Below, in pieces: positions 1 through 64,000 of a stretch of DNA of 64,000 bases; the first letter of the stretch is position 1; each line of letters opens with the position of its first letter. The DNA comes from Cyanodermella asteris. Lineage: Eukaryota > Ascomycota > Lecanoromycetes > Ostropales > Stictidaceae. A model generated the notes under the pieces. That model made no database searches and was not told where the DNA came from. It saw only the letters and a list, made by a program, of their open reading frames with translations. The stretch lies in the NCBI GenBank assembly GCA_900618795.1, contig UYJD01000015.1:689034-753033 (forward strand). Direction: 5' to 3'. A program made the position numbers and the translations under genes.

Positions 1-232
1 GCTCACATTTAACATCCAGGTGCTCGACTTGGCAAAGCACTACCGACTCTGCACGCCGGATCAAAGGGAAGACCGACATCATACAGAAAGATATAGAGCT
101 CCCTTGAGATCCGCTCGATCCACTGGTCTGCAAGTCTCCAACAGCACCACCATAGAACGATTTGCAACTCTCCAGATGCTTGCAACGCGTCCGACCTCGG
201 TGAATCTCAGTGCTCCCTCCCACTGCCAGGCT

Positions 233-1375
233 ATGCCCTCTGAGAAGCATCTCGGCGTCACGCGGGACACTGGCTCCTCCGGTATCAGTAGAAGATCGTC
301 GACGTCGAGCACGCATGGGGGCAAGGATCCAGGGTTGACCAAGCCTAAGATCACGAAAAGTCGAAACGGTGAGTCTGAAGATGCGACTTGTCCCTGTTTT
401 CCAAACGCTAATTATCTTTGAGGCTGCATCACATGCAAGGCAAAACGTTTAAAATGCGACGAGACGAAACCGACATGCCTACAATGCAAGAAGCGAAATG
501 TCGATTGCGGAGGATACAAGAAAAATTTCAAGTGGAAGTCCTTTGACGAGTCGTCGTTCAGCGGCGAAGGAAGTAGTAAAGGTGAGCTTCTTCTCCAATC
601 CTGACAAGGTCGATGCTCATCTTCCAGCACAGCCCGAGACCTGCAGCCAAATACTGACTCTGGTCTGCTCACATCCTCGTCGGCTCCCCAACGCCCGTCA
701 AGCCCAATTTTATCAGCTACGTTCGCGCAATCGCAAGCTTTTGCTACGACAGACGCAATGTCAGCTTCGCATCCTGCCGTGCCGTCCTTACAGGTCCCGC
801 AGAGGTCACGAGGATTTTCACAATCATCCCACGTCTCGCAATTTGATGCAGGTGCAACACAAGAGCATCTGAACGTGCCCGTATTGCCCGGTGATCCAGA
901 TCATCATGAGCAGGGCGGGAATCATGTCACACCCGAAGCATACGCTACCTTTGATTATGAGCCCGATTTTGATCTGTCCTCCGCCGAAGTTGAGGCTATC
1001 GTGGCTCATGGTACGCACCCTCATATGACACAAGCTGGATTCTACCCCACAGTCGCTAGCACAGGTTACGGAAATGTAGATCCACAGGCAATCCCGAGCA
1101 TGAGCATCGGTTACCAACAAGCACAGTTGATGAATATGCCAACGAGCCAAGCTTTATCTCCAATCTACGGCCAACAGCAATTCATAGATTTGGCGATGTC
1201 GGCTCAGTATGTCGATGGCCAGCTGGCATGGCCGCTGGAGCCTTCCGGGCAAGACGGTCTTGACGATCAGGCACTGCAGCAGGCTATGGGTGAACTGATG
1301 GCGCAGCAGCAGGAAGCAGCCAGAAGCGGAATGGATAATCCATCCGTTTCGCGATCTCGTTCGTCCCGCAAATAG
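233..1375 (+). CDS. Zn(II)2Cys6 transcription factor, short
   Basis: Predicted nuclear DNA-binding regulator. Proposed exons are 233-368, 423-581 and 633-1375, with introns of 54 and 51 bp and GT-AG ends, giving 345 residues. The zinc cluster lies across the first junction (residues ~46-75): CITCKAKRLKC, then CLQCKKRNVDC, the classic CX2CX6C...CX2CX6C spacing, preceded by a basic Ser-rich leader. The rest is Gln/Pro/Ser-rich without a visible fungal-specific middle homology domain, so the protein is much shorter than most family members (500-800 residues). It may end here, or a 3' part may be lost. An upstream in-frame ATG at 20 would add 71 residues, and the true 5' end could lie outside the window. 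Target genes cannot be inferred. Confidence 0.75.
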
Positions 1376-1898
1376 TACACTTGTTACGCGTCAGCCCAGC
1401 CCAGTTCAGTGGCTGATACAGGATGGTGCGCTTGCAGCGCTGCAATGCTACGTTCCAACCGTACCACATACTGACCACGTGATACGTTGCGGTACAAAGT
1501 AAGTGGTTCGTTGCAAAGGTACGTCTGCCAAAGTGCCTCCACGAGTGCTTGTTGAGAGTCAAGAGGACGTGCGATTTGAGCATTGGCCACCAGTCCAGAT
1601 CAAAAGCGAGGCAAGCTTATGTACCTTGCATTTCATCCTACCGTCAGTGCCTCTTTCGGAAGGTCAGGACGATCGCCGAGCTGGACCAAAAGACTATCAA
1701 GTTGCAGCAGACTGAGGCAATGCCCCATCTGCAGCACTTGGCCTGCAAGTCAAGCTTCTCGATATTCTTGAGCCGAGGGGCATTATAGGAGAGCAAGATG
1801 AACATTAAGACACGGCGCCCCCTGGTTGCCTGCTCTGGTGAGCTGGTCTTCCTGTCGATATCACTGTCTGTGATCAGGATTCCGAGAACGCCGCCAAC
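1376..1898. other. Intergenic region, no convincing gene
   Basis: 523 bp between the zinc-cluster gene and the carboxypeptidase. Short frames are open on both strands, none with a recognisable domain. They could be remnants of the missing C-terminal part of the zinc-cluster gene, but I could not show homology. Confidence 0.4.
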
Positions 1899-3441
1899 AT
1901 GATGAGACCATCCATCCTCCTTGCGTGCCTGGCTACGCCGCTGGCATCAGCACTTCCACAGCTGGTCTCAGGCCTATCGAACACCCTGGGCCAGGTTCGC
2001 GATGGAGTCATACACAAAATCGTCAGCGACTCGGCCACTAACATGACCATGGACTATGTGGCGAACTCGGGCATCTGTGAGACAACACGGGATGTCAAGC
2101 AGTATCCCGGATACTTCTCTCCTGAGTCAGGGCTGAACTACTTCTTCTGGTTCTTTGAAGCGCGCAATTCGCCAGAGACGGCACCAATCTCGACCTAGTT
2201 CAACAGTGGACCTGGCTGTAGCAGTTTGATCGGACTCTTCCTGGAAAACGGCCCTTGCAGCTTTCCAAACAATCAGTCTGAGCCAGCGCTGAACCCATAC
2301 AGCTTCAACGAGTACACCAACATGCTTTACATCGATCAACCGATCGGTGCCGGGTTCTCATATGGCGTTGACCCCACCGTCAGCACCATCACCGCGGCGC
2401 CGTTCGTCTGGAGTGTGCTGCAACTGTTCTACAAGCAGTTCCCCCAATACAAGTCTCGTGACTTTGGCATCTTTACCGAGTCTTACGGTGGCCACTATGG
2501 CCCCGAGTTCGCCTCGTTCATCGCGCAACAAAACGACTTGATTAGCAAGGGCTTGTTGCCACACGCTCAGAAGATCAATCTTAAAGCTCTCGGCATCAAT
2601 AACGGCTGGTTCGACGCCATCATTCAGTACAAGGCATGCATCGACTACGCCATTGACAACAAGTACAACCAGATCATCACCCAGGACGAGGCCGAATCGT
2701 ACTATCAAAACTACGAAACTGGCTGCAAGCCCCTTCTCGAGACGTGCATCAGCAAGTCCGATCCTGCTGAGTCGGCCAACTGTGCAGCCGCCCAAGTCGC
2801 TTGTCTCGAACTCACCGAAAACGCTATCATCAATGAGAAGGACCTCGATGTCTACGACGTCCACGATCCGTCCAAAACTCCGTATCCTCCAACTGCGTAC
2901 CTATCCTATCTCAATCGCCCAGGGATTCAAAAAGCCATCGGCGCCAAGGCCACTGACTTCGAATACTGCTCGACCGAAGCCGGGTCAGGCTTCATAGCTA
3001 CGGGAGATAACAGTCGTTCTCTACTCCCCACGCTCTCTAGCCTCGTCGGGTCTGGCCTCCGCACACTCATCTGGGCAGGAGGTAAGGTTTCTGTTCTCAC
3101 CTCTGCGTATTTGGCTGACTTTCTAGATGCTGATTTCATTTACAACGCGAACGGCGGGTATCAAGTAAGTTGATCGTACTTTTGAAGACCTAACAAGGAA
3201 GAACTGACAAAAGTACCAGGTAGCACAATCAATAGAATTCGGCGGCGCGGCCGCTTATCGATCGAAAGCACACCAACCATATACGGTCAATGGAAAGGAA
3301 CGTGGTTGATACAAAACCCAAGATAACTTGAGTTGGATCCAGGTCTACGGGGCTGGGCACGAGGTGCCCTGTTATACACCAGAGCTGGCGCTTCAGGCAT
3401 TCAAGCAGACCATGATGGGACAGGCCGTCAGCAGCACATAG
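1899..3441 (+). pseudogene. Serine carboxypeptidase S10, interrupted by two stops
   Basis: Secreted S10 carboxypeptidase family, which removes C-terminal residues at acid pH. Reading starts with a signal peptide (residues 1-18) and the family N-terminus (ICETT...[15 protein letters not shown]). The catalytic Ser lies in ESYGG (~residue 195), with the Asp region GDADFIYN and the His region GAGHEVP still present. Two introns, 3083-3126 and 3165-3219, restore these motifs. Two stop codons interrupt the frame: TAG at 2196-2198, where the family has Trp just before FNSGPGCSS, and TGA at 3307-3309 before YKTQDNLSW. The frame is otherwise intact on both sides, so decay is recent, or the stops are sequence errors. 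Both stops are explicable by single C:G to T:A changes. The nucleophile motif also reads TESYGG where GESYGG is usual. Confidence 0.8.
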
Positions 3442-3563
3442 GCATGACCGAGTTTAACGATAATGATCAAGTGCACGAAATCTGCTGCAGCTCGCAGCAA
3501 TGAATTATGGTTATATTAGTCACGATGCTATCGGACGCCAATGAGAGCTCGGCATCGGGAGCT

Positions 3564-4988
3564 TCAACTCCTTTGGACCGCTCGTAATGCCATGCCAACA
3601 ATTTTCATGCCCACCAATGCTGAGGTTCCCAAGGCAAGACCAAAGAGTCCTAAAGCGACCAAATTCCTCCTCTCCACTCCTTTCGGCACCACGCCGGACC
3701 TGCCAGAAGATTCGAAAATCGTCGTCTTCTCTTCCTCCGGCACATACTTGAAGTCGAAAAGCCCGGTCTCGCCTTTCAAGCCCGAATCGCTCTCGACGAT
3801 GAAACCCCACATTCCCCTCCTCAGTTTTGCAATCTTCCATCGATCCAGCGACTCGAAGCTGCGATATGTATAGCAAAGCGCCATGAAGAAGATGCATTGG
3901 CCGGCCACCAACGCCCAATAGTACATCGGCGGCCGTCCCAGACCGAGGCGATCACAAAGCTCGTTCCCGAGCAGCCAGCGAGAATTGGCCTCGAGAAACT
4001 CTCGACTCAGGTACGTGGGTGGGACCATGGCCAATGCCTCTATCACGTTTCGGCTGAGCGTTGCACTCGCGTTGCTGGGATTAATCTCATATAACAGGAA
4101 GCTCTCCATCACCGCTCGGACCTTTCCAGGCCGAGCAAACATTTCGACCGGCGTCCCCAGGAGATAACCCACGTAGCGCCAAAGGGCAATAAAGTCTTCG
4201 ATCTCCTGTTGTCTCAGAAATATGCCCTGTCTCGGCAGGGCAATCCAGATCAGCGTAGCAGAAAACGACGTCAGCGTCCCGATACTGTCCAGATCGTTCA
4301 CCGGAATCCCAAACTTCTCCACGCTGTAGTATGCGGGCCGCCGTTCGGCAAGCTCGAGTATGCGCTTCCTCACGGCTGCGTGTAAGAGACGGACTCGTAA
4401 TGAGGATGCCCAGCCGTCGCCGCCGGGCTGTATATCTTTGAGGTCTCGCGTGCATTGAAGTACGTACTGGGTCGTCTCGTACAGTCGATGCCTCGCCACT
4501 TTGGTCCCGAAGCCTCCCGCTTGAGCGAGCACCTCGACGACTCTTGCGGCGCCCATACCGCCAAGCAGAGACTGGAACGCGAGCCCGTTGACGGACGCGC
4601 CGCCATATCGATAGAACACCTCCTGACCGCGCTCAATCTGCTCCCAGTCTACCCACGACGGAACGCTGTTTGCCTGTCGCCATATCTCTGACAAGGCTGG
4701 ATCTGACGCATGGTTCTCCTTCAGGACCTGGAACAGATCGCGCTTTGGGAGGACACCGTCTTTTTTGAGCCTGTCCGTTGGGTGCGAAGAGTTGCGGGGC
4801 AAGCCTGCGTTGTCGGGTGGCGATATCTCATTGAGCCGGTCCAGTGCCGTATCGGCCAGCTTATCCCAGGTGTACTTCAACGGCTCCGCTTCCTCGGGAG
4901 ACAAGTGGTCCGCGGTGAGCTCGAACTGGTAGTTCCAGCATTTCCGCGTGTTGGGTGTCTTCCGGGAGAACGGGTTCGGCCAAGCCAT
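3564..4988 (-). CDS. DUF2236 / mpaB-like oxygenase-domain protein
   Basis: Single-exon, 474-residue protein of the DUF2236 family (ER-bound oxygenase mpaB / latex-clearing-protein catalytic domain), a haem-associated, mostly helical fold. Diagnostic stretches are SLRVRLLHAAVRKRIL (~residues 190-205), with the family His and Arg, and EIEDFIALWRYVGYLLGTP (~260-280). A hydrophobic segment near residues 350-370 and a C-terminal one (LVALGLFGLALGTSALVG) suggest membrane anchoring. The start at 4988 gives the natural N-terminus, with no in-frame ATG close upstream. Its 3' end faces the carboxypeptidase remnant 122 bp away. Substrate unknown: family members cleave or oxidise terpenoid or polyisoprenoid chains, which I would not transfer to this protein. 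Confidence 0.75.
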   Translation of the reverse strand: MAWPNPFSRKTPNTRKCWNYQFELTADHLSPEEAEPLKYTWDKLADTALDRLNEISPPDNAGLPRNSSHPTDRLKKDGVLPKRDLFQVLKENHASDPALSEIWRQANSVPSWVDWEQIERGQEVFYRYGGASVNGLAFQSLLGGMGAARVVEVLAQAGGFGTKVARHRLYETTQYVLQCTRDLKDIQPGGDGWASSLRVRLLHAAVRKRILELAERRPAYYSVEKFGIPVNDLDSIGTLTSFSATLIWIALPRQGIFLRQQEIEDFIALWRYVGYLLGTPVEMFARPGKVRAVMESFLLYEINPSNASATLSRNVIEALAMVPPTYLSREFLEANSRWLLGNELCDRLGLGRPPMYYWALVAGQCIFFMALCYTYRSFESLDRWKIAKLRRGMWGFIVESDSGLKGETGLFDFKYVPEEEKTTIFESSGRSGVVPKGVERRNLVALGLFGLALGTSALVGMKIVGMALRAVQRS

Positions 4989-6196
4989 GGGAGAGTCGTC
5001 CTTCCGTGCTCAGTGAGACGGCGCGCAGACAAGCAAAAATAATCGTGAATATGATCCAAAGTTAAGCATTATTGTTCTAATTGAAAGTCAAAGCCTTACC
5101 ATGGGAGTCGACCCTGAACCAATAAAGTTTCAACCAATAACGTTCAGCTTGAGGAACGTTGGCTGATCTCCCTGCCGAGTTGATGATCTCATGACGGAAC
5201 AAGCCTGACTTTGGTCTTCTATCCCCACTTATATTGTTGCATAAAGTCCTCCACGCCGTCCGTCTAGTCTAAGCAATGCCGAGAACTGCTGCAACGTACC
5301 GAGGTGTACCAATAGACATCGGATCATTGGGATGACGTTCTCTATATTGTCAGCACGTGGGCTGTGAAGTCTTCAGCCATGGTTGTCAACTTGCAGCCGA
5401 AAATACTGCTACGACTTATGATATTTATTCACGTATTGTATTGGCTGTTAGCGGCATTGTATTAGATTCTCGATACAATCAAATATCATCCATTAACAAG
5501 CGCTATGGAATATGCACTCAAATCAGCACATGGCTCAGCGCATCTCTCTTGCACCCCGCTCAGTCCCCTTGCCAGGGTCATATTTGAGGATGTGTTTCAG
5601 TCAGTCCTCGTGCTCCTTGCCCATCACTAATGAGACCTTAACCATCTCGAACTCTTTCATCGTGTCTTCTGTCATGTGACACCGTGCCTTACATAGAGCA
5701 CCTCTGTCTAAACAACTCACGATCATGCAAAACTGGTTCTACGGCTGATTTCAACAATAGTCTCTGTTCTGCCAACTGTCGCAAGTGCCACTATCGACCC
5801 CTCACAACTGCGTCTCGTCTGGCACAAAACGATCATGGCGGCGAGTGGTAGCACTCACATGGGTGGTGTTTCCGCCGTGTGAACCTACTCAGTGCGGTCG
5901 GCTGACGGCTGGCTCCATACAAAGGCAGGTAGTGGCAGCTAGCTGCGCGGGGAATGCAGGCTAGCTGCTCGGAGGCGATGAGCCTGTTGCATAGGCTGCT
6001 CGTCCTTGTGTTGACCCTCAATTACTGTGTTTGACTGGATTCAAGGGCGAACTGCATCCGTCGGTCTATGAGTGGCCTCTTTCACAGGAAGACAGCTGGC
6101 GTCTTGATAATCACCTGCCCGGTATAAAGCTCGGTCGACGCTCGCGATGGTGCTTTGTAAAAGATTGTGCCAATTGGCATGCGCATCCCTTGAGTC
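4989..6196. other. Gene-poor intergenic region
   Basis: 1.2 kb between the DUF2236 start and the CENP-Q-like stop. It is AT-richer around 5340-5500. Only short frames are open (e.g. 5357-5587), with no domain, no convincing splice-joined exons and no long repeat. Confidence 0.4.
5119..5138. promoter_or_regulatory. Pair of CCAAT boxes
   Basis: Two CCAAT pentamers, 15 bp apart (5119-5123 and 5134-5138), lie 131-150 bp upstream of the DUF2236 start at 4988. CCAAT is the HAP/CBC binding motif in fungi. Function here is inferred from position only. Confidence 0.3.
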
Positions 6197-7207
6197 TCAC
6201 CCAGCCGACAGCTGCTTGTGGTGTGCTCTTCGCCTCAGTAAATCCTCGACCGTCGCTTTGGTGCGCTCCAATTCGACCTCCATGTCTGCCGTCTGGGCAC
6301 GATTGGTATGGATCGACGACATGTGCTGGCTCAACTGATTCATGAGCTTCTTCATCTCTTCGCTGGGTGCTGCATTAGAACTAAACGGGTTCACGCCCTT
6401 CCCACGCGGAAGTAGACGTATTCGCTGTGCGCTGTCCTTGGGCTCTTCATTTGGTGCTTTCAGAAGCCGCCCAAACTTTCCGCTGATCCGGGCCCCGAGG
6501 TCTGCTTCGTGTTCATCGACTTGCTTTGTGAGGTCTATCTTGTCTTGCATGGCCTGATTCCGCTCAGCTTTAGATCTCTGAAGCTCGACGCGCAGGGATG
6601 CAATTCCAGCCATCTGCTCTGACAATTGAGCCTCTGCCGTAGCCGTTTCGCGAACCGTCTTCTCGTAATCGAAAGTGTGAGATGTTTTCTTCGGTGGTAT
6701 TGGCATCTTGTGGAGATTACGACTTAAGGACCCGACGACTTTTTCGATTGCTTGCTGAGTCTCCGCTGACTCTCCCTCGCCATCTTCTGCATCGCGACCG
6801 ATTCTGTCACCAATTTTGGAGGCTATGACGGGTCGGGCAACATCGACAAAAATCTGGCGAACAGCCTTCTGGGATGCCGGGTCCAGGTGTTCCCAACGCT
6901 TGGTGATAGTATCTTTACGAACATAGACAGTTTCAGCGGCAAGCCGGGGATGCCCAGTGATTGACGATTCATCATCTGTGCTGTTGCCTTCCTCCTCCTC
7001 CTCTCGCTCATCATCCTGAGATATTTCCGTTATCGACACGTCGAGTTCTTGCTCTTCATCGTGGTCATCGTTCTCGTTGGGCTCATTCGGGGTTGGTGGG
7101 GTGGTCTTCGATTGCTTTGCTTTCCTGATGGCCTGAACCGGCACTGATGGAGTCAACGACTGCCTCTTGCGCTTGACGGCGAAGGACATGCGCTTGCGCT
7201 TCGGCAT
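6197..7207 (-). CDS. CENP-Q / Fta7-like kinetochore protein
   Basis: Predicted subunit of the inner-kinetochore CCAN/COMA complex. The protein is 336 residues if translation begins at MPKRKRMSF; the frame is open 31 codons further upstream but that part looks like leader. The order of regions fits CENP-Q: a basic N-terminus, an acidic low-complexity region (~residues 50-95), a short conserved block beginning VYVRKDTITKRWEHL with PVIASKIGDRI, then a long coiled coil (~190-330) rich in Glu, Lys and Gln. Assignment rests on architecture and the central block, not on a long conserved motif. Another coiled-coil nuclear protein is possible. Confidence 0.55.
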   Translation of the reverse strand: MPKRKRMSFAVKRKRQSLTPSVPVQAIRKAKQSKTTPPTPNEPNENDDHDEEQELDVSITEISQDDEREEEEEGNSTDDESSITGHPRLAAETVYVRKDTITKRWEHLDPASQKAVRQIFVDVARPVIASKIGDRIGRDAEDGEGESAETQQAIEKVVGSLSRNLHKMPIPPKKTSHTFDYEKTVRETATAEAQLSEQMAGIASLRVELQRSKAERNQAMQDKIDLTKQVDEHEADLGARISGKFGRLLKAPNEEPKDSAQRIRLLPRGKGVNPFSSNAAPSEEMKKLMNQLSQHMSSIHTNRAQTADMEVELERTKATVEDLLRRRAHHKQLSAG

Positions 7208-7584
7208 TGCGGAAATGATGTTGGCGGCAATGCCTGCCTGGGATGATTGGGATAATCGGTAGGATCCTTCCAGTGGAGAGACGCGTCGTGAGCGCGACAC
7301 TCCGATGTCGTCATTGGCCTGAGCTTAGCGACCTACCTCGGAAGTTAAGTTTAAGTATCCGCTATTATTCACACTGCCTGACCATCCTGTGGCTAGCCAA
7401 GAACCTGATCCAGTATCCACCTCAATATCTGCCTGTGTCGATCGCCGACTTTGCATATGAATGTATTGCTACGACTTCGATCAAGTAGGTACAATGCTCA
7501 AAGCGGAATTATTGCATTTGCGAAGTTTCCAGCGCGATCATGGCAGGTGAGTATCTGCTTCATTCGCTCAATTGTGGCTTCGAC
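7208..7584. other. Intergenic region
   Basis: 377 bp holding the promoter of the CENP-Q-like gene and the 3' region of the dehydrogenase gene; both are on the minus strand. No other feature seen. Confidence 0.4.
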
Positions 7585-8655
7585 TCAAGATAAAAGGTCC
7601 GGCAGTGGTTCTCCTCGCACCCACTTGTCCACTGTGTCTGCCTGTTCGGCATAGTACCGATGGATCGTTTCCTCTACACCGTATCCCTGATGAGGAGACA
7701 GCACTACCTCTGATCTCCCTTCCTTTCCCCATTCAGTCGTCCTCCATAGGCTATCCTTGGGCAACGGCTCAATATTGAAGACATCCAACCCGGCACCTCG
7801 AATCTTTCCCTCTCGCAGAACATCAAGCAGATCCTGCTCGTTGATGATCGGTCCTCTGCTGGAGTTTATCAACAGGGCGCTGGGTCGCATTGCTTCCAAA
7901 TCCTTCTTAACAATCAAGTCTCGGCTTCTGTCAGACAGCAGGTAATGTATGCTAACGACATCGGCACTTCGAAACAACTCCTCTTTGCTGACAGACCGGA
8001 TGGAGCCCGCCGGCAAGCCCATTTTGGCGGCGGCTTCATCAGCTTTACTCTGGTTGAGATTCGTGCTCCAGGCTATCACTTTCATGCCGAATCCCAAGAC
8101 CGCTGTTCGCGCAGCTTTGGCGCCCAAGCGACCAAGTCCAACGGCACCGAAGGTCCGGTTCCCTAGACTTATCCCCAGGCCCGATTGCCACGCACCAGTG
8201 GTCTTCATAGCATGGTCGTCGATGGGAATGCGGGATGTCAATGACAGGAGCAATGAGAACGTCTGCTGTGTAGTCGAATCGTAGTCTTTCGGTATATCAG
8301 GAACATTTGGAAATTTCTCTGCAGATAGCTTTCGGGTACCACTGGTACCGGCAACAACGATGCCGTGAGACTTCGCAGCTTCGACGTCAATCGCCAGGTT
8401 CCTCAGGCCAGTCGTTGACAGCAGTTTGAGGTTCGGTAGTCTGGCAAGCAGTTCTGCGCGAAACGGTGTACGCTCTCGCATGGATATGATTATGGGGAAT
8501 GGTTTGAGTCTTTCCACGAGTGCTTCCAGACTGGAAGCGTCGAGCGGGACTATAGTCTCGGGAAAGCTAGCGATTTCGACACCAGGTACTTGGGAGAGAT
8601 ATTGCCGGCCGGCGTTGACGTAGTCATCTAGGATTGCAAGAGGTATCGGAGCCAT
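7585..8655 (-). CDS. D-isomer-specific 2-hydroxyacid dehydrogenase
   Basis: NAD(P)-dependent oxidoreductase that interconverts D-2-hydroxyacids and 2-oxoacids. Single exon, 356 residues, the usual length. The Rossmann motif GLGRLGAKAA is at ~170-180. The catalytic set is present: Arg in NSSRGPIIN (~265), Glu in DVFNIEPLP (~296) and His in SPHQGYG (~325). The N-terminal lid has the family pattern TGLRNLAID with GTSGTR. Cofactor and substrate (phosphoglycerate, glyoxylate, other) cannot be decided from these motifs. It is divergent from the small gene at 9059, with about 400 bp between starts. Confidence 0.9.
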   Translation of the reverse strand: MAPIPLAILDDYVNAGRQYLSQVPGVEIASFPETIVPLDASSLEALVERLKPFPIIISMRERTPFRAELLARLPNLKLLSTTGLRNLAIDVEAAKSHGIVVAGTSGTRKLSAEKFPNVPDIPKDYDSTTQQTFSLLLSLTSRIPIDDHAMKTTGAWQSGLGISLGNRTFGAVGLGRLGAKAARTAVLGFGMKVIAWSTNLNQSKADEAAAKMGLPAGSIRSVSKEELFRSADVVSIHYLLSDRSRDLIVKKDLEAMRPSALLINSSRGPIINEQDLLDVLREGKIRGAGLDVFNIEPLPKDSLWRTTEWGKEGRSEVVLSPHQGYGVEETIHRYYAEQADTVDKWVRGEPLPDLLS

Positions 8656-9058
8656 TTTCAGCCGCCGATTCAGTGATTACAGAAGGATTTTACGTGGCTC
8701 GCTCAGAGCAGTAACGTCGCAAATACACCGGAAACGTGGTCTGTCACCCAAGGTATCTTTGAGATTGACCCGCTGCATGGCCCCCGTGGGTTGGCCCTTG
8801 TTTATACAGTATATGTAAGCGAAATCAGATACACCACCATGCCGACCCCGCAGGAGCGACAGAAGCCATCCCGCAAGCGCCACTCCGGCTTGCGTGCTTA
8901 CCTATTTGCAGCTTGATCGACCAAGCTTATTCTTACGCTAGAAAGCCAGGTCACCTTCCGGACCGCCAGCAAGCCCTCAAGAACAACGACTTCACTTTCC
9001 ACATCTCAGCCACTCTGATCCACATCCTCGAACCACTCGTCTCAACAAGCTCCCGCAA
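8656..9058. other. Divergent promoter region
   Basis: 403 bp between the starts of the dehydrogenase (minus) and the small two-exon gene (plus). No consensus regulatory site recognised. Confidence 0.35.
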
Positions 9059-9370
9059 ATGTCCAACCCGGTCGACCACCAGACACAGGATTGGGTAAGT
9101 GAACATGGCAACGAGGCCGCATATGACAGCCACGCACGGACAGATCCACTAGCAGCCGGCACTATCCGATTGTGTTAGGCTGAGAAACAGGTCACTGAGC
9201 CTCTGACCGAGCCCGATCCTGCTTCTCAAGATGGACCGGCGGGTTCGTCCTTTGGCAACACAATGGCCAATGTGAAGGATAAGCGCTCGTCAGCTCAGAT
9301 CGAGGTGGACAAGAAGATGGAGAGGTTGCAGGCCAAGATGCAAGCTCAAGCAGAGGCCAAAAAGAAATGA
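9059..9370 (+). CDS. Small two-exon hypothetical protein
   Basis: Not recognised. Two exons, 9059-9094 and 9179-9370, flank an 84-bp intron with a GTAAGT donor and a TTAG acceptor, giving 75 residues. The first exon encodes MSNPVDHQTQDW. The second is polar, with a short linker (TEPDPASQDGPAGSS) and then a Lys/Glu/Gln-rich amphipathic helix with Met and Leu at helical spacing, ending QAEAKKK. No signal peptide or TM segment. The perfect donor at the end of the short opening frame and the clean continuation support a real gene. It could be a small coiled-coil partner protein. Function unknown. Confidence 0.55.
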
Positions 9371-9534
9371 GTACGGTGGAGGGCTGTTGTGATGCTTACG
9401 ACTTACGAACATGGATTCAAGGATGCGGCCGACACATTTGAACGCGTGTAACAGATCATTCTTTGGCAATGGAACAATTGTTTAAACGTGTAATACACTG
9501 ATGCGAGCTATCAGTTGACATTGTCCTGAGTCTA

Positions 9535-11697
9535 TCATGTGTCTAAATTGTCGCCCATCAGATCGCTGGTCAGTCCATGCATGCGCCTTCCAAGCAGTCC
9601 TTCTTCACTTGCCAGACTAACGGAGCTTCTGGTCCTGGATCCCAAGCTTCCTCGTCGCTTCTCTGGTCGACGTGACCGACGCAACTTGTTTCGTGCGCTG
9701 TTGGCGGAGCCTCTGCTGCTCGTCATCGTCATGCTCATTTCCAAAGGTTCATCATCGCCGCTACTTTCAGTTGGCCGACGACTGTGGTGTCTCTGAGGAC
9801 TCGAAGCACCACTGGGATCTCTTGAGCCCCTCTCATCATCTTCGCTGTGTTGGGCGAAGATCGCTTTCGTCCACTCGGCGCATTTGAAAATATACTTCCA
9901 ACCTTCGGGAAAGACACCAACAAATTGTAAGAATCCATGGCTGATGCCTGGTATCAGGTTCACCACCACGTGGTCCCTTTCGTCAAATTCCTGGTTAGCT
10001 TCGCCGAAGCCCATCTCCCTTCGCTGAACCCATGCCGCATATTTGGCTTGCCTGAGTCTACCCGCAAAGATAATGGTGTCATCTACCAGAGGGTCTCGCT
10101 CACCAGTCATTATGTAGGTCTTGGGGAAGCGAGCTAGCAAAGAGTCCGGCGCCAATAGAGGCGAAAGTAGGAAGTCGGTAGAGAAGTCCGGGCGGTTGTG
10201 TGGCCCTACGTAGAGAATGATCATGGAGCGCATCATTTCTGGTGTAAGCAATCGATCATTGAAATAGCTGATCATGCTGCTCATCGCTAGTCGTGTCTTG
10301 AGAACTTGTGGCTTTCCAGAAGCGACACTGGCTTGATGCTGCGAAACACTATGAGGCATTGCCAGCTCTTTGCCGCTCGGAGACGCATTTGATGTTGACG
10401 GACGTCTAGTCTCGTGTGCCATATTAGGCTCGACAGCCATATCTAAGGGCTCATCTACCATGGCGTCCTCGCGCAGGTCAGTAAGCCGGATGGAGGTCTC
10501 TGTACGCCGATTGAACCCGTCTTCGTCATCACTGTGATGAGGTGTTGACGGGGTGAGTCTGTAGTAGTCTTCGCTCTTGCGCCTCAGAACGTTCGCATTG
10601 GTTTTGCGGGTTCGTCGGTCTTGTATGAGGCTCATCTGTTCGTCGGTCATCCAATTACCGATGTTCATGTCGAGACCAGGGTAGACAAGTATGACACCCT
10701 CTGGTGGTGGGAGGGCATGAGCACGCTCTCGTGGAGTTTTGTGTGCGCTGTGCACGGCTGTCTGTAGGATCATCAGGACGGCTGAAGTGACCAGGTTGCC
10801 CCCTGCGCTGTCACCAGACATGACGATTCGGGGATCGCTCTCCCCTGAAAGACCAAGCACGCGCCCCTTGGACTGGACGATAGTGCTGTAGACGTCGAAC
10901 ACTTCGTTGAGAGCGTAGGGATACGGATACTCCGGTGCTTTCCGGTAGTCCAAGCTGACCACGGGGATACCTAGTTTACCAGCCCAGCCAAACAGCTTGT
11001 CATCATTCGTGCGCGGATCCATTGCGACGAATCCGCCACCAGGCACATCCAGAAGAAGCTTGTTGTGAAGCTCCAGAGCCGACAATGGTCCGTCAAAATA
11101 CAGCCACGCAACGACCGGCTCCTTGTACGCTGACTCTGGAGGTCGAGCGATTCGTATCCTTCGCGGAGGATACCGCATGAGCTTTGGCCTAACCAAGCTG
11201 TTCAGGAAGGAGAGGTAGGGCGTGTTCGCCTTGTTCCAGCTCACTCTCAGGTGTTCGACCGTGATGGTAGCCCTGACCTTGCGCACCTTCTCGTCCGCCT
11301 GCTCAGCGGCGAACAGGTAGAAGACACTGAAGACCATACTTGCCAAGTCCCGGATCCACTTGCTTTTGATAGGCATCGCCGTCCAAAACCCAGCGTCCAA
11401 GGCGGTAGTGACATAGGTGGCTCTGAAATAGCTCTTCGTATATAGGTTTGCCAAAGGCTCAGGGCTGGTCAAGCCTGTGATCTTGGCAAAGTTGCGGCAG
11501 AAGTAGAGCCATAGCAACGTCAAGACGACCGTTTGCCATGCTGTAAGTCGTCTTCCAATTTTCGACGAGATGCGACGTAGGAATGGAGGGCCATGCGGGT
11601 CGCCTCGTAGTAGATAGAATGACCAGAAGGAGACGACAGCAAAAACCTGCAGCTTGCGAAGCTTGGTGGAAGGGCGTCCTAGGACATGATCAATCAT
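9535..11697 (-). CDS. HSL-type alpha/beta hydrolase, membrane-anchored
   Basis: Hormone-sensitive-lipase/arylacetamide-deacetylase-like carboxylic ester hydrolase of 720 residues, single exon. Two hydrophobic N-terminal segments (~17-32 and ~53-68) suggest an ER or lipid-droplet anchor. The oxyanion loop reads DVPGGGFVAM (~225), the nucleophile elbow SGDSAGGNL (~295), the acid GERDPLVDD (~525) and the histidine GISHGFLQF (~585). The nucleophile and acid are separated by a long Ser/Arg/Asp-rich insertion (~360-440), and there is a ~100-residue Ser/Arg-rich tail. Both look disordered and suited to phosphorylation. Likely substrates are steryl or acyl esters, inferred from the family only. Confidence 0.85.
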   Translation of the reverse strand: MIDHVLGRPSTKLRKLQVFAVVSFWSFYLLRGDPHGPPFLRRISSKIGRRLTAWQTVVLTLLWLYFCRNFAKITGLTSPEPLANLYTKSYFRATYVTTALDAGFWTAMPIKSKWIRDLASMVFSVFYLFAAEQADEKVRKVRATITVEHLRVSWNKANTPYLSFLNSLVRPKLMRYPPRRIRIARPPESAYKEPVVAWLYFDGPLSALELHNKLLLDVPGGGFVAMDPRTNDDKLFGWAGKLGIPVVSLDYRKAPEYPYPYALNEVFDVYSTIVQSKGRVLGLSGESDPRIVMSGDSAGGNLVTSAVLMILQTAVHSAHKTPRERAHALPPPEGVILVYPGLDMNIGNWMTDEQMSLIQDRRTRKTNANVLRRKSEDYYRLTPSTPHHSDDEDGFNRRTETSIRLTDLREDAMVDEPLDMAVEPNMAHETRRPSTSNASPSGKELAMPHSVSQHQASVASGKPQVLKTRLAMSSMISYFNDRLLTPEMMRSMIILYVGPHNRPDFSTDFLLSPLLAPDSLLARFPKTYIMTGERDPLVDDTIIFAGRLRQAKYAAWVQRREMGFGEANQEFDERDHVVVNLIPGISHGFLQFVGVFPEGWKYIFKCAEWTKAIFAQHSEDDERGSRDPSGASSPQRHHSRRPTESSGDDEPLEMSMTMTSSRGSANSARNKLRRSRRPEKRRGSLGSRTRSSVSLASEEGLLGRRMHGLTSDLMGDNLDT

Positions 11698-13304
11698 GGT
11701 GACAGCGAGAATATACAGAAGAGGGCGATTGGCGACTCTAGATGGTGGGGTTTAGATGCAGAGTAGGCGCTGAGATGACTTCAAACGCAAGCAAACAGAA
11801 ATCATTGGACTGACTGCGGGACAAGGACCATCAGTGAGACAGTTGAGTCTGCGACATGGCAATCGAACTATGTTCAAGCACAACAAAGAAGCCTTACTGA
11901 GTTCTAGACGACATGTTCAGCGCCCGCTTTGTCGTAAAGTCGTGCAGTCACATGTGCCAAAGACAGCAAGCTGACTGTAATCACGTGACTTGCATGTGAA
12001 CACTGCCAAGCATTGAGTCGCTGTGCCTTGTGGAAGGCAGAGTAACGTATAGATTATCTACTACTAGTAGTGGTCGGACGCGATCTGACATTGATATCAT
12101 GTTTCTTGTGGGCCATCGGGCAAGCGCTGTTGTCAAGCTCGCTGCCATTCCGGAGCATGTACTCCAGATGAAGGCACAAAGCACTTGCTTGACCCACCGC
12201 AGAGCATCCTGAACAGCATGCAGCCTGTGCCAAGATACACTGCAGCCATTGTAATGGCGTATGTATGTCGCCCACTTCACGACATTGTACTGTAAGCATT
12301 TTCCTAGAATACCCCCCTCCTATTGTTGTTGGGACAGACATCCCCTCCCTCGCCGGCTGTCGGAGCTGGCCCTCTGAAGACTGCGCAAACAGCTAAGGAT
12401 TCAGCCTCCTCGCCTCGCGCTGTTCTCGTCAAGTTTGACGACCAGACCGATCCCTATACGAACTCAGACGTTCGAGTGCCAGAGTCGAACTGCCGGCGGC
12501 AAGCAACGGTCGAGTTAGTGGCACGTGGAAGCGAACGCGCATCAGCCGCCGCTAGCACGAGTCCGGTTGAGCTCTCGTGAGCTGATCCTCCACTCTACCC
12601 ACCCTCGATGTGGTACGTGAAGACTGTGTCACGCAGGCTGTCCAATACCGCTGACCTGTTCAAACCAGCTTCTCACACCGCACCGGCATGGCTAGACGTG
12701 AGCAACGCTGGCATGGTCACATTCATACGAATGCTGCGCCGACAGTGCCCGTACATTCGAAACCGCTTCCTGCCAGACCGGTGCCACCTCCAGTACCTTA
12801 TGCCACAAGGCCTTCCGGTATGATGTTCTTCATTTCAATTTTTCCTGACCTCCCCGCAAACCTAATCTCATGATTGTGCTACGATGGCGCGCCTTGAGGG
12901 TCACGTATTTCAGGCCTCATGGTACTCATTCATCCTCTTGTGCTCCCTCGTATCGTCTGAATGCTCTCTACAACATACGCGACTGCAACATTCTGCTCGA
13001 GGCCATCATTCTGCCAAAGCTGCTGACTTGTTACCGTTTTGCTGCACTCTTTGCTTTGTTATTTACGTCTTTGGCGCATTCGAGCTATCCAGGGCACTGT
13101 GAGGCCAAGATCGTTGTGTGCTTCAGAGCGTGATGGCTGAAATGACTCGCTCACATCTGACCATGGTCTTGCGAGCATATGTCTGAAGAGCAAGGGAATG
13201 ATAGCTTACGAACCTTATATAAGTCCCGCGGAGTTTGTCATTATGATCTACCCGTGGTATCAAGCTGCCGCGGGCCCTTCTCTTCACCAGGCTTGTGTCC
13301 AAAG
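11698..13304. other. Long intergenic region, no supported gene
   Basis: 1.6 kb between divergent genes (HSL-type hydrolase and GH81 glucanase), so it should hold both promoters. Frames at 12323-12580 and 12688-12873 are open, and a possible splice donor lies near 12818. No conserved domain or convincing exon chain was found, and these frames may be remnants. Confidence 0.35.
13216..13223 (+). promoter_or_regulatory. TATA box of the GH81 gene
   Basis: TATATAAG lies 82-89 bp upstream of the proposed GH81 start at 13305, a normal distance for a fungal TATA element. Position and sequence are the only evidence. Confidence 0.45.
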
Positions 13305-15801
13305 ATGTTGTTCTCGCCCGATATTGTGGTTTCAAGCCTGGCGTCGCTGACCTTGACTTTCACCATAGTCACTGCTGTACCGCTGGGCCAGAGCGACAGT
13401 GGCCCGAAAGGATGTGATCCAGCAGCAGGACCTCCACCTACCTACGACAATGCTACCAGGAGCGCAGTCCCGAGCTATGCAACATCGGTAATCGATCCCT
13501 TCGCAGCCATCGCCACCAATGCGCCTCCAAGCGTGATACCGCGCATGGGAGGTCATCCCCAACCAACGACCAACATTGTAAGCCTGCTTAGTGAACCCCG
13601 AAGAGCACCTGTACTCACAGATTGTCAGGCTCAGCAAGGTGAACCTCTCAACACAAATAAATTCTACGCCAATTTGTTCTTGGGCAGTCAGACAAATGGC
13701 ATTTTCACCACGCCTTATGTCCTGGCATGGGGTAAAGGCGCCGGTCAAACATCGTCGTACGGTCTAGCAATCGCACACTCCGAGGCTGGGCAGGTAAGGT
13801 TGTGATGGAATTGCTTAGAACCCGCTAACAGGTATCAGAAATGGCTTAGTGATCCGGTCAACAATATTCCAGGAGCTCCAACTCAGTTCTACATCAACCC
13901 CCTCGGCATCCAATCCATCGTGTTGTCTGCTAGCGAGCTAGGATCGAACACCACCTTACTTGCCGAGAAGCTCGACACGTTTTCTGTCAATGCTGTACTC
14001 CGACCCAGCAACTCTTCAAAGTCCAGTATCACCTTCCCTTTGGTGCAAGGTATGGGCTTTGTGAGCGGCATTTATCAGAACCTACAACCGCAGGTCCAAA
14101 GTGGGGTATCTTATGCGAAGCTGGAGTACGTGGGCTCAGTGACCAAGGGCATCTACAAATGGCGAATCACCACAAACGATCAAAAGACTTGGTTGATGTA
14201 CATCCTCCCAGACAGTGACACTGGTAGCGCACCGTCATTCAACCTGGTCTCAAACAGCTCGATCCAAGGGCCAACAAACTTCTCCGGTGCTATTCAAATA
14301 GGCAAGAACTCGGCCTCGATGAACGGCGAAGCCGTATACGACAATTCAGCTGGTGTATATCCAACAAGCGCCAACCTCACTGGCTCTGTCAATGGTACTA
14401 CAGGCAGCTATACATTATCATGGACCCTTGGTGGAAAGCATAACGGACAGTCCTTGATTCAGTATGCTTTGCCACACCTGATTGACAGTTTCGACAGTGA
14501 TACGAAAGCCAAGATTGTGGGCAACATGACCCTGGAGACCACCGTCAAGGGCGTTTCACGCGCTGTAGTTGCCAATAGCTGGACAATGATCGAAGCGAAC
14601 CTCCCTACTGACATGGACTTCGCGCCCTGGTCTATGGCCTCAGGAGCCGTCACCAACTTGTCTGTCAATGCCGTCGACGCCATTTATACAGCAGCCCAGG
14701 CCGAATTGAAGCAAGATATTGTGGGGCAGAGTAACTTGAACAGCATGTACTATTCAGGCAAAGCACTGAGCAAATTTGCTACCATAATCTACGCCGTAAA
14801 CGATTTGTGTCACCAGCCACCACTCGCCCAGCAGGGTCTTGCGACTCTGAAAAGCGCCATCAACATCTTCACCCAGAACAAGCAAGATTTTCCACTCTAC
14901 TACGACACTGTCTGGAAGGGCATTGTCTCGTCCGCTTCGTACAACGGCGGTGATGCCGGCGCAGATTTTGGGAATACTCTTTACAATGGTAGGAAGGTTC
15001 AGAAACTTCGATCGGAAACAGCAGCATGTGCTAATACTTCCAGATCACCACTTTCACTGTGGTTACTTCCTTCACGCTGCCGCCATAGTCGGTTATCTTG
15101 ACCCTAGCTGGCTGGCAGACAATAAAGACTGGGTGAATGCTCTGGCTCGAGACGTGGCTAATCCTTCGTATACGGATTCTTACTTCCCTGTCTTTCGATC
15201 ATTCGATTGGTATAACGGCCATTCTATGGCCAAGGGTCTCTTTGAGTCTGGCGACGGCAAGGACGAAGAGTCGACATCGGAGGATGTGATGTTCTCATAT
15301 GGCCTGAAAATGTGGGGCAAAGTTGTGGGCGATGCCTCGATGGAGGCCCGCGGTAATCTGATGTTGGCGATCCTCGCCCGCTCACTGCAGAGCTACTTCT
15401 TGATGGAGAGCAACAACGTCAACCAGCCAAGCAAGTTCATCGCCAACAAGGCAGCCGGCATTACCTTTGAAAACAAGATCGACCACACAACGTACTTTGG
15501 CGGCAACTACGAATATGTCGAAGGCATTCACATGTTGCCGCTGACACCTGCAAGTGGTTTCACGCGGAGTCAGAACTTTGTTAGGGAGGAGTGGCAGAGC
15601 TACTTTGCCGAGGGCGCCGTGACGGATGCCAGGAATGTGACTGGTGGATGGAAAGGCGTCTTGTACGCGAACCTGGCCATCATTGATCCAGTAGCTTCAT
15701 TCAACTTCTTCAACGACAGCAAATTTGATGACTCGTGGCTTGACGGAGGTGCGAGCAAGACGTGGTATCTGGCATTCGCGGCTGGTTTCGGTGGCGCTTG
15801 A
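13305..15801 (+). CDS. Secreted GH81 endo-1,3-beta-glucanase
   Basis: Glycoside hydrolase family 81 (Eng1/Acf2 type), which hydrolyses internal beta-1,3-glucan links, either for wall remodelling and septum cleavage or for attacking other glucans. Four exons, 13305-13577, 13629-13793, 13839-14988 and 15044-15801, give 781 residues. The start at 13305 gives a signal peptide (MLFSPDIVVSSLASLTL...). The N-terminal domain opens with NTNKFYANLFLGSQ. The catalytic domain has DHHFHCGYFLHAA, which needs the third splice, and ESTSEDVM, carrying the family acidic residues. Several Asn-X-Ser/Thr sites fit secretion. The first intron (51 bp) contains no in-frame stop. No C-terminal carbohydrate-binding module is seen. 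Confidence 0.9.
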
Positions 15802-16339
15802 AGCTCGTACAGGATCATTAAGCCAAATCTCAAGACGGACGTTGGCTTGGCGAGGTGCAAAGACGAGTCGGGTTGGGCATGCCATCAGCTTTGTTATAGC
15901 CAATATCCTTCGAACCATTGTTGAGAGTTATTCAGGGCGCATTGAGGCAAGCACTCGGAAATATCAGCGATGTGACCATCCACGAAATGATTCTGAAAGC
16001 TTAGGCTACCACGTATTGTTGCTGTTGCTCCAGTCTGCTTCCCCGTGGGCGGGCCGTCCCTTTCTTGAAGCTTCATCCAGGACAACGCGCGATTCTACGT
16101 TTCCCTGAACATTCGTAGCATGCAACAATCGCACCAAATGGGACTCGAGCTTACAGCATGTCGGTAGGTCTTCGTTGCTCCTCCCCCGGCCCCGCTGAGT
16201 CGCGTCACAGAGGCGGGGATTGTTTAGTCCGTCCGCACCCACTCATCGCCACCTGATGTGGCCAGACATTGCCCGTTTGACAATGTCCACACGAAGCCTA
16301 CAGTTCCGTTGACTGTTCCATCATCTCTGTTGATTAATC
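15802..16339. other. Intergenic region
   Basis: 538 bp between the GH81 stop and the cupin start. No gene or repeat seen. Confidence 0.35.
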
Positions 16340-17016
16340 ATGCCTGATGTCAGAAAATATTACCTCCCTCCCACCCCGCTCGTACCAAATAACCTACTCC
16401 CTCTTCTCCACTACCCAAGCCTCTTCAATCCATCATCCTCATACGGCACTTGTGACGCAGCCTCCGTCCACGATGTTTTGCTGTCCAACGATTGGCATAC
16501 GCAATGGATATATCGTTACGACAAGACTCGACGGTCTCATTATCACTCTCGAGTCCACGAATGCATGACCGTGTTGTCCGGCTCCGCTACCATCCGCTTC
16601 GGTGTGGCCGATACAACGTCCAATCTGGACTCTGAAGATGAATCGGAACATCACGAGCAAGGGGGAATCGAGATCGAAGCAAATACCGGGGACGTATTCG
16701 TCTTACCGGCGGGGACGGCACACAAGACGTACGATACGAGGCCCGAGGGCCCTTTTGCGTTGTTGACGCCCGGGGATGGTCATAATGTGCGTGGAGAGGG
16801 TGGGGTGGAAGTGATGCGGCTGCGGTGAGGAGGGCCCTGGAACGAATCGAATTGAGTGGGTTCACAATGATCGGTGCGTACCCGAGAGGAGGGGAATGGG
16901 ACTTTAGGGAAGGAGGAGAGGATGAAGGTCAATTTGAGAAGGTTTGGAGAGTAGAGAAGCCGGCGAGGGACCCGGTTTTGGGACTCGTGGATGAGGGTGT
17001 TTGTGGTCAATGGTAA
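16340..17016 (+). CDS. Cupin-domain protein with probable frameshift
   Basis: Small single-domain cupin (beta-barrel, probable metal binder). The first frame, 16340-16828, carries the N-terminal block KYYLPPTPLVPNNLLPLLHYP and cupin motif 1, with HYHSRVHE (two His and a Glu after it) and LSGSATIRFG. Motif 2 is GDVFVLPAGTAHK. That frame then ends in nonsense (VEVMRLR). The family-like C-terminus, LERIELSGFTMIGAYPRGG followed by EWDF and WRVEKPARDPVLG, continues in another frame to the TAA at 17014-17016. No GT-AG pair joins the two in phase. A one-base loss in the G-rich stretch 16790-16812 is the simplest cause, either a real mutation or a sequencing error. Substrate unknown. Confidence 0.65.
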
Positions 17017-17556
17017 GGGGCAACGGCCGAAGAGATAAGTCTGCGAGCATGAGGGTCGAGTGAATCAATGCGAAGCACATCTTGGCTCACATTTTCGTTG
17101 TCTCATTATACGCTATTCATGATGCCGCACCAACATGCTAATTCCATCCGTGATAACATAGGAGTATCGCCAATTAATGATCAAGTATATCGAAAATAAA
17201 TTCAGATAGCGACTTTGCTAGAGACTCACGACAGGGCTCGGTCAGGATTTAACCAGGTGCCTGGCTAACCATCTTGGTGATTCTCTCGCTACACAAGCAT
17301 GCCTGTCTGATCCAAAGCCTCGTTCACTGCAGTGCGTCATGAATGGTTCTGGAACGAAGCCACCCTCATGGATCCACCGCAGTTTAAATGGCAGACCTAA
17401 CTTCTCATGAAAGTCGCATCTTTCTCTTCCAAGGTCAAGTCCACCAGACACGATGTCTTCAAGAGTCGTCTCTGCTGAGCCATGATGGCCCTCAAAGGCA
17501 ATACGTCGAAGTCTGGCTACCTCATTGACTGGGACCTTGTGTAAACTCGGCCACGA
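17017..17556. other. Intergenic region
   Basis: 540 bp between convergent genes. No gene or repeat seen. Confidence 0.35.
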
Positions 17557-18285
17557 TCAGACAACGAGAATGGATGAAAGCATTCTGGCAAGTTCAGACT
17601 TCCACAGGCTGAAGATCGTGAACACCATGCAGGCCAAGAAGACAAATTGGTACCACCCAATCTTCTCAGCCAGAACTTCGAGCTCGCGCTCATGAGCTCC
17701 TCGCAATTGTAGCCGCTCCGTTTCCACATTTTCGGCACGTCTCTCTCGTCTCTTGCGGTGGAGCTCTCCCTCGACAAAGTCAACTTCATCCTCTTCGACT
17801 TTGCACGTTTCCAGCATGACCTTGATCTCATCAGAATCGTCTCCGCCGTCCGTGGTGTTCCGGCCTGCCCAGCCGCCGCCAGCCTTGCTGCCAGCTTGGA
17901 TGCAGGCATTCACAACGTCCAAACGATCGTTCGCAAACTCGATAATCTCATTTATCTCGGCGACATAGGAAAGACCGTATTCACTGCCATAGCCGTCCAG
18001 CATTTCGTCGGTTTGCTGAACCATGCCGCCGATTCCGCTAACGAAAGAATTGATTTTGATACTCAGCTTTCGCACTGACGCTGGCCAAATATCACCTTCG
18101 GCGACTCGAGTGAGCTTTCCAACGTCGCAGAGCCCGCCTTTCTTCTAAACGAGACGATGAAAAGTCTTCAAATTCTTGTAGAGCTGTTTGGTTTGGGATC
18201 TGAGTGCAGTAACTCCGCCAGGACCCTTAAGAGTGCGGAGCTTGGGGATCGCGGGAATGAAGAGGCCATCGCGTATGGCAACCAT
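17557..18285 (-). pseudogene. Coiled-coil/TM hypothetical protein with in-frame TAG
   Basis: Not assigned to a family. From an ATG at 18285 the frame runs 242 codons to 17557 with one internal TAG (18145-18147). Before it come MVAIRDGLFIPAIPKLRTL and a block ending FHRLV. After it, in the same frame, come KKGGLCDVGKLTRVAEGDIWP, then KLSIKINSFV, an acidic linker, a Glu/Arg-rich helix (~185-215) and a C-terminal membrane segment (WYQFVFLACMVFTIFSLW). The upstream part reads like real protein in the same frame, so I infer a nonsense mutation (for example CAG to TAG) and not a late start. Otherwise a 172-residue protein would have to begin at a GTG. A tail-anchored topology is likely. Confidence 0.5.
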
Positions 18286-19259
18286 GGCGGTTGATGGGAT
18301 TAGGGCAGATGGGCAGACGAACGTTATGGGATTGGATGTGGGTCGATGCGATAAAGGTCAAGGAGTGGAATTGATGTGGGACAAATCGATAAATAAGCGG
18401 GTTTTATTGCATCTACTAATACTGTGTGGACGAAGATGGATTCCGTCGTAAGCAGTGACCACCGTTGGGTCTTTCCATGTATGGTTTCGCCCAAATCGGG
18501 TGTCTGAGCAGGTGCCGGTCACTGATGCACCTTGGCTCTCTTTACCATGGCTCGTATTGCACAGGCGCTGTTGACCCTTGCTGCGGTCCTACCAACAAGA
18601 AAGGTCAGTAAAGCTCTTGCTACAATCTTGTTAGGATCCAAGGCAGGCTTTGTGAATGTCAGAGTACAAGCCCGGTCAGGGCCAATCTCATCAATGCTTA
18701 TTTGGAAGCTATGTCGACCGTCGTGAGATAATGAAGTAATTCATCAGGTGAAATTTGTGGTGGGCACGGGGATGGGCTAGCTGTACTTACTACGAGGTGT
18801 CTATTGGCTGTGTGTCGCAGCTGGAAGGCTTAATATGGTTTGGGACCTGCGCCAGCTATTTTTTCAAGTGCCTTGGTGGGGCTGCATGTGCCTGGCCAAC
18901 TAATACAGCGTGATAGTATGGTCGAGCCATGAAGGAACGCTGCACCTTCAGGCCTTCGTCAAGGCAGCCAGGGAAGCAGAAATCCTTAAGGCCGACCTCG
19001 TCGCCGGAGGAGATCTCATGCGAGGCTGTACTCTGTCAGCGCTGGCATCAACAGAAATGAGAACATTGCAATGGTACGCTAGATCAGGCTGGACATCCTC
19101 GTCAACGCCAGTTGAAAACCAGCTTAGACATATGCTTGTCAATTTGTAGGTCATTTCATCACAGTATTTTGGGGGACAAGTTGACAGGGATCTCACCTGA
19201 GCTTCGCTCTGATGCCGATGAAGTAGAGATGTTGATGTTGAAATCTCGGTTGTCTGCCC
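18286..19259. other. Intergenic region, no supported gene
   Basis: About 1 kb. A short frame beginning MARIAQALLTLAAVL at 18547 resembles a signal sequence but has no supporting gene structure. Nothing else seen. Confidence 0.3.
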
Positions 19260-19583
19260 TCATTTGTTTTCCGGTTTCCACTCCTCGGGCATGTTCATGC
19301 CAACCCTGCGGACCGTCAAGCGGTGCCGTTCTTCCTCAGTCATGCTCATGCCGGGATTGTAGCGATCTAGTAGTGTGATGTACATGCGCTGGGCACGCTG
19401 ATATCGTACAAACTGCTCAGCATGCTGCAGCTGGCTGACAACATGCTCAGGCGAGCTAACAGGAGCGGAGAAGCTGGTGCGGATGCGGAGCTTAACAGGC
19501 GACGGTTCTGCCAGAGGCCGACGGGGCAGCTCGCGCAGAATGGAACGGTACAGCGACCGAGCCTTAGTAGCCTGGCCAGACAT
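19260..19583 (-). CDS. FMC1: FMC1-like ATP synthase assembly factor
   Basis: Mitochondrial LYR-motif protein of the FMC1 family, which supports folding of the F1 sector with Atp12 in yeast. The 107-residue product starts at MSGQATKARSLYRSILREL (the LYR motif is at residues 11-13). Its middle has the family basic-aromatic helix pattern (VVSQLQHAEQFVRYQRAQRMY) and it ends VRRVGMNMPEEWKP. I chose the start at 19583 because the nine residues upstream (ORF from 19610) are not family-like. It is divergent from RCM1 with 286 bp between starts. Confidence 0.85.
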   Translation of the reverse strand: MSGQATKARSLYRSILRELPRRPLAEPSPVKLRIRTSFSAPVSSPEHVVSQLQHAEQFVRYQRAQRMYITLLDRYNPGMSMTEEERHRLTVRRVGMNMPEEWKPENK

Positions 19584-19869
19584 TCTAGCACGAACACGAG
19601 AACGCAGCAAAAAGAAGGAAGCAAGAGTGAGAGCGGTAGCGATGAAATAGCTCGGCCGGAGGAAGAATTAAGGAAAATACGGGCAAAGGTCGGTGGCTGA
19701 TTAAGCACAAACCAACGTCGAGTCCGAGCTTCCTTGGCCGGAGCTTCAGCTTTTTGGCAGGCCCAGCGACTCAGTTCTACCAGGACTGAGAACTCGTTCC
19801 CCAGGCGCCGCTTCTGATCCTGACAAACCCTGACTGACGACCAGGTAGCAGCTTAAAAAAAAATCCCGA

Positions 19870-21509
19870 ATGTCGCTCTACTTCGAGGCATCGAAGTTTT
19901 TAGGTCACTCTCAGGCTTCTTTAAAATCGCGCGTGTTCTCGGAAAAGAATCTCAAATCTCAGCCGTCCCAAATCTTTGCACTTGTTGCCGAGGCGAGAAA
20001 GTGGTCCCCTGTTCTGAAAGAGATCATCGAAAATGCCTCTCTACTTTCATTAGAGCGAAAGGTTGACTTCCTGATATCTCATTTGTCTGTCACGCTCTGA
20101 CATATTTGTAGCTCACCCCCGAGCTGGCACTTTTGCTTGTACATGACCTTTTTACTAAGAGGGGAATCTCTGCACCTTCGAGCCACAAACTGCGAGTATC
20201 GGTTGAGCGAAACAGGGCCAGACTCCAGGCCGAGCTTACAAAAGCCCGAATAAAGAGAAAATGCGCGAGTCTAGACGAGCTGAAAAGCTCATTGTCCGCG
20301 AACCATTTGAACGACTCCGCTTCTACATCAATCGGGAGTCCGCAAACTCGTACCAACGACCCTCACTATAAGCACGCGAGGTGGGTCAGAGTCAATCGGC
20401 TCAAATCGACCTTGGAAGAGCAGATCAAAACAACCTTCTCGGCACATGACCAGGTTGATGATTTGAAAAGTGTTTTGACACATTCTGGGGCCCCACCATC
20501 CCATAGAATATTGCACATCGACAAGCATATTCCTGATCTGATCGCGCTTCCGCCGAACACAGATCTGTCAAAAGAAAGAGCTTATCTCGACGGCATGTTG
20601 ATCATTCAAGACAAAGCTTCGTGTTTCCCGGCATATCTTCTTGATCCTCGGCCGGAAGATGAGATTGTCGTTGACGGTTGCGCAGCCCCTGGGAACAAGA
20701 CAACCCACCTGGCATCGTTGAGAAAAGTCGCTGGAGAAGACCAGAACTGCGATATCATTGCTTGCGAGCGCGACAAGTCTCGTGCACAAATTCTTCAAAA
20801 GATGATCAAGACCGCAGGCGCCGGAGATTCCGTCACCATCAGAGCCGGTCAAGACTTCTTGCGGGCCGAGCCCCAGGCCGAGCCGTGGTGCAACGTCGGG
20901 GCGCTTTTGCTTGATCCTAGTTGTTCAGGTAGCGGGATCATCGGCCGAGACGAAGAGACTGAGGCGGTGGTCTTGCCAAGTCTGCCTATCAGCGACGTTT
21001 CAAACCTTAAGAAACGCAAGCGTGAAGAGCATGGCAAGGCTCCCTCCCATGACGCTGGACTCCTCGCAGAAGAGAAAGCTGAACAATCTGTATCGCAAGA
21101 CCGCCTAAAAGCATTAAGCGCTTTTCAGAAGAAGATAGTTCTGCATGCACTCAGCTTTCCCAAAGCGCGAAAAGTCACGTACTCGACCTGTTCGGTTCAC
21201 GATGAGGAGAACGAGCATGTTGTGGCGTCGGTACTTAATTCAGATATTGCAAAGCGATATGGTTGGAAGGTTCTTGCGAGACAAGATCAAGTCGACGGCA
21301 TGAGACGGTGGCATATGAGGGGCAGGCAATCGCGGACTGAGAGTCTGGTCGTCGATTCAATTACCGCAGAGGCTTGCATCAGGTGTGAGAAGCACACGGC
21401 GGACGGTACCCAAGGGTTTTTTGTTGCTGGGTTTGTACGGGAGGAATTGGATGTAGCTGCTGAGGATGACGAGACTGGCGAAGACGAATGGGGCGGTTTT
21501 GATGACTGA
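19870..21509 (+). CDS. RCM1: 25S rRNA m5C methyltransferase (NSUN5/Rcm1 type)
   Basis: NOL1/NOP2/Sun-family RNA cytosine-C5 methyltransferase acting on large-subunit rRNA in the nucleolus. Exons 19870-20061 and 20112-21509 join across a 50-bp intron (donor GTTGAC, acceptor TGTAG), giving 529 residues. The N-terminal domain begins MSLYFEASKFLG. SAM-binding motif I is DGCAAPGNKTTHLA (~205). Motif IV is LLLDPSCSGSG, the NSUN5 form. Motif VI is YSTCSVHDEENEHVV, with the TCS catalytic cysteine. A Lys/Glu-rich insert and an acidic C-terminal tail (AEDDETGEDEWGGFDD) are present. The motif set separates it from Nop2 and Trm4. Confidence 0.92.
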
Positions 21510-21558
21510 GAGTATTACTTCCGTGGCTGGCTTCTGCCTGTCCTTGATCGAGCCTACC

Positions 21559-21853
21559 GTACTTGCCATGCTAATGAGGCAGACAGTCATACAAGTACTT
21601 GCTGAGGTGTTGTACTGTCTTCCTAGCCATCTACCTTCGCAACGGCCAGCTTGAAAACCTGTACCACTTCCTATTTAACTAGTCCTTTATGACGCTTCAT
21701 CAGTGTCTACATCAGTATTCAGAAACATACATCGAGATGTACTGATCAAGATAGTCCCATCGGTGAGAGTTACATAAAGAGGTACTAATCAAGAAAGCCT
21801 CGTCAGCGTCTATCTGAGAAGTTGAAGACATATGTGGTGAGGTCCTGATCGAG
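21559..21853. repeat. Weak degenerate 12-bp repeat array (copy C)
   Basis: The 3' flank of RCM1 contains diverged words of the GTACTTGCTGAG / GTACTGATCAAG type. Several are separated by multiples of 12 bp: the GTACTT words at 21559 and 21595 are 36 apart, those at 21703, 21715 and 21739 are 12 and 24 apart, and those at 21782 and 21842 are 60 apart. The phase slips between blocks. It looks like an older relative of the clearer arrays at 25.3-25.8 and 27.25-27.4 kb. The rest of 21510-22083 has no gene. Confidence 0.35.
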
Positions 21854-22083
21854 ACGAGCCGCCTGAAATCCGACACGCAAGCAACAACGCCTATGCTCTC
21901 GCCTTACTTGCGACCTCATCAGGGGTCTCGATGGCGAGCGGGAGAAGGTCTGATCGACGAATTGAAGACACGGACAAAATTCTCATCCAGCATGGACGGG
22001 AAGTACCTTGCTGATCATCGCTCCGGCACGACGCTCGTCAGAATCTGGATGCCGCTGTAAACGCTCATGAATTGGTATTCCAA

Positions 22084-22584
22084 TCAAAAATCACTCGCGC
22101 GGCCATTAAAGCTCCAATCCCCTGTTCCACCCCATCGCAAGGGCTCATTCTTTGGGCCGCCTACTTCACCGGTCACTGGGTTCTTGTCCCCCTCGAATTC
22201 TGGCTGTGCCCCTCGTCTTATATTCGGGTGTAGTTCCTCCCCCTTCCCGTCCGCCTTGATCCGAGCCTTGAGGTCAGGTCCTTCTTGCTCCTTTGCCTGG
22301 GGCGACTGGTTGACTTGCGGTCTTGTCCTGGCTGGTTGTGGCGAAAGAGACTCTTCAGCTGCGTATGTCATTCTCGCCTCTTCGGAGCGTGGATCTTCAT
22401 CTGCGCGCGGTGTGCTGAATGCGCCGGTCGACTTGCGTTGAAGGTCTTCGAATATCTTCTGTTCTTCTTCCGGCAGTCGTGGTGGAGCTGGCGACACGCC
22501 AAAGCTTGCTAACATGCGCGGCGTGGTGCTGTATAGTCGAGCTGTCGGCCGCGGCAGGCGAGAGATGAAGCGGAGTGATGACAT
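22084..22584 (-). CDS. Succinate dehydrogenase assembly factor 4 (Sdh8/SDHAF4)
   Basis: DUF1674 protein of the mitochondrial matrix that chaperones flavinylated Sdh1 during complex II assembly. It has 166 residues if begun at MSSLRFISRLPRPTARLYS, a typical Arg/Ser-rich presequence. An ORF extension of 32 codons upstream is not family-like. The diagnostic C-terminal block is HPNIRRGAQPEFEGDKNP, then GGPKNEPLRWG and DWSFNGRASDF at the very end. The middle is polar and longer than in yeast. It is divergent from TRP5 with 319 bp between starts. Confidence 0.9.
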   Translation of the reverse strand: MSSLRFISRLPRPTARLYSTTPRMLASFGVSPAPPRLPEEEQKIFEDLQRKSTGAFSTPRADEDPRSEEARMTYAAEESLSPQPARTRPQVNQSPQAKEQEGPDLKARIKADGKGEELHPNIRRGAQPEFEGDKNPVTGEVGGPKNEPLRWGGTGDWSFNGRASDF

Positions 22585-22815
22585 TGTGGAGAGTGGTTGT
22601 GCGGTATGCAATGTTGTCTTCTGGAAGCGATGGCGAGTTGAGATCGGAATTGGGCTGCGTCGAATGTGTGTGGCTGTCAATCAATTCAGAAAGGAAAGGA
22701 TAAAGTAGATATAACCGTGAGCATAACCTCGGCGATGCCCGGAGCTGGGCCCCGGTCGAGCCGTCATAGGATGCACTCCCGAAATCTTTCATTGCCTGAG
22801 GTCCTATTTCGCTCG

Positions 22816-22822
22816 TGAGTCA
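22816..22822. promoter_or_regulatory. Gcn4/Cpc1 site upstream of TRP5
   Basis: TGAGTCA, the reverse complement of the Gcn4/Cpc1/CpcA consensus TGACTCA, lies 82 bp before the TRP5 start in the SDHAF4-TRP5 divergent region. It fits induction of a tryptophan gene under general amino-acid (cross-pathway) control. The base match is seen; the regulation is inferred. Confidence 0.65.
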
Positions 22823-22903
22823 CACAGTTTCCGCCCTGCAACATATTGTGTAACTCGTCCAGTCCTTTCTCTCTCCTTCCGATACGATCGCAATCGACAC
22901 AAC

Positions 22904-25159
22904 ATGGAGGGTCTAAAGTCAACGTTTGCCCGCTGCAAGCAGGAAGGGCGCCCCGCCATGGTAGCTTATGTTACTGCCGGCTACCCCGAAATCAGCGAGA
23001 CACCAGACATTCTTCTCGGCCTGGAGCAGGGAGGAGCAGATGTGATCGAATTGGGCATGCCGTTCAGTGATCCAATTGCCGACGGTCCCACGATTCAGAA
23101 ATCCAACAATAAGGCGCTCGAGAATGGCGTTTCAATCACAACCTGTCTTCAGATGGTCCGGGATGCAAGAGCTCGAGGATTGGCCGTGCCTTGTATTCTG
23201 ATGGGCTACTGGAACCCTTGCCTAAGCTACGGAGAGGAAAAGCTGCTGAAGGACTGCCAGCAGGCCGGAGTAAATGGGTTTATATTAGTCGATCTTCCAC
23301 CACATGAGGCCGTCCAGTTTCGCAATCGATGCACAAAGTATGGGCTATCATACGTCCCGCTTATCGCCCCGGCGACGTCAGAGAAGCGGATGAAACTCTT
23401 GTGTGGCATTGCAGATTCTTTCATCTACGTCGTTTCTAGAATGGGGGTCACTGGCGCTACAGGAACAATGAATGCCGCCCTTCCACAGCTTCTGGAGAAG
23501 GTCCATCGCTACTCCGGAAACGTCCCAGCCGCGGTAGGATTCGGCATCTCAACCCGTGAACACGTCCAGTCCGTGGGAAACATCGCAGAGGGAGTGGTCA
23601 TTGGTAGCCAGATCATCAACATTTTGTCAGGAGCAGCGAAGGGTCATCGTGCTGAGGCAGTACAGGAATATCTTGCTGAGGTCACTGGTCGAGAGCCTGG
23701 TAAATTCAACCAAGGCAATGGTATCAGCCGAGAGGTCGGAATTGTCGAGACTATGGGGGAGGCGCAAGAACCCCAAGGCGGACTGAAGCATGTTGATGGC
23801 ATTATACGCGCCAATGGATCAGGCCCTGGTATCATGGAGCAGATCGAAGCTCTCAACACCAACGGAAATGTGGATATGGTCGACCCCTCCCGCATTGGCG
23901 AGTTCGGAGGCCAGTATGTTCCAGAATCCCTCATGGACTGTCTATCTGAACTCGAGGAAGGCTTCAATGAGGCGCGAAACGATCCAAAGTTCTGGGAAGA
24001 GTATCGCTCGTTCTACGCGTACATCGGCCGTCCGGGACATCTTCAATTCGCCGACCGCTTGACGGAACATGCTGGAGGAGCTAAAATCTGGCTCAAGCGC
24101 GAGGATCTCAATCATACCGGTTCTCACAAGATCAATAATGCTCTCGGTCAAATTCTTCTCGCAAAGCGACTTGGCAAGACTGAGATCATCGCTGAGACCG
24201 GTGCAGGTCAGCATGGTGTTGCTACCGCCACAATATGCGCTAAACTAGGCCTGCAGCTGACCGTGTATATGGGTGCGGAGGACGTGCGACGGCAAGCCTT
24301 GAACGTGTTTAGGATTAAGCTGCTCGGGGCCAAGGTATTTGCGGTCGAAGCCGGGTCCCAGACACTGAGAGATGCTGTCAACGAAGCTCTTAGAGACTGG
24401 TGTACAAGGCTAGATAAATGTCACTACTGCATTGGGTCAGCCATCGGTCCTCACCCTTTCCCTACGATCGTGAGAGAGTTCCAAAGTGTCATTGGCAACG
24501 AAACGAAAGAGCAGATGCAAAAGCTTCGGGGCAAGTTACCAGACGCGGTGGTTGCCTGCGTTGGCGGCGGAAGCAATAGCGTTGGGGTAAGCTACTCCTT
24601 AATATCTGCTACAAGTGATTTGCTGACAATCTCATAGATGTTTTACCCTTTTGCAAATGATCCGTCCGTCAAGCTTCTCGGAGTGGAGGCGGGAGGCGAT
24701 GGTCTTGATGCCGAGCCATACCCTGACCGTCCCAATGAACTCCGTCATTCAGCAACATTGACTGCTGGAACTGTCGGCTCCCTCCATGGCACTCTCAGCT
24801 TTTTGCTTCAGGACAAGAACGGACAGGTGATGGGAACAAAGTCGTCTTCGGCGGGACTTGACTATCCTGGCGTTGGGCCTCAATTAGCAGCTTGGAAAGT
24901 TAGCGGCAGAGCATCATATATCGCCGCAACGGACGCCGAAGCTTTCCAGGGATTCCGACTACTCAGTCAACTGGAGGGCATCATCCCGGCCCTGGAGACT
25001 GCGCATGCAATTCACGGTGCAATTGAACTCGCCAAAACTATGAGGCAGGACCAGGACCTTGTGATCTGTCTGAGTGGCAGGGGCGACAAAGATGTGCAGA
25101 GTGTGGCCGACGGATTGCCCGAGTTCGGCCCCAAGATCGGCTGGGATTTGCGATTTTAG
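22904..25159 (+). CDS. TRP5: Bifunctional tryptophan synthase
   Basis: Last step of tryptophan biosynthesis: indole-3-glycerol phosphate to indole (alpha), then indole plus serine to tryptophan (beta), fused as in other fungi. Exons 22904-24586 and 24638-25159 join over a 51-bp intron and give 734 residues. The alpha TIM barrel (~1-265) has [18 protein letters not shown] with both catalytic acids. After a linker, the beta domain starts near [11 protein letters not shown]. The PLP lysine lies in [15 protein letters not shown] (~409), and the phosphate-binding loop VGGGSNSVG directly abuts the intron. The C-terminus ends [12 protein letters not shown]...GWDLRF, complete. Fungal names vary (TRP5, trpB, trp-3). 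Confidence 0.97.
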
Positions 25160-25293
25160 TCGAACTTTGTGTCGCGACAATGTGTTTTCAAGACGCCTCT
25201 GTAGATCTCAACAAGACTCTACTTATTCTAGTCTTTCTGCACCAATCTGCTTCGATGCGTATGTCACTGCCACGATGTATGTCCACATCGGTA

Positions 25294-25835
25294 CCTATCC
25301 AAACATCCCGAGTGATGACTGACAACACACTCATGCTGGTACTTCTACAGGGATGGCTTCACCATCTTGTGTGTGTGTGTGTCAGTACCCTGCTGTGTGT
25401 CTACTCAATTATCTCGGCCAGTATCTGTGGCAATACCTCAAAGGGTTCTCGCAACGTAGATGCTCATGTACTAATCTGAGTACCTTGGAAGCGACCTCTG
25501 CCAACATTCACATCAGTACACACCGAGATACTTGACCAGGCACTCGTCCAGGTGTTTTGCCAGGTACTGTTTTAACTACTTTACCAGATGCTTTGCCAGG
25601 TATTTCGCCAGGCACTCTGTAAGTCACTTTGTCGAATACTCCATCAGGTATATGGTCCGGTATTTTGTCAGAGACCTTTCCAGGGATCTCGCTAAGTACT
25701 CCTCCACGTACTTGCACAAAGGTGTTCGATAATACTGCCGCAGCTAGCGGTGTACATGCTGGAGCGAGTGGGTCGATCATTATTTTCCTCAACACTTCAA
25801 CCAGTGTCTGATTAAGTACTCATTTCAGAGGCTAT
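25294..25835. repeat. Degenerate 12-bp tandem repeat array (copy B)
   Basis: About 540 bp can be cut into consecutive, strongly diverged 12-mers. The core at 25538-25729 is 16 units with consensus AGGTACTTTGCC. Because 12 is a multiple of three, both strands stay open there and read as tetrapeptide repeats (plus: RCFA, RYFA, RHSV...; minus: VPGK, IPGK, VPGE...). Flanking units such as GTCAGTACCCTG, GCCAGTATCTGT, TGAGTACCTTGG and TTAAGTACTCAT keep the 12-bp phase. A short GT run (~25369-25381) sits inside. No start context, splice sites or codon bias argue for protein. I read it as an old minisatellite. Nothing else was seen between 25160 and 26048. Confidence 0.65.
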
Positions 25836-26048
25836 GTGTGCAAGGCTAATGGTACGATTCGTGATTGTTGGAGAACACTAGCACCTAAAATTGCAACCAC
25901 GCAACTATATTTCGTCATAAAAAGGGAAACATCAACACTGTAGTCTGCAAAATCCTTATCCTGACTCCACGCTTGAACGACATTCACTTCTCAATCCTGC
26001 CATGCTCACTGACACGAAAGGCCTGCTGTTCGTCGTACAACAAAATGC

Positions 26049-26987
26049 TCAATCCTCCCAGTCGATACGATACGGCTTGATCCTCGCTGCCTCTCGGAAG
26101 AAGTCCAACGCCACCGGTGTTGCATCAAACACCGTCGGACCATGCCGCAGCTCATCATTCGCCAGCGGCGTCATCGTAGGCCATCCGTGGCCGAAACCAT
26201 GAATCAGGTAATGAACCACAATAGCGTGATCGGTTCCACAACGCCAAGTATATTTCTCCACAACTCCACCATACAGATGATCCTCTTCAGCCTCGTCCTG
26301 GATGATCTGTCCACCATTCATGCCTTTCTCCATCATCCACGTGTACCCCCGAAGCCAGTCTCCAATCGGCCAACTCGGTCCATCAGGGGTGTCCACACCG
26401 TTGTAGTCGATGACCGGATCAGCGTCGCCGTGGAACTCAAGTAGAGGGACCGGAAATCGCTTGCTTTCGAACTTGCTGAACAAAGGCTCGGTCAAAGCAT
26501 CGTCCAGAAAGATCGCAGATGATGCCATCACGACTGCTCGTATCCTCCTGCTCAGCCGCTTATCGCATGCTACCAGCGCCGTCAAACCGGCACCGTTGGA
26601 GAATCCTAGCAGGAATATGCGATCCGCATCAACGGGATACACTTCGCACAGATGTTCGAGAAGAGCTGTGACAAAGTCAAGGTCATTGACTTCAGTCATC
26701 GAAGGAGCCTCAGGGGAGCCTAGCCATTTCTCGCCATGACCCTCAGGATATGCCACCATAAACTCAGGGTTGACGCCGCTGTCGGAGAGGCCGGTCTCGA
26801 TGGCAAAAGTTTCTGGACGCTGTAGCTTGCCATGGAATGCAAGAATCAATGGTAGCTTTTGTTTTTGTTGGCTGGTGTAATATGCTTCTGGGTAATGCAG
26901 CTGAAATTTGCGCTCGAGACCACCAACCTGGAGCGTCAAGTGAATGTCACTGCTGCCATGTGGTGGAGCGGCCAGACCTGCTGCCAT
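26049..26987 (-). CDS. CE1/PHB-depolymerase-like serine esterase
   Basis: Alpha/beta hydrolase of the LpqC / feruloyl-esterase CE1 / polyhydroxybutyrate-depolymerase group. Single exon, 312 residues. The entry strand is LPLILAFHGKLQ (~47-58). The nucleophile is in FLLGFSNGAGLT (~140), the acid in LEFHGDADPVIDY (~205) and the histidine in HGFGHGWP (~275). No signal peptide is visible, so it is probably intracellular, unlike secreted feruloyl esterases. The gene lies between two 12-bp repeat arrays in opposite orientation. Substrate unknown. Confidence 0.8.
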   Translation of the reverse strand: MAAGLAAPPHGSSDIHLTLQVGGLERKFQLHYPEAYYTSQQKQKLPLILAFHGKLQRPETFAIETGLSDSGVNPEFMVAYPEGHGEKWLGSPEAPSMTEVNDLDFVTALLEHLCEVYPVDADRIFLLGFSNGAGLTALVACDKRLSRRIRAVVMASSAIFLDDALTEPLFSKFESKRFPVPLLEFHGDADPVIDYNGVDTPDGPSWPIGDWLRGYTWMMEKGMNGGQIIQDEAEEDHLYGGVVEKYTWRCGTDHAIVVHYLIHGFGHGWPTMTPLANDELRHGPTVFDATPVALDFFREAARIKPYRIDWED

Positions 26988-27254
26988 GATGAAGGCGTTG
27001 CGTTGAGATTGTTGTAAATTGTTTCGCCTCTAGCTAAGGTTTGATCGAAGCGTTTCGGGAGCAGATGATGGAACGGCCGGCGGGATGTAACGGGTGTTTC
27101 AGATCAGAGTGGGGCAGGTAAGACCTTGGAAGGACGGCGAAGAAAGCGCAAACACATTCGGCTTGACGCTTTTGGTTTGAATCGTCCATCGATAATGGTG
27201 AATGCCAACATCTCTCTTCAAGCATATGGCCAATAATCTAGGCGTGTGTTTAGC

Positions 27255-27410
27255 TATGGAAGTACCTGCCTGAGTCTTCGGCTGAGTAATTGTATGAGTA
27301 CTCGCATGAATAGTTACATGAGTTCCTGGCTGAATACTCGAGTGACGATTCGGCTCAGTACCTTGGTCAGTATATATTTCAAAACCTGGCCCCTTACTCG
27401 GCTACAGACA
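27255..27410. repeat. Degenerate 12-bp tandem repeat array (copy A)
   Basis: Thirteen consecutive diverged 12-mers with consensus NGGCTGAGTACY, for example CGGCTGAGTAAT, TGTATGAGTACT, TGGCTGAATACT and CGGCTCAGTACC. The consensus matches the reverse complement of copy B (GGCAAAGTACCT) at most positions, so the two arrays flanking the esterase gene are related and inverted. More diverged units may continue to ~27480. The rest of 26988-27660 has no gene. Confidence 0.6.
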
Positions 27411-27660
27411 TGTCAGGCCATGCTGCTTGGAATCTCAATCAATACGTAGACAACCACTTCAGCGCTTACTTCTTTCATTGAATGGCACAATACCATCGCG
27501 TTAACTTGTGAAGCTCTTACCACCCACATATCGACATGCAGACAATTGTTTCGCGCAATACCAAGTCAAGCGCCTCCCTGAAGATCTGACATAGGTTTCC
27601 TCGTAAACTCGTCAGGCGCTGCCTCTCCGCATGTGATGTCTTCCACTCCGATCTCTGAAC

Positions 27661-30114
27661 TTACTCCTCCATCTCATCAGCGCCCGCGGACCCCTTGACG
27701 ATCTGGGGTGCCAATTCTTGGGTCGGCGCCCAAGGCTGCGCAGACCGTGGGAACACTCTTTTGTATAGACTGACACCAATGCTGTCCTGTGGGTTGATCT
27801 TTGCGTCAAACGTCGCCTTGAAGTAGCCATGAGTTCCAAGACTTTCCTTGATGAAGCCGCTTCGACCTCGCCGGGTCCACAGAGGAAGCGCCTTGAACCA
27901 ACGAACATCTTGCTTGTTGAAGAACATGTACCGCACGGTGACGAGCTTCTTGTGGATTTTGAAAGGATGACCTGTCAAGATCACCCGCTTCGCAACAACT
28001 CGAGTCTGGTCCGGGGGCAGTGACGTTCCCGTGCCGACCAGCGCGATCGACGACGAGCCATCCGTTGATTGCATTCGTTTGAAAAACAACACAGGAATTG
28101 ATCCCCAGCTATGTGGCCCGATGAAAGTCGCCACACAGCTGCGACCAGGATGCAGGAAGCGGTCAAATTTGTGGACATTGTTCGGCGTGTTACCAACACC
28201 CGAGAACAGTGGATTCACGGCAAACCTCCTCGAGCCACATTGGACAAGAAGTTCTTCCTTGGACTTGATGGGGCCTTCGAGGTCGCTGCTGAGGGTTATG
28301 CTGTAATTTGCAACCACACGCTTGTTCTCGTGGCGAAGTAGAGCAACCGCGCTTAAAGTCTTGGTCGAGAGTATCGACTCCTTCAATCGAGCAGGAACAT
28401 TTTGTACGTAGATGTCCACTCGAGTTCCAGGCGCGACACCACCCACAAGTATTTCTCGCATGGCCCTGGACTTTGCTCCCCTGTAGTCAGGAACTTGCAG
28501 CAATCGATTCCAGTCTTCCGGCTCATGCGCCTTGTCTGCACTCGTGTCCCAGACGCTCGTGCGGAGGCTTTTTAACCCCCGATAGCGACCCAATCTCTCG
28601 CTCGCCAACACGTTCGGGTGCAGCTCAATCTCATCCGGAAATTCGATATCTTCCTCGGCCTCACTCCGCTTGTTTCTCCTGAAGGCAGCCAAATCGTCGG
28701 CTTCTTCTTCCAATGATCGATCCATGAACATTTCAGATTGAGGATACTCGCTCTGTGCACCTTCGGTCATTCCTCCTGCCGTTGCGGTTTCGAGACCCTC
28801 CAGACCATCTTCAGGTCCAGCCTTCTCGGCAGCGATCTCTGCGCCCAGATCATCATCCATCACGGAGTCCATGTCGGACCCAGAGTCAGACACGTCATCC
28901 AAGTACCAGGCCGCTTGATAATCCGAGGTACCTTTAGGCAAACGCTTCGCCTTTGATGCTGCCTGGGGCTCGTCGTCAGAGAAGTAATGATGATCGTCGA
29001 GGAGCACCCCTTTGCTCTCCATCGTGACTTCTGTAGCCACAACGTCTGCATCTTCCATAGCAACCTCTTCCGGGGCAAGTTCCTTCAGATCATCCTGATC
29101 AACATCCGGTTCTTGGAGAGTTCGCAAAACGTCGTCAGCTCCCATCTCATCGGCTTTACGCTTCCTGGCCTTCAATGTAGGCGCCTCAACAATCTTTCCG
29201 ATTTGATATGCACCAAAGTCGCCAATCTGAAGCAATCGGTTCGCATTGAGGTTCTTGCCCCGTACCGTGCCTCGAATGATCAGCTTACCTTCTTGACTGC
29301 CTTCGCTCGGGTCGATCCACTCCACCTCATCTGAAAGTAACCAACTCCTTTCCTCCCTCCACCGAATTCCCTTTGGCGTAGCGGTGCAGATTGAGCGCAG
29401 CACATTTGTACATTCTTGCGGCGAGTCCAAGGAATGTACCCTCTCCTGGCCAGGGAAGTAGTGTGTTATGAAACTTTTCAGAGAAGCACTAATCTGGGAT
29501 CTGCGCTTCGCGGGTTCGATTGCGTCCAACCCATAAACACAAGTGAGCACACTTGACACACCCTGACTTTCGATTGACTTCAGCAACAGCTCGCCCTCTG
29601 CTCCTACTTCCTCTCTGGCCGAGAGAACAAAGAGAACAAAGTCAGCGGTACGGCATGCGTCGAGGGCTCCGAACAAGTCTCCTGATGCTGGAATGTACTG
29701 AACCTTCTGCTTGAAACGGTCTATCTCAACAATGTTGGGCACCTCTTGATTCACTTCAACATCGAGGTCAAGGCTTTCGTTCAATTTCTGGACTGCCGCT
29801 ACCGAGTCCACGTCATCCGACAGCGGTACCACGGCGACTATCCTCGGTGCCCCCTTCTGTCCTTGGAAAACGCTTGTGCTCTGGAGATGTTCTCTATTTT
29901 TCGTAACGCGTTGCTGTCGTGCTTGGTGTCTTCGGTCTATCTTTGACATGATTTGTTGGTGACGAGATTTTGCGTGTGCTCCAAAGCTCTTCTCAACCTT
30001 TCCCTTTGCCAGGTCTTTCAACACGCCCTTGGTCGCATGGCGAGACTTGAATGGACGGTGGTCACTTTTCGTCGTGCTTCGGTGGTGATGCTGGGAAGCC
30101 GTAGAGACTCCCAT
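27661..30114 (-). CDS. TSR1: 40S ribosome maturation factor Tsr1
   Basis: GTPase-like but catalytically inactive relative of Bms1. It binds pre-40S particles and blocks early initiation-factor and 60S binding. The start chosen at 30114 gives the conserved N-terminus (MGVSTASQHHHRSTTKSDH, then FKSRHATKGVLKDLAKGKVE) and 817 residues, close to the family length. The frame is open for 93 more codons upstream without family-like sequence. Regions seen: basic N-terminus, G-domain-like part with AARP2CN region, acidic middle (~480-570), the block GRYRGLKSLRTSVWD, and a C-terminal beta-barrel region ending near SIGVSLYKRVFPR. No intron. Divergent from UTP7. Confidence 0.93.
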   Translation of the reverse strand: MGVSTASQHHHRSTTKSDHRPFKSRHATKGVLKDLAKGKVEKSFGAHAKSRHQQIMSKIDRRHQARQQRVTKNREHLQSTSVFQGQKGAPRIVAVVPLSDDVDSVAAVQKLNESLDLDVEVNQEVPNIVEIDRFKQKVQYIPASGDLFGALDACRTADFVLFVLSAREEVGAEGELLLKSIESQGVSSVLTCVYGLDAIEPAKRRSQISASLKSFITHYFPGQERVHSLDSPQECTNVLRSICTATPKGIRWREERSWLLSDEVEWIDPSEGSQEGKLIIRGTVRGKNLNANRLLQIGDFGAYQIGKIVEAPTLKARKRKADEMGADDVLRTLQEPDVDQDDLKELAPEEVAMEDADVVATEVTMESKGVLLDDHHYFSDDEPQAASKAKRLPKGTSDYQAAWYLDDVSDSGSDMDSVMDDDLGAEIAAEKAGPEDGLEGLETATAGGMTEGAQSEYPQSEMFMDRSLEEEADDLAAFRRNKRSEAEEDIEFPDEIELHPNVLASERLGRYRGLKSLRTSVWDTSADKAHEPEDWNRLLQVPDYRGAKSRAMREILVGGVAPGTRVDIYVQNVPARLKESILSTKTLSAVALLRHENKRVVANYSITLSSDLEGPIKSKEELLVQCGSRRFAVNPLFSGVGNTPNNVHKFDRFLHPGRSCVATFIGPHSWGSIPVLFFKRMQSTDGSSSIALVGTGTSLPPDQTRVVAKRVILTGHPFKIHKKLVTVRYMFFNKQDVRWFKALPLWTRRGRSGFIKESLGTHGYFKATFDAKINPQDSIGVSLYKRVFPRSAQPWAPTQELAPQIVKGSAGADEMEE

Positions 30115-30514
30115 CTTGTTTGATGAATCTCCACCGCCGCCACTCTTGAAACGATATGGTATCGAAGCCAGTGCGGGAGGACGGCAAAGATAAGGTAAGT
30201 TTGAGATTGCCAAGGTGGGAGGCCGGGTTCTTAACCCAGACTCACGCAGCGACAAGGAACGCAGATCTGTAGATTGCCAGTTTGTCTTCCTTATCGACAG
30301 GCTTTGATATGCTAGTCTGGTCGATGTCTTCACTGCTTCTACATTCAATCTGTCTCTCAGGGTGGGGAGAGTGCTAGGGTTTCTGGTCGACAACTTTCTT
30401 TCCTCTAGTCGGGCTCAACTCCGTCGAATTTTCTCCCGCAGTGCCGATCATCCTTAACCATGAACTTTCTCGACTTTCCGCAAACATGAACCCGGGAAAA
30501 GCCAACTCCTGACG
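30115..30514. promoter_or_regulatory. Shared divergent promoter of TSR1 and UTP7
   Basis: 400 bp separate the starts of two small-subunit biogenesis genes. Both probably draw on this region. I see no exact PAC or RRPE element; GAATTTTC at ~30425-30432 is only RRPE-like. Confidence 0.45.
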
Positions 30515-32173
30515 ATGGGTGGACCTAATATAAAACCTGATCAGCAAGGCTCGCACACGGATCTCGTCGCCTTGGTCTCAAGCGAAAGCCACTTGGTTGA
30601 TCCGGCCGAGCAAGAAAAGCGGGCGAGGAAGAAGCTTGCGCAGAAAGAGTATGGACGGGGAAAACCGATACCTTATAAGAGCGCCAAGGACAAGAAGTTG
30701 AGGTCCAATCTGAGACGCGATGAGGAAAAGAAAAGCGATGCCGCAGTCCGACTCAAAGATGCCGAGATCTTGCTCGAAAACGATTCTGGGTTCCTCGAGC
30801 CCGAGACCGAGCTCGAACGAACGTACAAAGTCAGACAAGAGGAGGTTGTGTCTGAGGTAGGAGTACAAACAGCTAAGAGCAGATTCGAACTCAAGCTCGA
30901 TGGTCTTGGGCCTTACTGCGCAGAATATACAAGGAATGGCAAAGGCTTGCTGCTTGGGGGGCGGAGAGGGCATGTGGCGACGATGAGCTGGAGAGATGGA
31001 AAACTCGGTTGCGAGCTGCAACTCCGTGAGACTGTCAGGGATATCAGATGGGCCCATAACGACCAGTATTTCGCCGTCGCACAAAAAGATTACGTCTATA
31101 TCTACGACCATGCCGGTACAGAACTACATTGCTTGAAGCATCACAACGAACCAACCCACCTTGAATTCTTACCCTACCACTTCCTCCTCGCCTCAGTCGG
31201 AAAAGCTGGCTGGTTGAAATATCAGGACACATCGACAGGTCAATTGGTCGCTGAAATGAAAACACACAAGAGCGCATCAACAGCATTAGCTCAGAATCCC
31301 TGGAACGCCATCATACATGTTGGGTCTCATAATGGTCAGATCTCGCTATGGTCACCGAACTCAACTACGCCACTAGCAAAGATAGCTGCTCATCGAGGCC
31401 CTGTGCATTCCGTCTCAGTGGATCGGGAGGGTCGTTATATGGTATCCGTCGGGCAAGACATGCAAATGAGTGTTCGAGATATTCGGACGTACGGCGTCGT
31501 CAATACCTATTTCACCCGAAGGCCTGGCGTATCGACATCAATCAGTGATCGCGGACTTACCGCAGTAGGTTGGGGCACGCAGGTATCGATATGGAAGGGA
31601 CTTTTCGACAAAGCGATCGAAGATCAAATCAAGGTTCAAAGCCCATATATGGCATGGGGGGGCGAGGGCAACCGCGTCGAACGCGTCCGTTGGTGCCCCT
31701 TCGAAGATGTTCTTGGCATATCACACGATAAAGGCTTTTCTAGCATCATAGTCCCTGGTGCCGGCGAGGCCAACTTCGACGCGATGGAATTGAACCCCTA
31801 CGAGACCACAAAACAGCGCCAAGATAACGAGGTGAACGCGCTCTTGAACAAGATACAATCAGATATGATTACGCTGAATCCAAACACCATCGGCTCCCTT
31901 GATGCGGCTTCGTATGAACAGCGAAAAAGGGAGCGAGATTTAGACAACCCTCCGGAAGACCCTATCGCCAAGTTGAAGAACAGAGGCAGAGGCAAGAACA
32001 GCAGTCTCCGCAAGCATCTAAGGAAGAAAGGCACCAAGAACGTCATTGACGAAAGACGAGTGAAGATCGATGAGCTCCGCAAGAAGTCGAATGCTGCAAT
32101 GCGCAAGAAACAAGACAAGAGGAAAGAGGAGCTTGGGCCTGCGCTTGCACGTTTTGCCCCGAAGAATGTTTGA
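30515..32173 (+). CDS. UTP7: U3 snoRNP / SSU processome WD40 protein Utp7
   Basis: Nucleolar WD40 protein (WDR46/BING4 family) of the small-subunit processome, needed for early 18S rRNA processing. Single exon, 552 residues. A basic N-terminus (YKSAKDKKLRSNLRRDEEKK) precedes a seven-bladed propeller (~130-410), with blades such as LQLRETVRDIRWAHNDQYFA and AAHRGPVHSVSVDREGRY. The BING4 C-terminal region follows (IIVPGAGEANFDAMELNPYE), then a Lys/Arg-rich tail (HLRKKGTKNVIDERR). Length and domain order fit the family. Confidence 0.94.
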   Translation: MGGPNIKPDQQGSHTDLVALVSSESHLVDPAEQEKRARKKLAQKEYGRGKPIPYKSAKDKKLRSNLRRDEEKKSDAAVRLKDAEILLENDSGFLEPETELERTYKVRQEEVVSEVGVQTAKSRFELKLDGLGPYCAEYTRNGKGLLLGGRRGHVATMSWRDGKLGCELQLRETVRDIRWAHNDQYFAVAQKDYVYIYDHAGTELHCLKHHNEPTHLEFLPYHFLLASVGKAGWLKYQDTSTGQLVAEMKTHKSASTALAQNPWNAIIHVGSHNGQISLWSPNSTTPLAKIAAHRGPVHSVSVDREGRYMVSVGQDMQMSVRDIRTYGVVNTYFTRRPGVSTSISDRGLTAVGWGTQVSIWKGLFDKAIEDQIKVQSPYMAWGGEGNRVERVRWCPFEDVLGISHDKGFSSIIVPGAGEANFDAMELNPYETTKQRQDNEVNALLNKIQSDMITLNPNTIGSLDAASYEQRKRERDLDNPPEDPIAKLKNRGRGKNSSLRKHLRKKGTKNVIDERRVKIDELRKKSNAAMRKKQDKRKEELGPALARFAPKNV

Positions 32174-32526
32174 CATGACCTGTTATGATACCCCTACATG
32201 TACAATATGGCTTGAAGGAATGAAGTTGCTTTCACTTCACGTGTATAGAATGCGCCAGAGTTACTATGAAGGCTCGCGGTTTGAATCAGCCTGGTCTCCA
32301 TGGTTTGCCTCACTTAGCGCAAACTGACTCATGTTAATGAAGCTGCTCACAAAGATCGGGATGTGTTGGCGGCAACTTGCCTTTGTTCTGAACAACGCAG
32401 ATACACAACGATGCACTTATTTTGCCAAATCCAGTCCGCTGCAGTCCACGAAAATATACTTGGAGGTGCTGCCGATCTATGTCCAGGAGTGCGCACCTGG
32501 TTCTCTAACTTTGAGCTCACTGCAAA
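32174..32526. other. Intergenic region
   Basis: 353 bp after UTP7. No gene seen. It probably holds the UTP7 3' UTR and the promoter of the next small gene. Confidence 0.35.
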
Positions 32527-33099
32527 ATGTCCCATGTTTCGTACTTCAAATCACTTGAGAAGCATTGGAGCATCTATGAGAGATCACGAACACAGAAGAA
32601 TAAGGCGCGTATGGTCCCCCTGAGCATCCACGCTCCATGGGCAGTGAAGGTAAGCTGATCCATGCTTGAGTCGACACGTAAGCCAGTATTTGGCTGACTC
32701 GTTGCTAACAGAAAACCAGGTCAAGCTTTTGGGGAGACAAGCTGTCAAGCCGTTTCAGGAGCGGAGGAAAACAATTGAGATCCTTCGGTGGTTGATCACG
32801 AGAAGTGGTGCCAGGATTCTTCTCATCAATGAGCTGATGGGTGCGATCTTGTAAGTCTTTGTGCGCTCCTGCAGCATGCAAAAACTGACATTAGAGAAAG
32901 GTATCTTTCAGAGGACAGATCATTAGCCGGCAAGCTGACGTGCCTTGGACACCGGAAGTACTCAGGGCAACTGGAACTTACTGTGATGCCTGGGAATGAA
33001 TTCGCGGCGCCTGACCTCGGCTATTGCAGTCGGAAGGCCCCCGCTGCCACCTATTCTACCGCTTCTGTAGCTGTCCAAACACCTGTGCGAGGTTTTTGA
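32527..33099 (+). CDS. Three-exon hypothetical protein, 152 aa
   Basis: Not recognised, and too fragmented to show as one ORF. Exons 32527-32649, 32720-32850 and 32895-33099 join in phase. Intron 1 (70 bp) has donor GTAAGC, branch TGCTAAC and acceptor CCAG. Intron 2 (44 bp) has donor GTAAGT, branch ACTGAC and acceptor TTAG. The product starts MSHVSYFKSLEKHWSIYE, is basic, includes a hydrophobic helix (ARILLINELMGAIL ~78-92), and ends with an Ala/Thr/Val-rich tail (TASVAVQTPVRGF). No signal peptide. Two near-ideal introns that both preserve frame make chance unlikely. It converges on SEC17 with 100 bp between stops. Further 5' exons are possible. Confidence 0.5.
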
Positions 33100-33199
33100 T
33101 TCGGAACGGAACATTGGTCTTGAGGGCGCATGCTTCTATTCATGATATCATGGCGTCGTGGAATATAACGGTGGAATGCAGAAACAACAAGGACAAGAC

Positions 33200-34339
33200 T
33201 CATGAGAAGTCTTCACCCTCTCCTTCAAGCCTCTTCCGGATCCGCAGGAACATCTCGACCTCCCAGTCGTCGAGCCTGTATAACCGATTATGCTGCTCAA
33301 GTCGTGCGCCAAAGTCATCTGCTGCTGCACCAGGGTCGCTTGTAATATCGACCAGATCCTTGATGAGGTGGTATTCACCGTCTTGCTGATAGGATGGAAG
33401 CATCGAAAGATGCGACTGGAGGGCACGGTCGATGGCAACGGTATCCTGAGTCTGTTAGCATTGTCAAGGATACGGTGTACTCGGATGCTTTACCCCTTGA
33501 ACAAGTAGAAGTATTTCTGCCTTGAACAACCACTTCTTTGCCGAAAACTTCATTGTATCACTGCGAAGAGCGTCCTGTGCAATTTGTTCGTAAAAGCCAA
33601 TGGCTTTCGGGTAGTCTTCGATCAGCGCGTAAAGTCCAGCAGCAGCTTCGAGCTGCTTATTGGCCATACTGGTGACTTGTCAGCAACCAGTAAGTCATTG
33701 CCCATGGATTTCGACTTACGCCTTTGCATTATCACCTGCATACCACTCAGCTGCCTCAATCAGAAGCTCTGCCTTCTTCTGTCTTTCGGTTGGTGGTAGC
33801 ATGTCGTTGGCCAAGGTGACCTGATAACCGGCTGCCTGTCTGAACTTCCCTTCGCCTTTGTATGCAGCGATGGCCATCTGCTGAACTCTTGACGCATCGA
33901 CCAAGCATTGTGCCTGCATCAAACGCTGAGCAGCTTCAAGCCAGCTTCTTGGAGCGTCGATATCATCTTTCAGAAGGTCCTTCTCGAGACTCGCTTTCGC
34001 CAGCGACGCTTGGGCTGAGTGTGCATGTGCTTGAGCTGATCGGAAGGATGCAGCGGACTTTCCATATAGCTCCTGGGCCTGCATGTACTTGTCTTCCTTG
34101 CCTCCAAAGAATGAGAAGCCACCGCTAGCCTTCTTGACTAGGTCGTCGGCCTAGGAGAGCAGATATCAGCGAAAGGGAGCTGCCGTATGCGGGGAGATTC
34201 AGCGGCCCACCTCCTTCTTCTTGTTCCATCCATCCGCAAACGAGGGATTCTTGAAGTCGCCACCAGCGGTGCCCTTACCGCTCAATGAGCCGCCATACTG
34301 CTGAAACTCTCGTGCCAGTACCTCCTGCAAAGAAGCCAT
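33200..34339 (-). CDS. SEC17: Alpha-SNAP vesicular fusion protein Sec17
   Basis: Adaptor that loads the NSF ATPase (Sec18) onto SNARE complexes for disassembly. Exons on the minus strand are 34339-34211, 34150-33720, 33668-33494 and 33445-33200 (introns 60, 51 and 48 bp), giving 326 residues. The family membrane-attachment loop reads ASGGFSFFGGKEDKY. TPR-like helices follow, with LANDMLPPTERQKKAELLIEAAEWY across the second junction and LYALIEDYPKAIGFYEQIA. The C-terminus (DDWEVEMFLRIRKRLEG) matches the NSF-activating end. The first exon adds ~43 residues (from MASLQEVLAREFQQYGG) ahead of the usual start; yeast Sec17 has 292 residues in all. Confidence 0.9.
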
Positions 34340-35146
34340 ATTGTATTGTTGTCGTGAAGATACGGCCAGTCGACGGCTTACTGGCGACACGCCGCAGCTG
34401 GCACTGATTAGCCGCGCCCGGACTTTGCGCGGAGCTAGCGCGCCATCAGCTGTGCCACTTCAGAGCCAGGCGGGTAGGCAAAAGCCTTCAAGGACAGAAT
34501 TGTAGGTACCTACCTATAGAGCTTGCCCGCTCGCGTACTCCATAACGTATCACAACTTGTCATTATAGAAGTCGTTACATAAGGATCTTCAGAGGTGTTC
34601 TTGTCCGTAGATGCACCACGAGTTCTGCTAACCCGCCTTGGGGCCACCTGCCATCATCAGACTGGATCTAGAGTTGAGTTTCAACGGAGAACTTGTCCTG
34701 TCAAACGACTCTCCCGCAATATCGTCGGAGATATCAACACATGTGCCAAAGCGAGTATAGTCACATACGGGCGATATGCTACGCTCCTTTGTGCGAACGC
34801 GTAACTACTGTGACGCTCGCGAAGGCGTGGATGTGAGACTGTTCAAGCTGTAACCCCCGAGCAAGTCCTTACGATTCTGTGATATAGATCATGTCACTGC
34901 CGGGAACAGATTGCTCATAATTTCTCACGCCGGCTGCTGGTTGCGAAACATCAAAACACATTTCACGCGGGCTTCAAAGCACGTCACCGACATCTGCAAT
35001 ACGAGAGAGGTTTGATATGGACCCATTAAGGGTATTTTGCATTCATGTTTTGTTGACTAACACTAGCTTTCCATGTTTTTCATGTCTCCGTGAGTCGTAG
35101 CTCTCTTAAGCTGGTCGATGTGCTAGCCTTTCCACATTCATTGCGC
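34340..35146. other. Intergenic region
   Basis: About 800 bp with the SEC17 promoter and the 3' flank of the HsbA-like gene. No gene or repeat seen. Confidence 0.35.
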
Positions 35147-35665
35147 TTATGCGAAGTTGGCAATGGCGGCAGTGAAGTCAGAGTCGATCTTGTTGGCGAT
35201 AGTCTGAGCGGCGCTCTTCTGGTCAGACGAAGCGGCGGCCTGGAGGTTGGCGGAGAGGGAGTCGGTCAGGGACTTGAGGTTCTTGAGGTCGCTCTCGACG
35301 GTGCCGCTGAGGCCGGCGCTCTGAAACTGGGCCTTCTTGCTGTTCAGGGCGGCGAGCGCCTTGGAAATGTCAGGCTCAAGGGTGTTGGTGATGTAGGCGA
35401 TGATCTGCTGGCTCTGCCCGGAGGTGGCGGTGATACCGCTGGAGTGGGTGGTGGCGGTCTTGATGTCGTTCTCGATAGCGCTCTCGGCCGAGACGATGGG
35501 GATAGCGGCGAAGACGCTTCCGCTCCAGCTGTTGACAGTGCTCGTCAACTTGTTGGTGTCGGTGTCGATCTGCTGGAGGTCCGTGAGGGTCTGCGCAGCG
35601 TCCCGGGGGAGGACGGCGGCCGTAGCGGCAGCAACGAAAAGAAGGATGTTCTTGACGGCAACCAT
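35147..35665 (-). CDS. HsbA/Mp1-type cell-wall surface protein
   Basis: Small secreted protein of the hydrophobic-surface-binding protein A / cell-wall galactomannoprotein Mp1 family (PF12296). Single exon, 172 residues. A signal peptide (MVAVKNILLFVAAATAAVLP, with a PRD cleavage region) precedes an all-helical, cysteine-free domain rich in Ala, Ser, Thr and Asp, with the pattern LQQIDTDTNKLTSTVNSW. Family roles are binding to hydrophobic surfaces, esterase recruitment, or lipid binding. Codon use is strongly C/G-ending (long runs of GTC, CTC and ACC-type codons), suggesting high expression. Confidence 0.85.
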   Translation of the reverse strand: MVAVKNILLFVAAATAAVLPRDAAQTLTDLQQIDTDTNKLTSTVNSWSGSVFAAIPIVSAESAIENDIKTATTHSSGITATSGQSQQIIAYITNTLEPDISKALAALNSKKAQFQSAGLSGTVESDLKNLKSLTDSLSANLQAAASSDQKSAAQTIANKIDSDFTAAIANFA

Positions 35666-38202
35666 TTTGATTGTTTTGAGATTGAGTGATGAGATTAGTT
35701 TGGCTGTTCTTGTTGTCTGCTTGGATTGGGATGAGGTATCTGCAAAGGAAGTGACGAACGGTCTTATTTATGTTCTCCTTGTAACGACATGTGTGTACAC
35801 AAAGTCATCGCTGTTATCGCATATGCCAAAAGTCTCCTCGGTCAATTCTGACCCTGTCCAGAATTCAAGTGAGGCTTCTGGTGCTTCCCCGCACAACCAT
35901 GGTGGCTAGATGCCGCAGTCTGCTTTCGCCGCATGCAACCTCGTTTGTGGGTCAAAGGCACCTGACCCTGGTTGAGGTTCTGGTGGAGAAACACTGTCTG
36001 GCTCAGGTTTCGGTTTTTCCGGTTCGCGTTGCTTCGTCTTCGCCAGTCTTGCAGCCAATCGAAATCTTGCCGGCCACGAGAGTCCTCGATATCTGGAAGC
36101 TGTGGCGTGATTATCACGAGCAATACAGAGTTGCAGACAGCTGATTTGAGAAGGTGGACAAGATCAACGTGACTCGAAGACCCAGCCTAGTCCCATTCGA
36201 CACTGTTCTATGGACTGTGGGGATGTATATGTTGGGCAATCAAATGCTAGTTTGGCGGCATTTCGGCCCGGTGGATGCAGCGCCCACGATACTATTACAG
36301 CTGATGCTTGATAGACCCTGAAGCGTCGATTATAGCCTCTTTCTGGATCGTGACTGTCTACGTTCGCTTCGAGTGGCTCTGCCAGTTTTTCGAGTAGTCT
36401 TTTCATCACGTGGCCCTATGCAACATCTGTCCGACTTTTACCGCTCATTACCGAAGCATACAAAATGCGGTCGATCAGGTATCTACAACTCTGTCGGGGC
36501 TCTGATGGCCATCTGCCCTCTGGAAGCTTCACCCTTGCTGCTGGATACTCTGGATGTAAGAGCAGCATGCAAAAGCGATACCGCAGATCACTCGCCAGCC
36601 ACTGGTAGCGACGGCGATGACGGTCCCCCCGGCAATAATCCCCCTGAAAGAGTGCAAAATGTGGGGAAGCACACACCAGTAGGCTTCGGCTAGCACCCGT
36701 GACGAATGGTTCGGCAAGATTCGGTCCAGCATCCCTTTTGCGGGGCTGGGGAAGTTCGTCTCGTCGTATGCCGTTTCCGCCGTGTACGACAACCAATGAC
36801 GGCTCGCCCACTCCACATTTGCGTGGCGTTCGGCCAACGGCGCTGGCGCAGCCGTCAACGCCAGACAAGCGCCTTCCAACGCTCTGCCAGAAGTGGAAAT
36901 TCTCGTCCAGAGGTCCCCCAAACCGTCTATCCGACTCGGGCCAATCAGAATTGCACGGCGCACCAGTCAAGCGGTGGAATTTGGGCGAGAAGACGTGTCC
37001 CTCCCCGCCACTATACGACGACACCTTCTACCCCGTTCTTCGCGCCATGACATGGTCCCATCGCGTCTTCTGTCACGACGATGGGGCTATGTTTCTACTA
37101 GTTGCTCTGTACGTGGATCTGTACCACCGACGTCGCATAGATTTCTCCGCCTTGTGAGGTCTCATTTTCAGACTACCGAGGCTACATAGTTAAGTTGGCC
37201 AAGATCAGTCTGACCTGCGTGCCTGCCCGATCATCTTGCACGTGGGCGTGCAACAACTTCTAGCGCAGGAATCAGCTGTGATAGCCGTCACGGCTAAAGC
37301 AGCCAACGGCCCAAACAGTCGTTGGTCACCGATCAGGTGCCGTTCTCTCCTGGTGCCCTGTCAGGGCAAATTGTACTTTTACGCAATGGAAAATGTCGAC
37401 ACTCATCGCTTGTCCGATGTCCAGGCAAGCCAACCCGCCTATTAAATCTGGAAGGGGTCGGCCCCGCGTATGGACTGCTTTGAACGTATCCTCGTCTTCC
37501 AGTATACGGCCACTAGACATGTGAAAGTGGTGGCTCACAGTTTTGCTGTGCAAATATCGGCTAGGAGAAAGCTGTACGGCGATTCCGTGCCCGTGTCATC
37601 TCGATGACGAACTCACTGCTGTTTGTACTACAGTCATTGCGTTGCACCACTATCGACAACACCATAATGATGTCAAATGGTGAAGAGAATCTGCAAGGCG
37701 AGCAAAAAGCCAAAGTCAATTAAGCTCGTCAAAGTGTCTTTGCGAAAAGTCGCCGATGCTGTACAAGGGAGGTGGAAACTGGACGACGCGCACGTGAAGG
37801 CGTAACCTAAAAAGGCTGGTAGCCAAATATGCCACACGCCACCAGATTCAGCCAAGGCAAACGTAGCCCGACAAACTGGTGGCTGTCGGGTCATTAAGTC
37901 ACTGAACTCGCGTCGTACGATATTTGCGTGGATTTGTGAAAAATGTCAGGCATCGGAGACCCGAGACGACGCCACCTCCCGCAATACAAGTCGTAGTCAA
38001 ACGCCAGAGCGTTCGTAGTATAGCTGGATTCTCCCTCAGGTTGCCAGCCGAGCCAGCTCGCATGTGTTATGCTGATTATCTTCATGTTTCGCCCGAATTC
38101 AAGCATGTGCAACAAACAGATCTTGCTTTACAGTGAACAGCGTCTCAATTAATCTTGCGGCAGCAGCGCAAGACGGCTGCGCCAGCAGCGGGGAGCCTTC
38201 AG
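35666..38202. other. Gene-poor region with one unassigned frame
   Basis: 2.5 kb with no supported gene. The best candidate is the minus frame 36529-36963: 144 codons, hydrophobic at its end (HILHSFRGIIAGGTVIAVA and WRVICGIAFACC). It has no start context I trust and no known domain, and overlapping frames on both strands (36416-37024 minus, 36699-37157 plus) are equally long, so GC-rich composition may explain it. It lies next to a decayed P450 and could belong to the same degraded locus. Confidence 0.3.
35764..35770 (-). promoter_or_regulatory. TATA-like element of the HsbA-like gene
   Basis: Read on the minus strand, a TAAATAA element lies about 100 bp upstream of the start at 35665. Assignment is by sequence and distance only. 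Confidence 0.35.
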
Positions 38203-39908
38203 CTAACGAGCCATATGACCCAAAACCTGTACACGGGCACCTTTCGACCCCGTTCTCGTCAACGCCACGATCCCGTCCTGGAACGGCTCAACAACAGTCA
38301 GATGGTCATACGCCGCTGTGAGGAAGAGTGTGCCATACAAGCCCGTTGCATAAGGACGAAGATTGCCTGAGTCTTCATGAACAACGACGCCTGTCACCGG
38401 TCCGCTACAAACCTCTCAGACAGTGGGAGATGGGAAATAGGGCCCGACTTACTGCATACCTGCACATGCTCGTGGTCCCTTAAAAAAAAGTTGACCAAGT
38501 CCTTGCGTGACGCGGCATCGGCTCCCAAGAGGCGGTCGGGGTTCCGTCGGTGAGGCTCTTTCCAGACGGTGTCATCGAAATGGAGGACAATGGCGGACAT
38601 GCTCACCAACGTGCCGCTAGGCAGACAGAAACCATTCAACTCTGAATCAGCAGGCAAAATACGCAAAATTCGATCCACAGCGCTTAGGGCCATTCGCAGT
38701 CCCCCGCAGATTACAGCAGAGAGGTAAGGTAGAGTCTCGAGCTCACTCCAAGAAGGTAGGAGATGCGGATCTGGGATGGCGTGCTGAAGCTCACTTCGAA
38801 TTTTCGACAGCGACGACGGGCTACTATGCAGATGCACCAGAATGAAGGCGAGAATATTCGCCACAGTTTCGGTTCCTGCACCCATCAAAGACGAATCCTC
38901 TTGCCAAAGTCTTCCAAGGCTCTTCTCATGCCTTGGGAGATTGCTTGAGAGAAGTCGATGGAAGACTGTTGCTTCGTTGTGCCGGCTGGTTGCAAGTCGA
39001 GGTCCGCAACCGGCCCGGCTGCTAAAACTTTCCTTCGACGTGTCTTCATTGCGCTGTTCGTAGAATTCGATAAACTCTCGTACGACTTCTTTGTTTTGGG
39101 TCTCGAACCTTTGGACCATAGCAAACCCCGCTACTGCTCGAGCTAAGAGACCGCTAATGATCCGGGAGCGCATCAAGTCCAGTGGATGGGGAAATGCTTG
39201 AAATATTGAACCTTGCGCAGCCCCAGGTTCAACATCTCATAACACTGAGGGCAGAAATGCGGGTCATCTAAAAGATCCAAACAAACCGGCAACGCATACG
39301 CGGTCAAGATGTCGGTCGTCAAGCAGAGAAAGAGGTGGCGCAGATTCACCACTGTCGTTTGATCTAGTCCTCGAGCCGGCGGACGATGTTGAGCCAGGCG
39401 TTGGCAAGCTTTCTCTATCGTTTCTGTGATGAGAGGCTTCAAGAGGCTCACGGAACGCCTGGAGAAAACAGGAGCGAGGGCATTGTAACGCAACCTATGC
39501 AAGTCCGCATCGACAGCTTCGGACGTCCCTTCCGGAAAGCCAAACCGATGTTTGTGAGGCACGTATTTGTTTGCTTCGGAAAAGAAATGGCGATGGAGGT
39601 AGGACGGCGTCGAGACGTGAGCTTCGTTAGGTGCAATCCTCACGATTGGACCTTCAGACACTGTTAGGTCCCAGAGAAAGACCAGCTCCGTGCTTCATGC
39701 GTACCGTACTGTCCGTGCAGCTCTCGAATCTTCCAGGGCAATCGCCCGCCCTTCGCGAGATCGTAATAGAGCTCATATGCTTTCGTGAATGCCGCAGGAC
39801 GAGGACCTGGGACAGACGCGAGCATCCCCTTGTGATTGCCGTCCAAGTTATGTACAGGACAATCGCGGTTGCAAAGCCCATGAGAAGATGCCCCATGTCC
39901 TGTGCCAT
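38203..39908 (-). pseudogene. Cytochrome P450, decayed
   Basis: Relic of a membrane-bound microsomal monooxygenase. Pieces appear in P450 order but in changing frames: an N-terminal anchor (GHLLMGFATAIVLYITW, from 39908), the proline hinge and helix A region (SVPGPRPAAFTKAYELYYD), GPIVRIAPNEAHVS (39173-39661), the I-helix MGAGTETVANILAF, and a C-terminal beta region ending GSKGARVQVLG (38203-38397). The K-helix ExxR reads GGLR, and the haem-cysteine loop is not recognisable. Several frame changes and two lost core motifs make function very unlikely. The hinge pattern resembles P450s of fungal secondary metabolism, but no partner genes survive nearby. Confidence 0.75.
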
Positions 39909-40505
39909 GGTTTTCTCGTTCTGTGCCCGACAGAGCCTCAAGCAGCAGTACATGAAACTGAGCGAGTTTTCATACTGCTGTTTGCAAAGACTTGGGTACC
40001 GAAGCCAACAAAGAACACATTTTGATGGTATCTTTCATTTTAGGGACCTGAGAAATGTACACGTGGAATGATCGTTTCATGCTATTTTCCTACGAGGCTT
40101 TAACTTATGGACAACCACATGCATCGAGGCAACGCAGACTAGACTATTCGCGACGATTCAGAAACGGTCGACCTTGATGAGATTAAAATGGCTGGGTAGG
40201 CTTGTTCTGCGGGCTGTCGCGCTTGACGTCCATCGCTCAGGAAGCAAAACCTGTGCCAAGCTTCCTGCAAATCTAAGGAATTGCACTGGCGTGTCGCATT
40301 TTCTCACCCGTCACCCTCTTAACTTCGAACTCAATTTTGTCTTCAAGCGACATCCTCAGACAACTTCCACCTGCCCCCGAAGTCACATAACATCTCGTCG
40401 AACGCTTGCTTCGACGACCACTGTCTTCGCCTTTCTGTAATTGCCTCGAGCCGGGCGAGCCCTCCGTCACCTTCATTTTTGCCGCATCCACTACTCAATA
40501 ATAAC
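39909..40505. other. Intergenic region
   Basis: 597 bp upstream of the KH-domain gene, holding its promoter and 5' UTR. No other gene supported. Confidence 0.35.
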
Positions 40506-42247
40506 ATGGCGGACCCAAACATTCAACAGTTACTGGCGACACTTGGTAAGCATTGGGAGCCACATCGTACAGGTCTACATTCTAACACAGTTTCCAGCTC
40601 AGAGCGCGCAGTCTGGCACGCCTATTCCGGGTCAGAGTTCCATCCCAGGCCAAACACTAATGCCAGGCCAGGCTGCACCTCCACCACCTCCAGGGTCAAT
40701 TCCTCCTCCGTACACCGGAGGCTACACAACGCCTCAGCCTGGAGTCCCAGGCGGTTTCGTCCTACCGCAACCAAAGTCGTCCGGGGCCGTCGACCTTAGC
40801 AGCATTCGTCCTAGCAACTCGGGCTCGCTGAATTTAGGGGCGGGAAATTTTCAGGATGCACTTGCCAAAGCGCGGAGCATAGCAGCCTCGACAGGCGCCA
40901 GTTACGGAAGAGACTCGCGAGGTGGACGCGACTACAACAGACGCTCACGATCACGGTCGCGCTCACCTGGGCGTGGTCGCGACGGCTACAATCCACATGG
41001 CGACGATCGCAGAGAGAGACGATATGGGAGAGGTGACGACCGACCCTTCTCGCCTACCGGCAGCTCTGGTGGAGACCCGGGCCACGAGGTCATCGCGATT
41101 GATAGCAATCTCGTCGGGCTTATCATTGGCCAGCAAGGCAAGAACTTGCGCAAAGTCGAACAGGACACCAACGCCCGCGTTCAGTTTTTGACAGGACCCG
41201 AATCTAGCGGTCCAACACGTCAATGCAAGATCTCTGGGGGCATACAGGCGCGAGATCATGCCAAAGCTGAAATTCGTCGTATCATCACTGAGAATGGCAA
41301 CCCCATACGCGGTGGACTCGCCTCGGAGAGCAGAGAGCGCAGGCCCCGACAAACCAGCCAGCAGCAGTCGCAAGCACCATCAAAAGCAGCTTCTTCTGAC
41401 CGTCCCGAGGACACAGTACAGATCATGGTTCCCAACCGCACTGTCGGCCTGATCATCGGACGTGGTGGTGAGACCATCAAAGACTTGCAAGAGCGATCCG
41501 GTTGCCACGTCAACATCTTGGGAGAAGATCATAGCCAGAACGGATTGCGTCCTGTCAATCTTATAGGACCTCCATCAGCGCAAGCTGTGGCAAGGACCAT
41601 GATTCTGGAAGTCGTCGAAAGCGACAACAAGAACCTCACCCCAGGTGGTGGAGGTGGCCAACCACCTCGTCAACAGCAATTCCAGCCAACAGGTGATGGT
41701 GCCAAGATTGAGGCTACCATTCATGTTCCGTCCGAAGCTGTAGGTATGATCATTGGTAAGGGTGGAGAGACTATCAAGGACATGCAGAATGTATCTGGCT
41801 GCAAGATCAACGTGTCTCAACCAGCTGGACGTGACATTCAGCGTGAGATTGGGTTGGTAGGTACTCATGCTGCAATCGAATCTGCTAAGAATCTCATCCA
41901 AGAGAAAGTTCGCGCCGTGGTAAGTCTTCCTGCCATGCCATACCCTCTGCACTATGCTGACTTGTTATTAGGAAGAGAAGAACCGAGGTGGAAGCAGCGG
42001 CGCCAGCCGTGGCGGAAGCAGCTATGATCCATATCCGCAACAGGCACATCATCAACAGGAACAACAGTATGGCTACGGTCAGTCGGTTTCCAGCTACCAA
42101 CAGCAGCCAGCCCAAGGGGACCAAGCCGCAGCCGCGGATCCATATGCGCCATACGGAGGCTACGAGAACTACGTTCGCTTGTGGTATGCGGCCTCTCAGC
42201 AGGGTGGCCAACAACAGCCTGGACAAGGCGCCGCTCCACCCCATTGA
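40506..42247 (+). CDS. Three-KH-domain RNA-binding protein (FUBP/KSRP type)
   Basis: Nuclear single-stranded nucleic-acid-binding protein. Exons 40506-40545, 40598-41919 and 41972-42247 give 545 residues. Order: N-terminus MADPNIQQLLATL, a Pro/Gly/Gln-rich region, an SR patch (RRSRSRSRSPGRGRD ~125), then three KH domains with GxxG loops IGQQGKNL (~187), IGRGGETI (~298) and IGKGGETI (~396). The Gln/Tyr-rich tail has PYGGYENYVRLWYA, like the FUBP family C-terminal motif. If the last intron (52 bp) is retained, the protein ends in a different 35-codon tail. Likely roles are splicing or mRNA stability, inferred from family. Confidence 0.9.
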
Positions 42248-43348
42248 CGCGAGTGATCAATTGCAATGTGGGATCGTCGCTGTGACATGTTTCTGACACG
42301 ATGATGTTGAATTGGCGCCCCTGTCAACGCTTGCATGATGCTGCGACATTTGTTTTGCCATTGATCACCTGCCGCTGGAGACTGTTTTTCTGACGCTTGC
42401 TGTTCCTCTGCTGTCAAGCTGTCGGATTGCCATTGACTTTACGCATGACACACCCGCTTACTCTCGCATCACATCCGACTCATTGAGTCTGCCGTGATCA
42501 GAGGCTTATCAGTTCAAAGAGGCTGAACCTGAACACTCTCCTGGTACTGGCAACCATCGAAGCTTGGATGCTTGTTTGATCGATCAGCCTTCCGGATTTA
42601 TGATGGTACAATCATTTGATGGTCTTGCTTACGTCGAATTCCACAAGCATCACTCTGTGCTCGTCGAACATCTGCATACTTGCCCAACTCATATTTGAGC
42701 ACGCCTGCTTAGCAGAAGCGGCCATGTTGGTTTTGATACTCCGGTCCGATGCAATAAGGTGCACTAGGATACATGCGAGGTTGTCTTTCACCATACAAAT
42801 ATTTGTTCGCATGCTCGCGAGGATATGTTGATTTCGCGAGGCGGGTATATTTTACCATCGACATGCTGTTTCCGGTTCAGATCGTCATGTCCCCAATGTT
42901 TCCACATACTTCTTCACCGGGTCTTGCGACAGGTCACAATGACCAGACGTGGTCAGGCTATTGTTGCTACATGCAAAATGTTTGCTTGAGCAAGAGAGCA
43001 AGGGCAATGGAAATCGCAGGGTTGACTATGACGAGCTGCCGTCGTTAAGACTTGAATAAAAATTTCGAGCCTTGTATGGATGCGCAGCGACTATGAGGCC
43101 GGATACTGCGGCTTGCGAGATCACCATGCCAGTGGACATATCACTGGTGCTAGGAATTAACAAGGCCAAACTAAAGACTGCATCTTCGGAAGAAATAGCC
43201 TTGAAGTCACTTGTGTGTCAGAGCTAGTCTGCAGCGCGCGAATTGACTCTGGCCGGGGCCCGCCGAAAGACAAGTTCAATCCACCATCGCAGGACTCTGT
43301 AAACAGCCCGCGGCAATTCCGGAAGGCTAGACTGCGCTCAGCGATCCC
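42248..43348. other. Intergenic region between convergent genes
   Basis: 1.1 kb between the 3' ends of the KH gene and TSC13. No gene or repeat seen; both 3' UTRs should lie here. Confidence 0.35.
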
Positions 43349-44338
43349 TCAATAGATTCCTGGCAGCACGGAGAATTTCTTCTTCCTGTAGCGATCTCCA
43401 AACTCGCGCCTATATCTCTTTTCTTTGCCCTTCGCCCAGATTGCCATTTGTCCTGCCCCAACAATGCTGAAGACAATCGTGCTCCAACTTCGGGTAATCA
43501 GGCACATGCCAATCCAGCTGATGATTTCGAACATGTAGTTTGGGCAAGTGACCCATTCGAACCCAAGCCCTTTGGGAATACCCCTCTCTTTACCACCCTT
43601 ACTTCTCAAATTCTTGAGGACAAGGTGAGCGTTGAGGTTACCGAGTTCACCAATCAGCCACAATCCCAGGCCACCGTATGCCACAGCAGGATTGGATCCG
43701 ATAGAACCAGCCGTTGGGGCACTGGGCCCATAGATGAAGTAGCCAAGGAACACGCCGGAAAGCAGCCAGTAGTGTCCGCAGTTCTTGAAAATGTTCCTGA
43801 ATGGCATAGTAGCATTTGAAAAGCGATGGACAAAGAGCGTCTCGAGTTGTCGTTTAGCGTAATGGGCCACGATCAAAGCAAGAGAGAGCTGCTGAAGGTC
43901 TGACGGAGCTGGAAAAGTGACCGAGAAAGCGGACGGGTTCTTGTAGAGATAAGGGCGTAGAGTGTATATGAGTGGATGTATAAAGAGAGGACCAAAGTAC
44001 TCTACGAGGTACACGAATTGCCAGCCTAATTGTGGCCCTAAAATGTGGTCAGTCTCACAAAAGCTCGGAATTGGAAATCGAAACTCACCAAGGTCCTTGA
44101 CGACGATCTTGCTGCCATCTCGCAAGCCCGATTCGCTGACTGTCACCTCCGCACTGTTAGGGATCACCGCGCCGTCGCTGCCCTTTGTGATCCGAATGCG
44201 GTGCACCGAGGCCTTTGTCTTGACCGCAATCGCGTCGTAAATTTGAGCTGCGGAGCTCTCGGTGGAAACCTCAATTGCCTGCGGGAGACCCTTGAAAGGC
44301 TTGCCCCGAGGAGTAACCTCAAGTCTCAGTGAAGCCAT
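43349..44338 (-). CDS. TSC13: Very-long-chain enoyl-CoA reductase Tsc13
   Basis: ER multi-pass enzyme that reduces trans-2-enoyl-CoA in very-long-chain fatty acid elongation, feeding sphingolipids. Exons 44338-44089 and 44037-43349 join to give KDLGPQLGW, the family sequence, and 312 residues. Without splicing the frame stays open with 17 extra residues. An N-terminal ubiquitin-like domain (~1-80) precedes the steroid-5-alpha-reductase-type membrane domain with HRFSNATMPFRNIFKNC, NLNAHLVLKNLRSKGG and the C-terminal YRREFGDRYRKKKFSVLPG. Confidence 0.93.
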   Translation of the reverse strand: MASLRLEVTPRGKPFKGLPQAIEVSTESSAAQIYDAIAVKTKASVHRIRITKGSDGAVIPNSAEVTVSESGLRDGSKIVVKDLGEFRFPIPSFCETDHILGPQLGWQFVYLVEYFGPLFIHPLIYTLRPYLYKNPSAFSVTFPAPSDLQQLSLALIVAHYAKRQLETLFVHRFSNATMPFRNIFKNCGHYWLLSGVFLGYFIYGPSAPTAGSIGSNPAVAYGGLGLWLIGELGNLNAHLVLKNLRSKGGKERGIPKGLGFEWVTCPNYMFEIISWIGMCLITRSWSTIVFSIVGAGQMAIWAKGKEKRYRREFGDRYRKKKFSVLPGIY

Positions 44339-44849
44339 CGTGGATTAGATCTTTGACCAATTGGCCAAGTAAGGAGTGTAGGTACGAATGGTAAGGAATG
44401 GACGTACAGCCAAATTTGGGAATCATGGTAGGCCGCAGCTCCGACGGAAATCGCAAGCCGAGGATGTCTTGGCGCCGGTCAGGATCCATTGTTTGCATTC
44501 GGGAGCCATCACGAATGTCAAGAGCTTGAAAGAGGAGTATCTTTTTATGACCAGCAATTGCTCATGCATACCTGACGCGATTGCCTTCATATCGACACAA
44601 CCTCCTCGACCTTTCCTCTCATCCTCACGTTTCATACCTCGCACTTCGTGCCTTGTACAACTTGCGCGTACAGAACAACGCGCCACCCCTTGATACCACG
44701 AACGCGCCTGCACCACTTCTGTGGCTGACTTTGTCTGTACCGACCTTCACGTGGGCTCGGTCTCAGGGATCCGACGTGTCTGGGAATTGCAAGAAGAGAC
44801 TCGAGTCCAGAGTCGATGAAGGGTCGAAGAAAGCAGCTCTGGTAGCAAG
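44339..44849. promoter_or_regulatory. Divergent promoter of TSC13 and dynactin p150
   Basis: 511 bp between the two starts. No specific site recognised. Confidence 0.35.
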
Positions 44850-47800
44850 ATGGGGGAGCTGGCGAAGTACAAAGTTGGACAGGTGATTCAGCTGGGCGAT
44901 GGAAGAGTTGGGACTATCCGCTGGCTTGGCTCAGGAGAATTCGCAGAAGGCGAGTTCCTCGGCCTGGAGCTGGACGATGCCTCGGGCAAGAACAACGGAG
45001 AGGTCAAAGGCGTCAAATATTTCGACTGTCCTGACAATCATGGCTTGATGGTTCGGCCGTCATCAATAACTGAGATACTTCAGGAGCCTACTGCGCCAGT
45101 TCCAAAAGCAGCCACTGCGGTCGCGAAAAGGACATCCCTTGTCGGGCCCAGCAGCAATGGAGCAAGAACCACTACTGCAGTTGCCAAGAGAACGAGTATG
45201 GCTGCGATGCCGGCAGGACACAAGCCAACGCTTATGGACCCGACAAGCAAAAGACAAAGTATCAACGGGTCCAGTCCAACACCCGCTTCTAGAGGGATGG
45301 CAAGCAGAGCTCTGCCTTCACCGACCAAAGCACCGACGAAGCCTGCTCCCGGGCGACCATCATCGATTCTTGGGCCGCCGAAGTCAGTCGTGTCTGGGAC
45401 ACGCCCGACAACGACGTCAACAGCTGCAAAGAGAACGAGTCTCGCCGGACGACCGACACCTGCTGGTGGCCCGGCGGCTGCGCGGTCGACGAGGGCCCCG
45501 TCAATTACATCAAACACAAGTTCTTCGAAGCCATCAGTAACAGGTCCAACAAAGAAGCCGGCCAATAGGCTTTCAACTTTGCAGCAGCCAGCTACGCGGC
45601 GTAGCGCATCTATAAGCAGTCGAACGGAAATAGGTGCGCCCGGGTCTACGGGCCTAGATGAGGATGATGGGCAAGGTATATTGCAAGAAGAGGGAGATGA
45701 GCTTACAGACGCATCAATACGAAAGGCACCAAATGCTGGACGAGCACTGTTGTCACCGCCGGCCGCTACTCGAGATCCTACGTCGCCGAGTCTCTCCAGA
45801 CCTACCACGCAACAGTTATCAGCGCAAAACCGCAAGATTGACGATCTTGAGACCAAGTTGCGCGTGCTTGAAAAGCAAAAGGCCGAAGACAAGGAGAGAC
45901 TGAAGGACTTGGAGCGCTTATCTGGCGAACGCGATAAATTTGAAGGCATTATTCAGAAACTGCAAAGCAAAATACAGCCACAAGCACAAGAGCTAATACA
46001 GCTCCGCAAAGAACTCAAAGAGATGACGGAGCGCGCAACAGCTGCCGAAGGAGCCCAAGCGAGTGTAGATGAGGTCATAGAAGAAGCGGCCCTCGACAGG
46101 GAAATGGCCGAAGAGCTCGCAGAGTCATATAAGTCTGAGCTTGATCAGATCCGGAAAAGCCATGAAGAACTGAAACTCGAGGTTGAGATCCTGCGCGCCG
46201 AGAATGAGGATCTCGGGCGGGAAATGTCGCCAGAGGAGCGGAACAGCATGGGATTTGCGCAGTTGGAGAAGAGCAACGAACGTTTAAGGGAGGCGTTGAT
46301 CAAGCTTCGCGACATAACGCAAGACACCGAAGCCGAACTCAAGGACCAAATCAAGGATCTCCAGGACGAAACTCAAGAACTCTCCGAATTGAAAGTCAAG
46401 TTCGAGGATTCCCAAGAACACCTTGAGCAGAATGAGACGCTGATCGATGAACTCAAGCAACAGCTCGAAACTGTACAGGGCAGTGAAGAGATGATAGAAG
46501 AGTTGACCGAGAAGAATATGGCTCTGACCGAACAGATTGAAGAGCTCAAGGGCGTTGTCGAGGATCTCGAAAGCCTCAAGGAGATCAATGATGAGCTGGA
46601 ACTCAATCACGTTGAACATGAGAAGGCGATGCAGGAGGATATTAACTATCGAGACGCTCTTCTTTTCGAACAAGCCCGGAAAATGTCTGAGCAGGATGAG
46701 TTCGTTGAAGAATTGGAGTATACCGTTTCGAGATTTCGCGAACTCGTGGCGAACCTCAATTCAGACTTAGAGGAAATGAGGTCATCCCAACAGATCACTG
46801 AGGCAGAAGCCAACGACCTCAGCAATCGGACCAAGACGATGCTTGACCTGAACATGCGCCTACAACAAACTGCTGCGAAGACCCAGATAAAGATCGTTGA
46901 TACGGACCTGAAACGCCTTGATGCTCAAGAAGCTGCTGATCACCTTGCCATTGTGGAGATGTTTCTTCCCGAGACGTTCGCGAAACACAGGGACTCCGTA
47001 TCGACATTCCTGCGTTTCAAACGTGTCTCATTCAAGGCGATGATATTGCACGGCTTCTTCAAAGAGAAGGTGAATGGATTGGCAGTGCCTGGACACGAAG
47101 AGGATATGTTCGCTGCTTGCGACATCCTTGACAAGCTTACCTGGATTGGGGCAATGTGCAATCGCTTCGTCACATTCATCACATCCTGTTCCCTGAACGT
47201 GTTCAGCAATATTGGCAGTGCCACTTATGATCTCGATCCCGTAGAGCGAATGTTCAACGGTTTCATTGAAAACCTGAAACGCGACGAAGTTAAGGATCAG
47301 AAATGCGCCGCAGATCTGGCACGCACAATGTCAGTGCTTGAGCATCTCGGCGAGCGCTATCTTGGCCAAGGGTTAGCAGACTATGCAGAGGCAGTGCACA
47401 TGCGAGCATTGGTGATGCAAAGTCGTCTTGATTCTGGAGCCTCTGCCGTCGCGCACATAAGGTCCATTGCCCAGGCTAGAATAGTTCTACCTTCGGACGC
47501 CGACGAAACTGATGAGGAAGAGGCCCAGAAGTTCCTATCTAAAGCCGATAGCGTCGTCACGCAAATCAGGAGCGCCAAGGTGATTGCAAGCAAAGCTCTT
47601 CATCAAATCGAGGAGCTTCAATCTCGCTCTCTGACTCTTGAACCCAGCACGCAAGCCGCCATTGAGGCCACGGAATTGCTTGTGAACAATCTGGCTACAA
47701 GCTGCAGGGCATCCGGTGTTTCCGTCGCGAAGCTTGTGAACCAGGATTCTCGACTGGATTCACTTAAGTTTGAGGAAGTAATGCAAGCTGTGTCACCAGA

Positions 47801-48962
47801 AGACTCAGTACCCTTTGCAACCCTGGCGAACTCGGCTCAATCCGTGATTTCCGCCATCCAATCGTTCTCCAACTTGACCACCACTTTATCGCAGGCTGTT
47901 GAATTCTCCAAACCTCAATCGAGCAACCTTTCTGCGCCTTCAACTCCTTGGGCCCAGCTCGCGCTATCCTTACGTGAAGAGTCGTCTGCGTCAGCAGGTC
48001 ACGAAGCTGAGATTGCTCGATTGAATGATCAGCTGAACGAGCGTGGGACTGCGATTGCACTCAAGGATAAGGCGCTGGACGAACTCAATGTTTCGGTTGA
48101 AGTGCTCGAGAAACGTACATCCGATGCGAACAAGGCGGTCACTAGAGCCCGTGAGCTTGAGCAGCAACTTAATCAGGCCGAGCGCAAGAGCCGTGATCTT
48201 GACTCGCGTCTCCAGCGATCAGTCGAGGATGTGCGATTACTGAGGATGGAGCGCGAGTCGTGGCTAGCCTCTGGCGCAGCTAAACCAGGTGCTGACGAAG
48301 CTGGTGAACAAGGTGCCGAAGTTGCTCGCGCTCCTGTACATCCAGAATTTGTCTCGGCAAAGGCTGTTAGTGAAATTACCGCGCTGAAAGCCGAGCTTGA
48401 AGCAACGCAGACCGTCGTCAGACAGCTTCGGACAGCCTCGAATGAAGCCAATCTGAGTGCAGCTCAAGCAGATGGCATTCTCGAGAGCCTTTTGACAGAG
48501 CCCAGCAAAGAGGTTGAAGAGCAGCAGGCCTGTCTTCGCGAAGCAAGCGCCAAACGTGCCTTCAAGACACTGCGCAACCTCGTTTCGCGAGATGAAGCGC
48601 CATTGGTAAATCTGGACGCTGTTGCTCGCGATGACCGTCTGACATGGAAACCACTGAAGGAGACGGTAGCTTGGCAGGTGGGACGAGCGCGAGACGAATG
48701 GAACAGTTGGCGAGATCTTGTGGGACTCGTGGCTAAGGATGAGCTCACAGCATCGAAGCGACGATACATCACAAGCAAAAGCCAGCACGAGAAGAGGCTG
48801 TCTCCTGTAGAGGACACCAAATCCTCGCAAGGCCGGGTCCTGGCGAAGCTGACCCTCCGAGGCCTTTCAGAATTGCGACCAAAGCCCTTCGACGGCCATA
48901 TCACGATTGTCGACGGGGAGGAATGGGATGGCTTGGGACGTAGGCTTGGGATGGTCTACTAG
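44850..48962 (+). CDS. Dynactin large subunit p150Glued
   Basis: Microtubule plus-end binding subunit of dynactin, which links dynein to cargo (N. crassa ro-3, yeast Nip100). Single exon, 1370 residues. The CAP-Gly domain at 1-72 has GRVGTIRWLGSGEFAEGEF and GKNNGEVKGVKYFDC, where GKNDG is usual. A basic Ser/Thr/Pro-rich linker (~75-300) is followed by a long coiled coil (~325-640), then the conserved dynactin region (~640-870) beginning near KTQIKIVDTDLKRLDAQEA. A second coiled coil (~1055-1130) and a C-terminal domain complete it. The start at 44850 places CAP-Gly at the very N-terminus, as in relatives. Confidence 0.95.
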   Translation: MGELAKYKVGQVIQLGDGRVGTIRWLGSGEFAEGEFLGLELDDASGKNNGEVKGVKYFDCPDNHGLMVRPSSITEILQEPTAPVPKAATAVAKRTSLVGPSSNGARTTTAVAKRTSMAAMPAGHKPTLMDPTSKRQSINGSSPTPASRGMASRALPSPTKAPTKPAPGRPSSILGPPKSVVSGTRPTTTSTAAKRTSLAGRPTPAGGPAAARSTRAPSITSNTSSSKPSVTGPTKKPANRLSTLQQPATRRSASISSRTEIGAPGSTGLDEDDGQGILQEEGDELTDASIRKAPNAGRALLSPPAATRDPTSPSLSRPTTQQLSAQNRKIDDLETKLRVLEKQKAEDKERLKDLERLSGERDKFEGIIQKLQSKIQPQAQELIQLRKELKEMTERATAAEGAQASVDEVIEEAALDREMAEELAESYKSELDQIRKSHEELKLEVEILRAENEDLGREMSPEERNSMGFAQLEKSNERLREALIKLRDITQDTEAELKDQIKDLQDETQELSELKVKFEDSQEHLEQNETLIDELKQQLETVQGSEEMIEELTEKNMALTEQIEELKGVVEDLESLKEINDELELNHVEHEKAMQEDINYRDALLFEQARKMSEQDEFVEELEYTVSRFRELVANLNSDLEEMRSSQQITEAEANDLSNRTKTMLDLNMRLQQTAAKTQIKIVDTDLKRLDAQEAADHLAIVEMFLPETFAKHRDSVSTFLRFKRVSFKAMILHGFFKEKVNGLAVPGHEEDMFAACDILDKLTWIGAMCNRFVTFITSCSLNVFSNIGSATYDLDPVERMFNGFIENLKRDEVKDQKCAADLARTMSVLEHLGERYLGQGLADYAEAVHMRALVMQSRLDSGASAVAHIRSIAQARIVLPSDADETDEEEAQKFLSKADSVVTQIRSAKVIASKALHQIEELQSRSLTLEPSTQAAIEATELLVNNLATSCRASGVSVAKLVNQDSRLDSLKFEEVMQAVSPEDSVPFATLANSAQSVISAIQSFSNLTTTLSQAVEFSKPQSSNLSAPSTPWAQLALSLREESSASAGHEAEIARLNDQLNERGTAIALKDKALDELNVSVEVLEKRTSDANKAVTRARELEQQLNQAERKSRDLDSRLQRSVEDVRLLRMERESWLASGAAKPGADEAGEQGAEVARAPVHPEFVSAKAVSEITALKAELEATQTVVRQLRTASNEANLSAAQADGILESLLTEPSKEVEEQQACLREASAKRAFKTLRNLVSRDEAPLVNLDAVARDDRLTWKPLKETVAWQVGRARDEWNSWRDLVGLVAKDELTASKRRYITSKSQHEKRLSPVEDTKSSQGRVLAKLTLRGLSELRPKPFDGHITIVDGEEWDGLGRRLGMVY

Positions 48963-49070
48963 AGGTCACACATTAGTGACTCACTAGTTCAGAGTGGCAT
49001 TGTGATTTTTCCTGCTAGCGTCCTTGCATATACCCCTTGAACAATGCCATACTTGAGCATCAACTAAATA

Positions 49071-50084
49071 TTATTGCAGTCGCGGACGTTTGAAGAATGA
49101 TGATATTTTCTGTTGTCTTTCGTCGTACGCCGCGGAGCCAACACCCCGGGTTCGTTTAAGAGCCGCAAGGTGTTGCGTGGAGTTAATAGCGATGATACGA
49201 ATTCGAAGCGGACGATCTTTGTGCTCGTCGAGTCGATTCTGTACGTCTTCAGCCCTGGCCTGGCTCGTCTCAGGCAGGTTTTGATCAACTTCTGAGCCAT
49301 GGAAAGAGTCGTCTGCAAATATGTCCTCGTCTCTCAGGCCGTCGGTGTGTGTAGCTTGTCCATGCTTGGTATGTACCTCCTTACCCTTTGCTTCTTCTGA
49401 GAATGAAACATCCACTTCTAAGTAGCCAGTATTTCCCCAGGCTCCAAGATGCTCTAGTCCTCGAGGTCCAATCACGATGTTATCCGCTAGGCGAACTTTC
49501 GACAAGGACGATTTTGAGAGCAAACATTTCCATAGACGAGAAAGCAAGAGACCGTGAGAGACCACGGCAACTTTACAATCGCACTCCACAGCCAACAAAG
49601 GAATCAGATGATCGTCTATGAAGGCAGCGGCGCGCTTATCAAGCGAGGCTTTTGTTTCTGGTGGAACAAGTGGAAGGGATTTGGATGCATCCAAAGTTCG
49701 ATTCGACGCCCATGGCTTCCCCTCGAGAGAGCCAAAATCTTGTTCCCGCAGTATCCTCAGCTCTATGATACCGTCAGGACTGGCCGGGGGCCCATTGCTA
49801 GATTCGGCTGATTGACTCGTGCACGCATTGAGGATAGCTTGCCCGGTCTTCCTTGCTCGCTGTAAGTCGGACGTGAAGATGGCGGCAAAAGGCGCATGCT
49901 GAGCTGCGAGATGTTGACCTAGCCTCGCGATTTGAAGAACGCCGTGATTCTATGAGCCAGACTCAGTTCTCAAACTCTGCCCGACATGATTCACACTTAC
50001 AGTCAAAGCGCTATCGGTCACGCCTGCGAGATGGCCGGCGACATTGTCCACAGTCTCTCCGTGCCTGATCATGAGTACCTTCAT
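49071..50084 (-). CDS. Histidine phosphatase (phosphoglycerate mutase-like) with C-terminal PIP-box
   Basis: Histidine-phosphatase superfamily enzyme with phosphohistidine intermediate. Exons 50084-50001 and 49949-49071 join over a 51-bp intron (GTAAGT...CATAG), giving 320 residues. The catalytic motif MIRHGETVDN has its His at residue 8. Further motifs are TSDLQRARKTGQAI, the Glu region LREQDFGSLEGKPW and the second His in VAVVSHGLLL. Beyond the enzyme core is an acidic, charged linker and then NSTQHLAALKRTRG. The protein ends QQKISSFFKRPRLQ, an exact QxxIxxFF PCNA-interacting motif with basic flank that could also act as an NLS. The core is not close to glycolytic PGM. Substrate unknown. 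Confidence 0.85.
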
Positions 50085-50164
50085 CCCCTGAATATCTTTA
50101 CTGACTGTCGCTCTTTCAGAGAAGAAGGAGGTCCGGCAAAAATAGAGAAGCCCGATCACATTAT

Positions 50165-50554
50165 TTATGGGCCCTCACAAATTCTGCTAGAACTTGTCCT
50201 GACGGGTGGCAAACATGAGATCGGACGAACGAGCTCGTCGCATGGCACGGCGTACAAGAGATCTTTCTGGAGCACACTTGACAGATCCGAAGCGATTTTG
50301 GTAACAATGCTCGATAGTTTTAACAAAAAGTGCGCAGCGATGCCTTTTGCTGCGTCCTGAGTGCTGCTCCCTGACGCAATAGGTAGGGAGGAATAACGAA
50401 TATCCTTGACGACAACAGTGATGCCTGCGCTGCCAGCGTTGGTGAGGCCCTCGGCCAGCCGTTGCTGCAAGTCGCCAAGTAAAAAGTTCGGGGATTTGTC
50501 CGAAGCCGGTTCAGAGAAGCGGTACGGGGACTTGCGCTTCACGAACCACTTCAT
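50165..50554 (-). CDS. Hypothetical protein, doubtful
   Basis: A 129-residue open frame from MKWFVKRKSPYRFSEPASDK, with basic N-terminus and an amphipathic, beta-strand-like middle (AGITVVVKDIRYSSLP). No domain recognised. It ends only 81 bp upstream of the phosphatase start on the same strand, tight for separate fungal genes, so it may be a 5' leader ORF, a mis-split exon or chance. Confidence 0.35.
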   Translation of the reverse strand: MKWFVKRKSPYRFSEPASDKSPNFLLGDLQQRLAEGLTNAGSAGITVVVKDIRYSSLPIASGSSTQDAAKGIAAHFLLKLSSIVTKIASDLSSVLQKDLLYAVPCDELVRPISCLPPVRTSSSRICEGP

Positions 50555-51220
50555 CTCACTTCCACCCTCCATTCAGATCAACATTCACTGCCATGCAACA
50601 GCTGAAACATAGTACTATGGGATCTCATGCACCTCATCAGGTCCAAATCCATCTGCCTCAAAGTTCACTCAGCCATGAGCCACCTTCCTGCCAGGCAGGA
50701 GCCCCAGGTAGAAAACGCGCTTCGAATGAACTCTCTTCCAATTAACAAGCCCGCGTTCCAGACCAGACACGATGCCCCTGCACAATACGCCTTGTTTGTG
50801 ACTTGATGAGCAGCCAAACATTGCCTACGCTTGCATTATGAGCATCTCTCACTTCCTTCAAGATCCCGTGCAGACCTCTTCTGCGCCATCTCAGCTTGAT
50901 TAGCTTTTTCAAGCTTCCTACTTGTATGGCCCTTACTATTACAGTGCAACTCAGGACCAACCAGCGGGGACGGTCGTGAGACCTATGACATTGGGGTCGG
51001 GATCCAACACACCTCGGACATAGCAGCTTTCAGTGGCACACCTGCTTGAGGAGGGTTGCCGTCTGCAGATAAGGTCACACATTCCAGTCACTAAAATACA
51101 GACACCGCTCACTACCCAAGTTACTGTGCATAGACTCGAGAGCGGGTAAAGTAGACGTTGGGAGATTGAATGTACGCATACAAACAATTGACACGTTCAA
51201 AGACTTCATCCGTCGCTACA
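50555..51220. other. Intergenic region
   Basis: 666 bp upstream of the cysteine-rich gene. Nothing recognised apart from its presumed promoter. Confidence 0.35.
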
Positions 51221-54200
51221 ATGTCTCTGTTTGGCAATGGAACTGGACAGCCACCTTCGGAAAATGAGCGTATGCCTGTGCGAATGCACAACTAACCTGG
51301 GACAGTGATGCATATTGATGAGAATGGCATCGGCAGATCGAATTCTGAAGTACAAATTGACAGCGGCTACCAGTTTGCCCTTGGTAATACCCCTCTGAAG
51401 GACCAAAACGATCTTGTCGCACGGCCGTCGAATATTGAAGATACGGACGATGGTGTTACGTCTTCCGTAATGCTTACTGCAGCCGAAGTCGATTCACTTT
51501 TCGGTGGTTCGGTCAGATCGAATAGTCCTCAGACGTCGGATGTTCTAAGCAAAGCCACAGGACCGATGTTGGATTCTCAGACCCGCAGTCCTCTGAAGGC
51601 CCAGTCCAAAGATAAAGAGCGAAGCACACACAACGGTCGTTTCTCGCGCCAATGCGGAACTGAGCTTGCCTACCACGACGACGAGCTTGGCTTATATGTT
51701 AGCGACAACGAAGCGCGTGTGACGACTCTGCAACCTACCCCAGAGGAAGACTTGTTCTTCAGCGATGGGGAAGACCAGTCAACAGAATACGACCCTCTTC
51801 TTGTCTGGCAATCATCCAGCCCCACCCGCGGTGATGCTCCTAGGTACCCATTCCGAGAAGGCCCGCGCAAGAACCAGCAAGCCTTGACCACCTGGTTAGA
51901 CCAAGACCTAAGCGGCGACTTCAACCTCCGTACACCGCATACGCCGAATAAATTCGCATTCAGAAGCACCGAAAAGAGGTGGAGACGCGAGTCGGTCTCT
52001 CGAGCTAACATGGATGACCGGGTTTCCGAATATCGAGCACCACCAACGCTACAATTGCTGCGGCAAAACGGATTGCAGCTTGCCGTGACGTTAAGATCAG
52101 AATCCGAGGCTTGGCGAAACAGGCTACGTGAACTTCAGATATCTAAATTGGAGCATGATAATGGCAGGAGTCGCGGTGAAGACAGCTGGCCGCTGGAGGG
52201 AGAGGGCTTGGCACTAAACATGACTTCAATCAATGCGGAAAACATTCTAGATCACAAACGACCAAAATCGAGTATTCTACTGGACGTCGAACATAATGAG
52301 CAAGAAGACGAAGATGGTGTGTCGAATATTGGACTTGGCGATCCTCGCGCGAGGGGCTGCAAAGGGTGTGCTATGGATCAAGACACTTGTTCAATGCTCA
52401 CAGGTGGAAAATATCCTTGCAAACAATGCGAAGAGTTTGGATACTCATGCGAGCTAATATTGGAGCCCCTGTACAAGGGTAGTTGCTTCTGCTGTAAAGC
52501 CAAGGCTTGTTCACACGGTGTCAACTTTCAGCAAAAGGGGCCTTGCGATCAGTGTGTCAGAAAAGGTCAAGAGTGCTTTTTCAATCCTCTAAGAGGCCTC
52601 ACAGATCCCTTCCCTCGCAGAGACCATGGTGATCAGGAGTTGAACTGGGACAAACGAGCAATGGTAAGAGCGCTCCATGTTGTTAAGTATTTCCATTTGG
52701 TTGAGATCAGCTTGTCCATCTCAGCTTTCTGTTGGAAAAAGCTCTTACTGTTGTACTTTTCTTATTATTCTGCCATCGCGTGGTCTTCCTCATAGGAACA
52801 AAGTCTTCTAATGTCTGGTCGGACAAGACTATAATCCTGGATCATTACTAATGATTAACAGGAGGAAATGTTTCAGAAGGCCAAGGCAGACGCAACCCGA
52901 CGGGTCACGACAGAGGGGGCCATAGAACCAAACGTAAATACAAATGGAAAGGCAAGAAACAAGGCAAAGACGGCGCTAGCCAAGTCCGGTCATAGTCCTA
53001 AGCGTGGAAGATCCGATGAGCTATCACCCAGTCCATCCTTTGCAGGCTCGATTGAAATAACCACGTGTCCAATATGTGGACTTGAACTCTGCGACTGCCT
53101 CCAATCAGCCCAGCAAATACCATCCCACTCCCCAGTGGTAGACGACGTTCCCATCCCACAAGCGACAGCCATTCCGGAGTCTCCAAAACGCAAAAGGCAG
53201 AAACGGTCCAACAAAAAGAAGGACAAAACAAACCAGCGCAAGGGCCAGCGAAAACAGAGGGCTAATCCGCAGAATCCAAACAGGACAACAGGCGCTGGCA
53301 GAGCTAATGCTGGATCATGGTCAGCCGGGGCTGTTCGCCCAAGAAGTTCACAGCTTCCCGTCATCCCTGGACGCACCATTTACTCGATACCATTCCGCCC
53401 GCTTGAGCGTGATGTCAATACAATCAACCGGTGGATCGCCAGGCAGCCAACTGTCAAGCTACAGACTATGTACACTGAGCATGAATTCGAGAATCAGGAC
53501 ACTGAAATTATTCCGGACCAAAGCCCTCCAGAATTTTCCCAACCGCAGCCTCCAAAGCCCATATACCTCATGTCCGGAGCTCTGCCGGTGCCGGGACACT
53601 ACATGTCTGGCGCCTTACCGCCACCACCGAGACATATTGGCGCTCCGCAGCTACTCCGAACAAGAATGGTCCATCCTATCAAAATCAGCCACGGGTCGAC
53701 CATTGAGTGTTTATGGTGCTCGTCCGATGTCGTCAAGGTATCGATGACGGCGTTTGGACTGCCGGAAATGTTGATGCAATTGCAGGAAACGGAAGACGGC
53801 TACTTGGAAATCGACAAACAGCGTCGATTCAAGAACGACGATCGGCCGAAAATGTGCGAGGGTCACACAATAAGGAGAGTTGCTGCTGTTGTATGCCAGC
53901 ACCAGTTTGAGCAGATTCGCGGAGCCTGGCGAGCGACCTTTGAAGACGTCCTTAATTCTGTCATGGGACTTACTGAATATCTGAAAGTTCCGGTATGCAG
54001 CATCTGCCCTAACGGCGCCATTTATCGCTGTGCCAAATTTCATGGCTGGACAGAGGACCACATCGATACAGGCACCAGGTATAGGGATGGCTGTTCCCTT
54101 CAGGTTTGCTCGGATTGTTTCACAGGGCTCAGCCGACATGGAGAAAAGGTCATTGATTTTGTCGAGGATAAAATGAAGAGAGACGGAGGAGTGCAAGATT

Positions 54201-54262
54201 TGCGGGCAGACGCAGGTCTGTTTGGACATTGTGCTCGCCGAGTCGCGATTTCGCATGCGTGA
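51221..54262 (+). CDS. Large protein with two tandem zinc-cluster-like modules
   Basis: Exons 51221-51269, 51306-52663 and 52862-54262 give 935 residues. The first intron is 36 bp and the second 198 bp, unusually long here. The first third is acidic and disordered. At ~367-395 is CKGCAMDQDTC...CKQCEEFGYSC, with exact CX2CX6C spacing twice. It is followed at ~409-440 by a diverged copy, CFCCKAKAC...CDQCVRKGQEC. A Lys/Arg-rich region (~535-600) resembles an NLS. The C-terminal third has further Cys pairs (CPICGLELCDC, CLWCSSD, CSICPNGAIYRC, CSLQVCSDC), suggesting more zinc sites. Probably a nuclear DNA- or chromatin-binding protein. The zinc clusters are internal, not N-terminal as in most regulators. 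Confidence 0.8.
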
Positions 54263-55272
54263 AGCTGAGGTACCGGCCGACTACTATCGTTGTATGTTCG
54301 AGGGTTGAGTGAGCTCACGGAAACCTATCTTTAGCTTTGAGCACAAAACCAGTTACATGTTGCACAAACGGTCCACACCTCCTCGACACTCATGCCCTCT
54401 TGGACGGTAATTGCCTTGAGGTCTGGAAGAGACCCTCTCGTTCACAAAAATACAAATCCACAGAATCGACGTTGTGAACAGCAATCGAGCTCATTCCGCG
54501 ACACGGAGAACCAGTCTGCTCGCCAGGAAGGTAATCAACCATACGACCCTGTATCTGGTGGACAAACAATAGCATCCATTACGACTTGTACCGCCATCAT
54601 ATGCAAGTTTGTAGGCTCATTTGTTGTGCGCGAGGCCTTCGGCAGCTATTTCGAAAGACCATATCATTATCGCGGCAGCCTAGATGTTGTTCTGCTGGTG
54701 GAAATCGAAGCGCGCGGCGCAAGGTCTACGATGGTCCAACGGCTCAGAACAAGCTTAGCAGGCTGTAGCTCGCCGTGCGCAGATGCGTGAAGTAGAGTCT
54801 TGTGTACAACGACATTCGTAGCATGGCTGTTCGGTGAGGGAACAATGCCGAGCTCAGAGTCCTGTGTCGTGTTGGAGGTGAGTGTCAGGCGAGGCAGCTT
54901 GGCAGCGGGTGGTTATGACGCGAGAAGTCTTTCGCGCCTGTGGACAACGAAGTTCCCGACCTGAGCTCCTTCACACGTTCAGCATCTCCAAAATCCGCAC
55001 TACCAAACATACGCATCTTCGCCTCTTGACAGGAAGCTTCTGCACAAAGCTTACCCTGCTCTCTTGCAACTGCGATCTTCCATCTCCTGCACACGCGAAC
55101 GATCACCCTAAGAAAGCTAACACTACTACCAAACAAGTCCCGCGTGCCTGACAAGGCAAGAATCAGCCATCGCCGCCCACACAACGGTCTTGTACTCCCT
55201 TGACTATCAACGCCGTCCGACCGCCCTTCCGCGGGGAGTGCCCTCGAATGAGGTCGCTCCGCGCTCGGCAGC
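54263..55272. other. Intergenic region upstream of the TOM1-like gene
   Basis: 1 kb with several short frames (e.g. 54392-54790) but no domain. It probably contains the promoter and 5' UTR of the ligase gene. Confidence 0.35.
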
Positions 55273-58200
55273 ATGCGCATCAAGAAGGTGGCGGAGGCGA
55301 AGCATGAGGCAAGCAGGACGCCGGCGACATCAGATTTTGTTAAGAAGGCGGCAGATGAATCCCTACTGCAGCTTTTACGAAGCTTGCGGTCGTTTCAGAA
55401 GCCATGGAGCGAGCCACGCGGTGACCTGTACCACTGGATACCCCTGCTGAATACCTTCGATCACATTTTGGAAGAGTTCAATATCCGTTACAAGCTTACA
55501 GAGGGCCCGCAGATTCGTGCGCTCGGCCGTGATTTACTTGTCGAAGGACTACACGGTGACACAGATGGCCACATCAAGGGCTCACCAGAGCAAGACATAA
55601 GAGAGGAAGAGAACGACGAACGTCTCATTTGTACCATCCTCGACTTCACCCGATATTTGATGGACAACTGCGCCAACAAGAATCTTTACAACAGCAGTGA
55701 AGCCCTTTCTCATCTTCTCAATTCCACATCACTTGACATCGTCGTCTCTACATTGCATCTGAGCAGCCGGTTAGCGCTCACATACCTCAGATCCTGGTCA
55801 AACCGTCAGACTGGTCGCAACAGTCTCAATTCCGCAGTTCTGACAAGTCACTATCGGATTGAAGTTGACAGGGTGCAAAAGCTGGCAGAGCCGTTTTCGG
55901 CTAATTTGCAGAAGACAACCGATGGAGGCGCGAGTCAGCCACAGACGCCTTCTGCCAAGGGCAAGGAATCAGCACTGCCGGCCAAGAAGCCGACTAAACA
56001 GACTCCAAAGATCCATCCCAATGATCTTCTCGCTTTCGTGACGGAGCCACAAGCTTCCCAGGGCGATTTCAGCGAGTTTGCCGTCGTTTGCTTCGATACA
56101 GATCAGGGTAGTGCAAGAACGGCAGAAGCACATGCTACAGAATCTTCTGCTACACCGTTGCCGCAGACTCCTAATACACCAACACCTGCGAGACGAGTCT
56201 CTGGTCCCTCCCGACTGAGTTGGTCGACTGCGTTGGACGACGCAGGTGCTCCGGAGATTCTGACAAGCGAGGGGCCCTCTTCGTACCACAAGCTTGTGAT
56301 TCAGCCTCAAATTCTTCAAGGCACGGACGTTCATGAGCTTCTTTTGACACACCTTCCAAAGATACCGGCGAATCTACACTATGCTTTTCTGGTGCGGCTG
56401 CGATATGCCAAAGCTCTCTGTGGGTCTGTCAATACGCGAAGGCTGGCCGTCGCATCGAGAATTTTGGCTGTAGCCAACATTTCCTTGCTCTATCCTGAGA
56501 ACATGCTACAACAGCGTATCATGCAGCAAGACTTGACCGAGCACAAACAGCTCCAGATCGTCTACCAGCTCGCCGAGCTTGCAAAACCAGCTGCCGATAA
56601 GTCCCAATCGGTTCCCCACGACATCGTTGAATATGCTATCGAAGCGCTCGATGCATTAGCTAGAGCACACAAAACCAGGCATAGCGATATAATAGGCGCT
56701 CTTGGTATTAACGTGACTCATGGCACTCTATTCCAGATCCTCCGAGCCGTGGTTGACGATCTTGCGAGCGACTCAATTCTTTCGCCAAGAACTCTTCACG
56801 TCCATGAAACCGTCTTCGGCATGCTCGATAGTCTTTTATCGAGGCAAGAGAATAGTCGGCCCAGCTCTCGTACTGTCGAGTCACTGGTTTCGACCGGGCT
56901 GTTCGGCGTGCTTGTCGAGATATTGAACATTCACTCAGACAAGGCTCAGCCAACGCAAAATCGAGTTCTGCAGTTCATTAGCGAAGGAATGCACGTCGTT
57001 CGAGACGGCATACGAGCTTTCGCGAATGCTGGTGGGCTTGACGCGGTGTCGGAACTTGTAGCCTGGGAAGTCAAGACCTGCATCGATGCTGTTGGCAATG
57101 GCCAAGGGTTGTCTGCCCATGTCAGGTCCCGATTGATGGATTATGAAGCTCCATTCTGGCACCAACAGACGCTTCGGACGACTCTCAAGCTGATCAATCA
57201 TATGCTAGGGCATAGTAGCCCTCAGAATGACCGTCTCCTGCGTAACCTCATCGACACGCCAGCTCTACTCCAGGCGGTGAATGAGATTGTGAAGAACCCC
57301 AAACTGTTCGGCTCCAACAATTACAGCCAAGCTATTGTGTTGGTGAGCACATTCATCAACAACGATCCTACGAGCTATGCGGTTATCGCTGAAGCTGGGC
57401 TGAGCAAGAGCTTGTTGGACAGTATCGGCGGCACGGCCGACGAGCCAAAACAGCTTACGAACCGCCGCCTGCCCATACAGCGCGTCCCCGGAAAACACGA
57501 AGTAATCTGCGGTCCTACGTCTGCTCGAGAGACGGTCAGCATCGAGCGCGCCAAAGACAAGCAGCTAGCGGGGGGCATCATGTGTTCTTCAGATGTGCTC
57601 GCCAACCTCCCACAAGCATTTGGTGCCATTTGCCTGAACACAGCTGGCATGGACGCATTCCTGACCTCCAATTCTCTCGAGAGCTACTTTGAAGTATTTG
57701 AGAGCCCCTCACATGTCTGGGCGTTCGTGTCTGAGCCAACGCTAGCGGAGAATGTTGGTCACGCTTTCGATGAGTTGGTCCGTCACCATCCGCGCTTGAA
57801 GACAGCAGTCATCTACAACGTCATTCTCACGGTCGCACGTGTAGACTATCGGTGCAGACAGCTCATTGATTCAGACACAGGGGCCAAGCTTACTGGAGAG
57901 GCAACTTCACGAATAGCCAGCAGACGTCCGGAATCCGAAGATATCCTCATGGGTGACAATGCGGATGGTCCTGCACAGACCACGCCATCATCAACCACCA
58001 GCGTCAGCAATAAGGAGCCCGACGCACTTGCCTACATCGGCTCTCTGTGCAAATTTCTCTATACCTTTTTCGCCAATCATAACATGGCGTCTGCGTTCGT
58101 GGAACAAGGCGGTCTATCTTTCCTACTCGACCTATCTTCACTTCCTACCATTACGTACGATTCTATCAGGCTTCACCACTACAATGCCATGTACTCTTTC

Positions 58201-61200
58201 TCAAAGGCGGTGCACGCTTGTGTAGAGACGAAACCACACATTGCACTTCCCGTGGTTCTTCGATACACTTCTGATGTCCTTGATCAGACACGAACGCTAC
58301 AGGACGCCCATGAGAATGGCTCGTACTTTGCAGAGGTCATGCAAGGGGTCTCTGAACGGATTGAAGAGGGCACTCGGATCATCAAGGCCTTGGTACGGCT
58401 CGAGATCTTGACCAACCTGCTGCAAGAAATCTTCTTCATGCCTCCTTCGACACGTGATAGAAACAACAGCCTACTCCAAATGGTCAATTTGACCGACATG
58501 TATGTGGACACCATTCGACGCATGGGCATCGTCAGCCGCTTCTGCATTTGGGAGTTGGTGCTACTGTTAAGTGATATGCCAAGCGAGGTCAAGGCGAAGA
58601 CCAGTGCCTTGGTCGAAGGCTACGGCGAAGAGGCCAGTCGTGTGATTGGTATCAGGCACGCAGAAGCGTTCCGCATCGCAAATAGCTCAGGTGGCACGAA
58701 TCCTCCAGCATCGGCATCTTCCGCGAGCGCCCTTCATTCCGATGAAAGCCAGCTAGGTGACAACAACCCTGCGAGCGATCAATCTGGCGGGCCCAACCCA
58801 ATTTCGCCAGCTCGAGTACGGAATTTGACAATCATAAGACATCTTTTGACATCAGTTCCCCGAACAATAGGAAGCTTCTTCCACAATATCGGAGAGAAAC
58901 TTGTTTTGAGAAGACGTCCGGACAGCTATCAGCGCCAGAACGCGTTTATGGTAGCCGAGACCTTGGCAGAAGCGGCTGTTCTGCATTTAATGTACAAGCC
59001 AGTGCCGTTGGCCGATCAAGCCGAGAAGAACGCGTACTGGGCCATCAGTATCGAGCACATAAAAACCATGTTCAACTTGGAACTCGGCTACGATCCGACG
59101 TCTTTGCACGGCTGCGTTGTCATTGCCCTGCCCGCATTTCGCAACCGTGGCGGCGTTGCGGCTCTCCTGGATATCCTCTGTCAAAGCCTGGAGTCTGCCA
59201 TAGGTGTTCAATCCGGGAACGCTCGCACTACCGGCAGCCATGACTCAGCATCATTGGTCAGCGATGCGAATGCGATTATTGATCTGGCCCTGACAGTGGT
59301 CGAGTGTTTGACATCGAGCAAGATCATCGTTGAATCGCAACAAAGCCAGATCATTCAGAACCCGACACCTGATACATCACGTCCTTTGCCCTACAACTCG
59401 GCGCAATTCCTCGTTGAATTGAGACATCAGATTCTGCCCGTCATCGATCAGGTCTGGAACGTGAAGGGCAGCGAGAAGCTTCAATGCTCGAGCCGTAAGA
59501 AGATCATTCGCATTCTCCGCACCATACTCGAAGCAGATCACGAGCATGGCGCCGCACGCAAAGCTGAAGATGTGACTGTCCCTAAGTCCAGTATCTACAG
59601 CCCTTTGAAGATTCACGAAGACAGGCTCAATGAGCTCAAGAACTTAGAATCTGATGAAGAGCTCGCCTTGGAAGCGCTGTACAGATGTACGAATGATAGG
59701 GACCGTGCATCCGACTATTGTGAGCTTCGTCGGAATCTCCCTCTTCCGCGTTTTCCCATACCGGCTTACGACCAGCGGCGGGACGCCAACTCTACTCCGA
59801 ACCCCCTTACGCCGTCACATCGGCGGGACTCTCAGTCCACCGTACCCGATCCGGATTCAGCTGAAAGGTCACAAGGTGGAGCAGAGACCTCTGCAGATCA
59901 GTCTGCAAGCCGTCAAAGCAACAGTTCTGTCAATGCCACAGAGAGCGACGCTGACGATGGGCGGATGGCTATGAGTATCGACAATTTGCTGAATCTGTCC
60001 GAATCAGACCAAGCCAGCGCAACTAGTGCCGCAGTAGGCCCAACACAGCGTCCTACAGGACCCGCGACAGCCCGACCCGTAGCAACTCCTGCATCTGCGC
60101 CAATTCAGTTCGTGTTCAACAACGAAAAGATTGGCATCGAGGACCTCGACCTGCGCCGAGCGCCTTTGCGCAAAGAACTGATTTTGCGCGTCATGGACAT
60201 GCTGGCTGTTGAGGATGACAAACTCACCTTCGATTTGGCCGAGCTTCTCACCACCGCCGCAAGCAAGGCGCCCTCAAGTCAAGCCATGAGGGAGACGCGT
60301 GCTGAATTTGGCGAAACCTTGATCCAGGCCTTGATTTCGTTCAACACCGGAGACGATCTCAAAAGCCAAGAGGGCAACATTTCGGCAATTGCAAATCTTC
60401 TCGCAATCCTGCTTCAAGAGCGCGACTTCTACGAGGCTTGCGTTGACAACCTCAAACAGTTCATAGACCCCCTTCTTGAGTTCATCAAGGTGGTGCCCAG
60501 TCCGTCGCAGAGCACTAGCTATCCTTGGATTGGACACATACTGCTAATATTTGAGCGATTGCTCTCTGAGGAATTGCAGCCTGCGCAGATTGTTTGGACG
60601 CCACCCACGCGTGATGAGGACCCAGAAACCGATGGAGAGGCCATTGCAAATTACGGCGATCCGATATTCACGGGCGAGCAACACGACAAGCTCTTCGAAT
60701 CGCTGGTTCCGCTATTCCCACATGTGGGCAAGGACAAATCGTTAGCTCTCTCGATTGTACGTGTTCTGGTAATGCTGACACGCGACCGCTCTATCGCCGA
60801 CAAACTAGCATCGAAGGCCAATCTGCAACGCCTATTCTTGATGTTCAAGCAGTTAGCTGGATTGACCACAGAGAAGCTGCAAAGCGCATTTATGCTCATC
60901 CTGCGCCATATTAGCGAGGACGATGATACCATCCGAAACACGATTCGCAATGCAATTCTAGTGACGTTCAAGAACACCAGATCTACCACCAACTATGACA
61001 CCACGTCATTTGTCCGTCAGAACTATGCTCTTGTTTTACGCGCACCCAAGTTGTTCCTCGAGGTCGTCAACGAGACGCTTAAGCTTCGAAGCTTTGACGC
61101 CGAGCAGCGGCCCCAAGTGCTCGTCCTCAGACCTGAGGTTGAACCAGAACTCTTCTCGCCATGGGAACCTCCAAATGTTGTTGGTGCTGAAAAGCAACCT

Positions 61201-64000
61201 GATGGGGAGCAGAAAGGAAAGGATCCGACTGGAGAAGTCATTCCAACGACCGAAGCAGCCGAGAATCAGGATTCCCAAGAAAAGCTCAAGTCAACAGTTA
61301 AACCGCCAGTGGTCGAGCATCCCGGGGGCCTCATTCACTTCCTACTCTCTCAACTATTGCTCTACAAGGACACTGAGGATCAAGACGTCAGTAATACGCG
61401 CGCAGCGATGGCTGACACTAGTGAGCCACCGAACGACGTGGAGATGGAGGCAGATGAGAACACCGACGATGACGAATCGACTGCGTCCCATGCAAACGCC
61501 CCAGCCCGAGCAACCGTGCCTCCAAGAGCTGAGGATCCGAAAAAGGACCGGTACAAGGCTGAAGATCATCCGATTTACCAGTATCGATGTTTCATCTTAC
61601 AGTGTCTGACTGAGTTGCTCATGTCATACAATCGGGCGAAAGTCGAATTTATCAACTTTTCGCGAAAAGCCGACCCGAAAGCCATGACCCCTTCAAAGCC
61701 AAAGTCCGGCGTGCTGAATTACCTCCTCAGTGGTCTTATTCCTGTCGATCATCTGGAACGCTCTACAACCGTCGCCGCCCTCAAGAAGCAAGGAACTTCA
61801 GTCTGGGCAGCTTCGGTCGTCACCGCCCTGTGCATTCGTACCCCCGAGACTCTAGGTGAGCCTAACAACTATGGGCCTGACAAAGAGGCGCGAGACAGTG
61901 ACTTGCTATTCGTGCGCAAGTTTGTGATTGAGCATGCGATCAAAGTCTTTCGCGACATCCACGCCTCGACAGACCTCGCCCAGGAGGTCAAATATGCTCG
62001 TCTTTTGGCGATGTCGGATCTTTTCAACCGGGTACTCATGGGACGAACTTCGTCTCTTCACATTAGTTCTCAAAAGCAGCCAGGTGAGAACACCAAGCCT
62101 GCTGAGACGGAGATCGCCCGGATAATGTTCGAGAAGAATCTTATCTCGGTTCTCACGTCATCACTATCGGAAATTGATTTGAGCGTCCCCTTTGCGAAGA
62201 GAGCCGTCAAATACATCCTCCGTCCGCTGAAAGTTCTCACCCATACCGCGGTTGCGTTCAGTCAGAACTCCGATCTGAGCAGCACACCAGGCCAGATGAC
62301 CGATGATGATGAAATCTCCACTGCTACGTCGATTTCTGACGTTTCAGATGAGCGAGAAGAAACCCCAGATCTCTTTCGTCATTCTGCATTGGGCATGCTC
62401 GAGTCTGGCCATGGTCATGATGATGATGACACTGACTCGGAATCTGCTGATGAAGACGTCGAAATGTACGATGAAGGAGACTATGACGATGGTATGGACT
62501 TCGAAGAGGACATCGACCAAGTCGACGATGATGAAGCCATCAGTGATCCAGATGATGAAGATATGGGCAGCGAAGGCGGCATGGAGAACAGGCCGGGTGA
62601 TATGCCTCTGAACATGGAGGTTGTCATTGAGGGCGATGATGGACTTTCTGCAGATGACGAAGATGACGACAGCGATGAGGATGACGATGACGAAGGACAT
62701 GATGACGATGATGACATCGAGATACTCGAAGAGCTGGACAGTCAAGACGAAGACCACTCCGGAGACGACAATGAAGACGATTGGGAGGACGAAATCGACG
62801 AGACTGCTGACTCAATCGAGAGCGGCCACCAAGACGACATCGACGAAATGGGCGCCGAAGCCATCGTTGAAGAGTTTGCGGATCAGCTGACTCGAGCGAG
62901 CGCCTTCGGTGGACCTGAAGGCCAACCTGTCACTGCGGGCGGCGGCTTCCGGGCTCTCGAAGAAGACATAGCGAATGGCACATACATGAGCGACCTTCGA
63001 TTAATCCGTGACGAGCAAGAAGAAGATGACGAGAACTACGGTGATGACGACGAAGAGGAAGAAGAAGAAGAAGAAGAAGAAGATCCAGATGAGGATGATG
63101 GCGAGGGCGACTACATGTATGAGATGCACGGCGATGATGAGGATGAGCCATTCGACATGATGGACGAGACCTTTGGCTTTCTTGGCGGGACCCGACACAG
63201 TTCTCATTTCCTGCATCCTCGATTCGGACGCTCCGACATGCTTGTTACTCCTGATGGCCATGGCAGCATGTTCCGAACGATACGAACTCATAACCGAGGT
63301 GCTCCTAACCGACATGGAGCTGACGATGGTGTGAACCCGCTACTTCAACGCAATGTCGACCAGGATGCTTTGCCGCATCACCGATCCACACGCCCTCGGC
63401 ATCTTGAGTTGCTGGCCGGCGACGGAGGCTTGGACTTTCTGCGACTGATGCGAGGTGGTGCTGATGCCGGCCCGGGTTCGATGTTACACGACATGTTTAA
63501 CGCACTGAACCCACGAGCTCCGATGGGCAGTGCTGTGTGGACAACTGTTCGTCCGGAAGAGCTTGATATGATTTTCGGTTCGCAACGTGCTCGACACGAG
63601 TTGAACCCACGAGAACAGCGTCACAACCAGGACGACATCTCTCAGCCGCCCCCTTTCACTCCGATCTCGACTGTCGCACGCTGGCAAGAAGCATCTCGAC
63701 TACTGTTCGGTACCGCTTATGTGGACAAAGTCAACAAGGTCATTAACTCGATTTTGAAACTGCTCGTACCTCGGGCCTTGGAAGAACAGCGGCGATTGCG
63801 AGAGGAAGAGGAGCGTATTGCCGAAGAACGACGCTTAGAGGAGGAGCAGAGAAGAGTGAGAGAAGAACAAAGACTTGCAAAGGAGGAGGAGGAAAGACGA
63901 GAAAGAGAGCGCGAAGAGCAAAAGCAACGCGAGGAAGAAGAGGCTACCAGGCAAGCCGCCGAGAGCGTGGCCAGCGCGGAGGTGCAAGCAAGCGAGGCCA
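55273..64000 (+). CDS. TOM1: TOM1/HUWE1-type HECT E3 ubiquitin ligase, 5' part
   Basis: Giant HECT-family ubiquitin ligase of the Tom1/Ptr1/HUWE1 group (mRNA export, histone and ribosomal-protein turnover). The frame opens at MRIKKVAEAKHEASRTPAT and I find no stop in the segments checked through the right edge: about 2,909 codons, apparently without introns. The family block PRGDLYHWIPLLNTFDHIL is at ~50. DUF908-like (~90-430) and DUF913-like (~480-900) helical repeat regions follow, with LHYAFLVRLRYAKAL and NTAGMDAFL. A ~240-residue acidic tract (~2376-2612) precedes a UBM-like region, and the window ends in an Arg/Glu coiled coil (~2836 on). The HECT domain lies beyond 64000, so catalysis is inferred from the N-terminal architecture. 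Confidence 0.92.
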   Translation, partial: MRIKKVAEAKHEASRTPATSDFVKKAADESLLQLLRSLRSFQKPWSEPRGDLYHWIPLLNTFDHILEEFNIRYKLTEGPQIRALGRDLLVEGLHGDTDGHIKGSPEQDIREEENDERLICTILDFTRYLMDNCANKNLYNSSEALSHLLNSTSLDIVVSTLHLSSRLALTYLRSWSNRQTGRNSLNSAVLTSHYRIEVDRVQKLAEPFSANLQKTTDGGASQPQTPSAKGKESALPAKKPTKQTPKIHPNDLLAFVTEPQASQGDFSEFAVVCFDTDQGSARTAEAHATESSATPLPQTPNTPTPARRVSGPSRLSWSTALDDAGAPEILTSEGPSSYHKLVIQPQILQGTDVHELLLTHLPKIPANLHYAFLVRLRYAKALCGSVNTRRLAVASRILAVANISLLYPENMLQQRIMQQDLTEHKQLQIVYQLAELAKPAADKSQSVPHDIVEYAIEALDALARAHKTRHSDIIGALGINVTHGTLFQILRAVVDDLASDSILSPRTLHVHETVFGMLDSLLSRQENSRPSSRTVESLVSTGLFGVLVEILNIHSDKAQPTQNRVLQFISEGMHVVRDGIRAFANAGGLDAVSELVAWEVKTCIDAVGNGQGLSAHVRSRLMDYEAPFWHQQTLRTTLKLINHMLGHSSPQNDRLLRNLIDTPALLQAVNEIVKNPKLFGSNNYSQAIVLVSTFINNDPTSYAVIAEAGLSKSLLDSIGGTADEPKQLTNRRLPIQRVPGKHEVICGPTSARETVSIERAKDKQLAGGIMCSSDVLANLPQAFGAICLNTAGMDAFLTSNSLESYFEVFESPSHVWAFVSEPTLAENVGHAFDELVRHHPRLKTAVIYNVILTVARVDYRCRQLIDSDTGAKLTGEATSRIASRRPESEDILMGDNADGPAQTTPSSTTSVSNKEPDALAYIGSLCKFLYTFFANHNMASAFVEQGGLSFLLDLSSLPTITYDSIRLHHYNAMYSFSKAVHACVETKPHIALPVVLRYTSDVLDQTRTLQDAHENGSYFAEVMQGVSERIEEGTRIIKALVRLEILTNLLQEIFFMPPSTRDRNNSLLQMVNLTDMYVDTIRRMGIVSRFCIWELVLLLSDMPSEVKAKTSALVEGYGEEASRVIGIRHAEAFRIANSSGGTNPPASASSASALHSDESQLGDNNPASDQSGGPNPISPARVRNLTIIRHLLTSVPRTIGSFFHNIGEKLVLRRRPDSYQRQNAFMVAETLAEAAVLHLMYKPVPLADQAEKNAYWAISIEHIKTMFNLELGYDPTSLHGCVVIALPAFRNRGGVAALLDILCQSLESAIGVQSGNARTTGSHDSASLVSDANAIIDLALTVVECLTSSKIIVESQQSQIIQNPTPDTSRPLPYNSAQFLVELRHQILPVIDQVWNVKGSEKLQCSSRKKIIRILRTILEADHEHGAARKAEDVTVPKSSIYSPLKIHEDRLNELKNLESDEELALEALYRCTNDRDRASDYCELRRNLPLPRFPIPAYDQRRDANSTPNPLTPSHRRDSQSTVPDPDSAERSQGGAETSADQSASRQSNSSVNATESDADDGRMAMSIDNLLNLSESDQASATSAAVGPTQRPTGPATARPVATPASAPIQFVFNNEKIGIEDLDLRRAPLRKELILRVMDMLAVEDDKLTFDLAELLTTAASKAPSSQAMRETRAEFGETLIQALISFNTGDDLKSQEGNISAIANLLAILLQERDFYEACVDNLKQFIDPLLEFIKVVPSPSQSTSYPWIGHILLIFERLLSEELQPAQIVWTPPTRDEDPETDGEAIANYGDPIFTGEQHDKLFESLVPLFPHVGKDKSLALSIVRVLVMLTRDRSIADKLASKANLQRLFLMFKQLAGLTTEKLQSAFMLILRHISEDDDTIRNTIRNAILVTFKNTRSTTNYDTTSFVRQNYALVLRAPKLFLEVVNETLKLRSFDAEQRPQVLVLRPEVEPELFSPWEPPNVVGAEKQPDGEQKGKDPTGEVIPTTEAAENQDSQEKLKSTVKPPVVEHPGGLIHFLLSQLLLYKDTEDQDVSNTRAAMADTSEPPNDVEMEADENTDDDESTASHANAPARATVPPRAEDPKKDRYKAEDHPIYQYRCFILQCLTELLMSYNRAKVEFINFSRKADPKAMTPSKPKSGVLNYLLSGLIPVDHLERSTTVAALKKQGTSVWAASVVTALCIRTPETLGEPNNYGPDKEARDSDLLFVRKFVIEHAIKVFRDIHASTDLAQEVKYARLLAMSDLFNRVLMGRTSSLHISSQKQPGENTKPAETEIARIMFEKNLISVLTSSLSEIDLSVPFAKRAVKYILRPLKVLTHTAVAFSQNSDLSSTPGQMTDDDEISTATSISDVSDEREETPDLFRHSALGMLESGHGHDDDDTDSESADEDVEMYDEGDYDDGMDFEEDIDQVDDDEAISDPDDEDMGSEGGMENRPGDMPLNMEVVIEGDDGLSADDEDDDSDEDDDDEGHDDDDDIEILEELDSQDEDHSGDDNEDDWEDEIDETADSIESGHQDDIDEMGAEAIVEEFADQLTRASAFGGPEGQPVTAGGGFRALEEDIANGTYMSDLRLIRDEQEEDDENYGDDDEEEEEEEEEEDPDEDDGEGDYMYEMHGDDEDEPFDMMDETFGFLGGTRHSSHFLHPRFGRSDMLVTPDGHGSMFRTIRTHNRGAPNRHGADDGVNPLLQRNVDQDALPHHRSTRPRHLELLAGDGGLDFLRLMRGGADAGPGSMLHDMFNALNPRAPMGSAVWTTVRPEELDMIFGSQRARHELNPREQRHNQDDISQPPPFTPISTVARWQEASRLLFGTAYVDKVNKVINSILKLLVPRALEEQRRLREEEERIAEERRLEEEQRRVREEQRLAKEEEERREREREEQKQREEEEATRQAAESVASAEVQASEA

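Follow-up and report, generated by a model that had tools for sequence, protein, structure and literature searches.

Does a fungal phosphatase carry, at its own C-terminus, the means of binding to PCNA? The question is raised by the minus strand of the window, the whole stretch of 64,000 nucleotides of Cyanodermella asteris DNA (contig UYJD01000015.1) that was analysed. There, positions 49071-49130 hold the final 19 codons and the TAA of an open exon, and the encoded protein ends in DERQQKISSFFKRPRLQ. The initial annotation had read this end as a PCNA-binding PIP-box on an enzyme of the phosphoglycerate-mutase fold, with a possible nuclear role at replication or repair. The features to which the analysis refers are given below.

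The phosphatase gene and its product

49071-50084, minus strand: phosphatase gene (spliced translation free of stops, consensus splice ends, Pfam His_Phos_1)
50084-50001, minus strand: exon 1
50000-49950, minus strand: intron of 51 nt, GTAAGT...TCATAG, phase 0
49949-49071, minus strand: exon 2, with the TAA at 49073-49071
50058-50066, minus strand: RHG motif, residues 7-9 (read from the sequence)
49743-49751, minus strand: LRE motif, residues 95-97, the start of LREQDFGSLEGK (aligned with LRER..G..EG of TIGAR)
49551-49559, minus strand: SHG motif, residues 159-161 (read from the sequence)
49215-49400, minus strand: acidic linker, about residues 212-273 (crude charge-hydropathy index; may contain an in-frame intron)
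49146-49232, minus strand: TIGAR-like end, residues 268-296 (..RIRIIAINSTQHLAALKRTR; second profile match, 1.0 bit)
49074-49145, minus strand: C-terminal tail past the TIGAR-like part, residues 297-320, 24 residues (read from the sequence)
49092-49115, minus strand: PIP-box-like QQKISSFF, residues 307-314 (read from the sequence)
49080-49091, minus strand: basic flank KRPR, residues 315-318, directly after QQKISSFF (read from the sequence)

The two exons join into a frame without stops, and the product is a histidine phosphatase of 320 residues. Residues 4-173 match Pfam His_Phos_1 (E 2.4e-22; 80 bits against a Pfam cut-off of 21.7), and this match, together with the RHG and SHG motifs, places the protein in branch 1 of the histidine phosphatase superfamily. 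We take RHG at residues 7-9 to be the catalytic motif of the superfamily, and SHG at residues 159-161 presumably holds the second catalytic histidine. Since RHG, LRE and SHG are all present along with the domain, the 320-residue protein should be an active phosphatase.

The phosphatase core extends to about residue 211 and is followed by the acidic linker (about 212-273), the TIGAR-like end (268-296) and the tail (297-320). The fold index, a crude charge-hydropathy measure, is negative across windows 201-281, and by this index the linker looks disordered. The length of the linker is uncertain because a donor-like GTAAGG and two acceptors sit inside it. An alternative intron with its donor at 49384 and the acceptor TTTGCAG ending at 49313 would span 72 nt, and a longer version (49384-49292) would span 93 nt, with the frame kept in both. 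If real, such an intron would possibly remove 24 or 31 residues of the linker and leave the tail unaffected. Splicing away of the tail was considered as well and rejected: a GTRRG donor is absent in or after the tail within the gene, the sole such donor of exon 2 being that of the linker at 49384. Structure prediction, run on exon 2 with two bacterial homologues, yielded a model too poor for use (mean pLDDT 41.8, pTM 0.36). Against the solved structures, the tail alone had no matches at E 10, and the end of the core with the last strand matched two photosystem subunits only (E 1.3-1.4), which we judged to be noise.

Two frames flank the gene. It is adjoined by a convergent gene, a long frame ending at 48962, which by eye encodes a CAP-Gly, coiled-coil, dynactin-like protein. 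On the other side, an ATG-started open frame of 135 residues (50572-50165, minus strand) without a Pfam match lies upstream and stops 80 bases short of the start of the phosphatase; it could be either a small gene or a piece of an unrecognised one.

Probable kinship with TIGAR

We compared the phosphatase with TIGAR (human 3dcy, zebrafish 3e9c), which likewise belongs to branch 1 and has RHG, LRE..G..EG and SHG in common with it. Of the histidine phosphatases of the genome, seven were set against a profile built from the human and zebrafish TIGAR sequences. The phosphatase fits it best, at 34.2 bits, followed by the other six at 20.2, 20.0, 8.6, 7.4, 0.4 and -2.6 bits, in a ranking that omits two weaker loci (on contigs C18 and C7) and for which certain frames may be incomplete. 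The larger part of the score comes from residues 5-114 (30.6 bits). Residues 268-296 align weakly (1.0 bit) with the final 29 TIGAR positions, in the expected place, and shuffling gave p values for this C-terminal match of 0.0013-0.0016 with human TIGAR and 0.036-0.040 with zebrafish TIGAR. The PIP-box-like motif lies wholly outside this TIGAR-like part, which fits a docking tail.

Other comparisons temper this kinship. The closest solved chain in a search with the whole protein was the phosphoglycerate mutase 1fzt (1.9e-6), with zebrafish TIGAR 3e9c behind it (2.5e-4, residues 4-110), so that TIGAR is not the nearest solved relative. Every NCBIfam match fell far under its cut-off. A search of the genome with zebrafish TIGAR, exon by exon, returned a single match (C24:462763, E 0.175) and missed the phosphatase gene, for which the 28-codon first exon may be the explanation. 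We regard the protein as likely TIGAR-like on modest kinship, and as no more than a candidate TIGAR orthologue. The fungal protein differs from TIGAR by two additions: a long acidic linker ahead of the last strand, and the 24-residue tail with the PIP-box. Human TIGAR ends at the aligned end, without such a tail; zebrafish TIGAR also lacks it in the compared sequence, which stops at residue 252 of 265.

Relatives were sought in prokaryote and viral contigs only, so the outcome is neutral on conservation among fungal orthologues. A degenerate REQDFGxxEGK pattern found two deltaproteobacterial phosphatases in prokaryote genomes, both shorter and without the tail, and had zero matches in viral contigs. 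Two patterns combining KRTx with the PIP-box likewise had zero matches in viral contigs, and the whole protein returned five pattern-matching stretches there and no relatives.

The C-terminal motif, chance and the rest of the genome

The particulars claimed for the C-terminus held. QQKISSFF at residues 307-314 is an exact QxxIxxFF, with Q at position 1, an aliphatic residue at 4 and aromatics at 7 and 8; it ends six residues before the stop, and the free C-terminal position claimed for it is real. The claimed basic flank is there in KRPR. The motif thus sits in a terminal segment with a positive flank, disorder being indicated by the crude index only. Motif and flanks together carry a net charge of +3, compared with +1 to +4 for seven motifs of the same genome that were picked by us, one of which belongs to an acetyltransferase (L088) that is no known PCNA client. 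A second basic cluster, KRTR, is also present in the phosphatase.

PIP-like motifs overlap with the motifs that bind Rev1 and Mlh1. The tail could accordingly serve one of these other readers, or the basic clusters KRTR and KRPR could make it a mere nuclear import signal. Q at position 1 and I at position 4 are, however, features of a PIP-box, and the Rev1-type motif is helical by its consensus, which the proline of KRPR would disfavour. We consider these alternatives very improbable. Two other signals were rejected. The protein ends in RLQ, which departs from the consensus of a peroxisomal signal. A PIP-degron is defined, in PMC6881253, by TD ahead of the aromatic residues together with a basic residue at +4; the tail has S-S where T-D is required, and R does occur at +4.

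Could the motif have arisen by chance in a disordered, fast-evolving tail that has no partner? Expectations were computed from the amino-acid composition of 22 frames of the window that run for 250 codons or more from stop to stop, 13,180 residues in all; these are open frames of unchecked gene status, some of them antisense. By this model QxxIxxFF would fall in the last 20 residues with a probability of 2.9e-5 per protein, 5.8e-4 (about 6e-4) for a 20-gene window, and an expectation of 0.29 (about 0.3) per 10,000 proteins. The looser Qxx[ILMV]xx[FY][FY] gives 3.8e-4 per protein, 7.6e-3 per 20 genes and 3.8 per 10,000 proteins. The strict motif is therefore unlikely at this place, yet one per proteome would not be astonishing, and a single C-terminal case is not so rare as to be its own proof. 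In favour of chance, the motif was also picked after inspection of the whole window, and elsewhere in the genome it turns up in folded proteins or in contexts that are clearly unrelated. Against it stand not only the low expectation for the window but also the fact that the four motif residues lie at the extreme C-terminus and are followed by a basic flank. On this balance, we hold a chance origin to be unlikely.

The genome survey (28.5 Mb, 25 contigs) bears on both sides of this question. The DNA pattern for QxxIxxFF has 113 copies (61+52), compared with 39 (22+17) for the reversed pattern; 100 of the 113 were read, namely that of the window and 99 others. Among the matches listed, a stop falls inside the motif at 10 of the 99 places, and at least 100 open codons lie upstream at 18 of the 99, a count in which 29 short stretches can show at most about 100 upstream codons. 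Three of the 99 matches listed combine at least 100 open upstream codons with 20 or fewer residues to the stop. One is the C-terminus of Cdc27/Pol32 (L070; PF09507, E 3.5e-52), which ends in QGNIMSFFGKK; another (L116) looks, by eye, to be the folded end of a methyltransferase; the third (L072) is an open frame that may or may not be a gene. Many other places are short frames, non-gene positions, or folded or unrelated proteins, and the motif alone is therefore not specific.

Proteins that would be expected to be PCNA clients, Cdc27/Pol32 among them, also occur at these 99 places. Two MutS-family proteins carry the motif N-terminally, QRSILGFF (L051) and QASISSFF (L077), and in each case a MutS_I match follows shortly downstream in the same orientation; by eye we read them as MSH6 and MSH3. 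An XPG-type nuclease (L017) carries QANITKFF, and upstream of it, in the same orientation, lies an XPG_N match. In addition, FEN1 (L044) carries QSRLEGFFKPKPK, with L at position 4, and another XPG_N protein (L045), EXO1-like by eye, carries KKPIDSFFKPRR. The tail of the phosphatase resembles these motifs, which agrees with the initial claim that it has the arrangement of a genuine PIP-box. Its closest counterparts are Cdc27/Pol32/POLD3, in which QxxIxxFF likewise stands at the extreme C-terminus, and FEN1, with a near-identical motif and a basic flank. Both of these act on DNA, whereas the fungal protein has a small-molecule phosphatase domain.

Possible docking on PCNA and what it would mean

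We favour, at a probability of roughly 0.6 and on sequence evidence, the reading that a TIGAR-like phosphatase with an added PIP-box tail docks on PCNA at sites of replication or repair. The flexible tail of 24 residues, appended with its canonical PIP-box to the C-terminus of the phosphatase, would seat I310, F313 and F314 in the hydrophobic PCNA pocket, with Q307 beside the pocket and KRPR against the acidic surface of the clamp. Binding would retain the enzyme, presumably in the nucleus, at replication or repair sites. Held there by the clamp, it could dephosphorylate a small phosphorylated metabolite, which by analogy with TIGAR may be 2,3-bisphosphoglycerate, fructose 2,6-bisphosphate or other three-carbon phosphates. 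The interpretation of the initial annotation, a phosphatase tethered to PCNA, is favoured by the motif, its place, its flank and the linker that looks disordered by the crude index; its identification of the enzyme is refined to the nearest to TIGAR among the seven compared.

A putative partner for the tail is encoded in the same genome. The PCNA gene (C19:649020-649450) aligns over its full length with solved PCNAs and keeps MDNSHV, LMDIDQEHLGIP and FYLAPK, the segments that we take to form the pocket. By this alignment the pocket, so defined, is intact. PMC6881253 bears on the strength of the predicted contact in two ways. Positive flanks are reported there to raise the affinity of PIP peptides for PCNA. 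Canonical PIP peptides can also be weak binders (FEN1 45 uM, MSH6 3 uM), which weakens the docking reading.

Binding to PCNA need not imply a role at DNA, as the tail could act in the cytosol within complexes of metabolic enzymes. Complexes of PCNA with glycolytic enzymes, including phosphoglycerate mutase, are reported in PMC9937922, which also notes a putative PIP-box in 6-phosphogluconate dehydrogenase, and these complexes therefore support a DNA-free alternative. ENO1 and 6-phosphogluconate dehydrogenase resemble the phosphatase in being metabolic enzymes with a PCNA-interacting motif, according to PMC9937922; they differ in belonging to other families, and the motif of the phosphatase lies in a tail past its TIGAR-like part. 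Against a cytosolic role, KRTR and KRPR resemble nuclear import signals by eye. We judge this alternative to be distinctly unlikely.

If docking at replication or repair sites is correct, a further proposal can be made, one that we regard as rather unlikely: in fungi, a TIGAR-like phosphatase would be wired to the clamp, either to clear by-products of repair or to shift sugar phosphates to ribose and NADPH. On the first branch, by-products would be removed at their source, for example phosphoglycolate from trimmed oxidised DNA ends. Phosphoglycolate can be released from such ends by APE1, as stated in PMC6380167. This branch is disfavoured because the title of PMC6380167 holds that phosphoglycolate is most likely not involved in a metabolic DNA response in cancer cell lines. 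On the second branch, ribose and NADPH would be favoured where DNA is made. As for TIGAR itself, the review PMC6131595 states a preference for 2,3-bisphosphoglycerate, 2-phosphoglycerate and phosphoenolpyruvate over fructose 2,6-bisphosphate. According to PMC4415581, nuclear TIGAR rises upon treatment with epirubicin or CoCl2, and DNA damage is aggravated when TIGAR is knocked down. On this proposal, the part that TIGAR is reported to play in the nucleus and in DNA damage would be built into a single short tail.

If a metabolite phosphatase is confirmed to carry a PIP-box tail of its own, this would be genetic evidence that part of metabolism is deliberately sited at replication or repair. Most known PCNA clients are cell-cycle regulators or work on DNA or chromatin. 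In a fungal relative that has a docking tail, the tail could be separated from the enzyme, the one being altered and the other left intact. Searches of the open-licence literature, judged by titles and the starts of abstracts, brought up no phosphoglycerate mutase, histidine phosphatase or TIGAR with a PIP-box, in filamentous fungi or elsewhere; such a protein may be published outside that literature.

Two further proteins of the genome came to light in the survey. One (L088; C13:933100-936123, minus strand) has 301 residues and begins with MASIAKQTKISAFFRSKEV, an N-terminal QxxIxxFF. It is a GNAT acetyltransferase (Acetyltransf_1, E 1.2e-5), NAA50-like by eye, and is possibly another unusual client of PCNA. 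The other (L064; C11:357809-360832, plus strand) is a long open frame with no match in Pfam; it carries QPRIKGFFANFKERK in a charged and probably disordered region, and is a candidate PCNA client.
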